Shown here piece after piece: positions 1-61,824 of a stretch of DNA of 61,824 nucleotides. The stretch is from Candidatus Rifleibacteriota bacterium (GTDB lineage Bacteria; Muiribacteriota; Ozemobacteria; Ozemobacterales; Ozemobacteraceae), in assembly GCA_012520995.1 (NCBI GenBank), contig JAAYNI010000014.1, positions 1-61,824 on the forward strand. Reading direction: 5' to 3'. A model generated the notes under the pieces. The model did no database searches, was not told the origin of the DNA, and was given only the letters and a program-made list of their open reading frames with translations. Within the stretch, counting starts at the first letter, position 1; each line of letters opens with the position of its first letter. A program made the position numbers and the translations under genes.

Positions 1-2166
1 ATTAATGTTTATGTTGATATGTTCCAATATAGACCAGGCTAAAGCCAAGCCGTCAAAAGTCGAAGTGCCTCTGCCTATTTCGTCTATAATCAGTAAACTG
101 CGTTTGGTAGCCGATTTTAAAATGTTTGAGGTTTCCATCATTTCGACCATAAAGGTAGATTGGCCTTTAAGCAGATTGTCGAAAGCGCCTACTCTGGTAA
201 ATATTCGGTCAGCAATGCCTATTTTTGCTTTTGCAGCTGGCACAAAAGAGCCTATTTGGGCCATAAGAACTATCAAAGCTGTTTGTCGCAAGTAGGTTGA
301 TTTACCTGACATGTTAGGACCTGTGATTATAGCTTGTCGGCGCTCATCGTTTAAAAGCAGGTCGTTTGGATGGAAACTGCCTGAATCTATAAATTTTTCA
401 ACTACCGGATGTCGGCCTTTTTCTATGTCTATAACATTTTCAAGCGTTATTTCAGGTTTTACGTAAAAGTTTGCTACAGCCAGCTTGGCAAGACTTGTTA
501 GAACGTCTATTTTGGCTATTGCGGCTGCGTTTTGTTTTATGGGCTCTACATAGGTCAGAGTTTTTTCTATCAGATGGTTAAAGACTTCTTTCTCAATAGC
601 TTCAAGCTTTTCGGCAGCTGTGAATATCTTGTTTTCGTAGTCTTTCAGTTCAGCGGTAATGTACCTTTCGCTGTTAACCAGTGTTTGTTTTCTGGTGTAA
701 TGGTCAGGCACGGAATCTGAATGAAGTTTCGAAACCTCTATGAAATAGCCGAATACGTTATTGCTTTTTACCCGCAGATTTTTGATTCCGGTTTTTTCAC
801 GCTCTTGTTCCTCGTAATTGCTAAGCCATGAATCGCCATGCTCTTTAAGTTGTCTCAACTCGTCTATTTCAGGGCTGATACCATCTTTTATGACGTGCCC
901 GTCTGATACGCTTGTCGGCAGGTCGTCTTCAAGTGATGAATCTAGAAGCTCAGTAAGTTCGCTTAAGTCTATGAGAGGTTCGGAAAGGCTCTCAAGACCC
1001 ATTTCTTCCAGATTCTTTTTCAGAAGGGGAACAGCTTGCATTGCTGTGCATATATTGGCAAGATCTCTAGGGTTTTTGCTTCCCAAAGAGACTTTTGAAA
1101 GCACGCGTTCAGCGTCTGGAATAGTTTTAACTGTAGAGCGGAGGTTTTCAGTGGCGAGTGTGTTTTTATAAAAATAATCTACCAGTTCTAGACGCTTTTC
1201 AATAGCTTGCTTATCTGTTAAAGGTTTTAAAAGCCACCTTTTAAGCATTCTGCCGCCCATGCCTGTGAGAGTCATGTTCAGAGTTTCAAATAGAGTGCCG
1301 CCGATGTTTTGCGTGAGAGCGCTTGGCAGAAGCTCAAGGTTTGCAAGTGTGGCCTCGTCTAGAAGCATACCGTCATCAAGACTGTATCGTTTGGGAAAGC
1401 TCAGATGTGAAAGGCTCTGTCTTTGGGTATCAAGGATGTAGTCCGCTAATATTCCCAAAGTTTTGAGTGCCAATGGCGGCATCGTCAGAAAGCGAGATTT
1501 GTGTTCCTTGGGGAAGAGCGAGGAAAGACTGTTTACGCATTCTTCGTCGCTTCTGCGCATTTTGACAGCCTCTATATTCAAGCTTGCCCAAGGTGAACCT
1601 GAAAGCGCTAATGTGGCTGCATTGTCAAAAGATATGACTTCTTTGGGTCTGGTGACGGTAAATTCTTCAGCAGCAAGAGAAAGCTCTGCTAAATCTCCAA
1701 GGCAGAAGGAAAATTCACCAGTACTTACGTCTGTGAATGCAAAGCAAAAGCCTTCCTTGTCGGCCGTAAAAGATGCTAGGTAGTTGTTACTGTCAGAATC
1801 CAAGATTGCGGGATCTGTAATAGTTCCTGGCGACAATATTTTGACAATATCTCTCTTAACTAGTCCCTTGGCATCTTTCGGGTCTTCCATCTGCTCCGAA
1901 ATAGCAACCTTATGGCCTTTTGCAATCAGCTTTGCCAAATATCCGTCTATTGCATGATATGGTACCCCTGCCATGGGGATTGGGTCAGGGTCGTTTTTGT
2001 TGCGCGACGTGAGAGCTATTTGCAAATCGTTTGCGACTGTGACTGCGTCTTCATAAAAGGTTTCGTAGAAGTCGCCGCACCTGAAAAGCAGTATCGCGTC
2101 AGTGTTTTGAGCCTTAAGTTCTTTGTATTGCCGCATTAAGGGCGTAAGCTGTTGTTCTGATTCCAT
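1..2166 (-). CDS. mutS: DNA mismatch repair protein MutS (C-terminus cut by window edge)
   Basis: MutS recognises mismatches and uses ATP to recruit MutL. The first 722 codons are present and the frame runs off the left edge of the window, so roughly the last 140 residues of a typical 860-residue MutS are missing. The N-terminus carries the mismatch-reading motif GDFYETF (Phe33, Glu35). Near residue 613 is the Walker A GPNMSGKST, followed by the Walker B region LLIIDEIGRGTSTFDG. ATG at 2166 fits the usual start just before the R-Q-Y segment. It lies 10 nt downstream of ruvB and is the last visible gene of the yebC-ruvA-ruvB-mutS operon, grouping mismatch repair with Holliday-junction processing. 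I am confident of the family. Confidence 0.97.
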   Translation of the reverse strand, partial: MESEQQLTPLMRQYKELKAQNTDAILLFRCGDFYETFYEDAVTVANDLQIALTSRNKNDPDPIPMAGVPYHAIDGYLAKLIAKGHKVAISEQMEDPKDAKGLVKRDIVKILSPGTITDPAILDSDSNNYLASFTADKEGFCFAFTDVSTGEFSFCLGDLAELSLAAEEFTVTRPKEVISFDNAATLALSGSPWASLNIEAVKMRRSDEECVNSLSSLFPKEHKSRFLTMPPLALKTLGILADYILDTQRQSLSHLSFPKRYSLDDGMLLDEATLANLELLPSALTQNIGGTLFETLNMTLTGMGGRMLKRWLLKPLTDKQAIEKRLELVDYFYKNTLATENLRSTVKTIPDAERVLSKVSLGSKNPRDLANICTAMQAVPLLKKNLEEMGLESLSEPLIDLSELTELLDSSLEDDLPTSVSDGHVIKDGISPEIDELRQLKEHGDSWLSNYEEQEREKTGIKNLRVKSNNVFGYFIEVSKLHSDSVPDHYTRKQTLVNSERYITAELKDYENKIFTAAEKLEAIEKEVFNHLIEKTLTYVEPIKQNAAAIAKIDVLTSLAKLAVANFYVKPEITLENVIDIEKGRHPVVEKFIDSGSFHPNDLLLNDERRQAIITGPNMSGKSTYLRQTALIVLMAQIGSFVPAAKAKIGIADRIFTRVGAFDNLLKGQSTFMVEMMETSNILKSATKRSLLIIDEIGRGTSTFDGLALAWSILEHINININ

Positions 2167-2176
2167 GTTTTGTATT

Positions 2177-3280
2177 TTAGCCGAAATTTAAAGTGTTTTG
2201 CAAACTTCCCGAGGAAGAATTGTCTGTTGGGGGCTTTAAACCGAAGTATTCCCAAGCGGCATTGGTTGCGACTCTGCCTCGAGCGGTTCTGACTATGAAG
2301 CCTATTTGAATAAGAAAGCTTTCGTAAACATCGTAGATAGTATCTGATTCTTCGCCTACTGAGACAGCTAAAGTGTCGAGACTTACAGGACCTCCGCCGA
2401 AACGTTTCAGCAAAACTTCCAGAATCTTTCTGTCTATGTAATCAAGGCCCATCTTGTCGACTTGAAGCATTCTCATGGCTGTTTCAACTATCTCAAGGTC
2501 TATTTCCGGTTTGTCTTCAACCTGAGCAACGTCTCTGATACGCTTAAAGAGTCTTATGGCTACCCTCGGTGTGCCTCTGGAGCGGCTGGCAATTTCTGAT
2601 GCGGCTTCCTGAGTGATAGGGTAATCAAGTCTTTTGGAAACTGATTGAATCAACAGAGCAAGCTCGTCATGCGAATAATAGTCGATTCGGGAAACAACTC
2701 CGAATCTGGCCCTTAGAGGAGCTGAAATGTCTCCCTCTCGGGTTGTGGCGCCTATAAGGGTAAAGGGCTGAACTTTAAGTCTTATGCTTCTTGCTGTCGG
2801 TCCTTTACCTGTCAGAATATCAAAGTGATAGTCTTCCATAGCCGGATATAGGACTTCTTCAGCAGTTCTGCTCAATCTGTGGATCTCGTCTATGAAGAGT
2901 ATATCGCCTTGTTTCAAACCGGTCATCATTGCAGCTATGTCGCCTGCACGGCTTAAAACAGGACCCGATGTGATTTTGATGTTTACGCCCATTTCGTTGG
3001 CTATGACGTTGGCGAGAGTTGTCTTGCCAAGACCTGGAGGACCGAGCAAAAGAACATGATCCAATGGCTCCTTGCGTTGTCTTGCGGCCTTGATAAATAT
3101 TTTAAGACGTTTAACTATATTTTTCTGTCCGATAAACTCTTTGAAAAATTTTGGACGCAGACTTGGAGTCATTATCTCTTCATCGCCCTGTATAGGAGCA
3201 CCAGACAAAACAGATTCTGTTTTGTTTGCAAGAGCCAAGTCGAGTTTTGCCAAATCTTTGGCTAAGTCGTTGTTTTTCAT
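2177..3280 (-). CDS. ruvB: Holliday junction branch migration helicase RuvB
   Basis: RuvB is the AAA+ motor that drives branch migration with RuvA. Visible motifs are the Walker A GPPGLGKTT, the Walker B LFIDEIHRLS and sensor 1 GATTREGDISAPLRARFG, followed by the C-terminal winged helix (GGGPVSLDTLA). At 367 residues it is slightly longer than the usual 330-350, with extra charged residues at the N-terminus and a Ser/Gly tail. Its ATG shares one base with the ruvA stop codon (TGATG), so the two are translationally coupled. Confidence 0.97.
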   Translation of the reverse strand: MKNNDLAKDLAKLDLALANKTESVLSGAPIQGDEEIMTPSLRPKFFKEFIGQKNIVKRLKIFIKAARQRKEPLDHVLLLGPPGLGKTTLANVIANEMGVNIKITSGPVLSRAGDIAAMMTGLKQGDILFIDEIHRLSRTAEEVLYPAMEDYHFDILTGKGPTARSIRLKVQPFTLIGATTREGDISAPLRARFGVVSRIDYYSHDELALLIQSVSKRLDYPITQEAASEIASRSRGTPRVAIRLFKRIRDVAQVEDKPEIDLEIVETAMRMLQVDKMGLDYIDRKILEVLLKRFGGGPVSLDTLAVSVGEESDTIYDVYESFLIQIGFIVRTARGRVATNAAWEYFGLKPPTDNSSSGSLQNTLNFG

Positions 3281-3891
3281 CAGTTAGGAGCCATGGATAT
3301 AAGAATTTTTTCTATTACAGATTCTATGGTGTCGTCTGCTGTTACAGATGGTAAAACTTTTTTGATGCAGGCGCTGATTTCTCGAGCGTTGTAACCGAGA
3401 TTTTCAAGAGCCGCTTTAATATCTTCCTCAAATGGAATTTGCTTTTCTTCACGGCTAGGCGTAATAGTCTCATCAGAAGAGAAGCCGGCTTTCAGCATCT
3501 TGTCTTTCATTTCCAGAACAAGTCTGGAAGCAAGTTTAGGACCAACACCCTTTAGTGTCTTTAGACCTGCTGTATCCTCTGTCAGAATCATGTTAATAAG
3601 ATCCTTGGGAGCAGCGGAAGACATTATGCTCATGGCAAGTTTAGGACCGACTTTTGTTACTGCTATCAGCAATCGGAAGAGTTCGCGTTCTAGGGGGGTT
3701 GCAAAGCCGTAAAGCTGCATGTCATCCTCGCGGACAACTAAATGGGTAAGAATTTTGACATTTTCTCCCTTTTTTGGCAGGTGACTTGCAGTAGAAAAGG
3801 GGATTGCAAGTTCAAAGCCTATCCCGTTAACCGTTACAACAGCCCTGAGGGGCTGTTTAACGGCTATTTTTCCTTCAAGAAAATCTATCAC
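3280..3891 (-). CDS. ruvA: Holliday junction DNA-binding protein RuvA
   Basis: RuvA tetramers bind four-way junctions and load RuvB. The 203-residue product begins MIDFLEGKI, typical of the family's OB-fold. It has helix-hairpin-helix elements (TKVGPKLAMSIMS and LKGVGPKLASRLVLEMK) and ends with the small domain III that contacts RuvB. The stop overlaps the ruvB start by one base, and the yebC stop lies 3 nt upstream of the ruvA start. RuvC, the resolvase often encoded between yebC and ruvA, is not here. Confidence 0.96.
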   Translation of the reverse strand: MIDFLEGKIAVKQPLRAVVTVNGIGFELAIPFSTASHLPKKGENVKILTHLVVREDDMQLYGFATPLERELFRLLIAVTKVGPKLAMSIMSSAAPKDLINMILTEDTAGLKTLKGVGPKLASRLVLEMKDKMLKAGFSSDETITPSREEKQIPFEEDIKAALENLGYNAREISACIKKVLPSVTADDTIESVIEKILISMAPN

Positions 3892-3894
3892 GGG

Positions 3895-4659
3895 TTAAAT
3901 AGTTTCCAAGTATTTTTCCATATCTTCATCGGAGATGTCGTAGTTATGGAAAACGTCTTGAACGTCGTCATGTTCTTCAAGGTTGTCTACGAGGCGTAAA
4001 ACCTTGGCTACATCGTCGCCGGTGATTTTTGTAGTAGTCTGAGGGTGCATTATGAGCTTGGAGTCTTCGGTTTCTATACTTTGTTCTTCAAAGTATTTTT
4101 GCACATTGCCGAATTCTTTTGGGTCGCAATAAACATCGAAACCGTCTTCTTCGGTTATCATGTCGTCTGCGCCAGCTTCTATGAGGTGTTCCATCATGGC
4201 TTCTTCGGTCATGGTCGGGTTCTTTTCTTTAGGTATAAAAAAATAACCTCTGGAATCGAACATAAATGAGACACAGCCTGGCACGCCCATATTGCCGCCG
4301 CCTTTGCTGAAAATTTTGTTGATTTCAGCGACTGTTCTGTTGGTGTTGTCTGTAAGACACTTAGCTATGAGAGCTACTCCGCTGGGACCGTATCCTTCAT
4401 ATGCGACTTCTTCATAGTTTACGCCTTCCAGTTCGCCTGTGCCTCTCTTTATAGCTCTTTCAATATTGTCTTTTGGCATATTGACATCTCTTGCCGCAAG
4501 AAGAGCTGTTCTCAGACGGGGGTTGGTAGCTGCATCGCCGCCGCCGAGTTTGGCTGCGACTGTAATTTCTTTAATAATTCTCGAAAACTGTTTGCCTCTT
4601 ATGGCATCAGCTTTAGCTTTTACGTGTTTAACCTTAGCCCACTTATTATGACCTGACAT
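3895..4659 (-). CDS. YebC/PmpR/TACO1 family protein
   Basis: Members of this family are described as transcriptional regulators or as ribosome-associated factors that help translation of proline-rich stretches. The exact role here cannot be read from sequence. I chose the ATG at 4659 because it gives the classic start MSGHNKWAKVKH and has GGAGG 6 nt upstream. An in-frame ATG at 4671 would place that ribosome site inside the gene. The 254-residue length is normal, and the conserved KQFSRIIKEITVAAK and RGTGELEG segments are present. It is the first gene of the yebC-ruvA-ruvB-mutS operon. Confidence 0.93.
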   Translation of the reverse strand: MSGHNKWAKVKHVKAKADAIRGKQFSRIIKEITVAAKLGGGDAATNPRLRTALLAARDVNMPKDNIERAIKRGTGELEGVNYEEVAYEGYGPSGVALIAKCLTDNTNRTVAEINKIFSKGGGNMGVPGCVSFMFDSRGYFFIPKEKNPTMTEEAMMEHLIEAGADDMITEEDGFDVYCDPKEFGNVQKYFEEQSIETEDSKLIMHPQTTTKITGDDVAKVLRLVDNLEEHDDVQDVFHNYDISDEDMEKYLETI

Positions 4660-4696
4660 TAAGTCCTCCAATATATCTCAATTCTTTACAGGGCAA

Positions 4697-4725
4697 ACTA
4701 TAACATGTTTGCTACTCTACATCAA
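4697..4725 (-). promoter_or_regulatory. Probable sigma70-type promoter for yebC-ruvA-ruvB-mutS
   Basis: Read on the minus strand, TTGATG and TATAGT are separated by 17 nt and end about 38 nt before the yebC start. It is the only good match upstream of this four-gene run. By-eye match only. Confidence 0.5.
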
Positions 4726-5239
4726 TGTGAAAACAAAAAAAGCAACGAATAGAAGCTTGTGGCTAGCTGTGTGGCTTCTGATAATTTACAAGTTCTAAAT
4801 GTTTCTTTTAGAATTTTCTCCACAGATTACACAGATGAACTCAGACCCTTAAGGAAAGGGAGTAGGGAGTGGGGGGTAGCGAGGACCAAATATCCAAGAC
4901 AGAAAACCAAAAACTCCAAAAACCTTTCTGAACCACGGAATACACAGAATACACAGACATGGGTTAAAAATTACGCCAAAACTTCGTTTTCGCTAGTCCC
5001 GATTAAAGCGAGCTCTTTATCAAATAACTTTGCTAAAAAGCTCTTTAAATCTGAGACCTGACTAAAATCTTAGTTCATTGCATTGCCTAAGATTTTACTC
5101 GATTTTTACTCTTAAAAAACCTAGAGAAGTAATGGCAAAGCAGTTATCAGTTTCAGTAATTGAGTCTGGTTTTTCGCTACTCCCTATGCCCTAACCCCTA
5201 TTCCCTGGAGTTTTCGCCACTCATCACTCGCCACTGCTG
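4726..5239. other. Intergenic region with dispersed repeat sequence, no gene
   Basis: I see no gene here. The stretch holds two copies of a CCACrGA(A/T)TACACAGA(A/T)-type repeat (4820-4836 and 4933-4958) that recurs at 6168-6194. It also has G-rich stretches of the GGGAGTAGGGAGTGG type at 4857-4877 and a diverged copy of the window's main intergenic repeat (about 5137-5205). A 100-codon open frame at 4759-5061 runs through these repeats and has no protein-like character. Confidence 0.6.
5137..5205 (+). repeat. Diverged copy (A) of the main intergenic repeat
   Basis: The order AAAGCAGT..TC..GT..TAAT..TGAGT..TTTTCGCTAC, then CCCTATGCCCTAACCCCT, parallels the copies at 6301, 32511 and 61619 but with more mismatches. 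It abuts the 3' end of the radical SAM gene at 5240. Confidence 0.45.
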
Positions 5240-6160
5240 TTAGGCGCCTCCAGGGTCGTATGGGTCCTGAGTCAGAGCGTTTTCGAAACCAAGCTGTTCT
5301 ATTAGATCTAATATTTTGAAAAAATCCTCTTCTGGCAGTGGTTTGTCCAAAAATGGTATTTCATGAGCCTTGTAAGCAGGGAAATATTGGCACATAACGC
5401 TTAAGTAAACATCTGTTCCCAACAATTCTTTTAGCCTAGAAAGTGAAATTTCAGTGCCTGCATATCCGTTTGGCAAGACCAAGTGTCTGACTGCTAAGCC
5501 TTTTGTTGCCAACCCTGTGTTGGGGTCTATTTGTATAGGTCCGGTTTGATCGTGCATTTGCTTGATAGTTCTTAAATTGTTTTCTACATAATTAGGAGCG
5601 GATGAGAGTTCAAGTGCTGTTTCATTGTCAGCGTATTTTATATCTGGCAGATAAATATCAATTATTCCCTCTAGCAAATCCAATACAATTTTGGATTCAT
5701 AGCCAGAACAATTGTAAACAATTGGAAGAGATTTCGCTTTGTCGCTGCTTAAAAGCCATGCTTCAAGAAGCATGGGAACAACATGTGTCGGTGTAACAAA
5801 ATTTATGTTGTGTACTCTCTTTTCTGCAAGAATGTCATATTTTTCTGCAAGTTCATATGGTTCCAGTTCTATGCCGTGATCCATTTGGCTAAATGGAAAG
5901 TTTTGACAAAACTTGCATTTGAGAGTGCATGAAGAGACAAAAATAGTGCCTGAGCCATTGGTTCCTGAAATAAAAGGTTCTTCGCCTCTGTGTCGATTCC
6001 AAGAGGCTATTTTGACTTTATTGGCGGTTCTGCAAAAACCTTTTTGGCCTTTATTTCTGTTAACCTTGCATTCTCTGGGACATAGAACGCAGGAGTCCAT
6101 TAAGGCTTTTAATGGTTCAAGGCGCTCTTTTACTAGCTGTTCTTTTTGTCGTATATTCAT
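5240..6160 (-). CDS. Radical SAM protein of the PflX / COG1313 type
   Basis: This is a radical SAM enzyme resembling proteins annotated as pyruvate formate-lyase activating-enzyme homologues (PflX, COG1313); its substrate is not known. The cluster motif is CTLKCKFC (Cx3Cx2C). It is preceded by an N-terminal cysteine set, CVLCPRECKVNRNKGQKGFC, that is characteristic of this family. Later segments NFVTPTHVVPMLLEAW and YLPDIKYAD fit the partial TIM barrel. I prefer ATG at 6160. The longer frame would start at a GTG at 6172, and that GTG lies inside an intergenic repeat. No glycyl radical enzyme is encoded nearby, so an activase role is not supported by context. Confidence 0.8.
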   Translation of the reverse strand: MNIRQKEQLVKERLEPLKALMDSCVLCPRECKVNRNKGQKGFCRTANKVKIASWNRHRGEEPFISGTNGSGTIFVSSCTLKCKFCQNFPFSQMDHGIELEPYELAEKYDILAEKRVHNINFVTPTHVVPMLLEAWLLSSDKAKSLPIVYNCSGYESKIVLDLLEGIIDIYLPDIKYADNETALELSSAPNYVENNLRTIKQMHDQTGPIQIDPNTGLATKGLAVRHLVLPNGYAGTEISLSRLKELLGTDVYLSVMCQYFPAYKAHEIPFLDKPLPEEDFFKILDLIEQLGFENALTQDPYDPGGA

Positions 6161-6167
6161 TTTTCTA

Positions 6168-6194
6168 TCCACAGATTACGCAGATAACACAGAT
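6168..6194. repeat. CCACAGATTAC-type intergenic repeat
   Basis: TCCACAGATTACGCAGATAA is followed by a second ACACAGAT unit. It matches 4820-4836 (CCACAGATTACACAGAT) and, more loosely, 4933-4958. Similar short repeats occur between genes in many environmental bacterial genomes. Confidence 0.55.
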
Positions 6195-6259
6195 TTTTAT
6201 TTGATAATAAATTTGCAATGTTTTCTCTTGATTTATGCCTTATACGTATTATCAGGATT

Positions 6260-6450
6260 TTTTTTTGAAATATGTGAGTTCCAGCTATTTATCAGCATCT
6301 AAAAGCAGTTGTTGGCTGTGTAATATTGAGCTGCTAAACAATTTTACTGCTCCCTACGCCCTATAGTGCGGCTGCTACATCATGTAAGCATGAATTATTT
6401 CTTGTCTCGGTTGTCTTTGAATACACAACTTTTAGCTGTAAGACAGCACT
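6260..6450 (+). repeat. Main intergenic repeat, full-length copy (B)
   Basis: The element starts with a T-rich stretch and contains AAAGCAGTTGTTGGCTGTG. It continues with TGAGCTGCTAAACAATTTTA, CTCCCTACGCCCTATAGTGC and, after about 70 nt, CTTTTAGCTGTAAGACAGCA ending in CTAG. The same blocks, in the same order and almost the same length (about 190 bp), recur at 61573-61766. The right end coincides with the stop codon of the flavoprotein gene. I see no coding capacity in it. Confidence 0.65.
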
Positions 6451-7132
6451 AGCCGTCTTCTCTGAGTATTATTATATCTCTGGCTGCCGCTTCTTCCAAT
6501 GCCAGATCAGTGATTATAGCATCAGATGCGACTATAAGAGGCTGTAAGCTGTCTGCTGCTTCTATTACGTCTTCCTTGGTGACAAAAGTCCTGAAAGAGT
6601 TTTTAAGGCTTTTCTGAGGCAGTTTTGAGGCTCTGATTATTCTAGCTGTTTGCTGTTCCAAGCTTTCGTAGGTAAAAGATGCGACAGTGCCGCCCAGCAA
6701 ATCTTGCCAGTATCTCCGGTAAATTTTTGTAAGATGCGGGGATTGCTTGGCACCTAGCTCTGGAATGCCTCTGTCTGAAAGAAGCAGAGGTTTTTGAAGC
6801 TTTATGAATTCAGATATCAGAACAGAGGGGAAAGAGTCTGCTATGCCCAAAGCAGCTTTTGCCAGAGTATTGAGGCTAAGCGGATTTACAATCATTATGT
6901 CATAAATAGGCAGCTGTGCTAGCAGCAGATCCTGCTCGTTGTGACAAAAAACTTTTCCCTTTAATGCTAATTTTCTTAGCCAGCCTCGTTTTTGTGCGGA
7001 ATAAGAAATAGCATAATCCGCCTTGTCAAAGCAAGCGGGCAGATTGGCTGTGAGAGCTTCTGATGCCAGTTCTTCGTTCTCCGGCATGCAAAAGACTATC
7101 AAGGTTTTTATATCAGAAGCGTTATTTTCCAT
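6449..7132 (-). CDS. Flavoprotein-domain protein resembling those of BMC loci
   Basis: The 227-residue protein starts with a Rossmann-like strand (KTLIVFCMPENEE). It contains YDIMIVNPLSLNTLAKAALG and PLLLSDRGIPE, the layout of the flavin-binding Flavoprotein family (HFCD/EpiD-like). The C-terminus (FVTKEDVIEAA, then DAIITDLALEEAAARD) follows the pattern itaedv..a..(g)aivTplA.. seen at the end of flavoproteins encoded in BMC operons. The first gene of the BMC operon at 25909 has the same two blocks, so these two are probably paralogues. FMN or FAD binding is inferred from family; no catalytic role is assigned. The stop codon sits at the end of an intergenic repeat. Confidence 0.6.
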   Translation of the reverse strand: MENNASDIKTLIVFCMPENEELASEALTANLPACFDKADYAISYSAQKRGWLRKLALKGKVFCHNEQDLLLAQLPIYDIMIVNPLSLNTLAKAALGIADSFPSVLISEFIKLQKPLLLSDRGIPELGAKQSPHLTKIYRRYWQDLLGGTVASFTYESLEQQTARIIRASKLPQKSLKNSFRTFVTKEDVIEAADSLQPLIVASDAIITDLALEEAAARDIIILREDG

Positions 7133-7190
7133 AAAGCTGTTAAAATTCTATATTCGAAGAGTCACAATGTCAAATTATTGACCCGATATT

Positions 7191-7808
7191 TTATGATTTC
7201 TCCTCCTCTAATGATTCATCCGGTGATATGTTGTTCTGTATCTTGAAGAGTTCGTCACGCATGTTGAGTATATCTGAATATAAAATAATGAGCATCAGCA
7301 TTGAAGCCATATAGGCTATGGCACTTTTAACTGGTAAATCTTTTGATACTTTGTATATGAGTGAGAAAATGATTGCTGCACAGGCTACTATAGCAACTTT
7401 TATCAGTTTTTGTTTGCGCAGAGTAGTTTTATTGAACAGTATATTACGCCACTGCTTGGTTTGGCGCAAGGAAGCTTCTAGCAGCCATATATGATCTCTT
7501 ATTGAAAGCACTTCTGCATAGACAATTACCATAAAAAGCAGAGTTGAAAGGTATGAGATGGCTATACGCACTTCGCTGGACTCGGCTTTGACGTAAACTG
7601 TTCCCATAAGTAAAAGCGCAAATATAACTAACCCAAGCTTTTTCAACATCCTCTTTGGTTCAAATGGAGCTCTTTCTTTGTATGTTTCGCTTGAGACTTT
7701 GGAATTGTCAGGCGATACTGCATTTGTGGTTTCTTTGCTTAAGGATTTTTTTGAATCAGATTCAGAATTTTTTCTTTTTTTCTTTTTGTCTTTTTGTCGT
7801 TCTTTCAT
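7191..7808 (-). CDS. Hypothetical four-helix membrane protein with an internal duplication
   Basis: I do not recognise the family. The first 55 residues are highly charged (Lys/Asp/Ser/Glu) and probably cytoplasmic. Two helical hairpins follow that look like copies of each other: AISYLSTLLFMVIVYAEVL then IRDHI, and AIAYMASMLMLIILYSDIL then MRDEL. Each hairpin is preceded by a KKLGLVI/KLIKVAI-type strand. ATG at 7808 has AGGA 8 nt upstream and follows the neighbouring gene by 5 nt, so the two are probably co-transcribed. Confidence 0.7.
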   Translation of the reverse strand: MKERQKDKKKKRKNSESDSKKSLSKETTNAVSPDNSKVSSETYKERAPFEPKRMLKKLGLVIFALLLMGTVYVKAESSEVRIAISYLSTLLFMVIVYAEVLSIRDHIWLLEASLRQTKQWRNILFNKTTLRKQKLIKVAIVACAAIIFSLIYKVSKDLPVKSAIAYMASMLMLIILYSDILNMRDELFKIQNNISPDESLEEEKS

Positions 7809-7813
7809 GGTTA

Positions 7814-8254
7814 TTATCCTTCAAAAGCTTTTTTTACTAATTCGGGCGATTCTTCAAAAAGGGTTAGTATTTCTGCGTCCAGTCTGAATGGTTGATTTTC
7901 CATGCCGGAAACGAAAGTTGTTTCATGTGTTTTGACCTCTCCCCCCAGCTTGAAATGTTTCAATAGGGCTTCAGCTTCTTTTCTTGCTGCTTCTCTGGTT
8001 CTGTAGTAAATGAATTTATCTATGATTATTGAAAAATCTTGTGGCGTTAGATTTATTTCAGCCAGCGAATTGGCAAGTTTTTCTGTGTCATAATCTTGTC
8101 TGTACTGTGCGTAAAGCTCAAGAGTTTTTTTCATACGATCAGTGTTGACCGAATTTCCTCTTAAATAGAGGCTTTTGAGCACAAATGCAAGTGAGGCTGA
8201 CAGAATCGTTGTTATTGCTACTGCGAGCAGTAGTTCTTTCTTGTTTATCTTCAT
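7814..8254 (-). CDS. Hypothetical membrane-anchored protein
   Basis: The product has about 146 residues, with one N-terminal hydrophobic segment (LLLAVAITTILSASLAFVL) followed by a helical, charged soluble region. It is probably anchored in the inner membrane, or carries an uncleaved signal, with the rest in the periplasm. The ATG at 8254 is preferred over an in-frame TTG two codons upstream. No family recognised. It precedes the four-helix membrane protein by 5 nt. Confidence 0.65.
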   Translation of the reverse strand: MKINKKELLLAVAITTILSASLAFVLKSLYLRGNSVNTDRMKKTLELYAQYRQDYDTEKLANSLAEINLTPQDFSIIIDKFIYYRTREAARKEAEALLKHFKLGGEVKTHETTFVSGMENQPFRLDAEILTLFEESPELVKKAFEG

Positions 8255-8533
8255 TGCCAAAAATTATACCGGAAGGCTCTCGGAAATTAAAGGCGGAAAT
8301 AGAGGGTAGTTTTTAAAAAAGAGAGATGATTTGAGGATAATTTTATTTCAAGGGATGTTTTCCTGTGATATGATAAAGTGTTGAATGCTTTTGCAATGGC
8401 AGCGAGGAAGCTATTCAGATTTTCTTTAACGATAAATCTCAATTATATAGGACAAAGTATTAACTCTATAATGTATTGACATGGCCATTGGCTTAGTCTT
8501 GGAAAACAAAAACAGAGAGGACTGTTTTATTCT

Positions 8534-8770
8534 ATGTTCAGAGCTATTTTAGAAAATATAGAGCTCATTCTGATTTGGATTTTTATGCTCATATTGAAAT
8601 TAAGCGGTTGGAACTTTAGACCGAGAAGAAAGCGTTATGCCTTGTTTAGTGATGCTTTAGACAGTCCTGTGTTTCAAGAAGCGGGAGGCTGCTTTGAGAA
8701 TGCTTTCTTTTATTTCTATACTTTTCTGCTTCTTTTTATGTTGCTGCTCTCTTTTTTGTCCTATTCATGA
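8534..8770 (+). CDS. Small two-helix membrane protein
   Basis: This 78-residue protein has a hydrophobic helix at about residues 9-24, a basic loop (FRPRRKRYALFSDALDSPVF) and a second long helix rich in Phe and Leu. AGAGAGGA lies about 15 nt upstream of the ATG, which is a loose spacing. The loop contains Y....DALDSP, possibly a distant form of the Y-x-R-x-[ED]-[SN]-P loop of the small proteins encoded from 9392 to 10995. That kinship is tentative. Function unknown. Confidence 0.55.
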   Translation: MFRAILENIELILIWIFMLILKLSGWNFRPRRKRYALFSDALDSPVFQEAGGCFENAFFYFYTFLLLFMLLLSFLSYS

Positions 8771-8981
8771 TGGAGTTGATAGTTGTTTATGTCTGAACTC
8801 AATAAAAGGGAAGATGTTTCCTTTTTTTTGAAGTTTCTCTGATTTTCTCGCTTTTACATGATAGTATTGGAAAGCTCATACATTAAGGCACTGAGAGTTG
8901 TTAAGCATAAATTATGCAGTGTGATTCATCAAGTGTCGTTTGATCTGTTAACAGTCTAAATTTCGTTGATGGAGTCTTGAT

Positions 8982-9275
8982 TTGGATTTACAGTTGCTTA
9001 TTGATTATTGCTTTGAGGAGAGAGGCTCAGCAATATTAGCTATGCTCATATATTTTTTCATCGCATTTTCATTTTTTCTCTTTACACATTTGCTGAAACG
9101 ACACAAGGAGAAGCTTGTAGTTTCAGGCAACAGTAAAAACAATGAGCTCACTAATGAAGTTAATTTTGCCAAATTAGACTCTCTCATCAATTTTTTTACC
9201 CTTCTGTCCTTTGTTATATGGCCTTTTACTTTTTTAGTATTGGTGTTGCTTTGGTGCTTTTGGGAATTTCTTTGA
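8982..9275 (+). CDS. Small two-helix membrane protein (TTG start)
   Basis: The 97-residue product has helices at about residues 17-35 and 72-95, with a polar, charged loop between them (KRHKEKLVVSGNSKNNEL). The only sensible start is TTG at 8982, with GGAG 7 nt upstream. It lacks the Y-x-R-x-[ED]-[SN]-P loop of the genes that follow. It is included because of its size, topology and place in the run. Function unknown. Confidence 0.5.
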   Translation: MDLQLLIDYCFEERGSAILAMLIYFFIAFSFFLFTHLLKRHKEKLVVSGNSKNNELTNEVNFAKLDSLINFFTLLSFVIWPFTFLVLVLLWCFWEFL

Positions 9276-9391
9276 CTTAAAAATTTAGCCAAGTTAATAC
9301 TGGTGGTACATATAAGCCATGGTGGCAGAAATTTGATTTAACCTCTTATTCGCCTTTTGATTTTACTGAAAGATAATTGTTGGCGAGGAAA

Positions 9392-9676
9392 ATGAAGCTT
9401 ATAAACGGAATATTGGAAATGATATCTAATCTGCTGCCTGAAGAGAATGCAGATGCAGTTGGCATGCTAATTGGACTTGCATTTATTACTGTCGCTTTTT
9501 TGATAGTTTTTTTGGTTATAAAGGCCTATAGGGCGGGAGTTATAGAAGGCGAATATATCAGATCTTTCGGAAGAGTGCGCAGGTATGCCAAAGAATCGGT
9601 TTCGCGTGACAAATATCCTTTGGTTTACTGGCTACAGCTTTCTATCTCTTCTTTCTTGGGCTTTTTTTATTTTTAA
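9392..9676 (+). CDS. Small membrane protein, array member 1 (C-terminus possibly frameshifted)
   Basis: The ATG at 9392 has GAGG just upstream and is preferred over a TTG at 9377. The 94-residue product has a first helix (AFITVAFLIVFLVI), then the loop KAYRAGVIEGEY..RRYAKESVSRDKYPLVYW. The loop matches the array pattern (A-x-x-x-G-x-I, then S-R-x-x-x-P, then an aromatic). The second helix stops early at a T-rich stretch (9662-9675). One extra T there would extend the reading to FLFLMGLHFMIQSL before a stop, similar in length to the neighbour at 9779. Confidence 0.55.
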   Translation: MKLINGILEMISNLLPEENADAVGMLIGLAFITVAFLIVFLVIKAYRAGVIEGEYIRSFGRVRRYAKESVSRDKYPLVYWLQLSISSFLGFFYF

Positions 9677-9778
9677 TGGGTTTGCATTTCATGATTCAAT
9701 CTTTATAAAAGGTTTAAAATGGCATTGCATGTCCTTTTTTATTTTATTAGATTCTTCCAATAGCTTCAGGAGGCAACG

Positions 9779-10030
9779 ATGAAGGGGGATAAGTTTGAAA
9801 ATTGGATGATAGCTATACTTGCAATAATTTTAGCTGTCATTGAGACAAAGAGCGTAGTGAATGCGTTCTTTACTGGTACAATAACTGCAGGGAAACGTTA
9901 CGCTCGAAAAACTTACAGCCGTTGGGAGAATCCTCTGAAATTCAGGTGGCAGCTTGCTTTGCGTATATTTTCTTCTCTCTTGCTTTGGGCTATTGGTGTC
10001 TTTTTCATTATTGCTTTGCTTAAAGGGTAA
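9779..10030 (+). CDS. Small membrane protein, array member 2
   Basis: The 83-residue product has two predicted helices (residues 10-25 and 58-80). Between them lies the array loop VVNAFFTGTITAGKRYARKT followed by YSRWENPLKFRW. AGGAGG lies 6 nt before the ATG. It appears intact, so it serves as a length reference for its neighbours. I know of no assigned function. The topology suggests both termini on the same side of the inner membrane. Confidence 0.65.
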   Translation: MKGDKFENWMIAILAIILAVIETKSVVNAFFTGTITAGKRYARKTYSRWENPLKFRWQLALRIFSSLLLWAIGVFFIIALLKG

Positions 10031-10112
10031 ACTTAAATTTATACTTGCCAAGCTTTGATGCTAAACATATGAGGAATTTGACAAAATAGCTAAAAATAAG
10101 TGGTTTTGGAAG

Positions 10113-10391
10113 ATGACAGCAGATAAGATAGATATGATTGCGGATTGGGTGATTCTGATTGGTCTTGTGATTGTTGCTCTATACAATACAGTGCGTCTTG
10201 TGACAGCTTATGTTGATGGTGTAGTAACAGAGAGAATGGGAAGAAGATTGAACAGCCCCGCAAGAACCTATACTCGTCTGGATAGTCCTACCAGTTATTG
10301 GTCGGCGCTTTTTTGGCGTCTTGTGTACATGGTTATATCTTGGTTATTTGCTTTCGTTATGTTTATTCAGATTCTTTCTCCAGGCGCTTAA
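10113..10391 (+). CDS. Small membrane protein, array member 3
   Basis: This 92-residue protein has a first helix (DWVILIGLVIVALYN), the loop TVRLVTAYVDGVV...RTYTRLDSPTSYW, and a second helix ending FVMFIQILSPGA. The YTRLDSP motif is the clearest form of the array signature. Its C-terminal 32 residues align without gaps to the repaired end of the gene at 10731. A weak GGAAG precedes the ATG. Confidence 0.65.
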   Translation: MTADKIDMIADWVILIGLVIVALYNTVRLVTAYVDGVVTERMGRRLNSPARTYTRLDSPTSYWSALFWRLVYMVISWLFAFVMFIQILSPGA

Positions 10392-10428
10392 ACTTGTTGC
10401 GACAATATAATTCTTAGGAGTCTATTTA

Positions 10429-10710
10429 ATGCCTAAGAGCGGATTGCTTCAAAAAACCTTTCAGGAAGGCGAGTATAACTGGCTAGTAGGTTTTTTGACT
10501 TTAACTGCTGCCATTTCTGAGATAATGAATGTGGTAAATGCGGCCGGTTCTGGTTTTATAAAAGATGACTGGTATAATAACTATGCAACCTATTGTTGCC
10601 AAGACAATCCATTGATGTTTTATGACTTGATTCTCAGGGACACGCTTTTTACCTTCGTAGCATGGTCTGCGATCTTTTCTTGCTTTGCCTTTGAACCTTT
10701 GGGTTTTTGA
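10429..10710 (+). CDS. Small membrane protein, array member 4 (divergent loop)
   Basis: The 93-residue product has AGGAG 8 nt before the ATG. Its first helix ends MNVVNAAGSGFI, matching the NxV.A..xG.I pattern of the family. The loop motif reads ATYCCQDNPLMFY, so the usual Arg is replaced while D-N-P and the aromatic remain. The second helix is LRDTLFTFVAWSAIFSCFAF. Two adjacent cysteines in the loop are unique in the array. Confidence 0.6.
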   Translation: MPKSGLLQKTFQEGEYNWLVGFLTLTAAISEIMNVVNAAGSGFIKDDWYNNYATYCCQDNPLMFYDLILRDTLFTFVAWSAIFSCFAFEPLGF

Positions 10711-10730
10711 AGTGGCAATAGGAGACATGT

Positions 10731-10973
10731 ATGCACGCTAAACACATTCTTGAAAGTTGGGTGGGCTGTATATTCTTCATAGCTTTGGCTATTTATAATG
10801 CTGTTGGTGTTATAAAAGCTTTTTTGAATGGAGCTATAATAGTTTCAGGAAAGAATACTCCGGATAGAATTTATACGAGATTGGAAAGTCCTATGAGTTT
10901 TGGAATGTTTGTTTTTTTTACGCTTGTGCGCGGCTGTTTTCTTTTGGATATTATCTCTTGTGATGTTTGCTGA
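10731..10973 (+). CDS. Small membrane protein, array member 5 (frameshifted at an 8-T tract)
   Basis: AGGAG lies 6 nt before the ATG. The first 60 codons match the family: AIYNAVGVIKAFLNGAI, then DRIYTRLESPMSF. After the T8 tract at 10912-10919 the frame becomes polar and stops at 10973. Removing one T gives FLRLCAAVFFWILSLVMF then AEAIGPGV, ending at 10995. This aligns residue for residue with the end of the gene at 10113 (...VMFIQILSPGA). The sequence as given therefore encodes a truncated product. A real frameshift, slippage or a sequencing error are all possible. Confidence 0.6.
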   Translation: MHAKHILESWVGCIFFIALAIYNAVGVIKAFLNGAIIVSGKNTPDRIYTRLESPMSFGMFVFFTLVRGCFLLDIISCDVC

Positions 10974-11205
10974 GGCCATTGGTCCGGGAGTTTAACAATT
11001 CCGTTGAGTTTCCTTGTGAGAGAATTTTATGTTTAAAAGCTAAAAAGAATTGCCTTGGATACCGGTGATGAGAATTTGCTGTTATCAGTTTTATTGCTAA
11101 ACTTTTTGGAAAAACTCTGGTTTGAGCTTTTGTTTTAATTCTGCTTGAGAAGCCTAAAAACTTTATTCTTTTGTCAAATTCTCGTGTTTTTGGGCGGTTT
11201 TAATC

Positions 11206-11247
11206 GGCTGCAGAAAATAATATTTTTTGTTTTTGCAGCCCTGTTTT
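11206..11247 (+). terminator. Probable terminator after the small membrane protein array
   Basis: GGCTGCA-G-AAAA pairs with TTTTTGCAGCC across an AT-rich loop, followed by CTGTTTTT. It lies between the array and the ppdK promoter. The rest of the 10996-11348 gap shows nothing else. Confidence 0.5.
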
Positions 11248-11264
11248 TAAATAAGTGCAATGGT

Positions 11265-11293
11265 TTGCAAAAAGCCCCGTAATGTGCTAACAT
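11265..11293 (+). promoter_or_regulatory. Probable promoter for ppdK
   Basis: TTGCAA and TAACAT are separated by 17 nt, about 55 nt before the ppdK ATG, which has its own GGAGG. By-eye match only. Confidence 0.5.
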
Positions 11294-11348
11294 ATTGGCG
11301 TTTAAATCTGGTGTGTGCCAGTAACTAAAATTTGAGTCGGAGGAATAC

Positions 11349-14138
11349 ATGACAAAATACGTTTATACTTTTGGAGCCGGAAAAGCTGAAGGCAATGCTG
11401 GAATGAGAGACCTCTTGGGCGGCAAAGGAGCCAATCTTGCTGAAATGAACTGCATTGGCGTTCCAGTACCGGCAGGTTTTACCATTACTACAGAAATGTG
11501 CGATGTTTATTACAAAAACAACAAGGCTTATCCTCCTGCCTTGAAAGAACAGGTTGCTGCGGGCATCAACTATGTTGAAAAGGTTATGAACAAAAAGTTT
11601 GGCGACAAACACAATCCGCTTCTTTTGTCCGTAAGATCGGGCGCCAGAGTTTCAATGCCCGGCATGATGGATACAGTTCTTAATCTCGGTTTGAACGACG
11701 AAACAGTTCAGGGCATGATCGAAAGCACCAACAATGAAAGATTTGCTTGGGACTCCTATAGAAGATTCGTTCATATGTACGGCGATGTTGTTATGGGCAT
11801 GAAACCTCAGTCCAAAGACGCGAAAGATCCTTTCGAAACCGTTATGGAAGAACTCAAAAATGAGAACGGAATCAAACATGACAATGAAATGACAGCTCCT
11901 ATGTTGAAAGAGCTGACAAACCGCTATAAAAAACTTATTAAAAATACTTTGGGCAAAGAATTCCCCAATGATCCTATGGAGCAGCTCTGGGGAGCCATAG
12001 AAGCAGTATTCGCTTCTTGGATGAGCGAAAGAGCTATTGTCTACCGCAGAAGAGAAAACTTCTCTGATGACTGGGGCACAGCTGTTAACGTTCAGGCAAT
12101 GGTTTATGGCAATATGGGCGAAAAATCAGGCACTGGCGTTGCTTTCACCAGAAACCCAGCTACAGGCGAAAACGTATTCTACGGCGAGTATCTCATCGAC
12201 GCTCAGGGTGAAGACGTTGTTGCCGGTATCAGAACTCCTATGCAGGTTTGCCACAGAGGCTCTACTGCTTGGGCAAAAGAAAACGGCATTTCCGAAGAAG
12301 AAAGAAAAGAAAAATATCCTTCTCTTGAAGAATATATGCCTGAAGTCTATAACCACTTGGTTGATGTTTATAAAAAACTTGAAAACCACTACAAAGACAT
12401 GCAGGACGTTGAATTTACTTTTGAAAACGGCAAACTCTGGATGCTTCAGACCAGAACAGGCAAGAGGACTGCTCCTGCAGCAGTGAAAATAGCTGTTGAT
12501 ATGGTTAATGAAGGCTTGATTAGCGAAACTGTTGCTATTCAAAGAATTAATCCTGCCGATCTTGACCAGCTTCTCCACCCCGTATTTGCTCCCAATGCAA
12601 AGAGAGAGCGCTTCGCAAAAGGTCTTCCCGCATCACCTGGCGCTGCCGCAGGAAGAGTCGTGTTCAACGCTGAAGACGCTATGGAATGGAACAAGCGCGG
12701 CGAAGACGTTATATTGGCTCGCATCGAAACCAGCCCTGAAGATATCGCAGGCATGGACGCAGCTGTAGGCCTTATGACCAGCAGAGGCGGAATGACTTCT
12801 CACGCGGCTGTTGTCGCAAGAGCTTGGGGCAAATGCTGCGTAGCAGGATGCAGCGAAGTCAATATAGACTATGTCGCTCGCAAAATGACTGCTAACGGCG
12901 TGACAGTATCCGAAGGCGACTGGATTAGCCTTGACGGTTCTACTGGCGAAGTAATGCTTGGCAAAGTTGAAACTGTAGAGCCCAGCCTTTCCGGCGATTT
13001 CGGCAAAATTATGAATTGGGCTGACAAACTCAGACAGATTGATATCAGAACCAACGCTGATAGTCCTGAAGAAGCAATTACAGCCAAAAACTTCGGCGCT
13101 CAGGGAATCGGTCTTTGCAGAACAGAACATATGTTCTTCGGCGGAGACAGAATTAAGCTTATGCGCAAGATGATTCTTGCTGATGACGAAGCAGGCAGAA
13201 GAGAAGCTCTCAAGGGTCTGCTTGCATATCAGACTGAAGACTTCTACGGCATACTCAAGGCTATGGAAGGCTATCCTGTTACAATCAGAACTCTGGATCC
13301 TCCTCTGCACGAATTCGTTCCTCACGAAGCAGTTCAGCAGGAAGAGCTTGCCAAAGAAATGGGCGTTTCAGTAGAAAAGATCAAAAACAAGATCGACTCT
13401 CTTGCAGAGTTTAACCCCATGCTTGGACACAGAGGCTGCAGACTTGGAATTACCTATCCTGAAATTACCGAAATGCAAGCCACCGCTATATTTGAAGCTG
13501 CATGCAAACTCACAGCTGAAGGTCATAAGGTTTACCCTGAAATCATGATTCCTCTCATCGGAACCGAAGCTGAATTCAAAAACCAGAAGGCTGTTGTTCA
13601 GAAAGTAGCTGACAAGACTTTGGCTAAATACAATCTTGAAGGCAAACTTAACTATCTCATCGGAACCATGATCGAAATACCCAGAGCCTGCTTGGTAGCT
13701 GACAAGATCGCAGCTAATGCCCAGTTCTTCAGCTTTGGCACCAACGATTTGACTCAGATGACATTTGGTTTCAGCAGAGACGACGCTGGCAAGTTCCTTG
13801 AAGATTATTATGCCAAAGGCATTCTCAAAAATGACCCCTTCCAGACCATTGACCAGGAAGGCGTTGGCCAGCTGATAGCTAAAGGCGTTGAGCTTGGCAG
13901 AAAATCCAGAAACGATCTTAAGATCGGCATCTGCGGAGAGCACGGCGGTGAACCCGAATCAGTCATGTTCTGCCATAAAGTTGGCTTTGACTATGTAAGC
14001 TGCTCGCCCTTCAGAGTTCCTATAGCTAGACTCGCAGCAGCACATGGCGCTCTCAAGTATGCGGAAGAAAGAGAAAAGAACCTCAAAGCTCAGAACCATA
14101 CGCCTATCAAGGCTAAAGCTTCTGAAGCAGCTAACTAA
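11349..14138 (+). CDS. ppdK: Pyruvate, phosphate dikinase
   Basis: PPDK interconverts pyruvate + ATP + Pi with PEP + AMP + PPi. In many anaerobes it works in glycolysis or at the PEP-pyruvate node. The 929-residue length and order are standard: N-terminal ATP-grasp (DLLGGKGANLAEM, RSGARVSMPGMMDTVLN), the swivelling phosphohistidine domain (GGMTSHAAVVARAWGK, phosphorylated His in TSH), and the C-terminal PEP-binding barrel (LCRTEHMFF, FSFGTNDLTQM, GICGEHGGEP with the catalytic Cys). GGAGG precedes the ATG. nusB follows after 25 nt and may share the transcript. Confidence 0.98.
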   Translation: MTKYVYTFGAGKAEGNAGMRDLLGGKGANLAEMNCIGVPVPAGFTITTEMCDVYYKNNKAYPPALKEQVAAGINYVEKVMNKKFGDKHNPLLLSVRSGARVSMPGMMDTVLNLGLNDETVQGMIESTNNERFAWDSYRRFVHMYGDVVMGMKPQSKDAKDPFETVMEELKNENGIKHDNEMTAPMLKELTNRYKKLIKNTLGKEFPNDPMEQLWGAIEAVFASWMSERAIVYRRRENFSDDWGTAVNVQAMVYGNMGEKSGTGVAFTRNPATGENVFYGEYLIDAQGEDVVAGIRTPMQVCHRGSTAWAKENGISEEERKEKYPSLEEYMPEVYNHLVDVYKKLENHYKDMQDVEFTFENGKLWMLQTRTGKRTAPAAVKIAVDMVNEGLISETVAIQRINPADLDQLLHPVFAPNAKRERFAKGLPASPGAAAGRVVFNAEDAMEWNKRGEDVILARIETSPEDIAGMDAAVGLMTSRGGMTSHAAVVARAWGKCCVAGCSEVNIDYVARKMTANGVTVSEGDWISLDGSTGEVMLGKVETVEPSLSGDFGKIMNWADKLRQIDIRTNADSPEEAITAKNFGAQGIGLCRTEHMFFGGDRIKLMRKMILADDEAGRREALKGLLAYQTEDFYGILKAMEGYPVTIRTLDPPLHEFVPHEAVQQEELAKEMGVSVEKIKNKIDSLAEFNPMLGHRGCRLGITYPEITEMQATAIFEAACKLTAEGHKVYPEIMIPLIGTEAEFKNQKAVVQKVADKTLAKYNLEGKLNYLIGTMIEIPRACLVADKIAANAQFFSFGTNDLTQMTFGFSRDDAGKFLEDYYAKGILKNDPFQTIDQEGVGQLIAKGVELGRKSRNDLKIGICGEHGGEPESVMFCHKVGFDYVSCSPFRVPIARLAAAHGALKYAEEREKNLKAQNHTPIKAKASEAAN

Positions 14139-14163
14139 AACAAACAAGGAGCGGGCATAAAAT

Positions 14164-14853
14164 ATGGCGATTTCAAGCAGACGCAGAGCTAGGGAAACTG
14201 TTCTCAAAGCACTTTATCAAAGTGCTGTGGCGGGCGATCAGCTTGAACTCGCTCTTGAGGATGTCTTAAACGATACTGTTTATTTGCCTGTGGTTACAGC
14301 CGCAGTGCCGGATCTTCTCAAGCGTGCCACCTCAGAAGAAGTTTTGTCAGGGGATGTCGAAGGCTTTGCCTCCGACCTCTCCTACAAACTTGCCTTTTTG
14401 CCTTCAAAGGAAGAAAACAGCATATATGATGCAGTAATATCTGTTTTCAAAGAATATTTTAAAAAGATTCCCCAAGGCGAAGAGGAAAATATTAAAAGCT
14501 TTGTGAATAATCTTGGCAAAAAGAATGCAAGGCTTTCAAAAATCGCGGATTTTTCACGCGAATTAACAGAAATAATTTCACAGCATTTTAAAAAAATAGA
14601 TGTTACAATAGAATCAGCCAGTGAAAATTGGACATTGGACAGAATGTCTGAAGTTGACAAAGCCATACTGCGCTTAGGCAGTGCCGAGCTTTTGTATTTT
14701 GACAGCATTCCTCCAAAGGTAACGCTCAACGAAGCGGTCGAACTCGCTAAGAAATATTCAGCGGACAAAAGTCGTGAATTCGTTAACGGCATATTAGATA
14801 AAATAGCAAAAGAAACAGCAAAAGAGGAAAAAGTGGCTGAATTAGTCAGCTGA
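14164..14853 (+). CDS. nusB: Transcription antitermination factor NusB with a long internal insertion
   Basis: NusB joins NusE/S10 on boxA RNA during rRNA antitermination. The start (SSRRRARETVLKALYQSA) and the end (NWTLDRMSEVDKAILRLG...VTLNEAVELAKKYS...EFVNGILDKIA) are clearly NusB. At 229 residues it is much longer than the usual 130-160. About 85 extra residues (roughly 35-120) separate the first helix from the rest of the domain. This insert is helical-looking and I do not recognise it. The gene lies 25 nt after ppdK and 15 nt before the chemoreceptor gene. Confidence 0.88.
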   Translation: MAISSRRRARETVLKALYQSAVAGDQLELALEDVLNDTVYLPVVTAAVPDLLKRATSEEVLSGDVEGFASDLSYKLAFLPSKEENSIYDAVISVFKEYFKKIPQGEEENIKSFVNNLGKKNARLSKIADFSRELTEIISQHFKKIDVTIESASENWTLDRMSEVDKAILRLGSAELLYFDSIPPKVTLNEAVELAKKYSADKSREFVNGILDKIAKETAKEEKVAELVS

Positions 14854-14868
14854 TTCGTAAAAGAGTAA

Positions 14869-16626
14869 ATGTCTTTTAATTCTTGGTTGGTTAACAGAAA
14901 CTCTTCTATTAGACGCAACTTCTGTATATTAGCAGCAGTGGCGGGTTCTCTGGTTGCCGTAATTTTTATAGCTTTAGGCTTTTTCGTTTTAAAAATACCT
15001 CTTAAAAACAAATTGCTCTTAATTGGCACAAGCGTAGGCGGCGGTGTCTTGTCCGCCGTTATTGTTTTTTTTATATGTCGGCTGGTTTTTAGAGCTGTTA
15101 TCTTATTTGTTTCCAATGAAGTTGTTTCAAAACTTGCTTTTAAGGAAGAGCATCTTTATTCTGACAAGACTGGAATGCAAAGAGAGATAGACATATTTGA
15201 GCAAACCTTTAACTCAATACTGGCAGTTTTGAAGAGAGTTCTGCAAATTTCATTGAAACTTGAGGTTGCCTCTGACGATCTCGATCGCACGGCTCAAATA
15301 AGCTCAAGAGTTATAAAAGAAGTGGTTGACGAAGTCGGCAATATAAACAATAAAGCCGAGGACAATGCTGATAATCTGAGAGACACTATAGCTTCTCTTG
15401 AGAGCAATTTTGCTCTTTCAAAAGATGTCAGCGCTAAGCTTCTTATTGCCAAAGAAGACAGTCAGAGTGTTTCTCAAATAGCCGATGCTACACAGAGCTC
15501 TGTTAAAGATGCTGTCGAAACAATGCTGAAAATTAAAGATCTTACAGACTCCTCAACATCTTTGGTTAACGACCTGAATGACTCCAGTAAAAAAATAGGC
15601 ACTATTCTTACTGAAATCGCCAATATAGCGGAACAGACAAATCTTTTGGCTTTGAATGCTGCAATCGAAGCAGCAAGAGCGGGGGAACAGGGTCTGGGCT
15701 TTGCGGTTGTTGCCGAAGAGGTCAGAAAACTTGCCAGGGCTTCGGCGGACTCATCTAAAAAAATTAATACTCTGATCAACGACATTCTCGTTAAAACAGA
15801 GAATGCAGCTGAAATGATGCAGGACAATACTTTGCAAGTTAACCAAGGCTTGGAAGCCGTTAATGCTGTTGATGGAAGCTTGAGCTCAATGCTGAATACT
15901 ACTGTTCAGCTGAATAATATAATAAATGATATAGGTTCAACTGCAGAGTTGCAGAGCAATACTTCAGATCAGATGTATCAAAAAGTTACGACTATTTCCA
16001 TGATGACAGATCAAATTTCTCAGCAAATTCGCAATATTGCCGTTTCTACTCTTGGAAAGACTGTCATAGTTGATCAAACCAGCAGTTCTGCAAAAGAGCT
16101 CAAAGCTCTGTCCGAGGTTTTCCAAAATGCTCTTGTGCCATTTGCATTTAATGTAAGCGGTGTGGGCAAGGGATCTAAACGCTCGGCAATACGTGTTTCT
16201 ACAAGGATTCCTTGCAAATTCCAGATCGTAGTTTCAGGGCAGCTTATGGAGTCCACAATCACTTCCGCTGATTATGATGCCAAGGGTGTCATAGTGAACC
16301 TCTCTGCTGGAGGCTGTGTTATTGAGACTGCAAATGCTGATGTTGAGCAAGGCAAGTATTTAATTTTATCGTTCCAGATAGGCAGCAATTTCCTTCAGGG
16401 TTTACATGGCAGGCTTGTAAGAATAAGAGATTCTAGAGACTCCTCGGCAGATTTTAGCCAATCTGATGACTTTGAGGAAAACCTTTCTGTAATGAATACT
16501 AAACCTTCTTCGAAATTCTGCGTTGTGGCTTTTAATAATGTAACCCCTGACCAAGAACAGATTATTCTTGATTATGTTATGAACGCTCAAAAGCAATTTG
16601 AAACAGATTTAGGATTGGTGAGCTGA
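14869..16626 (+). CDS. Methyl-accepting chemotaxis protein with a C-terminal PilZ domain
   Basis: Two membrane helices lie close together near the N-terminus (about residues 19-43 and 48-75). With almost no periplasmic loop, the protein probably senses internal or membrane signals. The MCP signalling hairpin tip is canonical: [20 protein letters not shown], then [13 protein letters not shown] (about residues 258-300). From about residue 435 comes a PilZ domain with the c-di-GMP motif R-V-S-T-R and, some 35 residues later, NLSAGGC. The fusion suggests c-di-GMP is coupled to a chemotaxis-like pathway. The stop codon overlaps by one base the start of a pilus-type ATPase gene, hinting at control of surface motility. 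Confidence 0.88.
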
Positions 16627-18371
16627 TGGCACGTATTGAAAAAAAGCTTTTAAGCACATCGCTTGTGCAAAACAAATTGGCTACAATGGAACAGATGACT
16701 CTTGCCCTTGAAGAGCAAAAGAAAACAGGCAATACTCTTGGGCACAGCCTAATAGAAACAGGGATCTTGACAGAACAGCAACTGGTAGATTTCTTGGTTA
16801 GGCACTTGGGTTTTAATTACGCAAATTTAAAAAACTATCTCATAGATGTCAAAACAGTAAAGCTCATTCCTGAAGATATATCCCGCAAATACAATTGTAT
16901 AGGCTTAATTAAAGTTAAAAATGAACTGACGGTCGCAATGGTGGATCCGCTTGACACCTTTTTGCTGGACAACCTTGAATACACCACGGCTTCAAAAGTA
17001 AAACCATTGGTTTCTACATTAACGGAAATTCAAGAAGCTATAGACCATTATTATGCTTTATCTGACGAGCCCACTACAAAGTCAGAACTTCAAAAAGAAA
17101 GCAATGCTCTTTCTATGCTGGCAAAAGAAGTGCAAGGTTTAGATGACGTAAACTTAACCTTTGCAAGCGCTTCAGCGGTAGTTAACTTGGCTTCCAATCC
17201 AGCATCCACAAACGTTTTGGAAACCGTAAAGATGATAATGAAAAAGGCTCTTCACGATAAAGCTTCGGATATACACATAGAGCCTGATGATAACGGTTTG
17301 AGAACCAGATTTAGAATTGACGGTTTGCTTCAAGAAATATTGAGTTTGCCTAAATCGCTTGAAGCGGCAGTTATTTCTGCTTGTAAGGTTATGGCTGAAT
17401 TAGACATAGCTGAAAAAAGAGTTCCTCAGGATGGCAGAATTAAACTGCAAATCAATTCTCATGAGATAGATATGCGTGTTTCCAGCTATCCGACCCTCAG
17501 AGGCGAAAAAATTGTCATGAGAATTCTCGACAAGAGAAATGTCTTGAGAGGCATGGAGGAACTGGGCTTTACGGAGACAGTCCTGGCTAAATTCCGAAAA
17601 CTTATTATAAGGCCTAACGGCATAATTTTAGTTACAGGCCCGACAGGAAGCGGAAAAACTTCTACTCTTTATGCTGCTTTGCAACAGATTAAAAAACCGG
17701 AAATTAACATTGTCACAATTGAAGACCCAGTCGAATACCAGATTGCGAATATCAATCAGGGACAGATTAATCCTAAGGCAGGTTTCGATTTCGCAAACGG
17801 TTTGAGATCTATTTTACGTCAAGATCCCGATGTCATAATGGTCGGAGAAATCAGAGACTATGATACGGCAGAAATTGCTATTAGAGCAGCTCTGACAGGT
17901 CACTTGGTTATGTCTACCCTTCACACCAATGACTCTGCAGGAGCTATTACAAGGCTCATAGATATGGGAGTTGAACCATTCTTGGTAGCCAGTTCTATTA
18001 TAGGTGTTATGGCTCAGCGTCTTGTTAGAACTATTTGTGAAGACTGTAAACAGGAATTTGTTCCGTCACCTGCCTTGATAAAACGCGCAAAACTTCTGTA
18101 TCAGGCAGGCCGTACAAAAGTTTACCAAGGTGAAGGTTGCGACAATTGCAATCGCACTGGCTACAAGGGCAGAACCACTATCACCGAATTGCTGTTGCCT
18201 ACTGAACACATAAAGGAACTTATAGTCCAGAAGTCGCCTACCAGCGTCATAAAGAATGAAGCTATGAATCAGGGCATGACAACCCTCAGAGCAGACGGTT
18301 TGGGCAAAGTTTTGCGAGGAATTACCACTTTGACGGAAGTTATAAGGGTTTCCGCAGATGACGAAATTTGA
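16626..18371 (+). CDS. PilB/GspE-type assembly ATPase
   Basis: This hexameric ATPase powers type IV pilus extension or type II secretion. The N-terminus has an MshEN (GspE N-terminal) domain, a c-di-GMP binding fold in some relatives. Then follow the Walker A GPTGSGKTSTLYAAL, the Asp box ILRQDPDVIMVGEIRD and the His box GHLVMSTLHTND. A four-cysteine zinc element (CEDC ... CDNC) is also present. At 581 residues it is full length. PilB and GspE cannot be told apart without neighbours such as pilC or gspF, which are absent here. It is co-transcribed with the MCP-PilZ gene. Confidence 0.9.
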   Translation: MARIEKKLLSTSLVQNKLATMEQMTLALEEQKKTGNTLGHSLIETGILTEQQLVDFLVRHLGFNYANLKNYLIDVKTVKLIPEDISRKYNCIGLIKVKNELTVAMVDPLDTFLLDNLEYTTASKVKPLVSTLTEIQEAIDHYYALSDEPTTKSELQKESNALSMLAKEVQGLDDVNLTFASASAVVNLASNPASTNVLETVKMIMKKALHDKASDIHIEPDDNGLRTRFRIDGLLQEILSLPKSLEAAVISACKVMAELDIAEKRVPQDGRIKLQINSHEIDMRVSSYPTLRGEKIVMRILDKRNVLRGMEELGFTETVLAKFRKLIIRPNGIILVTGPTGSGKTSTLYAALQQIKKPEINIVTIEDPVEYQIANINQGQINPKAGFDFANGLRSILRQDPDVIMVGEIRDYDTAEIAIRAALTGHLVMSTLHTNDSAGAITRLIDMGVEPFLVASSIIGVMAQRLVRTICEDCKQEFVPSPALIKRAKLLYQAGRTKVYQGEGCDNCNRTGYKGRTTITELLLPTEHIKELIVQKSPTSVIKNEAMNQGMTTLRADGLGKVLRGITTLTEVIRVSADDEI

Positions 18372-19278
18372 TGCGGATCTCTATGACTCACTGAAACACT
18401 TACTATCAGATCCGCTTAGTACCCTTGTTCCTAAAAAAGAAGACTTTTATTCTGCTCTTAAACCGGACTTTCATTCTTATAAGCCGACCGGTACCTTAAA
18501 ACTCTCTGTCAGCGGCTCTAAGTGTGAGCAACGCTGCAATCATTGTAATGCCCGCTACTTGGCTTCTATGGTTAAACCGAAACTTCCCATACCCTCGGAT
18601 TTCTTTGACAATTTTACATCAATTTTGGTCTCGGGAGGCTCTGATAAAGATGGTGCTGTTAATCTGTCAGGAGTCGCTGATTTCTTGAATGATATTCCTG
18701 ATTATATACAGAGAAATTTTCATGTCGGCTGGCAAAGACCGTTAGAGGCTTTTCAAAATGTAACATTAAGAGAAACAGATTGCGTTTCTTTCGATTTGCC
18801 TGTTTCTGACAAGGTTTTCAGAGACGTTTTCAGGCTGCCTTACACAGCTGCTGAAGCTTTTCAGCTTTTTAAAACCTATTCGGCTTATGTCAAGACTGTT
18901 CCCCACTTGACTATCGGACTGACTGATGAAACTCCGGAAGCTGAGTTGGCTCTTTTGAACGAGCTTTCTTATCTTGCTTTGCCTGCTTTGGTTTTTCTGG
19001 TCTTTAGGCCTACTGCAAACACTCCTATGGCTGATAAGGAACCCCCCGCTTTGTCGAATATATTGACTATATTAAAATCTGGAATACTGAAATTGGATTG
19101 CCCTATAATATTAGGCTGTATGCGACCATCTGCGCCTTATAGAAATGACTTGGATATCTTATCCTATATGCTTGGGATAAACAGAATAGTTATGCCCTCT
19201 GCAAAACTTGTAAAAAACTTGGAAAAGTTTGGAATAGAAATCAATCAATATTCGGATTGCTGTTCTTTGACATTATGA
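18358..19278 (+). CDS. Radical SAM protein, LipS1-like (COG1856 type), probable lipoyl synthase subunit
   Basis: The sequence fits the COG1856 family: a GSKCEQRCNHC cluster motif, the VSGGSDKDGAVNLSGV segment, VSFDLPVSDKVFRDVF, VPHLTIGL and the distinctive GCMRPSAPYRNDLD then GINRIVMPSAK. In Thermococcus, a COG1856 protein (LipS1) and a COG2516 protein (LipS2) together insert sulfur to form lipoyl groups. The next gene overlaps by 4 nt and looks like the partner. The start overlaps the ATPase gene by 14 nt, so translation may be coupled. Family placement is from memory of the motifs, and the substrate is inferred. Confidence 0.65.
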   Translation: MTKFDADLYDSLKHLLSDPLSTLVPKKEDFYSALKPDFHSYKPTGTLKLSVSGSKCEQRCNHCNARYLASMVKPKLPIPSDFFDNFTSILVSGGSDKDGAVNLSGVADFLNDIPDYIQRNFHVGWQRPLEAFQNVTLRETDCVSFDLPVSDKVFRDVFRLPYTAAEAFQLFKTYSAYVKTVPHLTIGLTDETPEAELALLNELSYLALPALVFLVFRPTANTPMADKEPPALSNILTILKSGILKLDCPIILGCMRPSAPYRNDLDILSYMLGINRIVMPSAKLVKNLEKFGIEINQYSDCCSLTL

Positions 19279-20216
19279 CAGATATACTATCTCTTAAAAT
19301 ACGTGTTTCATACGGCTCGGCAATAAAAGCTTCTCTTATTAATGCCAAGCAGGATGTTGAGCCTGGAGTTGCTTATTTGCTTTATGATGAGGGATGCCTG
19401 GGCAGATGCTCATTCTGTTCAAGGGCGCATGGAAATAAAAAATCAGAAAAGCTTTCCAGAGTTTTATGGCCTGAGTTTCCCTTGGGACAAGTAGTAGAGG
19501 CTTTGAAGAAAAGCGATTTTGGAAGAATTTGTTTGCAAACTGCATTTAATCCGGCAAAAGAGCCGGTTGCTGAACAAATAGCTCTAGAGTTGCTTAAGAT
19601 AGGCGTTCCTGTGAGTATGACAATGACTTGCTCACAGACTGACTTTGCTCTAAATATGCTAGCAGCAGGTCTTGATCATGTAGGCATTGGCCTTGACGGA
19701 GCTTCAAAGGAAACCTATGAGTTACATAAACGTCGCAATTGGGATAAGGATACAGAAAGCCTTTTCAGATTACTAAGCAAAGCTCCTGGAAAGATAGAAG
19801 TTCACATGATCTTTGGCTTAGGAGACAGTGAAGAGACTTTTGCGAGAATGGTTCAGTCTTTGCACGATAAAGGCGCCTTTGTGGCTTTGTTTGCTCTTAC
19901 TCCTGTTAATGAATCTCAAGTGCAGCCTTCATTAGCGCCTTATAGGAGAATGCAGCTTTTCAGATATTTGTCTGAAAAAAAAGTTTTAACTTTTTCTGAT
20001 TGCCGCTTCGAAAATGGAAAACTTGTCTCTTTTGGTATCTCTTCTGAAAAAATTTTGAGAGAAGCTGATAATGGCGACGCATTTAGAACTTCTGGATGTA
20101 AAATGTGTAATAGACCATTTTATAATGAAAGACCTGGAGGACTTATGTTTAATTTCCCCAGGCCCTTGTCAGAAGAAGAGTTTTCTTTGGCTCTGAAAGA
20201 AACATCTAAATTGTAG
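19275..20216 (+). CDS. Radical SAM protein, LipS2-like (COG2516 type), probable lipoyl synthase subunit
   Basis: The order RVSYGSAIKASL, AYLLYDEGCLGRCSFCSRA, KLSRVLWPEFPL and RICLQTAFNP is the pattern I associate with biotin-synthase-like COG2516 proteins (LipS2). CLGRCSFC is the Cx3Cx2C cluster site, and there is an additional C-terminal pair, GCKMCNRP, in the right place for an auxiliary cluster ligand. ATG at 19275 overlaps the previous stop (ATGA), so I prefer it to a TTG further upstream. No lipoate ligase gene lies next to the pair. Confidence 0.65.
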   Translation: MTDILSLKIRVSYGSAIKASLINAKQDVEPGVAYLLYDEGCLGRCSFCSRAHGNKKSEKLSRVLWPEFPLGQVVEALKKSDFGRICLQTAFNPAKEPVAEQIALELLKIGVPVSMTMTCSQTDFALNMLAAGLDHVGIGLDGASKETYELHKRRNWDKDTESLFRLLSKAPGKIEVHMIFGLGDSEETFARMVQSLHDKGAFVALFALTPVNESQVQPSLAPYRRMQLFRYLSEKKVLTFSDCRFENGKLVSFGISSEKILREADNGDAFRTSGCKMCNRPFYNERPGGLMFNFPRPLSEEEFSLALKETSKL

Positions 20217-20229
20217 TATTTAAAACATC

Positions 20230-20258
20230 TTCACCAGCATCGATATTTTTGCTAACAT
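20230..20258 (+). promoter_or_regulatory. Possible promoter for the 1772-residue membrane protein
   Basis: TTCACC and TAACAT are separated by 17 nt, about 39 nt before the ATG at 20297, which has GGGAGG upstream. The -35 match is weak. Confidence 0.35.
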
Positions 20259-20296
20259 AGAATCAGAGTATTTCAGGATATCTGTGGGAGGATTTA

Positions 20297-23200
20297 ATGA
20301 ATAGAAAACCATTTTCCCTTTTTAGGAAAGTCATGCTGCTTTTAGCTTGTCTTGCAGCTTTTTGCTTGTTCAATTTGTATGAATTGCAAGCTTCAGAAGA
20401 AAAAATTAAAACCTCTAAGCTGCTTTTGCCTTACGATGATTTGCTAAAGCTTATTCAAAACCAAGAATCCAAGTATTTTATTCTTCCGCTTGACGAATAT
20501 GAAGCAATGCTTAAGGCCAAGGAAGAGTATCTTAAAACTCAAAAAGAACTTGAAGAGAAAAAAAATAAAAAATTTCCGCTTGATTATCAAGTGACAAAAC
20601 TTGAACTAAATGGAAGAGTAGGGGACTACTTTGCGGATCTTACTCTTACCGCTGAAATAGAAAAGCATAGCGAACAGTGGCTGACAGTTCCGCTTCTGTC
20701 AGACCGCTTTGCTGTTACATCAATTAAAGTCAATGGTCAAGCTCCTGCTCTTGCAGCTGAACAGTTGAGAGGTTTGCCGATAAATCAACAACAAATCCAA
20801 ATCTCTCCGCGACAGAGATCTTCTTTTAATTATCCGAGCAGAGATGAACTTCTCTCCTTGGCAAGAGGCAAAGACGCTAAAACTATAGAAATGCCTCCTG
20901 AACAGCCTGACTGGTATCCTGCTCAGATACTTCTTCCGCTCAAAGAAAAAGGAAAATATCTGTGTGAAATTTCTTTTGTTACTCCTATTACTCTTCATGA
21001 TAATAAACTTTCAGAATTCTCTGTTAAGCTGCCTTCATTGCCTAATTCTCAAATAGAGCTTATTTGGGAAAACAAAGACATTTCTTTTGAGAGCATTTCT
21101 ATGAAAAGCTATGAGAAAGCCGTGAAGGAAAACGGCTTGACAATAAAAGGCTGGTTTGATTCATCACGGAACTTTAATGCAGTATGGCGTGAAAAATTGA
21201 CGGCTTCTTCGGAGGCAAAGAAAACGCAAGAAGAACAACGGCCAGAAAAGAAGGAAGAGAAAGCGCCTGAACAACTTCTTGAACCGACAAAGCCAGAGGT
21301 AGAGCCCGAGCCACAGACTCCATTAATTTTTGCGGATACTCAAACTTATGTAGAGCTGGGTGATACTTCTTGCCAGGTGACCAAATCATTTGCTTTTAAG
21401 ATTAATAGAGCTCCTGTAAAAGACTTTTACTTCTATATTCCTGAATCTGTTACGCCTCAGATAGATCTTAGGGAAACGCATTCTGTTCGCGTGGTTCAGA
21501 GAAATGATAAACGAATGTACAGAGTCACATTGAATAGGGCTGTTTCAGACAGTCTTAACATGACTCTATCTTACAGCTTGCTCTTTGACAGAAACGCTTC
21601 TACATTTGACTTGCAAGAAATAATTCCGGCAGATGTTGAGCGTGAATTGGGTAATATGGCCGTGTTCTCAGGAGCTTCTCTGGAAATAAAAGCTCAAGAA
21701 ACTCTCAAAAACGGGGTTTTCGAACAAGATCCTTCTTTGTTGCCAAGAGAAATGCTTTCTTTTACAAATATGCCGATTTTATTGGCTTTCAGACATACGG
21801 TTGCTCCCCTTGACCTGACTTTCTCTTTAAAACGCTATAAGGAAATTCCTCAGACTACAGTAACAGCTGAGAGAGTCACTGTGGTTACAGCCTTTAATAC
21901 CAATAAGACAGCATCTTCTCTCATAGATATGGTAGTCAAAAACAATAACAGCCAGTATCTGACTCTCAAGCTGAATCCTGGCGAAAAAATTATCTATTCC
22001 TTTGTAAATGAACAGCCGGTTTCAGCTGTTCTGAATCAAGAAAAGGACGCTTATCAGATTCCTTTGGAAATGCCTGACAAGAGCGGGGTTACTCTTGATA
22101 ACAAATTGGAAATAAGAACAGAGCATGAAATAGATGCTCTTGAGAAGACAGGAAACGTAAAGTTTAAGTCTCCCCTGTATGATTTGGATACAAGAAGATT
22201 TAATTGGCATGTCTACGGGCCCGAAACCTTCAGGCTTTATGGTCTTGAAGGAAACATGACAAACCAAAGACCCTATGTTTTGCCTTCTCCTCTAGCTGCT
22301 CTTTCTGATTTCTTTACAGAAGATTATAAAAAAGAGATTAAAGATTATTATAGCCTCTCTGCTCCTTTTATACATTTGCTTATTTACTCAATTGTAATTT
22401 TTATTCTATTTTTCTTTGTTATTCTTCCAATAATTAATTTCTTCGTAAATTTTCGTTTGCCTTCGCTCAAGGTTCTTGGGAGCAGGCTAATTGAGATTAT
22501 AATAGTTGTCGGCGTTATAGTATTGCTAGCTTATATGGCTACCCCTAACTTTAGCAAGAGCAGGAGCTCGCGCCGCTACGATCGTGAGCAAGCCAAGTCC
22601 ATCAGCACTTTTACTTCCAAGGATTTGGAAAGTTATACAGAAAGCTACACAAATGAATCTGCTGCTCTATACGAAGATTGGGTTTATGGAACGGATTCTT
22701 ATGAGGAATATTCTTCTAAACAATCCGCTCCTATGGCTGTTAAGTCAAAGGCGCCTGCCAAAGTATCCAGACAGCTTCCTCCTGGGAGGACTTCAAAGCC
22801 TGTGGCAATAACCAGTTCGGAAGCTTCAAGTAGAGCCGCATTGCCAGTAAAAACATCTTTTCCTCGCTTTGGCTCTCCTGTAAAGGCCAGCAGCTGGATA
22901 GTGTCTGCTGCATTGGATAGAAATAGCGGCACGGTTGTGCCTGAAATAAGCGTTAACTATATACACAAATATCTGGCTGTTACACTTATGGTAATAACAG
23001 TTGCTTTGTCTTTGCTTTTTGCATGGTTGCTAATGAGCGGATTGTACAAAAGAGACGGAAAAAAACTTATTTTTGCTGTCCTGGTATTGTTAGTTCTTTT
23101 CTATATGGATTATCGCTATATTTTCTTAGAACATACTTTTTCTGTTTCATTCTTTCTTTCTCTGAATATAGTATTAATTGTGAAATTCTTTTTTGCGGCT

Positions 23201-25615
23201 AAGGCTTCCTTGCCGGGAGTATTAAAACGAAAACCGAAAATACTTGAAACATCTGTTTTGCCCGAAACAGACTCTGTCGCAGATTTGTCGGAGCAAACAA
23301 TAGACATGGATAATAAATCAGGAAAGACCAATATAGGCTTTTTGTTTACTCTTTTGGTTGTAATACTTCTTATTTCTGCAATTATTCCTATGCCTTTGAG
23401 AGCAGAAGATGCTCAGAAAGAAATAACTGTGCTGGCTCCTTTTAAAGATTTGACACCTTTGTTGGATCAAGGAGACAAAGTGGTTATTATTCCCGAAAAG
23501 GATTATGATTATCTCAAAGATCTGGGAGAAAAGAAGCCGGAAGAAGAAAAAAGTCCTAACGGTTACTTAATTAAAAACGTCTTCTATTTTGCAGAGACAC
23601 AAGAAAAAGGAATAAAATTCACGGCTTTGATAAATCTGGAGCTGTATAATGAAGGATATAAAACAGTTCCGCTGATTTCATCTGATCTTTCCCTTCTTTC
23701 AGCAACTGACGGGATAAATCCGATTGCTCTTTATAAGCCTGCAGATAATCCTAGGTATTTGTCTTATATTACTGATAAACAGGGCTCTGAGGCTCTAAAA
23801 CTGGAGTTTTTTATTCCATATGCTGGAGAAGTTCTGCTTAACACCAAGTCTGTACGTTTTGAAACACCGCTCTTGCCTATGGCGCAGCTTCAGTTGAAGG
23901 ATGAAGGTGAAGATAGAGATATCTGGGTAAATGCCGGCTCTCTGATTTCTTCGGAAAGCAAAGAAGGTTATTCTACTTTCCAGGTGGCTTTGGCGCCAGC
24001 TTCATTTATGGAAATCAAACTTTTCGCTAAAGCTCCTTCAATTCCTTTGGAAAAACCTAATGAGCCTGCGATTGTTGAAACTGTCAAAGAGCCTGAGCCT
24101 GTTAAAGAAACTTTGGTGGTTGCAGAAAATCCTCTGTTTCATGTTAAAGACAAAACAGGTCTCATATTTAAAGACGGATTTGTTGAGGGGCTTTACAATG
24201 CAGATATAGAAACCCGGAATAAAGTGCCTGTAGCGTCTCTGACAGTTTTGCTCCCTAAGGGCGTTGTGGTGCCAAAAGTAGAATGTTCCACTAGAATAGA
24301 GCGTTGGGAAGCGATTGAGGAAGATGGCTTAAATAAACTGAATATCTTCTTTAATGGTTCTTATTATTCTCAGAATATAAACCTGAAAGTTTATTTTGAG
24401 GAAATTCTGGATTTAGCCAATGAAACCCGCTATGAACTTAGACCATTCTCAATTCTGGGTATGGAAAGTTCTTCAGGCTTTATCACTATAGCGGCAATTC
24501 CTTCTTTGCAGGTAGCTTTGCAGGGAACTGTTGAAGCTTTGGAGGCTGCTGCGCCCTCTTCTGATAGGAATATTTTTGGAGATTCTAATATTAGAGTAGA
24601 GAAAAAGATTCCTTTCTCTTTCGTTCATTACGGAGCCTCTTATAAGGCGACATTAAAGCTTTCCAGGCCAGTTCAGGCAGCTCAGAGAAGCGCAGCTGTT
24701 CAAGAAGCTCAAGCGGATACATTTGTAACTAAAGAAGGCGCTTTTGTGACTTCTGTTTATTATGAAGTTTACAATAACTCTTTGCAGTTTCTTGAAGCAG
24801 CTTTGCCTGAGATTTCCGGGTATTCCTCCAGACTTCTTAGTACCGCTGTTGATGGTGAGACAGTTGCTGTTGGCGGTATTCCTGAAATGGGTCATTTGAA
24901 AATTCCTATAATTCGTTCTCAGGAAAAGAGCGGGAAGTTGCAGCCCTTTACGGTAATGCTGACTTATTTGGCTGAGCCGCTTGCTGAAAACAAAAAAGAT
25001 GAAGCTTTAAATCTTAAGCTGCCTCAAATAAGCCTTCCTATTGAAGAATTGAGATGGAAGATCGACGCGGAGTCAGATTATGTGATTTCCATAAAAGAAA
25101 CCAATATGGAAAAAACTTCAGATTATTATAGAAATAATCTTTTATCTCTCGACCTCTTTGTGAATTATACTGATAAACAGAAGATAGCGAAAAGCGGTAT
25201 GAGTAGAAGTTCTGCAGCTAAAAGCAGAATTGTTCCTGTGTTTTTGTCCACAGATTCGGGATCGAATAAGCATATATATAAAATGACACAAATAAAACCT
25301 GAAGGAGAAGCTTGCCGCATTGCTTTGAGAGTTGAAAATGCCCGTTCTGGCAAGAATCTTTTGCTTATTTGCTTGCTTTATGCTGCATATTTGCTTTTGC
25401 CATTTGCAGTGTTTGCTATAATAAAGGGCTGTTCGCGAAAAAGCTGGTTTGTTGCATCTTTGCTTTCAGTATTAATAATTGTTTGGGCAAAAATTGTGAG
25501 ATTCGCAGGATTTGCCTATATAACAAGAGCCGCTATTGTGACATCGATTTTTGCTTTTATTCTATTCTTTCTTTTCTATCATCGCCCAAAATACTCGCAA
25601 AAACCTGAGGAGTAA
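20297..25615 (+). CDS. Giant two-part membrane protein with internal prepilin-like segment
   Basis: I do not recognise a named family. A signal peptide (residues 10-32) leads into a mostly beta-type extracytoplasmic region. Hydrophobic segments follow at about 691-717, 729-750, three between 888 and 970, one at 1013-1033, and three at 1685-1767. The region after 1035 restarts like the N-terminus: LLLPYDDLLKLIQ...YFILPLDEYE corresponds to VLAPFKDLTPLLD...VVIIPEKDYD, each followed by a beta-domain containing TVPL(L/I)S. The protein thus looks like two related exported proteins fused end to end. Residues 728-750 (GSRLIEIIIVVGVIVLLA) resemble a type IV prepilin N-terminus, followed by ATPNF. Between 780 and 880 it is Ser/Thr/Lys rich. 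Probably an envelope protein; role unknown. Confidence 0.8.
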   Translation: MNRKPFSLFRKVMLLLACLAAFCLFNLYELQASEEKIKTSKLLLPYDDLLKLIQNQESKYFILPLDEYEAMLKAKEEYLKTQKELEEKKNKKFPLDYQVTKLELNGRVGDYFADLTLTAEIEKHSEQWLTVPLLSDRFAVTSIKVNGQAPALAAEQLRGLPINQQQIQISPRQRSSFNYPSRDELLSLARGKDAKTIEMPPEQPDWYPAQILLPLKEKGKYLCEISFVTPITLHDNKLSEFSVKLPSLPNSQIELIWENKDISFESISMKSYEKAVKENGLTIKGWFDSSRNFNAVWREKLTASSEAKKTQEEQRPEKKEEKAPEQLLEPTKPEVEPEPQTPLIFADTQTYVELGDTSCQVTKSFAFKINRAPVKDFYFYIPESVTPQIDLRETHSVRVVQRNDKRMYRVTLNRAVSDSLNMTLSYSLLFDRNASTFDLQEIIPADVERELGNMAVFSGASLEIKAQETLKNGVFEQDPSLLPREMLSFTNMPILLAFRHTVAPLDLTFSLKRYKEIPQTTVTAERVTVVTAFNTNKTASSLIDMVVKNNNSQYLTLKLNPGEKIIYSFVNEQPVSAVLNQEKDAYQIPLEMPDKSGVTLDNKLEIRTEHEIDALEKTGNVKFKSPLYDLDTRRFNWHVYGPETFRLYGLEGNMTNQRPYVLPSPLAALSDFFTEDYKKEIKDYYSLSAPFIHLLIYSIVIFILFFFVILPIINFFVNFRLPSLKVLGSRLIEIIIVVGVIVLLAYMATPNFSKSRSSRRYDREQAKSISTFTSKDLESYTESYTNESAALYEDWVYGTDSYEEYSSKQSAPMAVKSKAPAKVSRQLPPGRTSKPVAITSSEASSRAALPVKTSFPRFGSPVKASSWIVSAALDRNSGTVVPEISVNYIHKYLAVTLMVITVALSLLFAWLLMSGLYKRDGKKLIFAVLVLLVLFYMDYRYIFLEHTFSVSFFLSLNIVLIVKFFFAAKASLPGVLKRKPKILETSVLPETDSVADLSEQTIDMDNKSGKTNIGFLFTLLVVILLISAIIPMPLRAEDAQKEITVLAPFKDLTPLLDQGDKVVIIPEKDYDYLKDLGEKKPEEEKSPNGYLIKNVFYFAETQEKGIKFTALINLELYNEGYKTVPLISSDLSLLSATDGINPIALYKPADNPRYLSYITDKQGSEALKLEFFIPYAGEVLLNTKSVRFETPLLPMAQLQLKDEGEDRDIWVNAGSLISSESKEGYSTFQVALAPASFMEIKLFAKAPSIPLEKPNEPAIVETVKEPEPVKETLVVAENPLFHVKDKTGLIFKDGFVEGLYNADIETRNKVPVASLTVLLPKGVVVPKVECSTRIERWEAIEEDGLNKLNIFFNGSYYSQNINLKVYFEEILDLANETRYELRPFSILGMESSSGFITIAAIPSLQVALQGTVEALEAAAPSSDRNIFGDSNIRVEKKIPFSFVHYGASYKATLKLSRPVQAAQRSAAVQEAQADTFVTKEGAFVTSVYYEVYNNSLQFLEAALPEISGYSSRLLSTAVDGETVAVGGIPEMGHLKIPIIRSQEKSGKLQPFTVMLTYLAEPLAENKKDEALNLKLPQISLPIEELRWKIDAESDYVISIKETNMEKTSDYYRNNLLSLDLFVNYTDKQKIAKSGMSRSSAAKSRIVPVFLSTDSGSNKHIYKMTQIKPEGEACRIALRVENARSGKNLLLICLLYAAYLLLPFAVFAIIKGCSRKSWFVASLLSVLIIVWAKIVRFAGFAYITRAAIVTSIFAFILFFLFYHRPKYSQKPEE

Positions 25616-25677
25616 AAGCAAGAAAGCTGAATTGTCTTTTAAAACTAATAAAACAGTTTTGACCTGTTGATAATTAT

Positions 25678-25723
25678 GAGAAGCTCAGAACTAAAAATAT
25701 TTTAGTTCTGAGCTTCTCTTTTT
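25678..25723 (+). terminator. Strong intrinsic terminator
   Basis: A perfect 19-bp stem (GAGAAGCTCAGAACTAAAA and its complement) has a 3-nt loop and is followed by TTTTTATTTG. It ends the transcript of the giant membrane protein and separates it from the BMC operon. Confidence 0.85.
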
Positions 25724-25873
25724 ATTTGTATTTACGACAAAATCATAATAATTCTCTTATGGGGAGCTATCTCCTAGGCTTTAATTAGTGTCTCTTGGAC
25801 TTCTCGCCGTCCGCTATCCGACATCCCTGCTCATTGATTTTTAACCTGAGTTTAAAAATCTTGTACGTAGTTG

Positions 25874-25902
25874 TTGCAAAACTTTTTCTTAAGCTTTATT
25901 AT
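25874..25902 (+). promoter_or_regulatory. Probable promoter of the BMC operon
   Basis: TTGCAA and TATTAT are separated by 17 nt. The predicted transcription start falls at about 25908-25910, on top of the ATG at 25909. The upstream stretch 25724-25873 contains no gene, only sequence resembling intergenic repeat (CTTCTCGCCGTCCGCTATCC). Confidence 0.45.
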
Positions 25903-25908
25903 GAAGCA

Positions 25909-26967
25909 ATGAGAGACAAGCCTTTGCTAATTGTAACGCAGAATAAACCGCTTTTTTTCGAAGAGCCCGCTTCGCTTTCTTGCGACGATTGTTATTTTTG
26001 CTCTCCGGAATATCTCTCATATATTTCTTACTCCAAATATTCAGCCATTGTCATAGATTCTTTTTCCCTTTTGCAACACTTGAGAAAAGTTGCTTTGGGA
26101 ATAAGAGATGATGTTGTAACCTCGGCTTTATGGAATATATTTGCGGATCTTGCATCTCCCGATGTCTATGTTCTTTCGGAGCGTATGCAGCCTCCGACGC
26201 AAGACATGAGAGATTTAGGCATATCCTATGTGACTCTTTCGAAATTGAAGGAAATAGGAACTCCTCAAAAGTTTCCTGAGCCGCTCAAAGAATCATCCGA
26301 GTTTCCGGAAGAGTTTCGCAAAAGCTTGCTTACAGCAGATGATATCAGGGCTATGAGCCTTAAAGGACAAACTTTCATACCCGCAGGCGCAAGGTTGACT
26401 TCATGGGCAGAAGAAGTGGCTGCTACTCTTAAAATGCGGCCCATGCCGGAAAATGACTTTTTCTTTATTTACCCTGTTTTTTCAAATTCTTTGAATGAGC
26501 TTGAATCCTTGCGTGAAGATCTTTTTCAAAAATCTTCCGCTTGTTCAAATCTTTTGTTCTTATTGACTCCGCTTTATTTGCCTGTTTTCTGTGAGCTTTA
26601 TCCGTCATTGGCTAAGAAAACTCTCTCGACATCAATTCATTGGGAAGAGAAGGGGGCCTATACAGGTGAGGTCTCAGCTGACATGCTTTCTTCGCTTGGA
26701 TGCTTTGGAGCATTGGTTCCTGACTCTAAGCCGTACAAAGAAAACTTTTCTAAAGCCCTTTCGTTGGCTAATTCCAAGAGTCTTAGGATTTTTAGCAGAT
26801 TAAAGCTTGCCAAGGCTGAAAGCTGTGATATAATACATGAGGAAAAGAATAACACTTTTTCGCCTCTGATGCTTTATAGCAGAGACGAAATAACCCTAGA
26901 TGCTTTGCCCGAATCCGGAGCTGTTCTGGCAGATAGCAGTTTGTTAGCTTCAATATGTAGAAAGTAA
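25909..26967 (+). CDS. BMC-operon fusion protein: flavoprotein-like half plus degenerate triosephosphate-isomerase-like half
   Basis: First gene of the microcompartment operon, 352 residues from the ATG at 25909. A longer frame to 25795 would translate intergenic repeat. Residues 1-115 resemble a Flavoprotein-type Rossmann domain (PLLIVTQNK, YSAIVIDSFSLLQHLRKVALG). Residues 139-175 (LLTADDIRAMSLKG, GARLTSWAEEVAATL) match the C-terminal motif of the flavoprotein at 6449. The remainder follows triosephosphate isomerase in order: a strand, LLFLLTPLYLPVF, then GAYTGEVSADML (the TIM signature), and finally LMLYSRDEIT...ESGAVLADSSLL like the last two strands. The TIM lysine (NWKM) and histidine (HSERR) positions are not conserved (FIYPVFSN; PDSKPY). 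It is therefore probably non-catalytic, perhaps a ligand-binding or scaffold part. Confidence 0.6.
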   Translation: MRDKPLLIVTQNKPLFFEEPASLSCDDCYFCSPEYLSYISYSKYSAIVIDSFSLLQHLRKVALGIRDDVVTSALWNIFADLASPDVYVLSERMQPPTQDMRDLGISYVTLSKLKEIGTPQKFPEPLKESSEFPEEFRKSLLTADDIRAMSLKGQTFIPAGARLTSWAEEVAATLKMRPMPENDFFFIYPVFSNSLNELESLREDLFQKSSACSNLLFLLTPLYLPVFCELYPSLAKKTLSTSIHWEEKGAYTGEVSADMLSSLGCFGALVPDSKPYKENFSKALSLANSKSLRIFSRLKLAKAESCDIIHEEKNNTFSPLMLYSRDEITLDALPESGAVLADSSLLASICRK

Positions 26968-26976
26968 GAGAAAAAC

Positions 26977-27699
26977 ATGATTGACGAAACTCAGGTGAAA
27001 GCTGTTGTAGCCGATGTTTTAGAAAAGTTTAACATTAAAGGCAATGTGGCCGACGGTTTACAAAAACTTAATGTTAAAGAACATGTGAATGAGGTTTTAC
27101 AGAATTTAGGCATAAAAGGAAAAACCTCGACAGGTAAGGCTCCTGCAGGAGTCAGTAACCGACATGTCCATCTTTCTCAAAATGATTTGGAAACAATGTT
27201 TGGCGAAGGTCATCAACTGACTCAGATGAAAGCGCTTTCTCAGCCTGGACAATTCGCTGCTGAAGAAACCTTGCATATTGTTGGGCCAAAAGGGGCTATC
27301 GAAAAGGTGAGAGTTCTAGGTCCAACCAGAAAAGAAACTCAGGTGGAGATCTCCATGACTGACAGCTTTAAGCTTGGCATTAAAGCTCCTATTCGCAACT
27401 CGGGCGATCTGGATGGAACTCCTGGTTGCACCTTGGTGGGTCCTAAAGGTTCTGTAATCCTTTCTAAAGGTGTTATAGTAGCAGCAAGACATCTGCATGC
27501 CAACAAAGCGGAAGCGGAAGCGCTGGGATTGGTTGATAATGAATATATAACTGTGAAATCCAGCGGTCCCAGAGGAACTCTTTTTGAAAACGTATGGGTG
27601 AGAGTCAGTGACGCATGTGCGCTTGACTTCCATATAGATACGGATGAAGCCAACGCTGCCGGTATTAAAAACGGCGACTTGGTAGAAATTATAAAATAG
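26977..27699 (+). CDS. pduL: PduL-type phosphate acyltransferase with N-terminal encapsulation helices
   Basis: PduL converts acyl-CoA and phosphate to acyl-phosphate and CoA inside microcompartments, recycling CoA for the aldehyde dehydrogenase. The core has the zinc-binding SNRHVHLS and VAARHLHANKAEAEALGL, present once each as expected. About 55 extra residues at the N-terminus form three short amphipathic helix units in a row (VKAVVADVLEKFNI, VADGLQKLNV, VNEVLQNLGI). Such helices act as encapsulation peptides in known BMC enzymes; three in tandem is unusual. It starts 9 nt after the fusion gene. Confidence 0.92.
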   Translation: MIDETQVKAVVADVLEKFNIKGNVADGLQKLNVKEHVNEVLQNLGIKGKTSTGKAPAGVSNRHVHLSQNDLETMFGEGHQLTQMKALSQPGQFAAEETLHIVGPKGAIEKVRVLGPTRKETQVEISMTDSFKLGIKAPIRNSGDLDGTPGCTLVGPKGSVILSKGVIVAARHLHANKAEAEALGLVDNEYITVKSSGPRGTLFENVWVRVSDACALDFHIDTDEANAAGIKNGDLVEIIK

Positions 27700-27739
27700 T
27701 AAAAAACATTATTAAATGTGATATTTGCAGGAGGTTACC

Positions 27740-28039
27740 ATGCAAGAAGCTCTCGGAATGATAGAAACTCGCGGTTTGACAGCCCTTATAGAAGCAAGTG
27801 ACGCTATGGTTAAAGCAGCCAACGTTACGCTTGTAGGCTGGGAAAAAATTGGTTCAGGTTATGTAACCGCATTTGTAAGAGGCGATGTCGCCGCTGTTAA
27901 AGCAGCTACCGATGCAGGCGCAGCAGCAGCGAAAAAAATCGGCGAACTGGTATGTGTTCACGTTATTCCTCGCCCTCATTCAAATCTTGATGATGTAATG
28001 CCCATCAAAGAAATGATGGCGGCTGCCGCTAAAAAATAA
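27740..28039 (+). CDS. BMC-H hexameric shell protein
   Basis: A single BMC domain of 99 residues ([20 protein letters not shown], then [15 protein letters not shown]) that would tile the flat faces of the shell. The pore loop is KIGSGYV. It is the only BMC-H gene in the operon. ATG at 27740 has AGGAGG 6 nt upstream, so the TTG at 27725 is rejected. It ends with VIPRPH and a short Met/Ala/Lys tail. Confidence 0.95.
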
Positions 28040-28053
28040 TTGAGGTCATTTAA

Positions 28054-28335
28054 ATGATACTGGGTCGCGTTTGCGGTACCGTAGTCTGCACTCGTAAAGA
28101 TGAGAGTTTGGTCGGTTTGAAACTTTTGGTGGTCGAAGAACTTGCTTGCGACACCAAAGAACCGACAGGCAGCTATGTTGTTGCAGTTGATGCGGTAGGA
28201 GCGGGAGCTTCTGAACATGTTCTTGTAGTAGCAGGAAGTTCAGCCCGATTGGCACAGCGCACCTTGCAAAAGCCGGTTGACGCGACAATAATAGCTATTG
28301 TGGACAGTGTGGTCTTCGACGAAGAACGCAGCTGA
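28054..28335 (+). CDS. BMC-P pentameric vertex protein (EutN/CcmL family)
   Basis: The 93-residue product begins MILGRVCGTVVCTRK, has LLVVEELAC and DAVGAGASEHVLVVAGSSAR, and ends with the usual DATIIAIVDSVVF. Pentamers of this family cap the vertices of the shell. It sits 14 nt after BMC-H. It is followed by a hairpin before the dehydrogenase gene. Confidence 0.95.
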   Translation: MILGRVCGTVVCTRKDESLVGLKLLVVEELACDTKEPTGSYVVAVDAVGAGASEHVLVVAGSSARLAQRTLQKPVDATIIAIVDSVVFDEERS

Positions 28336-28360
28336 ATCACAAATCTTTAAAGACAGAATG

Positions 28361-28400
28361 GAGCCGGACATAAGATAGATATTCCGGCTCTTATTTCTTT
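28361..28400 (+). terminator. Hairpin with T-rich tail inside the BMC operon (possible attenuator)
   Basis: GAGCCGGA at 28361-28368 pairs with TCCGGCTC at 28383-28390 across a 14-nt loop, followed by TTATTTCTTT. It sits in the only long gap within the operon, between the BMC-P and aldehyde dehydrogenase genes. It could reduce read-through or stabilise the upstream shell-protein mRNA. Confidence 0.45.
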
Positions 28401-28429
28401 GGCCTCGTAAACCAGAATGGAGTGTTTTG

Positions 28430-29833
28430 ATGACAGTTTCGCCATATGATTTAAATCTGATTGTCAGGGAAGTTTTAAGCAGACTTAATGTGGATTCCCC
28501 TGCTGCAAAACCGGCAAGCTTGCCGCACGGCGTTTTTGAAACGGTCGATGAAGCTGTGCAAGCTGCATCTTTGGCGCAAAAACAGTTGGAAGATTTGCCC
28601 TTGGCTGCAAGAGCCAAGATGATAGAAAATATGCGCAAGAGATCCTCGGAGCAAATAACTAAGCTCTCTGAAATGGCTCACCAAGAGACAAAGTTTGGAA
28701 GAGTCGATGACAAGATTCAGAAGCATAAACTTGTTATAGAAAAAACTCCCGGGATTGAAGATATTCATCCTGTAGCCTTTACAGGCGATTCAGGACTCAC
28801 ATTGACAGAATGGGCGCCTTACGGAGTAATAGGTGCTATAACGCCTTCAACTAATCCGACAGGCACTGTAATTTGCAATGCGATTGGTATGATTGCGGCA
28901 GGAAACTCGGTGGTTTTTGCTCCCCATCCCGCGGCAAAAAATTGCTCCCAGTATGCAATGAGCATGTTGAACGATGCAATAGTAGAAGCAGGCGGACCCG
29001 CCAATCTTTTGACTACTGTCAGAGAACCCAGCATTGATAATGCTCAGAAGATTATGACTCACCAGGATATAAGGCTTCTTGTGGTGACAGGTGGCCCTGG
29101 AGTTGTGGATCAGGCGTCAAAATCCCGCAAAAAATTTATAGCCGCAGGTCCTGGAAATCCGCCTGTAGTAGTAGACGAAACGGCCGATATTCCAAAGGCG
29201 GCAAAAGATATTATTGCAGGTGCGAGCTTCGACAATAATATACTTTGCATAGCTGAAAAAGAAATTATTGCAGTAGAATCTATCGCTGACCAGCTCAAAA
29301 AAGAGATGACTAAGAGCGGCGCTTATGAAGCTTCACCAGCTGAAATCAGACTTCTTGAAAAGGCTTGTATTGATCCTAAAAACGGTTCTCCCAGCAGAGA
29401 TTGTGTTGGCAGAAACGCTTCTGTGATCATGGAAAAAATCGGAGTCAGAATTCCCGAAGATATAAGAATTATCCTCTGCGAAGTTGGCCCGGATCATCCT
29501 TTTGTGTTAACAGAGCTATTGATGCCTGTTATTCCTTTTGTCAGAGTCAGAGATGTGTACACGGCTATTGACTTGGCTGTTAAGGTAGAGCAGGGCAACA
29601 GACATACAGCTATAATGCACAGCAAGAACGTTTCCAATCTTACTTTGATGGGTCGAAAGTGCGATTGTTCCATATTCGTTAAAAACGGTCCAAGTTATGC
29701 GGGTCTTGGAATGTGCGGCGAAGGCTATACAACCTTGACGATAGCTACTCCCACAGGTGAAGGCGTAACCAGCGCAAAATCTTTTGCAAGATATAGACGC
29801 TGTGCCATGGTAGACGCGTTCAGAATAGTCTAA
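28430..29833 (+). CDS. CoA-acylating aldehyde dehydrogenase (PduP/EutE-like)
   Basis: This enzyme oxidises an aldehyde with NAD+ and CoA to acyl-CoA inside the compartment. Motifs are GVIGAITPSTNPTGTVICN, VVTGGPGVVDQA, AGPGNPPVVVDETADI and the catalytic Cys273 in NNILCIAEKE. The first 18 residues (SPYDLNLIVREVLSRLN) form an amphipathic helix of the encapsulation-peptide type. I chose ATG at 28430, with GGAG 8 nt upstream, over the TTG one codon before. With PduL it forms the aldehyde to acyl-CoA to acyl-phosphate route, probably acetaldehyde to acetyl-phosphate. Confidence 0.93.
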   Translation: MTVSPYDLNLIVREVLSRLNVDSPAAKPASLPHGVFETVDEAVQAASLAQKQLEDLPLAARAKMIENMRKRSSEQITKLSEMAHQETKFGRVDDKIQKHKLVIEKTPGIEDIHPVAFTGDSGLTLTEWAPYGVIGAITPSTNPTGTVICNAIGMIAAGNSVVFAPHPAAKNCSQYAMSMLNDAIVEAGGPANLLTTVREPSIDNAQKIMTHQDIRLLVVTGGPGVVDQASKSRKKFIAAGPGNPPVVVDETADIPKAAKDIIAGASFDNNILCIAEKEIIAVESIADQLKKEMTKSGAYEASPAEIRLLEKACIDPKNGSPSRDCVGRNASVIMEKIGVRIPEDIRIILCEVGPDHPFVLTELLMPVIPFVRVRDVYTAIDLAVKVEQGNRHTAIMHSKNVSNLTLMGRKCDCSIFVKNGPSYAGLGMCGEGYTTLTIATPTGEGVTSAKSFARYRRCAMVDAFRIV

Positions 29834-29851
29834 AAGAAAACGGCAAAGCTG

Positions 29852-31162
29852 ATGAAAGATTATACCAATTCTGGCATTACAGGTTGCGGCGGAGCAGGTT
29901 TTCCTGCTCATATCAAACTCGCATCAAAGGGCGTTGAAACACTTATAGTCAACGCTGCGGAATGCGAGCCGCTTTTGCATAAGGATAAGCTTTTATTGCT
30001 TAATGAAACCGAGGCTTTCTTTAAAGGTCTTTCCATTGCTCAAAAACAAACTGGAGCAGCGGTCGTCAAAATAGGCATTAAAGCCAAATATCCGGAGCTG
30101 ATAAAAAAGGTTGAGGCTTCCATAGCCGCACCTAATGTCAGTGTCTTGCCTCTTGGTGACTTCTATCCCGCGGGAGATGAGTATGAGCTGGTCTATGAAG
30201 CGACAGGCAAGCTGATACCTTTCGGCGGTATTCCCATCAATGTCGGATGTGTCGTCATGAACGTTGAAACCTTGGTTTTGATTGGCTCAGAAAAGCCCTT
30301 TACCCATAAATGGCTTACGATCACGGGCGAGGTTCCAAGTCCTGTTACAGTAAAAGTGCCAGTTGGAGCGGCGATTCCCGAAGTTATGTCGCTCGCAGGC
30401 TTCAATGGTTCTTTTTCTGGCAAAACCTTGATAGATGGCGGCCCTATGATGGGCAAAGTTGTCGCTGAACCTGAGAAGGCTATTGTCAAAAAGACTACAG
30501 GCGGTTTGATTCTCCTTGATAATGAACATCCGCTTATCAAGAAAATGCTGAGAAGCGAACAGAAAAATACGGCTATTGCTCGTTCAGCTTGCGATCAATG
30601 TACTGATTGCACCGAGATTTGTCCAAGAGCATTGCTTGGTTATCCAGTTAAACCCCATAAGGCTATGCGCTCAGCTCAGTTCTCTAAGCTTGAAAACAGT
30701 GAGTATACTAAGGAATCCATCTTTTGCAGCGAATGTGGACTCTGTTCTAACTACTCTTGTCCGGAATCGTTGACTCCCCGAGAAATGTGCATGAAAGCTA
30801 AAAAACTGCATTTGTCTAACGGTGTCAAACAAAAAGATTTCCTTGGAGAGCCTCATGTGCACCATATGCGTTGGGCTAGGAGAGTCACAATTGAAAGACT
30901 CATTAAAAGACTCGCTCTTATCGATTATGACAGAGATGCCCCTGTGATTAAGACCAATAAACGTTTTGAAAGAGTCGTTTTGCCTCTCAGAATGCACATA
31001 GGAGCACCTGCTTCTCCGGTTGTTCAGCCAAATCAGCAGGTTCAAGAAGGTGATCTTATAGCTGCGATTCCCGAAGGTAAACTGGCGGCGGCTCTGCATG
31101 CTTCTATTTCAGGCAGAATAGAGTCTGTGACAAATGAAGCCATAGTGATTTCTAGAGGTTGA
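29852..31162 (+). CDS. pduS: PduS/RnfC-like electron-transfer flavo-iron-sulfur protein
   Basis: PduS-type proteins oxidise NADH and pass electrons out through the FeS-bearing trimer shell protein. The N-terminus has the flavin/nucleotide motif GCGGAGFPAHIKL. Two cysteine sets follow at about residues 248-300: CDQCTDCTEICP, and CSECGLCSNYSCP, which would hold 4Fe-4S clusters. The C-terminus carries a RnfC-type barrel-sandwich segment (PNQQVQEGDLIAAIPEGKL). The 436-residue length fits. The PduT-like gene follows after 4 nt, its expected partner. Confidence 0.9.
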   Translation: MKDYTNSGITGCGGAGFPAHIKLASKGVETLIVNAAECEPLLHKDKLLLLNETEAFFKGLSIAQKQTGAAVVKIGIKAKYPELIKKVEASIAAPNVSVLPLGDFYPAGDEYELVYEATGKLIPFGGIPINVGCVVMNVETLVLIGSEKPFTHKWLTITGEVPSPVTVKVPVGAAIPEVMSLAGFNGSFSGKTLIDGGPMMGKVVAEPEKAIVKKTTGGLILLDNEHPLIKKMLRSEQKNTAIARSACDQCTDCTEICPRALLGYPVKPHKAMRSAQFSKLENSEYTKESIFCSECGLCSNYSCPESLTPREMCMKAKKLHLSNGVKQKDFLGEPHVHHMRWARRVTIERLIKRLALIDYDRDAPVIKTNKRFERVVLPLRMHIGAPASPVVQPNQQVQEGDLIAAIPEGKLAAALHASISGRIESVTNEAIVISRG

Positions 31163-31166
31163 ATAA

Positions 31167-31724
31167 ATGAAAATAGCACGAAATGCCATAGGGCTTGTTG
31201 AACTGACAAGCGTAGCTGTAGGCTTCCGAACAACAGATGCAATGCTTAAAGCGGCTAATGTCGAGCTCGTGCTTGCCAGAACAGTCTGTCCAGGCAAATA
31301 TATTTGTTTGGTCTGGGGCGATGTGGCAGCAGTAGAAGCTTCAGTGGATGCAGGCATTGCTCAAGCTCAAGGCTATTTGGTAAATGATTTGGTGATTCCC
31401 AATCTCCATGAACAGATATATCCGGCTATGACAGCCACAGCTGAAGTAAACAATCCTGATGCTTTAGGTGTTCTTGAAACTTTCGACATAGTTTCCGCCG
31501 TAATAGCAGCAGATGCTGCAGTTAAAGCAGCTGATGTGCATCTTTGCGATCTGAGGCTAGCTATGGCCTTGGGCGGCAAAGCTTTTTTTACTCTCACTGG
31601 CAATGTTGCGGCAGTTGAAGCCTCCATAAAGGCTGGTCTGGAAGTGTTGCAAAACAAAGGCATGGCGGTTGAGTTCACTGTGATTCCAAGGCCTCGAAAA
31701 GAGCTTTTTCAAGAGTATATTTAA
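31167..31724 (+). CDS. pduT: BMC-T trimeric shell protein with FeS cysteine (PduT-like)
   Basis: Two BMC domains in one 185-residue chain (residues 5-90 and 98-178). Cys41 in TVCPGKY is in the position of the cysteine that holds a 4Fe-4S cluster at the three-fold pore of PduT. Together with the adjacent PduS this allows electrons to leave the lumen, regenerating NAD+ for the dehydrogenase. It is the only trimer shell gene of the operon. Stop and start spacing indicates co-translation with pduS. Confidence 0.93.
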   Translation: MKIARNAIGLVELTSVAVGFRTTDAMLKAANVELVLARTVCPGKYICLVWGDVAAVEASVDAGIAQAQGYLVNDLVIPNLHEQIYPAMTATAEVNNPDALGVLETFDIVSAVIAADAAVKAADVHLCDLRLAMALGGKAFFTLTGNVAAVEASIKAGLEVLQNKGMAVEFTVIPRPRKELFQEYI

Positions 31725-31751
31725 GATATTGTCCTGAGAGGTGCGATAAAA

Positions 31752-32225
31752 ATGCCTAAAATATTTATAGGAGCTGATCACGGTGGTTATCAGCTCAAAG
31801 AAGAATTAAAAAAACATCTTCTTTCAAAGGGATACGTTGTGGAAGACGTTGGAACCTACTCAGAGGCTTCGGTTGATTATCCTGACTTTGCTTATCTGGT
31901 AGCCAAAGCTGTAGCCCAAAATCCTCAAGTATTGGGAATAGTCATAGATGGAGCTGGAATTGGTTCTTGCATGGTGGCCAATAAAGTTCCTGGAGTAAGA
32001 GCAGCTTGCTGTAATGATTTATATACAGCTAAAAACAGCCGAGAGCATAATCATGCTAATCTGCTTACTATGGGCAGCATGGTTGTGGGCAAAGGCTATA
32101 TGATACAAATTGTAGATGCTTGGCTGAACACAGATCCGGCTCCTGGCCGCCATGCTAAGCGTGTTGCTAAAATGATGGAGTTTGAACATCTGGCACTAAT
32201 GCAGGGCGTAGAGGGTAGGGGGTAG
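31752..32225 (+). CDS. RpiB-like sugar-phosphate isomerase homologue with altered active site
   Basis: RpiB interconverts ribose-5-phosphate and ribulose-5-phosphate. This 157-residue protein keeps Asp9-His10 (GADHGG), His99 (SREHNHAN) and the phosphate-binding arginines (GRHAKRV). However, the catalytic Cys66 of the family is Asp66 and Thr68 is Ala68 (IVIDGAGIGS instead of LICGTGVGM). It may isomerise a different sugar phosphate or only bind one. RpiB homologues together with deoxyribose-phosphate aldolase mark SPU-type microcompartments. The last residues (GVEGRG) read into a G-rich intergenic repeat, so the C-terminus may have been altered by it. Confidence 0.85.
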   Translation: MPKIFIGADHGGYQLKEELKKHLLSKGYVVEDVGTYSEASVDYPDFAYLVAKAVAQNPQVLGIVIDGAGIGSCMVANKVPGVRAACCNDLYTAKNSREHNHANLLTMGSMVVGKGYMIQIVDAWLNTDPAPGRHAKRVAKMMEFEHLALMQGVEGRG

Positions 32226-32280
32226 TTTTAGAACCCAAATTCCTTTGCAACCACAAAACTTGCTGAATACAGCAACGAAG

Positions 32281-32319
32281 AAAAAAACTCAAAAACAGAT
32301 AATCTGCTTTTGAGTTTTT
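32281..32319. terminator. Intrinsic terminator after the BMC operon
   Basis: AAAAACTCAAAAACAGAT pairs, with one mismatch, with ATCTGCTTTTGAGTTTTT, followed by more Ts. The A-rich left arm means it could also stop transcripts of the convergent deoB gene. Confidence 0.75.
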
Positions 32320-32460
32320 TTAGATATTAGAAGCTAATTAAAGTGAAATAATTTTAAGTAAAGAAGGTTTTTTTTATATCTGTAAATCAGAGGTTATAAG
32401 CAAAAACCTAGGGTTTTATTTTCGCTAAAAGTTTATTAGCAAGTAGATTTTTTAGAAGTT

Positions 32461-32574
32461 TTGTTCTCTGTTTTTCAAATTTTAACGTTTCGGTTATTTA
32501 TGAGCTTCTTAAAGCAGTCGTTGGCTATAATTCTGAGTTGAAAGGTATTTCACTACTCTCTACGCCTTACCCCC
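32461..32574 (+). repeat. Main intergenic repeat, 3'-truncated copy (C)
   Basis: It contains the same blocks as the copy at 61573: a TTCTCTGTTTTTCAAATTTT-like lead, TTATTTATGAGCTTCTTAAA, GCAGTCGTTGGCTATAATTC and CACTACTCTCTACGCCTTAC. It stops where the deoB stop codon begins. The rest of the 32226-32573 gap holds only the terminator and AT-rich sequence. Confidence 0.65.
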
Positions 32575-33719
32575 TAAATCATGGACAGCCCTATGTCGTA
32601 TTTGACTCCCAAGAAGTCGGCTACGGTTGCGGCTACGTCTATAAACCCATCCCTGATTTTAAGGTCTTTGCCTGACATATTATGCTTGTAAACCAATACA
32701 GGCACAGCTTCTCTTGTGTGATCGCTCCCTCTGAAAGTCGGGTCGCAGCCATGGTCGGCTGTGATGATCAAAAGGTCGTCATCTTTCATAAGTTTCAAAA
32801 AGCCGCCTAGCCATTTATCAAAGGCTTCTAAGGCATTTTTATAACCTTCTGCATCGCGTCTGTGACCATATTTCATGTCCGTGTCTACCAGGTTGGTAAA
32901 AATAAAGCCTGAGTCAACCTTTTTTAAGGCTTCTTCGGTTTTTGTCATGCCATCGGCATTATCTACCGTTGTTACACTATGAGATACGCCTTCGCCTGCA
33001 AAAATGTCATATATTTTCCCGACACCGTAAGTGGTTATGCCTTTTTCCATCAATAGAGATAAAAGGTTTTTTGGCGGCTTCAAGCTGAAGTCATGCCTGT
33101 TCGATGTTCTTGTATAATTTCCGTCAGCTCCTATGAAGGGTCTGGCTATGACTCTTGCCGCACCCAAATCAGGCGGCTGAAGCATATCTCTGGCTGTTTG
33201 GCACATAGAGTAAAGCTCTTTGAGAGGTATAACTTCTTCGTGAGCGGCTATCTGAAATACTGAGTCGGCAGATGTATAAACAATCGGGTTGCCGGTTTTT
33301 ACATGCTCATCTCCTAAGTCGTTGATAATAACTGTACCGGAAGCTGGATAATTTCCTATGGTTTTTTTGCCTATGGCCTTCTCAAATTTTTCTATAAAAT
33401 CAGCAGGAAAGCCATCAGGGAAAGTGGGGAAGGGCTGTTTTAAAACAGTGCCCATCATTTCCCAGTGTCCAGTTGTAGTATCTTTGCCAGGAGATTTTTC
33501 ATACATTTTTCCAAAGTTGGCAGTAGGCTTAACAGCGGCTTGAACACCTTTGATTTCTGTTATATTGCCAAGACCCATTTTTTGCATATTAGGCAGGTTT
33601 ATTCCGTTAGAAACTTTAGCTATGTTTGGTATGGTTGATGCGCCTTCGTCGCCATATTGTGCCTGATCAGGCATATAGCCGACTCCTGCGCTGTCTAATA
33701 CTATACATATTGCGCGCAT
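32574..33719 (-). CDS. deoB: Phosphopentomutase
   Basis: DeoB interconverts (deoxy)ribose-1-phosphate and (deoxy)ribose-5-phosphate in nucleoside breakdown. The 381-residue protein has the alkaline-phosphatase-superfamily metal sites: CIVLDSAGVGYMPDA-type start (Asp8), DTTTGHWEMMG with the phosphothreonine, VDTDMKYGHRRD and ITADHGCDPTFRGSDHTRE. It is transcribed towards the BMC operon. Its product deoxyribose-5-phosphate is what a deoxyribose-phosphate aldolase would feed to an acetaldehyde-processing compartment, so the neighbourhood may be functional. No deoC, deoA or deoD is in the window. Confidence 0.96.
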   Translation of the reverse strand: MRAICIVLDSAGVGYMPDQAQYGDEGASTIPNIAKVSNGINLPNMQKMGLGNITEIKGVQAAVKPTANFGKMYEKSPGKDTTTGHWEMMGTVLKQPFPTFPDGFPADFIEKFEKAIGKKTIGNYPASGTVIINDLGDEHVKTGNPIVYTSADSVFQIAAHEEVIPLKELYSMCQTARDMLQPPDLGAARVIARPFIGADGNYTRTSNRHDFSLKPPKNLLSLLMEKGITTYGVGKIYDIFAGEGVSHSVTTVDNADGMTKTEEALKKVDSGFIFTNLVDTDMKYGHRRDAEGYKNALEAFDKWLGGFLKLMKDDDLLIITADHGCDPTFRGSDHTREAVPVLVYKHNMSGKDLKIRDGFIDVAATVADFLGVKYDIGLSMI

Positions 33720-33803
33720 ATTTTTCCTTTTCCTTTAATTTGAATTGAAGTTTGAATTTTACAGTTAATAATATAAAACAATTTTACAGCTATGTCTAAT
33801 TTT

Positions 33804-33841
33804 GAAAAAAACAAGCGGCTCTCTTTCGAAAGCCGCTTGTT
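33804..33841 (-). terminator. Terminator for the lipoprotein gene at 33924
   Basis: AACAAGCGGCT (33810-33820) pairs with AGCCGCTTGTT (33831-33841). Read on the minus strand, the stem is followed by a T run (complement of GAAAAAAAC at 33803-33811). Confidence 0.75.
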
Positions 33842-33923
33842 GATTATTTTCTGATTCAAAAGCCTAGGATATGCTTAGCATTGCTTTTGTGTCAGATAGA
33901 GCGGTGTCTCTTAAAGACTGTTA

Positions 33924-35429
33924 TTAATCGCTTCCTTTGCCTGACAATCCTATTGCCAATGGTTCCAGATAGTGGTTGCGATCAAACTCTGTGTCAAAAT
34001 TATCTGTGTTTGGAACATTGATATAATAACCGTCTTCGCTGATTCCATAACTGTCTCCGGCACCTCTGCTTACAACTACTGATACGGCACACTCATAACC
34101 TGTGGGGACTTTTCTGTATATAACTTTTGCTGTTCCGCCTTCAGAGTCTATTGGCAAATCGGTGCTTCCTGTTTTTGGAAGTGAGATATAAGCGTCTGTA
34201 ATTGTTCCGCTGGTGCCCATGTTGCTTACTATAAGATGAACGTCTCTTGTAAGCTTGTTGTCAAGGAAGCCAATCTTATTACCCAGACCCATTGCGGGAT
34301 TCGATATTTCGCTGTAGACAGTGGGTTGGTCGTAGCCGCTCTTCTTGTCGTCAACGTCGAATGCCAAGTCGATCCTGTAAGTTCCGTCTGAACCTATCGG
34401 GAGAGTATCTTCGCCTATGTAAAGAATCTGTTCTCTGTATCCTCTGAGTTCAAATCTTATGTTGCAAGGTCTTGGAATTGTAGGCAGAACACAGGTGTTA
34501 TTTCTGGTAACTATGGCAAGGGTGGATGCATTGCCACCTTGCTTGACTATTGTTGGAGGAGGATTATAGGAAAATCCGAGGTGGCTTGTCATGCCTGGAG
34601 TGAGATATTCAACAGTAATTTTCATCTCAACTCCGGCATCTTCAACATAGTCAGGGACTTCTTGGAAGTTTACAGCTAAGGCGTATGTGACAGGCTTCAT
34701 TTCAGCTGTTACCAAGAGATTTTTATTTCCTTGCATGGTGGGCATTTCCAAAGGATCATAAAGAAGTTGTCCCTGTGAAGAATAATGGCTGACAGTCATC
34801 TTGAGCTCTGTTGCAGGAGTTATTTTCTGTCCTTCTTCTCTCCAAGTATCAGCTGAGTAAGGACCATATGTTTCGTTGTTGACTGTGACTTCGAAGTAGA
34901 TAGGATCATCTCCTGGCTGAGTGCTTATTCTGGTATTGGAAAGAGCATCTTTTATATCTACTTTCAAGTTGATTTCATCGGGCATGATAGGAGCTATATT
35001 AAGAAGACCTATATCTTTAAGGTCGGTGCTTTTACCGCTTAGTATGCTTATGTGTTCAAGATCCAGCGTTTCGCCTCCGTCAGGAGATTCAACCTGAGAG
35101 GGAATAACTATAGTCCGATAACTTGGAGCTGATATTTGGAAAAAGACGTTGTCAGGAGTGATATTTTCAAAGATAAAATATCCCTGATTGTCAGTGAGAG
35201 TAGTGGCATGGTTTATACTTTGTTGCAAGCCGCCGCCACTGCTAGAAGCTTCGGCGGAAGACATAACAACTTGAGCACCCGCAATAGGAACTCTGCTTTC
35301 TTGGTCAACTACTCTACCGATAACAGTGGCCGGTTTGATTCCCAGATAACCGGTTTCGCATCCGATGGTCAGAATCACCGCGATGCTGGAGAGAACAATA
35401 AAGAGCCTTCCCCATAATTTTAGATTCAT
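33924..35429 (-). CDS. Lipoprotein with carboxypeptidase-regulatory-like beta domains (1)
   Basis: ATG at 35429 begins MNLKLWGRLF, then a hydrophobic stretch to the lipobox LTIGC. It is preferred to an in-frame ATG at 35474 that would bury the signal. The mature start CETGYLGIKPATVIGRVVD leads into a CarboxypepD_reg-like fold (IAGAQVVMSS, TLTDNQGYFIFENITPD). Several more beta repeats follow over about 500 residues, with many Pro, Asp and Thr. It is probably tethered to the outer membrane as an adhesin, polysaccharide-binding or structural protein; no active site is visible. It has the same architecture as the next two genes. Confidence 0.75.
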   Translation of the reverse strand: MNLKLWGRLFIVLSSIAVILTIGCETGYLGIKPATVIGRVVDQESRVPIAGAQVVMSSAEASSSGGGLQQSINHATTLTDNQGYFIFENITPDNVFFQISAPSYRTIVIPSQVESPDGGETLDLEHISILSGKSTDLKDIGLLNIAPIMPDEINLKVDIKDALSNTRISTQPGDDPIYFEVTVNNETYGPYSADTWREEGQKITPATELKMTVSHYSSQGQLLYDPLEMPTMQGNKNLLVTAEMKPVTYALAVNFQEVPDYVEDAGVEMKITVEYLTPGMTSHLGFSYNPPPTIVKQGGNASTLAIVTRNNTCVLPTIPRPCNIRFELRGYREQILYIGEDTLPIGSDGTYRIDLAFDVDDKKSGYDQPTVYSEISNPAMGLGNKIGFLDNKLTRDVHLIVSNMGTSGTITDAYISLPKTGSTDLPIDSEGGTAKVIYRKVPTGYECAVSVVVSRGAGDSYGISEDGYYINVPNTDNFDTEFDRNHYLEPLAIGLSGKGSD

Positions 35430-35493
35430 ACCTGCATTTCCCCCATTTTTATTTTGAAAAATATTAATTCCCATAAGTTATTAGATGATCTCC

Positions 35494-36759
35494 TCAAATT
35501 GTGAAGTTCAAAAGATATTCCGAGGCGCCGTCTTCAGGAATAGAAAGCGTTTGCGTTTGCAAGGTGGCTCCTCCGTCAGAAAAAGCGTCGAAAGTCAGTG
35601 TGTAAGCAGTAGGCAGGGATTGAATTCCCAAGTCCACAATACCGTTTGAGCTGTTAAGCCAACCTGTGCTCACAACAGTTGTCGGACCCCATTTAGCTCC
35701 TGTTTCTCTGCAGTTTGTGCCGACTTGATTGCCGTTGCTCCAAGAGTTTGAGGAAACGGTTACTCTCACGTTTCTCATTACAGGTGAAAGATTGTTTCTC
35801 AAAGAGATTTTTTGATGCTTTTGTCCGCTAAAGTTGCCTGTTGAATAAACTGTGATAGGAGCATGCATTCTGTAGCCCTTGAGATTTACGCTTATTTCAG
35901 CTGTTGCTCCTTGAGGAATTCCAGTAAGAGTAAATCCTCCGCTGGCTATGTCTGTATTAACAGCTGAATAAACTATACTGTCACCTGATTTTGCTATGAC
36001 AGTGGCGTTGGGATTGTCATCCCGAACCCATCCGGGAACATCTTCCCAAGTGCAATAAATGCTATAACTGTCAGGTTCCAGCTCAATTGTCTGAAGATCG
36101 GTGTCGCCTAATAGATTGCTTCTGATAATGGTCATTGGTTTGTAGCCTGAAACGGAAATTTCTATTTCTACCTGACTGTCAGAAGCAGGCACTTTGACTC
36201 CATAAGAAAAGTTTGTGGGCTGAATATTGCTGAAAGTATTTAAGCCTACTCTTAAAGTAGTGTTGCCGCTGATAATCTGTTTGCCTGTTGTTTTATCTTT
36301 CAACATTCCTTTAACCATTACATATTGGTTCAGATATCTGCTTGAAAGGTAAATGGGACCTATTTCCTGATGATTGTTGTTGACCACAACTATTTCTACT
36401 GCTTCGGTAGCTGTTTTATCTACAGTAGTATAGAGGGGTTTGGAAAAAGTCATTGTCCATTCGCCGGCTCTTAAGTCATCAGCATAGAATCTGCCGTTAG
36501 AGTCAGTAGTGAAATATCTCATGGCTTTGTCGCCAGATGTTCCCGAAGAACCAGAAGTGTCATCTCCTGAATATGCAGTAATAGAGACAGAGCTTATGCC
36601 GCTCAAAGTGTCTCTGTCGAGGATGACTCCTTCCACGCTGCCGTTTCTTAAGCCGAGATTGCCATTATCACATCCTAAAAGTGATGTCATTATCACGGCA
36701 CAGCATGCTAGAAAAAGAGCAAACCTTTTAGAAGGATGTTCTCTTGCAAGTTTTGCCAT
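35494..36759 (-). CDS. Lipoprotein with carboxypeptidase-regulatory-like beta domains (2)
   Basis: The 421-residue protein has lipobox LLGC at about residue 30. The mature N-terminus CDNGNLGLRNGSVEGVILD matches those of the neighbours. SSVSITAYSGDD and FTTDSNGRFYADDL are typical of the carboxypeptidase regulatory-like fold, followed by further beta sandwich repeats. It is transcribed ahead of the gene at 33924 (64 nt between them) and divergently from the third family member at 36938. Surface function unknown. Confidence 0.75.
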   Translation of the reverse strand: MAKLAREHPSKRFALFLACCAVIMTSLLGCDNGNLGLRNGSVEGVILDRDTLSGISSVSITAYSGDDTSGSSGTSGDKAMRYFTTDSNGRFYADDLRAGEWTMTFSKPLYTTVDKTATEAVEIVVVNNNHQEIGPIYLSSRYLNQYVMVKGMLKDKTTGKQIISGNTTLRVGLNTFSNIQPTNFSYGVKVPASDSQVEIEISVSGYKPMTIIRSNLLGDTDLQTIELEPDSYSIYCTWEDVPGWVRDDNPNATVIAKSGDSIVYSAVNTDIASGGFTLTGIPQGATAEISVNLKGYRMHAPITVYSTGNFSGQKHQKISLRNNLSPVMRNVRVTVSSNSWSNGNQVGTNCRETGAKWGPTTVVSTGWLNSSNGIVDLGIQSLPTAYTLTFDAFSDGGATLQTQTLSIPEDGASEYLLNFTI

Positions 36760-36891
36760 AAATTAGCCTCCAAGAAAAAATAAAGACTGTTGTCGTTAAT
36801 AGTTCGGCTTAAAATTGGCAAAAGTTAATAATAGTTTTTAAATCTTACTTATTTTTTATTGTAAAAAAAAAATTAATGTTTGCGGATAGTC

Positions 36892-36921
36892 TTGCCGATG
36901 TGTGTGACGTGAATCTAATAA
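36892..36921 (+). promoter_or_regulatory. Possible promoter for the lipoprotein gene at 36938
   Basis: TTGCCG and TAATAA are separated by 18 nt. The -10 ends only about 16 nt before the ATG, so the leader would be about 10 nt and would just include the GGAGG. Confidence 0.35.
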
Positions 36922-36937
36922 AACCATGGAGGCAACC

Positions 36938-38311
36938 ATGACTACAAGGAAACCTATTTTTAAACACAGGTTGGCGCTCTTCGCTTTGATAATAGCGGCC
37001 ACCTTTATGCTAAGCGGCTGTCAAAACGGCAGTCTTGGAGCCAAGGACGGAAGTGTGTATGGCAAAGTTACCTATGGCACTAAAGACTATCCCTTGGCAA
37101 ATGTTCTGATAAGAGTTCAGAATAGAGGCGGCAATGATGCGATTATAGCTTATGGAACCACAAAAGAAGATGGCACTTTCTATATTCCCAATCTGCAGCC
37201 AAGCACATGGGAGGTTTTTGTTGATGCTAAGGGTTATAATTTTGCAGATAACGGCGAACCTGCGAATATGGCACGAGTTGAAGAAGTTGTTCTTGAAAGT
37301 GGTTGCTCCGTTGCAGTTAAACCTATCAGACTGGTAAAAACTTCAAGCCTCTTGACCGGAACTTTGAGAGCGTATATCGTTGATGCTGCTACATCGGCTC
37401 CTATCAACGGTTTTACTGTAAGCCAGATAACACCTGCTGATCAGCAGAAAAATAAATATTTTGAAAGCGCTGAAGATTTCAGAACTGTAGGCTGGACAGG
37501 TCTTGAAGGCGGAAAACATCACTATAGAATAGATGCTCCCAGATATGTTCCTTTCTATACATCTGCAGCTCTTTCAGAAGAAAATGCGCATCTTGTAATT
37601 CCTGATACCGGGGCTGATGGAGGTCTTGAGATAAGTAATGTTCCACTCTATTTCGGTACTGTTTACTTGAAACCCATGAAGGCTCAACTTTCAGGTTTGA
37701 TTAAAAATTTGCCTGGACATGTTGTTAAAGGTGTTGCCGATGGCTCTGCAAGCGCGGAAATTTGGGCTGAAGCAGGCGGACAACGTATAGTAGGCAGAGT
37801 CGCTCTCGGTGGCGATATTGTAAGCGGGGTGCTTTCATATACAGTTCCCGATATTCCCGTGACAGCCAGAAATATAAAGCTTACTGTCAGTCTCAAGGGG
37901 TATCCTCCTGTTGTTATAGCCGACTCTATTACTATACCTAGAACTGCTGATGGCGGCACACATAAGATAGAAGACTTCGACTTCTCAACAGTTACACCAA
38001 TTACCGGCTATCTGGTTGTGGAAGTTGCTTCTACAAAGCCTGAAGACGATGATCCTGGCACTTTTCCTCCTGGCCATGTAGCTGAAGTTATAATCAATGG
38101 AAACTGGAAAGATGTCGGAACCTACAAGGTTGTTAGTGGCAACTACTATGGAACAGTCACTATTCCTGATATTATGACTGAATATCCTGTAAGTGTGCTT
38201 GTGACCAATAAAAACAAAGGTTATGTTTCCGGCAGAGAGGAGAATGTCATAATAGACCAGAGCGGCCATACTCTTACTAAACGTGTCAGGATAATGTTAA
38301 GCGAAAACTGA
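36938..38311 (+). CDS. Lipoprotein with carboxypeptidase-regulatory-like beta domains (3)
   Basis: GGAGG 6 nt upstream selects ATG at 36938; an ATG at 36926 overlaps that site. Lipobox LSGC is followed by QNGSLGAKDGSVYGKVTYG, the family's mature N-terminus. A carboxypeptidase-regulatory-like domain follows (YPLANVLIRVQN, GTTKEDGTFYIPNLQPSTW) and then more beta repeats (457 residues in total). Divergent from the paralogue at 35494-36759. Confidence 0.75.
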   Translation: MTTRKPIFKHRLALFALIIAATFMLSGCQNGSLGAKDGSVYGKVTYGTKDYPLANVLIRVQNRGGNDAIIAYGTTKEDGTFYIPNLQPSTWEVFVDAKGYNFADNGEPANMARVEEVVLESGCSVAVKPIRLVKTSSLLTGTLRAYIVDAATSAPINGFTVSQITPADQQKNKYFESAEDFRTVGWTGLEGGKHHYRIDAPRYVPFYTSAALSEENAHLVIPDTGADGGLEISNVPLYFGTVYLKPMKAQLSGLIKNLPGHVVKGVADGSASAEIWAEAGGQRIVGRVALGGDIVSGVLSYTVPDIPVTARNIKLTVSLKGYPPVVIADSITIPRTADGGTHKIEDFDFSTVTPITGYLVVEVASTKPEDDDPGTFPPGHVAEVIINGNWKDVGTYKVVSGNYYGTVTIPDIMTEYPVSVLVTNKNKGYVSGREENVIIDQSGHTLTKRVRIMLSEN

Positions 38312-38325
38312 TTTACTTCTAAAAC

Positions 38326-38357
38326 AAAAAAGCCCCAATTGCCTTTGGGGCTTTTTT
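38326..38357. terminator. Bidirectional intrinsic terminator
   Basis: AAAAAAGCCCCAA and TTGGGGCTTTTTT form a perfect stem around TTGCCT. With A and T runs on each side it can serve both the lipoprotein gene and the convergent TPR gene at 38395. Confidence 0.88.
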
Positions 38358-38394
38358 ATGTTTCTGACAAGCGATTCTTTGGAGTCGCTTTTTC

Positions 38395-38973
38395 TTATTT
38401 AGAGCGTTTAGCGGGATGTTTGTAACCAGGCATTACTTTGTGTAAGTAAAGAGCTTGGTCACTGTCAGGATATCTTGTGGCTATAAGATCCAGATAGGCC
38501 ATACATCTTTCTTTATTGCCGCGCGACTTTTCTATTTGAGCAAGGCGATAAATAGCATCATCAGCCATTTCGCTTTTCGGAAACTTTTTAACAAAGTCTA
38601 AAAACATTTGTTCTGACTTAACGTAGTCGTTTTTTTTGAAAACTTCATAAGCCTTAAAGTATACTTCGGAATCACTGTCAGGCAAAGGTTTTCCTAAGGT
38701 GCGACAAAGTTCGGTATATTCGTCTTGCGCAAAATAGGCTGCGTCAGAGTCAGGATAGTTTTCAAGCAAGAACTCATACCAGCTTAAAGCTGAGTTTGTA
38801 TCATTGGTCATAGTTGCTATCTTGGCAATGTTATAGCAAGCATTGTCTGCCAGATCGCTATCAGGATAGTCTCTTATAAATTCCTTTAACAGCACTAATG
38901 CTTGTTTGGTTTCGCCCTTTTTGTAAGTGTTGATTGCAGTATCAAGCAGGGCTTTTTCTTCGGCTATGCCCAT
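38395..38973 (-). CDS. TPR-repeat protein (YbgF/BamD-like repeats, no signal peptide)
   Basis: The 192-residue protein consists of tetratricopeptide units with the pattern A...L..F...YPdS..A..A.Y.iA (KEFIRDYPDSDLADNACYNI, ENYPDSDAAYF, KKFPKSEMADDAIYRLAQIE, ATRYPDSDQALY). Such repeats mediate protein contacts. No signal peptide is visible, so a cytoplasmic role is likely even though the repeats resemble those of envelope proteins. It follows tgt by 18 nt, the last gene of the obg-yqeK-lcp-queA-tgt run. Confidence 0.8.
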   Translation of the reverse strand: MGIAEEKALLDTAINTYKKGETKQALVLLKEFIRDYPDSDLADNACYNIAKIATMTNDTNSALSWYEFLLENYPDSDAAYFAQDEYTELCRTLGKPLPDSDSEVYFKAYEVFKKNDYVKSEQMFLDFVKKFPKSEMADDAIYRLAQIEKSRGNKERCMAYLDLIATRYPDSDQALYLHKVMPGYKHPAKRSK

Positions 38974-38991
38974 AAAATCCTCCTCTGTGCT

Positions 38992-41138
<2,147 letters not shown>

Positions 41139-41174
41139 GGCACTGTTAGCATTTCTAAGAGTTTGTTTATATAT

Positions 41175-42650
41175 TTAAGGGTTTGTGGTTTCAATCTTTG
41201 TGACAGAAGTTTTTGCTGTGTCCGGTGAAGATATTATTTCAGCCGAGTTTATTAAAGGTTTGGTTCCAGTTGATAAAGCTTTACCCGTTTTATCAGTTAT
41301 TGAATCGGAAGTTCCGCTGCTGTTGCTGCTGGAAGTTTGGGAATTGGTTTGGTCGGCTTGAAGTTTTTCGTTAGTGCTCGACTCTTTAGAGGTTTCGTCT
41401 TCTTGGTAGATAGCTGAGTCTTGAGGCAAAGCTCTTTTTTTAGCTGATTTTGAGAGTGGGAGTGTGGATGAAGCAGAATTTTCAGCAGCCGGTTCTTCTT
41501 TGTTTGAGTCAATTTCTTTATTGTCTGTTGTTGATTTTGGAAACTGAGCAGGAAATTCTGCAGAGGAGCTTGGCAAATCTGCTGAAGCTTCAAATACGGA
41601 ATGGCTGAAAAGCTGACCTGCTAGTTTTCTGCTTTCAATGGCAGAGGGAATAAAATAACTGATTTTATCGATATAACGGGCTGTTCCCGGCAAAGATTTT
41701 GAAACAAATGTTGGAACCTTATAGTCGAAGGCTTTTGCTATTGCTAGAAGTTCAGCTATAGTGAAGTCAGTGCGTATATAGCTGTAGGCTTCTTTAATAA
41801 TAGAAGGTAAATTGATTAGGTTCTTAGGAGAAATAAATTGCTTTACTAGAGCCTGCATGAAATGTTGTTGGCGTTTAATTCTGCCTAAGTCTGCCATTGC
41901 GTCAGCTCTGAATCTTACATAATGCAAAGACTGTTCTCCATCCAGAATCTGTTTTCCCTTTTTAATATGTATATGCAAATTTCCAGCATTGTCGTCGTAA
42001 TCCATATCTTTTTCGACATCTATCTCTACACCGCCTATACGGTCTATGATCTTTTGGAAAGCTTTATAATCAACTCTGATATGTCTTGAAATTTTTATAT
42101 CCAGAAAGTCTTCTAGCAGCTTTATTAATCCATCTGTGCCATATCGCGGAATCATTTCGTTGATTTTTCTGCTTTTGTCTGTAATAACACGAGTATCACG
42201 CGGTATGGAAAGCATTACAACGCGACTCTTTGACGGAGCCAAGCCCAATAGAAAAAGACTGTCTGAACGGCTGCTGCCTTCAACGTTGTCCATGCCGGCG
42301 ACCAGAATATTGATATCCATTAGAAACTTCGCATCTTCAGATTTTGAGGTTTCTTCTTCTGTTTGAAGGTTATTTGAATCGGCTGACTTTTTTGCTGTTT
42401 CTGAACTTTCTTCAATTTCCTGTTTAGGAAATATGCTTTCTGTAGCATAAACGCTTCTGACTGTAGCTATTTGGTGTTTGAAGGCTGATAAAAAGAAAAT
42501 AGCTATAGAAACTAAAAAAATCAGATGCATAAACAGGTTTTTATAATTGATGTTTTTTTTCTGTTTGATTTGCTGCGGAGCTTCTGGGTTATCAAGTGTC
42601 TTTTGCTCCAAAATCTTGTCAGTTTGCTTTTCTTGTTCTGTCTTTGTCAT
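41175..42650 (-). CDS. LytR-CpsA-Psr (LCP) family membrane protein
   Basis: LCP proteins attach polymers from lipid carriers to the cell wall. A cytoplasmic charged region and one membrane helix (about residues 38-57) precede the extracytoplasmic LCP domain. That domain carries the catalytic/ligand residues SSRSDSLFLLGL, MLSIPRDTRV and HYVRFRADAMADLGRIKRQQ. The last 150 residues are Ser/Thr/Glu-rich and look disordered. In many bacteria an LCP gene lies next to yqeK, as here. Confidence 0.9.
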   Translation of the reverse strand: MTKTEQEKQTDKILEQKTLDNPEAPQQIKQKKNINYKNLFMHLIFLVSIAIFFLSAFKHQIATVRSVYATESIFPKQEIEESSETAKKSADSNNLQTEEETSKSEDAKFLMDINILVAGMDNVEGSSRSDSLFLLGLAPSKSRVVMLSIPRDTRVITDKSRKINEMIPRYGTDGLIKLLEDFLDIKISRHIRVDYKAFQKIIDRIGGVEIDVEKDMDYDDNAGNLHIHIKKGKQILDGEQSLHYVRFRADAMADLGRIKRQQHFMQALVKQFISPKNLINLPSIIKEAYSYIRTDFTIAELLAIAKAFDYKVPTFVSKSLPGTARYIDKISYFIPSAIESRKLAGQLFSHSVFEASADLPSSSAEFPAQFPKSTTDNKEIDSNKEEPAAENSASSTLPLSKSAKKRALPQDSAIYQEDETSKESSTNEKLQADQTNSQTSSSNSSGTSDSITDKTGKALSTGTKPLINSAEIISSPDTAKTSVTKIETTNP

Positions 42651-42664
42651 AACATCTGCTCTTT

Positions 42665-43231
42665 TCAGTGACCCCTTTTTATTTTCAGTACGGCTATATA
42701 ACGTTCTTCAAAAGGCATTGCGGCCTGTCTGATTTTATCTCTGGAGTCTATGGCTCTTGAAGGCTCTAGGGCGTCAGCTGAAGCTAATATTTTTGTCATA
42801 ATGTTTGATGATTCGTCAGGAAAGGTGTGATCTCTGACAGCTTCAAACACATGGGTATCAAGATGTGGAATGTTGAGGCGGAGCCAACCTGCGGCGGCAG
42901 GGCCGTGGGCTAACATAGGATTTCTCAAAAAGAGCTCAGTAAGCTGAAAGTCTGCTGTCTTTGCATATTGAAAAATCTTATCTTTGGATGATGTTCTGAA
43001 CATGTCGTGCGAAAGACCTGCCATAATAGCTTTCTGAATCGATGTGCCATTTTCTGCCGCATAATGAGCTGCTAATTTTGCTACATTTAAAATGTGGGTT
43101 ATAAGGCCTTCGTCCAACCTTGAGATTTCTTCTGAGATTTTTTGTATAGCATCGATGTAAAGGGGCTCTGCTTTCACATCATATTTTGCTAATATTTCTA
43201 GAGATTTCTTTTGTAAGTTGTCCGGAGTCAT
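42665..43231 (-). CDS. yqeK: HD-domain hydrolase, YqeK-like
   Basis: YqeK-type HD proteins hydrolyse diadenosine tetraphosphate. Metal-binding motifs are THILNVAKLAAHYA (first His), AIMAGLSHDMFR (HD), LAHGPAAAGWL and VRDHTFPDESSNIM, followed by ILASADALEPSR in the normal order. 188 residues is the usual size. It starts 2 nt after the obg stop. The nadD gene that often sits between obg and yqeK is absent. Confidence 0.88.
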   Translation of the reverse strand: MTPDNLQKKSLEILAKYDVKAEPLYIDAIQKISEEISRLDEGLITHILNVAKLAAHYAAENGTSIQKAIMAGLSHDMFRTSSKDKIFQYAKTADFQLTELFLRNPMLAHGPAAAGWLRLNIPHLDTHVFEAVRDHTFPDESSNIMTKILASADALEPSRAIDSRDKIRQAAMPFEERYIAVLKIKRGH

Positions 43232-43233
43232 TT

Positions 43234-44514
43234 CTAGAAAAATTCCCTGTATTCAAATAGCATATTGGCTATGTCGATTGTGTCTTCAGGTTCAGCTTCT
43301 ATGAGTGCTAGATCCTCAATAAAGCCCATTTGTTTGAGTTTGCTTTTAAAACGCAAAATAGCGTCAGGGTTTGTGAAGTCTGTCATATAAACAAGCCGCG
43401 TAATATCCGCACCCGTGACAAGCCAAGTGCCATCTTCTTGTTTTTCTATCTTATAGGGCGGTATAAACTCGTAGAGTTTCTCTTCTTTGTTGGCCTTGTC
43501 TTGAGGTATATACTTCAATTGAGCGGCCAGCTGAGCCAAATACTTAAGCAAAGGAATAGTTCCTTCGCCTGTAGCAGCGGATATTGGGAAGACTTTTAAA
43601 CCGCGTTTTTCGGCTTCCTCTTTAAAAGCTTCATAGTTTTCTTTGGATTCCGGCAAATCCATTTTATTAGCTGCTATTACGGCTGTTTTTTGAGCCAAGT
43701 CGTGCGAAAATTTGTCCAATTCTTTGCTTACAGTGTCATAGTTCTTTAAAGGCTCTTCCGGATCTATGTCAGACATACTTACTACATGCAGGACAGCTTT
43801 GGTTCGCTCAATATGCTTTAAAAAACGGGTGCCTAGACCTACGCCCTCGTGAGCTCCTTCAATCAAGCCTGGAATATCGGCGATACAAAAAGAAGGGGCA
43901 CCTTCGGGTTTTACTATTCCAAGTATCGGATTCAGAGTTGTAAAAGGATAGTCCGCAACCTTTGGTTTGGCATTTGTGACAGCCCGTAAAAACGTTGACT
44001 TGCCAGCATTAGGCAGTCCTGCCAGACCTATATCTGCAAGCAGTTTCAGTTCTAGTTTAAGAGTGATTGAATCGCCAGGTTCGCCTTTTTCGGCAACCCT
44101 TGGAGCACGCATCACGCTGGAGGAAAAACTGGCATTGCCGCGTCCGCCTTTGCCGCCTTTAACTATCAGCTGTTTGTGTCCGTTGTGATCAAGGTCGTAA
44201 AGCAGTTCGTTTGTATCAGCGTCATAGACAAGGGTACCCGTAGGCACTTTAAGTATAAAGTCTTCGCCAAGAGCTCCCGTCATGTCCTTGGAGCCGCCAT
44301 TTGTGCCATTGCCGGCTCTATAGGTGCGTTTAAAACTCAGATCATACAATGTTGTCAGATCGTCTGTAGCTTCAAGGTAAAAGTCGCCGCCGTCTCCTCC
44401 CGAGCCGCCTGATGGGCCGCCCATAGGGACATATTTTTCGCGTCTGAAGGAGACCATTCCGTCTCCGCCTTTGCCAGAAACTGCTGTTATAATAAGTTCA
44501 TCAATAAATTTCAT
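43234..44514 (-). CDS. obg: GTPase Obg/CgtA
   Basis: A ribosome-assembly and stress-linked GTPase. The glycine-rich N-terminal Obg domain (ITAVSGKGGDGMVSFRREKY) is followed by the G domain: G1 GLPNAGKSTFL, G3 DIPGLIEGAHEG and G4 AANKMD. The C-terminal OCT domain (about residues 350-426) is also present. It is the first gene of the minus-strand run to tgt. Confidence 0.97.
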   Translation of the reverse strand: MKFIDELIITAVSGKGGDGMVSFRREKYVPMGGPSGGSGGDGGDFYLEATDDLTTLYDLSFKRTYRAGNGTNGGSKDMTGALGEDFILKVPTGTLVYDADTNELLYDLDHNGHKQLIVKGGKGGRGNASFSSSVMRAPRVAEKGEPGDSITLKLELKLLADIGLAGLPNAGKSTFLRAVTNAKPKVADYPFTTLNPILGIVKPEGAPSFCIADIPGLIEGAHEGVGLGTRFLKHIERTKAVLHVVSMSDIDPEEPLKNYDTVSKELDKFSHDLAQKTAVIAANKMDLPESKENYEAFKEEAEKRGLKVFPISAATGEGTIPLLKYLAQLAAQLKYIPQDKANKEEKLYEFIPPYKIEKQEDGTWLVTGADITRLVYMTDFTNPDAILRFKSKLKQMGFIEDLALIEAEPEDTIDIANMLFEYREFF

Positions 44515-44580
44515 GGCAGTATTCTAACATAAATATTGTACCGCTTCACCTAGGAATTTTAAGCGAAGCTTAAAATTCAG

Positions 44581-44645
44581 TGGACAGTGGGCAGTAGAGG
44601 GTGGACAGTGGAATTGTTTAGCAACTCAATACTTCAGCTAAGGAG
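44581..44645 (-). repeat. Main intergenic repeat, partial inverted copy (E)
   Basis: GAATTGTTTAGCAACTCAAT followed by ACTTCAGC is the reverse complement of the TGAGCTGCTAAACAATTTTA block of copy B, with few mismatches. A G-rich stretch (GGCAGTAGAGGGTGG) lies where B has CCCTACGCCC. Confidence 0.5.
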
Positions 44646-44815
44646 TTAGGTTTTGTGTCTTTTATTCTTACATTCCACACTATACATTTTATATTACGGT
44701 AACAGAACTCGCCACGCACCACTCACCACGGTTAGATCTTATAAGCGGATATTGTCTTGTGAATTTTGAAAGGCTGACAGGAAAGTTTTAGAGAAAACAA
44801 AGCACTAGTTGTTCC

Positions 44816-44844
44816 TTGACAAGAAGCAGGTTAGAGTATATTCT
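44816..44844 (+). promoter_or_regulatory. Strong sigma70-like promoter for the aminotransferase gene
   Basis: TTGACA, 17 nt, TATTCT: the best promoter match in the window, about 60 nt before the ATG at 44905. Confidence 0.65.
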
Positions 44845-44904
44845 GTTCGAGGCTTGTTAAAAAAATCACTAAAACAGGGAAGCCGCTGCAAATAGGAGAA
44901 TTAA

Positions 44905-46035
44905 ATGAAAGTTCCACTTCTTGACCTTACCCTCCAATACGAACAGCTTAAAGACGAGATAATGCCAAAGATTATCGAAATCTGTGAAACACAGCAGTTT
45001 ATAATGGGTCCCAATGTGGAAAAGATGGAAAAGGACTTGGCGCAATTTATTAAAGCTGATTATGCCGTAGCTTGCTCATCAGGAACCACTGCTCTTCATC
45101 TTGCCGGCTTTGCAGTGCCTCATCCGGAGGAGCCTAAAATTTTGACGACTCCTTACAGCTTTTTTGCTACGGGCGGAGCCATGTGGCATATCAGTAAAAA
45201 AATATACTTTGTTGACATAGAGCCTGACACTTATAACATGGATGTCTCCAAAATGGCTGAACTTGTAGACAAGCACGATATAGATATCATAGTTCCTGTT
45301 CACCTTTTCGGACAGTGTGCTGATATGGATCCTATAATGGATATTGCCAAGAACAACAAGCGCGGTAAAAACATTCAAGTAATTGAAGACGCGGCTCAGG
45401 CTATAGGTTCTCTCTATAAAGGCAGACCAGCAGGCTCTCTTGGAGATGTCGCATGCTTCAGCTTTTTCCCCAGCAAAAACTTGGGAGCGTTTGGAGATGG
45501 CGGTCTTGTAAGCACTTCAAATACTGAAATTTATGAAAAAACAAGAAAACTGCGAGTTCACGGAACCAGCAAAGACAGATATCTCCATGAAGTAACTGGC
45601 TTCAATGCCCGCTTAGATGCTATTCAGGCAGCAGTTATATCGGCAAAACTGCCGCATCTGCCCAAATGGACAGAACAACGCAGGAAAAATGCGGCTCTCT
45701 ATGATGAATTGTTTGACGGCAATCCAAATGTAGTTACACCTGTTATCAGAGACTATAACTACAGTATTTACAACCAATATGTGATAAGAGTCGGTGAAAA
45801 ACGCGACGAGCTCCAAAAGTATCTCCAAGAAAAAGATATAGGAACAGCAGTCTATTATCCTATACCTATACACTTGCAGCCCGCTTTTGAATACTTGGGT
45901 CTTAAAGAAGGCTCTTTCCCTGTTGCTGAAAAAGCGGCAAAAGAAACATTGGCTTTGCCTATATTCCCTGACCTGACAGAAGAGCAGATCAGGTATGTTG
46001 CCAAAGCGGTTAATGAATTTACTGCAAAAAAATAG
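44905..46035 (+). CDS. DegT/DnrJ/EryC1-family PLP aminotransferase
   Basis: These enzymes aminate nucleotide-linked keto sugars for surface polysaccharides. Hallmarks are the start VPLLDLTLQYEQLKDEI, CSSGTTALHLAG, VIPVHLFGQ-like IIVPVHLFGQCADMD, VIEDAAQAIGSLYKG and the PLP lysine in FFPSKNLGAFGDGG, with FNARLDAIQAAV afterwards. The sequence resembles the UDP-linked 3-amino-sugar type (WbpE-like), but the substrate cannot be fixed. A Wzc-like gene follows after 74 nt, consistent with polysaccharide synthesis. Confidence 0.93.
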   Translation: MKVPLLDLTLQYEQLKDEIMPKIIEICETQQFIMGPNVEKMEKDLAQFIKADYAVACSSGTTALHLAGFAVPHPEEPKILTTPYSFFATGGAMWHISKKIYFVDIEPDTYNMDVSKMAELVDKHDIDIIVPVHLFGQCADMDPIMDIAKNNKRGKNIQVIEDAAQAIGSLYKGRPAGSLGDVACFSFFPSKNLGAFGDGGLVSTSNTEIYEKTRKLRVHGTSKDRYLHEVTGFNARLDAIQAAVISAKLPHLPKWTEQRRKNAALYDELFDGNPNVVTPVIRDYNYSIYNQYVIRVGEKRDELQKYLQEKDIGTAVYYPIPIHLQPAFEYLGLKEGSFPVAEKAAKETLALPIFPDLTEEQIRYVAKAVNEFTAKK

Positions 46036-46109
46036 GTCTTTAAGAGTCCTAATAAATCAGAAGTTTTTTGCCGAATCATTCAGTTGAAATAATATAATAT
46101 GGTGGCTCT

Positions 46110-48119
46110 ATGGTTCGGCAAAATTTATTTTCAGGTCTATTGACAGGCCTTAAACGACATTTTTTGGGCACGATTTTTGTGACCCTTTCTGTGCTTTTGA
46201 TTTTTATTTGGCTGGATAGACGAGAACCGGCTACTTATACTGTCACATCAGCTCTCCAGGTTTTTACTTCTATATCAGAAAACTTTGAAGATGTAGCAGA
46301 AGAAATGTTTCTCTGTATTACTTCCGATAAAGCTTTGGAACGTATTTCCAAAAATACTGATATGCCTTTGGAAGAATTAAAAAAGCCGGAAAGCATCTCA
46401 CTCAAAGCTACGGGAATGAATCATGTGACTTTATCTGTTTCTTCTGTGAACCCTGATAAATTGCAGGCTTTGAGTAATAATTTGATTCAAGAACTCAGCG
46501 AGAATTTTCTTACTCAGGCTTCAGATGCTTCCGAGTTTAAAAAGGGTTCTTTGAAAGAGCGTCTAGACTCGGTGCAGGCAGAAATAGATAAACTAGAAAA
46601 ACAAAAAAAAGCTCTTTGCGCTTCTTTGCCGCAAACTGCATCTGAACGTGAGTTACAGAAAGATGAAAAGGCTCTTGGGCATAAAGAAGAATTGATTTCC
46701 GAAATGGAAAAACGTTTGGTTACAATGCCAAAAACAGTGTTTTACGATGCAAGAGAGCGAATGCCTGAATATCAGAGATACTATTCTGAGTTACTCTCAG
46801 AAAAGAGCCATTTGACAAGACTCTATGAGAGGTATATGGAGAAACATCCTAGAGTCATAGGTTCAAAAGAGAAAATCCGCGACTTGGAAGATAAATTGTC
46901 TTCTTCTGAGATCCTTGTCAGAAAAGAGAAAAAAAATGCTGAATATAGCGACCTCTTGCAACTTATAGCAAAAGAAAAAGAAGAGGCTGCGCAAATGAAT
47001 AAAAGGTATGAAGCAGCATTTAACAACTTTTCAATGACAGAAGCCAGGAAACAGGAGATTATTCAGAGCTTTTCACTTCAAATAGACTCTTTAAAGGGTA
47101 TTTACCGCGATTTGTATGATGAATGGCAGAGAACTTCTTTGGAGAAATCCTCTGCTTCTGGAAAAATTAAAATAGCTCAAAAACCTTCTATGCCTAAAAT
47201 GAATGGCTTAAGCCGTCAAGAACGTTTTTGGCTCTCTGTTTTAGCAGGTCTTTTGCTTTCCGCTTTTTTATTCTATGCTCCTCCGGAAGTAGAGTATCAG
47301 GGTTTTTCAGAAGATTTTGCGGAAAATTTAGCAACAGCTGTAGCCAAGTCTGTCACACAAACTCTTGTTATAGCTGCGGAAAACAGTCTATTGCCTAACC
47401 TTTCAGGGGCTCCTGTCAGAGATTCAGGCTATTTAAGAATGATCCCCGAAGAAACAAAATATGGCAAAAGATACAGAGCGCAAAGCGGCGGTGCTGACAT
47501 AAGGCTGATTCCGCTTGCAGGCGGAAGCTCAAAATTTGAGGATGAATACAACCGCCTTGCTCATGCGTTACGTGTTTATATGTCAGATCATATGGGAAGG
47601 GTTCTTCTCTTTTCAGCTAAAGAGCGAAAATCAGGAGTCTCAGCTGTAGTAGCTAATCTGGGAGTTTTGCTTGCGGGAGCAGGTTATTCTGTATGTATGA
47701 TAGATGCAAACTTGGAAAACCCGGCTCTTCATGAAATTTTTGCAGTTGAAAACTCCTCTGGACTTTCCGAGGTTATAAAAGGCGAGGCTCTTTTATCTCA
47801 AAGCATTAAAAAGACACTCTTCGGAAACCTTAAGCTTTTGCCGGCTGGCAACTATGCTAATATAGGAGCGGTCAAACCGCTCATAGAACAAGAAATTCTC
47901 AAGATTATAGGCAAAGCCAAAGATTCTTGTGAAGTTGTTCTTGTAGATTTGCCGCCTTGCAAAGAAAAATTGACTGATTCGGAAATAGCTTTGGCCAAGT
48001 CGGGTTCTTTGCTTCTTGTTGTTTCTCCTGAAGCTTCAGAAGAAGGCTTGGGCACTTTCGAAAAGGTCTGTGAAGCGAATAATATAAAACTTTTCGGCTT
48101 TGTTAAAGGCAAATTCTGA
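46110..48119 (+). CDS. Wzz/Wzc-like polysaccharide co-polymerase with degraded BY-kinase domain
   Basis: Layout of a Wzc-type chain-length regulator. A first membrane helix (about residues 17-32) leads into a periplasmic coiled-coil region with GNVR-like HPRVIGSKEKIRDLE. A second helix lies at about 370-392 and a cytoplasmic MinD-like domain after about 480. The P-loop reads ERKSGVS where BY-kinases have GEGKST. The Walker A' reads DANLENP instead of DADLRRP, and there is no tyrosine cluster at the C-terminus (it ends FVKGKF). Kinase activity is therefore doubtful. It probably acts with the preceding sugar aminotransferase in exporting a surface polysaccharide. Confidence 0.78.
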   Translation: MVRQNLFSGLLTGLKRHFLGTIFVTLSVLLIFIWLDRREPATYTVTSALQVFTSISENFEDVAEEMFLCITSDKALERISKNTDMPLEELKKPESISLKATGMNHVTLSVSSVNPDKLQALSNNLIQELSENFLTQASDASEFKKGSLKERLDSVQAEIDKLEKQKKALCASLPQTASERELQKDEKALGHKEELISEMEKRLVTMPKTVFYDARERMPEYQRYYSELLSEKSHLTRLYERYMEKHPRVIGSKEKIRDLEDKLSSSEILVRKEKKNAEYSDLLQLIAKEKEEAAQMNKRYEAAFNNFSMTEARKQEIIQSFSLQIDSLKGIYRDLYDEWQRTSLEKSSASGKIKIAQKPSMPKMNGLSRQERFWLSVLAGLLLSAFLFYAPPEVEYQGFSEDFAENLATAVAKSVTQTLVIAAENSLLPNLSGAPVRDSGYLRMIPEETKYGKRYRAQSGGADIRLIPLAGGSSKFEDEYNRLAHALRVYMSDHMGRVLLFSAKERKSGVSAVVANLGVLLAGAGYSVCMIDANLENPALHEIFAVENSSGLSEVIKGEALLSQSIKKTLFGNLKLLPAGNYANIGAVKPLIEQEILKIIGKAKDSCEVVLVDLPPCKEKLTDSEIALAKSGSLLLVVSPEASEEGLGTFEKVCEANNIKLFGFVKGKF

Positions 48120-48130
48120 CACAGCACTAG

Positions 48131-48667
48131 TTACCAGCGGTAGACTTTGAAACAGGCTGTTAATGCTGCTAATGCTATACTAACACCAATCCGGTATTTG
48201 ACGTTGTTTTTGGTGGCTTCAGAAGTGTTTTCCATTTGTATGGTTCTATGCTTGTAAGCCCCTGTTTTATAAAGGGCATAGAGCACTCCTAGGCTTTTGG
48301 TTCCATAATTCATGTATATTACTATTATTGCCTGAATAAAACCGTAAGCCATAGAAAAGAGCCATACTGTAAAAATATGCATAGGAGAACCGCTTATAGC
48401 GCCTATGGCTCCTAAAAGCTTTACATCTCCGAAACCTACTGCTCCTATAGCCGCGAAGGGAAAATAGAATAGGATTCCTAGTAGACAGGCTAAAGTGCTC
48501 CAACCCATTGCTGCAAAGCTGCGATGCAAAAGAAGGTTGTAGAGTATTCCTGTGAGCATGGCAGGAAAGGTCAGCTTGTTGGGTATTTTGCCTGTTCTTA
48601 AGTCAAAGAACATGGCCACAAAGGCAACAATGGCAGCAAGTGCAAATTTGAATTGAGTTTCGTCCAT
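48131..48667 (-). CDS. tadV: Prepilin peptidase, CpaA/TadV type
   Basis: An A24-family aspartyl protease of the inner membrane that cleaves Flp-type prepilins. The two catalytic aspartates are in FFDLRTGKIPN and VGFGDVKLLGA (GxGD). 178 residues with about five helices matches the short TadV form lacking the methyltransferase domain. It lies 3.8 kb from the Tad operon, on the opposite strand, and convergent with the Wzc-like gene. Confidence 0.88.
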   Translation of the reverse strand: MDETQFKFALAAIVAFVAMFFDLRTGKIPNKLTFPAMLTGILYNLLLHRSFAAMGWSTLACLLGILFYFPFAAIGAVGFGDVKLLGAIGAISGSPMHIFTVWLFSMAYGFIQAIIVIYMNYGTKSLGVLYALYKTGAYKHRTIQMENTSEATKNNVKYRIGVSIALAALTACFKVYRW

Positions 48668-48699
48668 GATTGCGATTATAGCATAAAGAGCTTAAAAAC

Positions 48700-48741
48700 T
48701 AAAAATAAAAACCGCGGCGATAGTCTTGATACCGCCGCGGT
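48700..48741 (-). terminator. Terminator after the first C39-like protease gene
   Basis: ACCGCGGCG (48711-48719) pairs with CGCCGCGGT (48733-48741). On the minus strand a TTTTTATTTTT tail follows. Confidence 0.82.
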
Positions 48742-48851
48742 CTTTGTCTAACTATTGTTTTTATATCAGACTTTTAAGTTTATTTGCTGCTTAGGGCAAC
48801 TGCCAGTTTCAGCAAATGAGTTTTAAATAATTCTGCTATTAAGTGTTTGTT

Positions 48852-49892
48852 TTAATCCAAAACGAAGGCTGAGTGGTAGCAGCCGCCGCCGTTCCAGTAA
48901 CCGTCAAAGTTACTGTAGGTTCTGTGCTGTTCGCCTCTCTTGGCAGGGTCGTTTATTATAAAGCCTTTGTCATCGTAACCGATAACAACCAGATAGTGGT
49001 TTGTGACGTTTGCTATAACAGGCTTTCCTGCGTCTATCTGTTTCTTTATCCAATCCAAGGAACAGCTGTAATGGAATCTGCCGCTGAATCCCTGAGCTTT
49101 GGCGCCGTTTACCATGCCTTGGTGATTGGTGCCTGCATTTCCTGTGGTGCCGCATTGATTCCAGAGAGTAGAAGCCATTGCGAAGGCTTCGTTTGTGCCC
49201 ACGCCTTTTTTATGAGCAAGAAGCATAGCCATAGAGGTCGGGCCGCAAGCAGACCAAGGTACGGGACATTTGACATCGCCTTGGCATATAAGAGGAACTG
49301 ATATTTTCTTTTGAGAGCCGTTGCTTACGACAGGTGCAGGGTTTGAAGGACTTGCAGGAGGTTGTTTTGGAGGCTTTTTCGAATCTTCTTGTGATATCTT
49401 GACACCTTCTTCTATAGGTAAAGCTCCGCCGTTTTTGGTGTCGCCGGGATAGTCAGGAGCTACGCCTGAAGCTGCTCTGTCGGGTATGGAAACATAGTTC
49501 CTGTGCATGTAGCCTTGAGTTCCGTTAATATCTACAAGATAGAACTCTCCGCTAACGCCTCTTACTTCAATTGCTGTTCCTTCAGGATAAAGACCTAAAA
49601 CTTCGCCCCAAGGCCAAGCTCTCAGTCTAAGCGAGGAACCGCCCAATGCCTGAAGAGTGCCCTTGAGAGGGAAGCCGTCAGATACTACCTGAGCTGCTTC
49701 CGCGACTGCTATATCAAGTATATAGTCGTCTTTTGCTTTGGCAAGATCTTCAGTGGAAACCTTGATATCTGGAGAAAGCGGGTTTTTTGCTTCATCATCC
49801 TTCTTCTCGTCGGCAAAAAGACCGAAAGGAGAAAGAAAAATAGCAACTGCAAGGAGCAAAATCAAAAAGCAGTTTTTATTTCTTTGGAACAT
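48852..49892 (-). CDS. Secreted SH3b plus C39-like cysteine protease (copy 1)
   Basis: The 346-residue protein has a signal peptide (FLILLLAVAIFLSPFGLFAD). An SH3b-like domain follows at about residues 75-135 (LRLRAWPWGEVLGLYPEG, GTQGYMHRNYVSIPD), then a proline-rich linker. The C39-like papain-fold domain has catalytic Cys in WSACGPTSMAMLL and His in NVTNHYLVVIGYD, followed by IINDPAKRG. Substrate unknown; peptidoglycan peptides or secreted proteins are possible. The second copy immediately upstream is of identical length. Confidence 0.85.
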   Translation of the reverse strand: MFQRNKNCFLILLLAVAIFLSPFGLFADEKKDDEAKNPLSPDIKVSTEDLAKAKDDYILDIAVAEAAQVVSDGFPLKGTLQALGGSSLRLRAWPWGEVLGLYPEGTAIEVRGVSGEFYLVDINGTQGYMHRNYVSIPDRAASGVAPDYPGDTKNGGALPIEEGVKISQEDSKKPPKQPPASPSNPAPVVSNGSQKKISVPLICQGDVKCPVPWSACGPTSMAMLLAHKKGVGTNEAFAMASTLWNQCGTTGNAGTNHQGMVNGAKAQGFSGRFHYSCSLDWIKKQIDAGKPVIANVTNHYLVVIGYDDKGFIINDPAKRGEQHRTYSNFDGYWNGGGCYHSAFVLD

Positions 49893-50036
49893 ATTAACTT
49901 CCCTCTATATGTTTAATTTTACGCTTAACAAATAAGACTTAGAAAGTTGATAGAAACTCTCTTTAAAAGATACTTTCTAGCTCATAATACCTTATTAAAT
50001 AGAGAAAGTTTTAAATAATAAAGGAAAATTTATAAA

Positions 50037-50078
50037 ATAAAAACCGCAACGGTAAAACAAATCCGTCGCGGTTTTTAC
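50037..50078 (-). terminator. Terminator after the second C39-like protease gene
   Basis: AAAAACCGCAACGG pairs, with one mismatch, with CCGTCGCGGTTTTT. It is related in sequence to the terminator at 48700, as expected if the whole gene unit was duplicated. Confidence 0.75.
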
Positions 50079-50092
50079 TAAAAGACAATTTA

Positions 50093-51133
50093 TTAATCTA
50101 AAACCATAGCTGTGTGCTTGCCGCCAGAGCTGTTCCAATAGGCAGAAAAGTCGTTGTAACTCATCTGGCGTTCGCCACGCCAAGCAGGGTCGTTGATTAT
50201 TACACCCTTAGAATTATAACCTATTACTACCAGATAATGTCCTTTAACATGAGCTAAAACAGGTTTGCCGGCATCTATTTGCTTTTTCAGCCAATCAATA
50301 GAGAGACTGTAATAGAACTTTCCGCTGTAGCCTTGAGCTTTGGCTCCTTTAATAAGGCCTTGGTGTCCAGTTCCTGAGCTGGCTGTTGAGCCGCATTGTT
50401 TCCAAAGTTGTGAGGCCATTGAGTAGGCTTCTTTTGTGCCCACGCCTTTTTTGTGAGCAAGAAGCATCGCCAAAGAGGTGGGGCCGCAGGCTGAACCTGG
50501 AGCGGGGCAGCTGACTTTCATTTGTGAAATAAGCGGAACAGAGATTTTTTTCTGTGAACCGTTGCTTACAACAGGGGCCGGATTGGAAGGACTTGGAGCG
50601 GGTTTTTTCGGAGGTTTTTTCGAGTCTTCTTGAGATCTCTTGACTCCTTCTTCTATAGGCAAAGCTCCGCCGCTTTTTGTGTCTCCTGGATAATCAGGAG
50701 CTACGCCTGAAGCTGCTCTGTCAGGAATAGAAACATAGTTTCTGTGCATGTAGCCTTGAGTTCCGTTAATATCCACAAGATAAAACTCGCCGCTCACGCC
50801 TCTTACTTCAATTTTGGTTCCTTCAGGATAGAGACCTAAGACTTCGCCCCAAGGCCAAGCTCTCAGTCTGAGTGAGGAGGCGCTCAAAGCTTGCAGAGTG
50901 CCTTTAACGGGGAAACCGTCAGATACTACTTGAGCAGCTTCTGCGACTGCTATATCAAGTATATAATCATCTTTTGCCTTGGCAAGATCTTCTGTTGAAA
51001 CCTTGACATCTGGGGCAAACGGGTTTTTCGCTTCGTCATCTTTTTTCTCGTCGGCAAAAAGACCGAATGGTGAAGACAATAAAAAAACAGCAAGGAGTAA
51101 AATCAAAAACCTGGTCTTATTGTTTTTAAACAT
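50093..51133 (-). CDS. Secreted SH3b plus C39-like cysteine protease (copy 2)
   Basis: Same architecture and exactly the same length (346 residues) as copy 1. The N-terminal 200 residues are nearly identical. The protease domain differs more: SACGPTSLAMLL, VKGHYLVVIGYN and IINDPAWRG retain the catalytic Cys and His. Differences concentrate around the likely substrate cleft (LISQMKVSCPAPG against LICQGDVKCPVPW), suggesting divergence in specificity after a recent duplication. Confidence 0.85.
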   Translation of the reverse strand: MFKNNKTRFLILLLAVFLLSSPFGLFADEKKDDEAKNPFAPDVKVSTEDLAKAKDDYILDIAVAEAAQVVSDGFPVKGTLQALSASSLRLRAWPWGEVLGLYPEGTKIEVRGVSGEFYLVDINGTQGYMHRNYVSIPDRAASGVAPDYPGDTKSGGALPIEEGVKRSQEDSKKPPKKPAPSPSNPAPVVSNGSQKKISVPLISQMKVSCPAPGSACGPTSLAMLLAHKKGVGTKEAYSMASQLWKQCGSTASSGTGHQGLIKGAKAQGYSGKFYYSLSIDWLKKQIDAGKPVLAHVKGHYLVVIGYNSKGVIINDPAWRGERQMSYNDFSAYWNSSGGKHTAMVLD

Positions 51134-51173
51134 ATCTATTTTCCTTTTGTATGTTTTTTGACAAATTGTAAAA

Positions 51174-52091
51174 TTAACCGGCTGATTTAACTGACTGTTC
51201 CAGAGCCAGCTTGGTTATAATTATTCCATCTTCTCTTCTCATATCTAAGGTCATATGATAGAGGCTGCCGTCATCAGAAAATCTTAGTGTGTGTGTCATG
51301 GTTGGCAGAGAAATGTAAGGAATGGGAATCACTGCTTGAGTTTGGCCGTTTTTGACTGTGTAAATAGATATTTCAGTGTCCAGTTCGCCAGCTGTGGTTG
51401 TGACTGCAAACAAATAACGATCTTTTGTTTTATCGTAGCCTATAAAGTCTATGCCTGAGACATATCTGTTTTTGTCTTGGGGCAGGGGAGCTTTCCAAAT
51501 AAAAGCTCCTGATTCGGTGTAAACAGAAGTGTCGCCTTGGGTGCCGTCAGCGTTGAGAGGGATCGTCATCTTGATTCTCTCTGCGTTTTTGCCGCTTTCA
51601 AGCTCTAAGTCTGGAGCTATCTGTACAACTCTTTTGCCTCTTACGTTGAAATTTTGTCCGGCTGAGTCGCGTACAGTTATTGTGTTGTTGCGCATAGTCA
51701 TTCTCATAGGGTGCTGGCTGTGAACTCCTTCTTTTGTGTCCATAGGTATCACGCCATATCTTGTGGGATCTTTAATTGAGAGGACAAAAATTGCTGGATA
51801 GGCATAACCGCAAAGCATTATATGTTTTCCGTCAGAGACTATGTCGGAGAAAGCGTCTGTCATGTCTTTGTCACGGTATGTGGGCAGTGGGATTTCTATG
51901 GATTCATAATCGCTGGTTATGACAATTATTCGTCCGTCTCGGCTGAGAAGATAAAAAGAGCCGTCTTTTCCTGCAAAAGCTGATTTGTAGTCGCCTTGAA
52001 TATAAACCGAGTTCCTTAGTTGAGCCTGACCTGTTGCCATGACTGATAAAAACAAAAATAGAACTGCGGTTAAGTATAGATTCTTATACAT
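51174..52091 (-). CDS. Secreted beta-propeller-like protein of unknown function
   Basis: ATG at 52091 (AGGAG 9 nt upstream) begins MYKNLYLTAVLFLFLSVMAT followed by GQAQ, a clear signal peptide. A longer frame to 52187 lacks this logic. The mature 280 residues are repeated beta strands with patterns such as GKDGSFYLLSRDGRIIVIT and FSDDGSLYHMTLD, as in propeller proteins. No catalytic motif seen. It is encoded upstream of the two protease genes on the same strand, 40 nt apart, so it may share their promoter. Confidence 0.7.
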   Translation of the reverse strand: MYKNLYLTAVLFLFLSVMATGQAQLRNSVYIQGDYKSAFAGKDGSFYLLSRDGRIIVITSDYESIEIPLPTYRDKDMTDAFSDIVSDGKHIMLCGYAYPAIFVLSIKDPTRYGVIPMDTKEGVHSQHPMRMTMRNNTITVRDSAGQNFNVRGKRVVQIAPDLELESGKNAERIKMTIPLNADGTQGDTSVYTESGAFIWKAPLPQDKNRYVSGIDFIGYDKTKDRYLFAVTTTAGELDTEISIYTVKNGQTQAVIPIPYISLPTMTHTLRFSDDGSLYHMTLDMRREDGIIITKLALEQSVKSAG

Positions 52092-52365
52092 CTTCTGAGA
52101 ACTCCTGTGTAATAGCTGGTTCTTCCAGAACCGGAGAGAAGGCAAAATGCATTTCCTCTCGTAACCATGATACCGGATTAGAGGCATAAAGTTTAATTTA
52201 ACTTTAAAAAAATAATTCTATTTTATAGGTTTTTTTTATCGCTTTATAATTATGTGTGAAAAGAACTGATTCAAAGAAAAGTGTTGTAGGAAACTTTTGA
52301 AACTCTTAAACCTTTTTAAATAGAGTGCAGACACTTTTTATTGTACAAAGTGCATTTTAAAAAAG

Positions 52366-52394
52366 TTGCCGGACGGGGTACACTGTGTTATTAT
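52366..52394 (+). promoter_or_regulatory. Probable promoter of the Tad pilus operon
   Basis: TTGCCG, 17 nt, TATTAT, 38 nt before the GTG of cpaB; AGGAGG lies in between. The rest of the 52092-52431 gap is AT-rich without other features. Confidence 0.5.
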
Positions 52395-52431
52395 TCGTTA
52401 TTCTCTAAAGTGTTAGGAGGCTCAGTAAGCC

Positions 52432-53520
52432 GTGAACAAAAAGGTGATTTTTATAGCTCTGGTGCTTTCGGGCTTTATGTCATTGATACTCTACAAAAGC
52501 TTAGATAAAGACCCTGCACCCCAAACGGCGCTGCCGCAAATACCAACGGCACCGGCAGAGAAAAAGATACCGGTTGTCAAGTACATAGGTGATCGGAATT
52601 TGCCGGCTTTCACCTTCCTTGATGAGGAAAGTATAAGCAAGAAGTTTGTTATAGAACAGGTTCCTGAATCAGCTCTCGGGAAAAACGATGAAGAAAGAAG
52701 CAGATTCGTTGGTTCTTTCGAAGAAATGAAAGACAGATATCTTGCTGTTACCGTAGTTCCTGGAGACAGACTTACAAGAGAGCGTCTTAGCGAACCCAAT
52801 GTCATACCTAACCTTGCCAGCGCAATACGCCCTGGAATGAGAGCTGTTTCAATAATGGTCTCGCAGTCAAGCTCGGTTGGCGGTTTTGTTCAGCAAGGCG
52901 ACTATGTTGACGTTGTTGCTACTCTCAGACCTGCCGGCGAAGAAACCATAACTAAGATTCTTCTCCAAAATATAAAAATATTGGCGGTAGGCGGTTCTTA
53001 TGTAAGAGACCCGAATGTTGCTACTTTTGCTCCTGCAATTGCAGCGGCTAAAATGAATATAGTAACATTGGAAGTCACTCCTTCAGATCTTGAAAAGCTG
53101 CTTTTCATTGAATCCGGAGCAGACTTCAGGCTTATTCTGAAAAACCCGAAAGAAGCAAAAGATACTCTTGGTTCACCCATAATGACTCCTGGCGCTAATC
53201 AAAGACGTGTTCTTGCCGACCTTGGATATAGAAAAGACCCGGTCTCAGGCACCTTTACCGCGCCTGAAGATATCGAGGCGCAGCAAGCGCAGACAACTGT
53301 TCAAACGCCTGGCCTTGAAGAAAAAATGCGTATGCAACGCGAATATGACGATGGCAAAGTTGAAATAGTCTTTGGCAGTGCCAGACGCAGACAAATATAC
53401 AAATACGGCGGTCCCGGAGCTGAAAAGTTCAAAAATCTGCCTGACAAGGCTGGAACAGACGAAGTGTTCGGCGGTTATGGCTCGCTTCCGGAAGCATCAT
53501 ATATTGATATGCCGAGATAA
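52432..53520 (+). CDS. cpaB: Flp pilus assembly protein CpaB/RcpC
   Basis: A periplasmic SAF-domain protein that works with the secretin. The GTG start is the only reasonable choice; AGGAGG is 12 nt upstream. One N-terminal helix (FIALVLSGFMSLILY) is followed by a SAF-like segment (YLAVTVVPGDRLTRERLSEP) and the RcpC domain (PGMRAVSIMVSQSSSVGGFV, GDYVDVVATL). First gene of a six-gene Tad run with short gaps. Confidence 0.9.
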   Translation: MNKKVIFIALVLSGFMSLILYKSLDKDPAPQTALPQIPTAPAEKKIPVVKYIGDRNLPAFTFLDEESISKKFVIEQVPESALGKNDEERSRFVGSFEEMKDRYLAVTVVPGDRLTRERLSEPNVIPNLASAIRPGMRAVSIMVSQSSSVGGFVQQGDYVDVVATLRPAGEETITKILLQNIKILAVGGSYVRDPNVATFAPAIAAAKMNIVTLEVTPSDLEKLLFIESGADFRLILKNPKEAKDTLGSPIMTPGANQRRVLADLGYRKDPVSGTFTAPEDIEAQQAQTTVQTPGLEEKMRMQREYDDGKVEIVFGSARRRQIYKYGGPGAEKFKNLPDKAGTDEVFGGYGSLPEASYIDMPR

Positions 53521-53542
53521 GTGACAGGAGAGAATAAAGACT

Positions 53543-55168
53543 ATGAATAAAAGATTGTCGCACGCCGCATTTAATATAATTTTGACAGCCTTCTTGTTGC
53601 TTATCGCTTTTCAGGCTTATGCCAATGAGAAGCTTATGATACCCCTGGGCAAAACAGTCGCTGTACCTGCCTATGGTGTTAAAAAAATTGTCGCAGTCAA
53701 TGAAGGAGTTGTTGATATACTCAACGTTTCCGATACAGAAATAATTATTTCTGCTATGGGCAATACTGGGGCTACCACTCAGATGATTCTGTGGGACTTA
53801 ACCGGAAGAAGAGTCTATGATATAGAAACCTTTGATGAAAACAAGCTTATTCTTGATAAGTTTGACAACATCATAAGCAACAAGAACATAAAATTGGTTA
53901 TTTTCCCTGACATCGCTTATTTGCAAGGTCAGGTTGCCAAAAAGGAAGATTCAATAAGAGCTGAGACTTTAGCTAAGAGTCTTCTTGGCACAAGACCCTT
54001 GGTAAGCCTGCTTGAATCCGAAACCACTGAAACCTCTCTGAAAGAACGTATAGAGGCAGCTCTTAAGCTTCCTACGGTTCAGGTGGATATAATTTCTCCT
54101 AAAGTAGATCCTTTTTCGACTGCTTCGACTTCCACAGCATCAGGCACGGCTGATGTCAGAGTTCTTTTACATGGAACAGTTGAAAATCAGAATGACTACA
54201 TGCACATGATGGAGATAGTTAAAGGCTTCGTTCCTATAGATAGACTGAGCAATCTGGTTACTATAGAAAATCCGTATCAGGTTGTTTTTCAAGCTTTTAT
54301 ACTGCAAGTGGATAAAACCAATGACTCCGATCTTGGTATAAATTGGGGCGCTGGCGGTAGCGGCGGTCTTTCAAAAGGTGTCTTGGACTTTTTGGAAATG
54401 GCAGGGCCTTCAGGCGGAGCTGTTATACCTCGCAATGTTAATCCATTCAAAATGCAGAATATAAATAGACAGAGTCTTGTAGCTGCTCAGGTGCGTGCAT
54501 GGGAACTTTCAGGCAAAGCTAAGGTTATTTCCAAGCCGAATCTCATAGTTTATTCCAGCGCAACTCCTACCAAACCCAGTGAATCAGGCTGGATGGGTGA
54601 GTCATCCATGGGGGAAGGCAGCACAGGACAATCCTTGGCGTATGTGAGTGTCGGTCAGCAGATTCAGTTCAGGTCTAACCTTGACAATGCGGGCAACGCC
54701 ACTTGGGGTACAACTTCTGCCAACTTGCAGCTGGCAATAAGAGACCTCTTTATTATAGATGATCAGCTTAAATTCAGTGTATACATTCAACAAGAGCAGC
54801 CCAGCTTCGTTAATAAAGACGGTCCTCCGAATATTATGACTAGAAGTCTTATGACTACAGTTAAAATGGGCGATGAAGAAACAATCGCTTTGGGCGGTCT
54901 TATAAGCAAAGACTATAGCGTTACCAACTCCGGTCTACCTCTTCTCAGAAATCTCCCGTTAGTAGGTTCTCTATTCAGTCATAAAGCTGTAGTGGATAAG
55001 GAAAATGAGCTTATTATACTGCTTACTCCGAAAATAACTGGCAAAGAAGTTGACTTGGCAGGAAAAGCCAAGTTTAAAGAAGTGCCTGTTCCCAGACGTT
55101 CAGATAAGCTTGAACGACTCAACGAGGCCTTCCAGCGAATACAGAGCGGACACATTCCTCAGAATTGA
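53543..55168 (+). CDS. cpaC: Outer-membrane secretin CpaC/RcpA
   Basis: It forms the outer-membrane pore for Flp pili. A signal peptide ends near residue 27 (AYANEK). Next comes the pilus/BON-type N-terminal domain (KTVAVPAYGVKKIVAVNEG), then the secretin core (AKVISKPNLIVYSSATPTKP, SVGQQIQFRS, TVKMGDEETIALGGLIS, LPLLRNLPLVGSLFSHK). Its presence shows the cell has an outer membrane. 541 residues. Confidence 0.92.
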   Translation: MNKRLSHAAFNIILTAFLLLIAFQAYANEKLMIPLGKTVAVPAYGVKKIVAVNEGVVDILNVSDTEIIISAMGNTGATTQMILWDLTGRRVYDIETFDENKLILDKFDNIISNKNIKLVIFPDIAYLQGQVAKKEDSIRAETLAKSLLGTRPLVSLLESETTETSLKERIEAALKLPTVQVDIISPKVDPFSTASTSTASGTADVRVLLHGTVENQNDYMHMMEIVKGFVPIDRLSNLVTIENPYQVVFQAFILQVDKTNDSDLGINWGAGGSGGLSKGVLDFLEMAGPSGGAVIPRNVNPFKMQNINRQSLVAAQVRAWELSGKAKVISKPNLIVYSSATPTKPSESGWMGESSMGEGSTGQSLAYVSVGQQIQFRSNLDNAGNATWGTTSANLQLAIRDLFIIDDQLKFSVYIQQEQPSFVNKDGPPNIMTRSLMTTVKMGDEETIALGGLISKDYSVTNSGLPLLRNLPLVGSLFSHKAVVDKENELIILLTPKITGKEVDLAGKAKFKEVPVPRRSDKLERLNEAFQRIQSGHIPQN

Positions 55169-55233
55169 CCTGCTAGATATTTATAGGCTACAATACTCTA
55201 TATTTTAGAAAGCAGGTGCTTTAGTTTAATACA

Positions 55234-56445
55234 ATGCAACTTATCAAATTGCTTATAGCCGATGATATGGATGAGCTTCGCTCTAATGTCAGGCGAATGT
55301 TGAGAAATGAGGAAAGCATCCAGATAATTGGAGAGGCTGTTACTGGTGAGGAAACCATAGCCAAAGCTAAGGAGTTTCAGCCTCACATAGTACTCATGGA
55401 TATAAACATGCCTGATTTAGACGGACTAAAGGCTACCGAAGTCTTGGCTAAAGATTGCCCTCATATACAAACTATAATGATGTCAATCCAAGGTGAACAG
55501 GAATACTTTCGCAGAGCCATGAAAGCAGGCGCGAAAGATTTCCTTGTTAAACCTTTTAGCAGCAGTGATTTGGTAGACACTATAAAAAATGTCTATTCTC
55601 AATGGCTAAAAGACAGGCCTGATATTCCTGCGAATTTGACTACGGCAAATGTTCTTACATTTTTCTCCGCAAAAGGCGGCGTCGGAAAGACAATGTTGAC
55701 TTCCAATATAGCAAGCGCCTTTGCGGACAGAAATAAGAGAACCCTTTTGATAGATGCTTCTTTGCAGTTCGGAGACATAGCTATAACGCTAAATATTCCT
55801 TCCAAGCGTACTATAGCTGATCTCGTAAACAGCGTCGCTATTCCTGAAGACATAACCTACAATGCTATAGAAAGATATATAATGACTACTCCTGTTGGCT
55901 TGGATGTCCTTATAGCTCCTAGAGAGCCTGCTATGGCAGATGCGGTCAAACCGGAACATATTAAATACATAATAGAGGCGGCTAAGCCAGTTTATCAATA
56001 CATAGTTATAGATACTCCAGCCTTTATTTCCGAGAAAGAGCTCTCTATATTTGACGTGACAGATGTTCTTTTTCTTGTTTTGACACTTGATATAACTTCA
56101 GTAAAAAGCGCAAAGCTTACTCTTAAGACTCTGAAAGATATAAGTTTTGACATGAATAAAGTCAAAATAATACTCAACAAAGAGGTTCCCAGTGTGGGCA
56201 TATCCAAAGGAGATTTGGAAAGCGGCCTTGGAACTCCCGTTTATTCGGTAATTCCTATGGATTCTGAAACGGCTCAAACTTACTTGAACAAAGGCGAGCC
56301 TTTTGTCCTTAAAGAGCCTGGCACACATCTTGCGAGGGCAATTATAGATACGGCTGAGCACATTATAGGTCCCAAGCCAAAGCCTGAGACAGCCAAGAGT
56401 GCTATACTTAAAATTAAAGATATTTTATTTGGCACTTTTAACTAA
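55234..56445 (+). CDS. cpaE: CpaE/TadZ: receiver domain plus MinD/ParA-like ATPase
   Basis: TadZ/CpaE localises the pilus machine at the pole. Residues 1-125 form a complete response-regulator receiver domain (acidic pair in IADDMDEL, phospho-Asp in IVLMDINMPDLDG, Lys in FLVKPF). From residue about 140 follows a MinD-type ATPase with deviant Walker A FFSAKGGVGKTMLTSN and LLIDASLQFGD. In many TadZ proteins the receiver part has lost its phosphorylation site; here it looks functional. Confidence 0.9.
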   Translation: MQLIKLLIADDMDELRSNVRRMLRNEESIQIIGEAVTGEETIAKAKEFQPHIVLMDINMPDLDGLKATEVLAKDCPHIQTIMMSIQGEQEYFRRAMKAGAKDFLVKPFSSSDLVDTIKNVYSQWLKDRPDIPANLTTANVLTFFSAKGGVGKTMLTSNIASAFADRNKRTLLIDASLQFGDIAITLNIPSKRTIADLVNSVAIPEDITYNAIERYIMTTPVGLDVLIAPREPAMADAVKPEHIKYIIEAAKPVYQYIVIDTPAFISEKELSIFDVTDVLFLVLTLDITSVKSAKLTLKTLKDISFDMNKVKIILNKEVPSVGISKGDLESGLGTPVYSVIPMDSETAQTYLNKGEPFVLKEPGTHLARAIIDTAEHIIGPKPKPETAKSAILKIKDILFGTFN

Positions 56446-56456
56446 CGGAGGTTGAA

Positions 56457-57836
56457 ATGGGTGGTCTTTTATCACGATTAAATGAAGAGAAAAAGGTGGA
56501 TAGAGTTTCTACCTCTTCTTCGGCGGAAGCCTCATCTACTACTAGAGAAATATCCTCTTTTGAACGTCTTAAAGAAAAGGTTCAAAACAAAATAATTGAC
56601 GATATGCCGGCAGCTATAATGGCTGAAGCGGATATGGAACGCAAAAAAGCCATGCTTAGGGACAAAATTATCAGTGTTGCCGCTGAAGAAGGCCCTAAAA
56701 TGAATATCTATCTCAGTCAACGTGATACTGAGAATATGACTGCTATTTTGTTGGATGACATGGTAGGTTTTGGACCTATTCAGCCATTGCTGGACGAAGA
56801 AGATATTTCCGAAGTCATGGTTAATGGTCCATTTCAAATCTATTATGAAAAGAAAGGCAAGCTCACTCTCTCTGACATAAAATTTAAAGATAACGATCAT
56901 GTCATGAGAATTATTGAGCGTATTGTTGCTCCAATCGGCAGAAGAATCGACGAGTCAGTTCCATATGTTGATGCCCGTCTCCCGGATGGCTCTCGTGTTA
57001 ACGCTATTATACCGCCATTGGCTCTGAATGGTCCCACTATCACTATCAGAAAGTTTAAAAAAGAAGCTCTTGGAGTCCAAGACTTGGTTCGTTTCGGCAC
57101 CTTGACCCAAGAAATGGCGACTTTTATTGAAGCATGCATAAAAATCAGGCTGAATATAGTCGTCTCTGGCGGTACAGGTTCCGGTAAAACCACTACTCTG
57201 AATATTCTAAGCTCATTCATTCCGACAGACGAGCGAATTATAACCTGCGAAGACGCAGCAGAGTTACAGCTGAGACAGCCTCACGTTGTAAGGTTGGAAA
57301 CGAGACCCGCCAACATTGAAGGCAAAGGCGCTGTTCCTATGAGAGATCTCATAAGCAATACTCTGCGTATGAGACCGGACCGCATTATAGTAGGGGAGTG
57401 CCGCGGCGGTGAAGCTCTCGACATGCTTCAGGCTATGAATACAGGTCACGACGGCTCTCTGACTACTGCTCACGCCAATACTCCTCGTGATACTCTTGCC
57501 AGACTAGAAACCATGGTCCTCATGTCGGGTATGGATCTTCCCGTCAGGGCTATCAGAGAGCAAGTGAGTTCAGCGGTAGACTTGGTTATTCAGCAATCAA
57601 GACTTAAAGACGGTTCCAGAAAGATTACCTACCTTACCGAAATACAAGGTATGGAAGGTGATACTATAGTTACTCAAGACATTTTCAGATTTGAACAAAC
57701 AGGCATGGATGACAGCGGCAAAATCTTAGGAAGGCTTAAACCGACTGGTATAAGACCTAAGTTTGCCTCCAAGTTCGCTGAGTATAACATCACCTTGCCT
57801 GCAAATACCTTTACGGATACTGCAAAAGGCTGGTAA
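56457..57836 (+). CDS. cpaF: Tad pilus assembly ATPase CpaF/TadA
   Basis: The secretion ATPase of the Flp/Tad system. Motifs: [18 protein letters not shown], Walker [16 protein letters not shown], Asp box [12 protein letters not shown], Walker [20 protein letters not shown] and His box [23 protein letters not shown] has GGAGG upstream. 459 residues is normal. Confidence 0.95.
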
Positions 57837-57842
57837 GTTCAC

Positions 57843-58907
57843 ATGGAACTAATATTTCTCATATCTTTAACGATATTTTTCTTTGCCTGCGCTCTGATTA
57901 TCGGCAGCCTCTTAATGAAAAGCCCTGGAGAAGAGGTCAAGCATCGCATGGAGCAATATATTGCGGAAAGCTCCGTGGCGGCAAAAAAATATGAGAGAGA
58001 TATTGACGATGACCTTTTAATGGATGGTTTTGACCAAGAAGAAGAAGAAGAAGACCAATGGCTCATGGAGGCTAGAGGCAGAAAGAAGCGAAAGCAGGGT
58101 TCCAGGCTTCAAGAAATTATAGGCAACATAGGTCTTATTATTACCCCGAAGAGTATGGCCATAAGCCTTGCGGAAAAACTTGCTGAAGCTTCTATTCCTC
58201 TTAAAGCTAACGAGTTTGTTGCTATACAGTTTTTGGCCTTCATGATTGGTTTCTTCATGGGAGTGACCAGCAAAAGCTTGTTTATGGCTATTCTTTTAGG
58301 TGTGGTAGGAGCCTTCCTGCCAAATCTCTGGATAAAGATTGCCATTAAGCGCAAGCGCCAAGCTTTTAACGATCAAATTCTTGGAACTCTTATGTCATTG
58401 GCGAATGGTCTTAAAGCAGGTTATTCTTTCTTGCAGGGCTTGGAAATGGTCGCAAAAGAATCTCCTGAGCCTATGGCTAGTGAATTGAAACGTGTTCTCA
58501 AAGAAAACAGTTTGGGCATGAACTTGGAAGATACATTGATAGCTCTTAACAACAGAGTCGCGAGTCCTGACTGGGACTTGGTTACTACTGTCGTTTTAAT
58601 TCAAAGGCAAGTGGGCGGAAACCTTGCCGAAATTCTTGATAAAATTAGCCATACTATACGCCAGCGCATGAAGATTAAAGGCGATATCCAAACCAAAACG
58701 GCTCAAGCTAAAGCTTCAGGCGCCATAGTAGGTGCTCTTCCCTTTGGTATAGCCATGATGATTTACGTGATTAATCCTCAATTTATTATGAAACTCTTTA
58801 CTTTCAAACGAGGTTTCTTCAGAGGATGGTTCCTTGTCATTTTCGGCTTGGTTTGGGAAGTCATAGGCGTTGCTATCATAATGAAGATAGTAGATATAGA
58901 AGTCTAA
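57843..58907 (+). CDS. tadB: Tad inner-membrane platform protein TadB
   Basis: A GspF-type integral membrane protein of 354 residues. It has an N-terminal helix, an acidic stretch (residues 56-75, six Glu in a row) and a helix pair near 120-160. The type II secretion F domain follows (LMSLANGLKAGYSFLQGLEM, QVGGNLAEILDKISHTIR), with two C-terminal helices. Pairs with the TadC gene 13 nt downstream. Confidence 0.9.
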   Translation: MELIFLISLTIFFFACALIIGSLLMKSPGEEVKHRMEQYIAESSVAAKKYERDIDDDLLMDGFDQEEEEEDQWLMEARGRKKRKQGSRLQEIIGNIGLIITPKSMAISLAEKLAEASIPLKANEFVAIQFLAFMIGFFMGVTSKSLFMAILLGVVGAFLPNLWIKIAIKRKRQAFNDQILGTLMSLANGLKAGYSFLQGLEMVAKESPEPMASELKRVLKENSLGMNLEDTLIALNNRVASPDWDLVTTVVLIQRQVGGNLAEILDKISHTIRQRMKIKGDIQTKTAQAKASGAIVGALPFGIAMMIYVINPQFIMKLFTFKRGFFRGWFLVIFGLVWEVIGVAIIMKIVDIEV

Positions 58908-58920
58908 GGAGGATAAAAGC

Positions 58921-59853
58921 ATGCAGATGTTATTATTGTTTATGGCCGTCAGTTTTGTTGTAGTTTTTCTCGTGCTTTTGCTTTTCCCCTCGGGCTCAAA
59001 AGTAGATATTAAAGGCAGGCTTGAAGCTTTGGAAGAAACTCCTGAGCTTTTGGTGGCAAAGGAAGCTGAAAAAGAGCTGGATAAACCTTTCTTTGACAGG
59101 GTTATCAGACCTCTTTTGTCTTCGGCGGCTGGTAAAGATAAAGAGAAAAAAGATGGCAAAGGAGCTTCTCAAAAAACCGCGAATCTCAGGAAAATGCTTG
59201 CTCAAGCAGGCTATCCTGGAGGCTTGACAGCAGCAGAATTTGTTATTGTACAAAGACTTTTCTTTATTGCCTCTCTTTTCGGTTGCGCCTCAATGACCTT
59301 TATTCTGTCCAAGGGTTTGCTTCCCTTGGGGCTTTTGGTAGGCGCCATGATAGGAATTGTTGGACCAAACTTCTTTGTTAAAAGACGTATAGCTAACAGA
59401 CTTCATGATATTCAAAGGCAGCTTCCCGACGTGCTAGACCTCTTAACTGTCGCTGTTGAAGCCGGTTTGGGTTTTGACGCCGCTTGCGATAAAGTTGTGG
59501 AGAAGATGAAAGGTCCTATCCCTGACGAGTTCAGTCTTACTCTCAGACAAATGAGAATGGGACAATCCAGAAGAGATGCTTTCAAGGCGATGGGCGAAAG
59601 AGTTGAGCACCCTGACATGAAGGCTTTTGTTTCAGCTATAATTCAGGCAGACCAGCTGGGTGTTTCGCTGGGACACGTTCTCAGAATACAGTCAGAACAG
59701 CTTAGGGACAAACGTCGCCAAAGAGCGGAAGAAGCGGCGGCTCAAGCTCCAGTCAAAATGATGATTCCTCTGGTTCTGTTTATATTCCCGAACGTCGGAC
59801 TTGTTATTGGCGGTCCCGCTCTTTTCCAGATTCTTGATGCGGTGGCGCCTTGA
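58921..59853 (+). CDS. tadC: Tad inner-membrane platform protein TadC
   Basis: Second GspF-type protein of the Tad export platform, 310 residues. T2SS-F domain signature LPDVLDLLTVAVEAGLGFDA and QADQLGVSLGHVLRIQSEQL, helices near the N-terminus, at 110-145 and at the C-terminus (VKMMIPLVLFIFPNVGLVIG). AAGGAGG precedes the ATG. No tadE/F/G or Flp pilin gene follows. Confidence 0.9.
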   Translation: MQMLLLFMAVSFVVVFLVLLLFPSGSKVDIKGRLEALEETPELLVAKEAEKELDKPFFDRVIRPLLSSAAGKDKEKKDGKGASQKTANLRKMLAQAGYPGGLTAAEFVIVQRLFFIASLFGCASMTFILSKGLLPLGLLVGAMIGIVGPNFFVKRRIANRLHDIQRQLPDVLDLLTVAVEAGLGFDAACDKVVEKMKGPIPDEFSLTLRQMRMGQSRRDAFKAMGERVEHPDMKAFVSAIIQADQLGVSLGHVLRIQSEQLRDKRRQRAEEAAAQAPVKMMIPLVLFIFPNVGLVIGGPALFQILDAVAP

Positions 59854-59880
59854 TAAGTTGTGAACTGAAAATATTTAATC

Positions 59881-60267
59881 ATGTCTGAGACTTGCAGTTT
59901 TTATAAAATAAAAGAAGGAGAAAAAATCTTGATAGCGGACAAAGTGCGTATAGCAGACAGCTTTTGGACCCGCTTTAAAGGCTTGATGTTCACTAAGTCT
60001 TTAGATGAGAACCAAGGCCTTTGGATTTCTTCTTGCAACTCGGTACATATGTCATTTATGAGATATCCGATTGATGTGCTGTTTCTGAACAAAGAAAATT
60101 GCATCGAATCGGTTTTACATTCCCTTAAACCTTGGTTCGGTTTTGGCTTCTGCAAAAAGGCCGAATCTTGTCTTGAATTGGCGGCAGGAACAGCTGAGCG
60201 TTTCAACCTTGCTTCTGGCGACAATCTTATTTCAGTAAAGAATCCTTCAAAGGAGACCTCAATATGA
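59881..60267 (+). CDS. DUF192 family protein
   Basis: The 128-residue protein matches the small beta-fold DUF192 family: RFKGLMFTKSLDENQGLWI, VHMSFMRYPIDVLFLNKENC, CLELAAGTAERFNLASGD. No signal peptide is visible, whereas many members are exported. DUF192 genes often sit near Tad or TadG-type genes, but no function has been agreed. The end overlaps the next start by 4 nt (ATGA). Confidence 0.82.
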   Translation: MSETCSFYKIKEGEKILIADKVRIADSFWTRFKGLMFTKSLDENQGLWISSCNSVHMSFMRYPIDVLFLNKENCIESVLHSLKPWFGFGFCKKAESCLELAAGTAERFNLASGDNLISVKNPSKETSI

Positions 60268-61343
60268 AAAGGCTTTTTACTCTGTTTTCAATCTGCTTGT
60301 TGTTTATCTTGCCGCTTGTGCTGACTTCCTGCGCCGAAAACCCAGTGGGTAGCGATAAAGCCGCCTCTGCATTCAAGCCCAAGGAAAATCAAAATACATA
60401 TGCGCTCTTTGGTTCAGTCAATGAATTGCTTGACACAGGGATTCCGGTAGAAGAAGGTGTGGTATATTTACAGGAGATTGGCACTGGAGAAACGCAGACT
60501 CTGCCGATAAGAGCTGGCGGATATTTCAAGCCGGCAGACGGCACATTGCCTGAAGGTGACTATATACTGCAGGCAGAAAGCAAAGGGGTTAAGTCAAAAG
60601 CAAAACTTTGTATGTTGAGAAGTGATATTACAGATATTATTTTGTATATAGATCTTCCTTCTGATCCTGCTGTTCCCCCAGCTAAATCATATAATATAAA
60701 GGGAAAGCTGCTGGACAGCGAAAATAATTATATTAAAGGTATGAAGCTTGCTATAAAGAGCGGTAATTATAAAAAGGAAACAGCGACTTCAATAATAAAT
60801 GGTGATTTTCTTATTGAAAGTTTACCTCCCGGCGATTATGAAATTGAAGTCAAAGATGATTCGCTTGGCTATGATGCCGGCTCACCTTACCGTCTGCAAA
60901 TTTCAAGCGAAAATAAGGCTATGCTTCAAGGAAGACAATTGAATGCTGTTGGTACTCCGCTTACTTTTAATCTTGGAAATTTGGTTTTTTCAAAGAAAAT
61001 TTTACCTGGCGGCTCATTGGAAGGCGTTATTTTAGGTCTTGACGGACAACCTTTGCCTCAAGGCACTCCAGTTGTTCCTTACCATGTGCGCAAAGCGGGT
61101 GATAAGCATGAACAGCCTACGCCAATTTGGTCTTCTGTTGATGTTCAGGAAAATGGTTTCTTGTCAGTTTCCAAAATTCCTCCAGGCGAGGTTTTGATTG
61201 CAAGGGAAGGGGCTACGCCTAAGTCTGAGATAGTGGGTGATCAGAAAGAATATTTCTTTGACGCAGGAGATGTTTATGTCGGTTGGCATACAGTTCAAGC
61301 TGGTTACACAACACACTTCCCAACAGTAAACATACAACCTTAA
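60264..61343 (+). CDS. Lipoprotein with carboxypeptidase-regulatory-like domains
   Basis: Signal peptide with lipobox LTSC (mature CAENPVGSDKAAS). Three carboxypeptidase-regulatory-like beta units follow (VEEGVVYLQEI, NYIKGMKLAIKSGNYKKE with GDFLIESLPPGDYEIEVKDD, and GVILGLDGQPLPQGTPVVP with LSVSKIPPGEVLI). It differs from the three lipoproteins at 33.9-38.3 kb in lacking the NG-x-LG mature start. Its place at the end of the Tad operon suggests an envelope role linked to the pilus, but this is inference. Confidence 0.72.
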   Translation: MKRLFTLFSICLLFILPLVLTSCAENPVGSDKAASAFKPKENQNTYALFGSVNELLDTGIPVEEGVVYLQEIGTGETQTLPIRAGGYFKPADGTLPEGDYILQAESKGVKSKAKLCMLRSDITDIILYIDLPSDPAVPPAKSYNIKGKLLDSENNYIKGMKLAIKSGNYKKETATSIINGDFLIESLPPGDYEIEVKDDSLGYDAGSPYRLQISSENKAMLQGRQLNAVGTPLTFNLGNLVFSKKILPGGSLEGVILGLDGQPLPQGTPVVPYHVRKAGDKHEQPTPIWSSVDVQENGFLSVSKIPPGEVLIAREGATPKSEIVGDQKEYFFDAGDVYVGWHTVQAGYTTHFPTVNIQP

Positions 61344-61372
61344 TTTATTCGAATAATATTCTGTTTAATTGC

Positions 61373-61412
61373 AACAAAAAATCCGGGATTTATCCCGGAT
61401 TTTTTTGTTGTC
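61373..61412. terminator. Terminator of the Tad operon
   Basis: AACAAAAAATCCGGGA pairs with TCCCGGATTTTTTTGTT across a 4-nt loop, with T-rich sequence on both strands. Confidence 0.88.
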
Positions 61413-61443
61413 GGGCAAAACTTTCTATTGATTTCTTTAGTGG

Positions 61444-61494
61444 TAGGGAAAAATTCCCTTTAGGTAATTCTTGGTGCTAGGGAAAAATTCCCTA
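61444..61494. repeat. Pair of near-identical small palindromes
   Basis: TAGGGAAAAATTCCCTT (61444-61460) and TAGGGAAAAATTCCCTA (61478-61494) are separated by 17 nt. Each can fold into a 6-7 bp hairpin with an AAA loop. They could be a protein-binding site pair or part of a repeat; no gene follows directly. Confidence 0.5.
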
Positions 61495-61572
61495 GTGGGT
61501 GAGGAGTTTTTATCACTAGTGGTTTATTTTCTCTAAATGTTTACTATCGGGTACATTTATTTTAGGCTTTGG

Positions 61573-61771
61573 TTCTCTTTTTTTTAAATCTTAAAGTCTC
61601 AACTATTTAATAATATCTTAAAGCAGTCGTTGGCTGTAATACTGAGTTGAAAAGTATTTCACTACCCTCTACCCCCTCTAGTACGGCGGCAAATCTGTTA
61701 TGCAACATTGAGTTTATTAACTTGGAGAATATAATAAGCATCTTTTAGATGTTATACAGCACTAGTGCTGT
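61573..61771 (+). repeat. Main intergenic repeat, full-length copy (D) ending in a palindrome
   Basis: Blocks AAAGCAGTCGTTGGCTGTAA, TACTGAGTTGAAAAGTATTT, CACTACCCTCTACCCCCTCT, AGTACGGCGGC and CTTTTAGATGTTATACAGCA followed by CTAG are in the same order as copy B. The final ACAGCACTAGTGCTGT (61756-61771) is a perfect 16-bp palindrome. Nothing else is seen between 61495 and the window end. Confidence 0.65.
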
Positions 61772-61824
61772 GTTGCAACTAAAACTTCCCTATTTTGATA
61801 TTATTCTAGTTAATAATGTCTTCA

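Follow-up and report, generated by a model that had tools for sequence, protein, structure and literature searches.

A triosephosphate isomerase-derived fusion protein as a possible adaptor at a sugar-phosphate-utilising microcompartment

The first gene of a microcompartment (BMC) operon in Candidatus Rifleibacteriota encodes a protein of 352 residues, here called Fus, that joins a pseudo-flavoprotein domain, a motif resembling the N-terminus of EutQ, and a domain derived from triosephosphate isomerase (TIM). The TIM-derived half has diverged at its former active site and has kept, in every homologue, the loop through which TIM subunits dimerise. It is a serious possibility, somewhat short of probable, that Fus is a non-catalytic adaptor, similar to EutQ and CcmM, that holds the cell's real TIM at the shell of a sugar-phosphate-utilising (SPU) organelle; the docking, the shell binding and the metabolic role are all inferred. 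Positions refer to the window, that is, the whole stretch of 61,824 nucleotides that was analysed (contig JAAYNI010000014.1).

Genomic context of Fus

Fus is encoded at 25909..26967 on the forward strand, with an ATG start that is consistent with the alignment of its homologues. The gene does stand at the head of a BMC operon, as proposed in an earlier note on this DNA. On its upstream side, a predicted intrinsic terminator of the preceding gene (25678..25718, +; a 19-pair stem, a 3-nt loop and a T tail) sets that gene apart from the operon. On its downstream side, and also on the forward strand, follow PduL phosphotransacylase with N-terminal encapsulation-peptide-like repeats (26977..27699; PF06130, E 7e-80), a BMC-H shell protein (27725..28039; PF00936), a BMC-P shell protein (28054..28335; PF03319), a CoA-acylating aldehyde dehydrogenase (AldDH; 28427..29833; PF00171, and NF011927 at E 1e-209), an RnfC/PduS-like flavin/Fe-S protein (29852..31162; PF01512, PF13375), a BMC-T (tandem BMC) shell protein with two PF00936 stretches (31167..31724), and the sugar-phosphate isomerase RpiB (31752..32225; PF02502, E 1e-51). 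Beyond these lies a DeoB-like phosphopentomutase, recognised by a match to the Metalloenzyme superfamily (32574..33719, reverse strand). Here it runs against the direction of the operon, whereas in those relatives whose locus includes the gene both point the same way. A PADLOC search returned no match.

The PduL gene and its junction with Fus have features of their own. PduL is 240 residues long, against about 214 in relatives, and its N-terminus (26977-27140) carries three encapsulation-peptide-like repeats in tandem, possibly a duplicated encapsulation peptide. Many Fus homologues share the C-terminal residues RKG (26940-26980 in the window), whose codons resemble a Shine-Dalgarno sequence for the closely following PduL gene and are likely to couple translation of the two genes. 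RKG was also considered as a C-terminal peptide signal, a reading set aside after inspection in favour of the Shine-Dalgarno explanation.

The gene set fits the SPU type of BMC (PMC8217296), with its aldolase apparently placed in a satellite locus. The two enzymes that define this type when found with shell proteins, AldDH and PduL are DeoC (PF01791) and RpiB (PF02502). Both are present, RpiB in the operon and DeoC elsewhere. Specifically, the sole DeoC-family match of the genome is on another contig, beside a BMC-P gene, and is a fusion of 539 residues (L163:10137-11756, contig C90) composed of an encapsulation-peptide (EP)-like helix (MDSIVEQIAKEVMMKLRD), a flavoprotein-like (PF02441-like) domain and DeoC. 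The flavoprotein domain is missing from DeoC in two relatives (L183, L184). In many relatives, further BMC-domain genes of divergent sequence (E 1e-7 to 1e-10) lie away from the main BMC locus, on other contigs (G015:C202, G038:C415, G037:C105, G021:C59, G016:C3, G010:C17, G003:C122, G011:C34 and G017:C29).

Distribution and divergence

Full-length homologues, 26-39% identical to Fus, were found in the window's own family. The first 14 all head the same gene order (14/14), with the run of genes shortened only at contig ends; two more homologues were added later, and Fus is present in 16/16 family genomes that have the main BMC-H gene. In other families of the phylum, SPU-like loci are present but carry no Fus, and a search for distant homologues there found none. 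No full-length match to Fus was found in samples of 82, 85 and 399 genomes from three other phyla, samples that included no known-positive genome. A scan of genome contigs with the Fus sequence alone returned only ordinary TIM genes, none of which is beside shell genes. Within the family, Fus is far more divergent than its surroundings: the 26-39% identity of Fus compares with mostly 55-76% for the neighbouring enzymes, and with mostly 55-92% for the neighbouring enzymes and shell proteins together.

A TIM-derived half that has lost its active site

The C-terminal half of Fus (residues 178-352; 26440..26964, +) is, by profile comparison, of TIM ancestry. Fus scores 26.9 bits with the Pfam TIM model (PF00121), whose curated cut-off is 20.1, and the model matches 15/15 homologues. 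With hhalign, the C-half matches TIMs of the same genomes at E 5e-11 and a set of 82 TIMs at E 3e-13, the latter alignment spanning strand 1 to helix 4. Thus, the degenerate TIM relation claimed in the earlier note is well above chance, and the profile-profile comparison that the note had suggested as a check recovers TIM. The claim of a TIM barrel holds for the first half of the barrel only (beta1-alpha4); the second half is undetectable, with no significant alignment between Fus and TIM past about residue 123 of the 250 residues of TIM. Hence, the assignment of a further stretch, GAVLADSSLL, to TIM is possible but unproven, because that stretch lies beyond the significant alignment. Against the NCBIfam TIM equivalog, Fus falls far below the cut-offs. 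In a structure model of the C-half, the first half is confident, the last 30 residues have pLDDT <50 and the mean pLDDT is 62; TIM structures are the first structural matches of this model, which was built with TIM rows in its alignment and is therefore biased towards TIM. An AlphaFold model of Fus made without an alignment had a pLDDT of 37.5 and was discarded.

In every homologue, other residues stand in place of the catalytic motifs NWKM and HSERR, in line with the earlier note's claim for Fus. Among 16 Fus C-halves, the column of K12 is mostly P or R, with Lys in at most 1/16, and the column of H95 holds A, D, N or P; N10, S96 and E97 have no aligned counterpart. Counterparts of E165 and of the phosphate loop (S211/G232/G233) were not detectable by profile-profile comparison. 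With N10, K12, H95, S96 and E97 gone or substituted, and the region of E165 and the phosphate loop undetectable, it is unlikely that Fus itself binds triose phosphate, and it can be said with high confidence that Fus is probably not an enzyme. The earlier note had suggested a pseudoenzyme that either binds triose phosphate or acts as a scaffold. The loss of catalytic residues, together with conservation of the interface loop and of the EutQ-like motif, favours the scaffold. A separate, intact TIM gene is present elsewhere in the genome, on contig C27 in the region of 12396-13130.

Retention of the dimer-interface loop

The part of TIM that has been kept is the dimer-interface loop 3 with the start of helix 3, which reads GA[FY]TGExSxxM...GA in Fus (residues 249-268; 26653..26712, +). 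GA[FY]TGExS is found in 16/16 Fus proteins, and its G, A, T, G, E and S, as well as the following M, are each identical in 16/16. Within the family, these 20 residues hold nine of the 13 positions that are invariant across the C-half (p 2.7e-7). A similar picture emerges from the 30 positions of the aligned region that are conserved in at least 95% of TIMs: Fus keeps 6/8 of those in loop 3/helix 3 and 0/22 of those elsewhere (Fisher p 5e-5), a contrast that is in part ascertainment, the alignment having been anchored on the loop-3 motif, and by which the within-family p value of 2.7e-7 is less affected. Since the loop-3 codons vary synonymously among Fus genes, the loop is under selection at the protein level.

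Loop 3 has a well-described role in TIM. It is the main element of an interface formed by residues of loops 1-4; each active site is lined by Thr75' and Gly76' from the partner subunit; deletion of the loop gives weakly active monomers, with activity down by 3 to 4 orders of magnitude; and helix 3 carries the socket Met, Met81 in the Trichomonas enzyme (PMC12874384, PMC4664265). In the mapping made here, the invariant M259 of Fus corresponds to the helix-3 socket Met.

The N-terminal half and the EutQ-like motif

The N-terminal half of Fus (residues 1-137; 25909..26319, +) is related to stand-alone flavoprotein-like paralogues encoded in the same genomes (hhalign E 1e-11, from about residue 39 through the EutQ-like motif). 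The flavoprotein-like half described in the earlier note is supported indirectly, by this homology and not by a direct match: a Pfam search of Fus itself gave no match to PF02441, and the paralogues match that family weakly, under the curated cut-off. The FMN motif PxSxNT, in the form PLSLN[TS] (PLSLN[TS]LAK in the paralogues), is found in 11/11 paralogues and 0/17 Fus, which makes FMN binding by Fus unlikely. The N-half is best described from these alignments as a degenerate flavoprotein that has lost its FMN motif, a feature that the earlier note did not mention. The note also overlooked the EutQ-like motif and the placement of DeoC, as a flavoprotein fusion, in a satellite locus.

Between the two halves lies a motif, LTADDIR...LTxWAxEVAxxL (residues 138-175; 26320..26433, +), that resembles the N-terminus of EutQ. 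It aligns with residues 2-42 of E. coli EutQ (hhalign E 9e-7) and is detected with an HMM at E 4e-5, compared with 0.65 for the best of 1000 shuffled sequences. The alignment of Fus does not extend past EutQ residue 42, so no counterpart of the EutQ H3/H4 part was detected; neither Fus nor its homologues match the cupin family PF06249, and Fus has no canonical N-terminal encapsulation peptide. EutT also matches the motif, weakly (E 0.004), and this was not taken as proof. In Salmonella, the Eut shell is bound by EutQ helices H1/H2 (deletion 9-41), the N-terminus of EutQ directs GFP to the organelle, and EutQ, as a dimer, links shell to cargo (PMC12487888). Having the motif does not have to imply binding to a shell, because a paralogue with the same layout of flavoprotein and motif occurs where no BMC gene was detected beside it. 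Specifically, a flavoprotein-like protein that ends in a EutQ-like motif (ITRDDV...TDLAREEA) is encoded at L149:9192-10526 and at L151, adjoining a formiminotransferase-cyclodeaminase-like gene. The loci retrieved around these two genes showed no BMC gene. N-half paralogues that resemble the L149 protein are found in nine other relatives.

What might Fus do?

A role as an adaptor best explains the combination of a loop that has been kept, a pocket for that loop that has been lost from Fus itself, a motif of the shell-binding type, and strict linkage to a shell operon. The TIM half would present loop 3 to hold the cell's real TIM, which would be the simplest partner with an intact pocket, and the EutQ-like motif would hold the resulting Fus/TIM complex at the shell. 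Glyceraldehyde-3-phosphate released by deoxyribose-phosphate aldolase could then meet TIM at the organelle, with disposal of the aldolase's other product. A more specific version is possible and clearly short of probable: Fus may pair with the housekeeping TIM, complete the TIM active site with the Thr and Gly of its loop 3, and tether TIM to the shell through the EutQ-like motif. There is a precedent for TIM in such a place. An SPU locus of Atribacteria encodes a real TIM, which shares 44% identity with a known TIM (PMC4207490), and TIM can therefore belong to the compartment of the SPU pathway.

The main rival to the adaptor reading is that loop 3 could serve homodimerisation of Fus. Fus would then be a structural core or assembly protein that organises cargo or shell without binding TIM. 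In favour of this are the retained interface loop, the lost active site, the strict linkage to the operon, and the parallel of EutQ, which also forms a dimer between shell and cargo (PMC12487888). However, the pocket that receives loop 3, made by loops 1 and 4 (NWK, HSER), has fully diverged while the tip of the loop is unchanged, which would be odd if loop and pocket were co-evolving. Homodimerisation is unlikely, though far from negligible. The homology between the N-half and its flavoprotein-like paralogues, and the frequent occurrence of flavin-binding families in BMC loci (PMC4207490), would also suit a flavin-dependent redox or sensory protein in which the TIM half is a fused regulatory or triose-phosphate ligand-binding domain. 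This is improbable given that the PLSLNT motif is absent from 17/17 Fus and that the residues with which TIM binds triose phosphate are lost or undetectable.

There are two further possibilities. Fus might have diverged into an enzyme whose new active site has nothing to do with TIM chemistry, and several residues outside loop 3 are indeed invariant, including L63, G64, D67, T142, T164, W166, E169, F217 and P232. Yet they form no conserved cluster of catalytic type besides loop 3, and Fus evolves much faster than the neighbouring enzymes, as expected of a scaffold, so the likelihood of a new enzyme is small. Alternatively, Fus could bridge aldolase and TIM, with its flavoprotein half co-oligomerising with the flavoprotein domain fused to DeoC and its TIM half pairing with TIM. 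The DeoC of the same genome does carry an EP and a PF02441-like domain, and the profile of the stand-alone paralogues links the N-half of Fus (at the E 1e-11 given above) to the DeoC fusion's own N-terminal domain (E 8e-8). Compared directly, however, the two N-terminal domains are only weakly similar (E 0.013), and one of the two relatives whose DeoC lacks the flavoprotein domain (G005) still has Fus; a bridge of this kind is very doubtful.

If the adaptor reading is true, an organelle recruits a glycolytic enzyme through mimicry of the enzyme's own partner subunit. This would bear on two open questions, namely how cargo that lacks an encapsulation peptide is chosen and how an organelle comes to share housekeeping enzymes. 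Fus also suggests that the shell-binding motif of EutQ is a portable module that is used outside Eut organelles, and it may serve as a naturally occurring tool to attach a glycolytic enzyme to a protein shell.

Comparison with known systems

A literature search found no report of a TIM-derived pseudoenzyme in a microcompartment. No precedent was found for the architecture of Fus, while adaptors that connect shell with cargo are already known (EutQ), as are adaptors that descend from a subunit of the cargo (CcmM). Fus shares with TIM (PF00121) the beta1-alpha4 half-barrel, loop 3 and the invariant helix-3 Met. It differs from TIM in having no NWK, no HSER and no detectable second half, and in being fused to a flavoprotein-like half; judged by its residues, it is no isomerase. 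With the N-terminal domain of EutQ it has in common a 38-residue motif that aligns with the shell-binding H1/H2 region. Fus lacks the cupin domain of EutQ and any detectable H3/H4 part, which binds encapsulation peptides, and has the TIM-derived half instead. A chain of profile matches would place the N-half in one fold family with the BMC-associated flavoproteins (PF02441-like; TIGR02536 in Eut loci) and with the EP-flavoprotein-DeoC fusion of its own genome, but the stand-alone BMC flavoprotein paralogues keep the PxSxNT motif that Fus has lost.

In beta-carboxysomes, the adaptor CcmM is built on a non-catalytic copy of a cargo-enzyme subunit, its modules resembling the small subunit of Rubisco. 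The cargo and the fold are different from those proposed for Fus, and the likeness would be one of the way of working, not of descent. The SPU locus of Atribacteria (PMC4207490) resembles the present case in placing TIM in a BMC locus of the SPU type. That locus encodes TIM itself, whereas in Fus the TIM-derived part is degenerate, amounts to half of the enzyme and is joined to other modules, and the intact TIM gene lies elsewhere in the genome.
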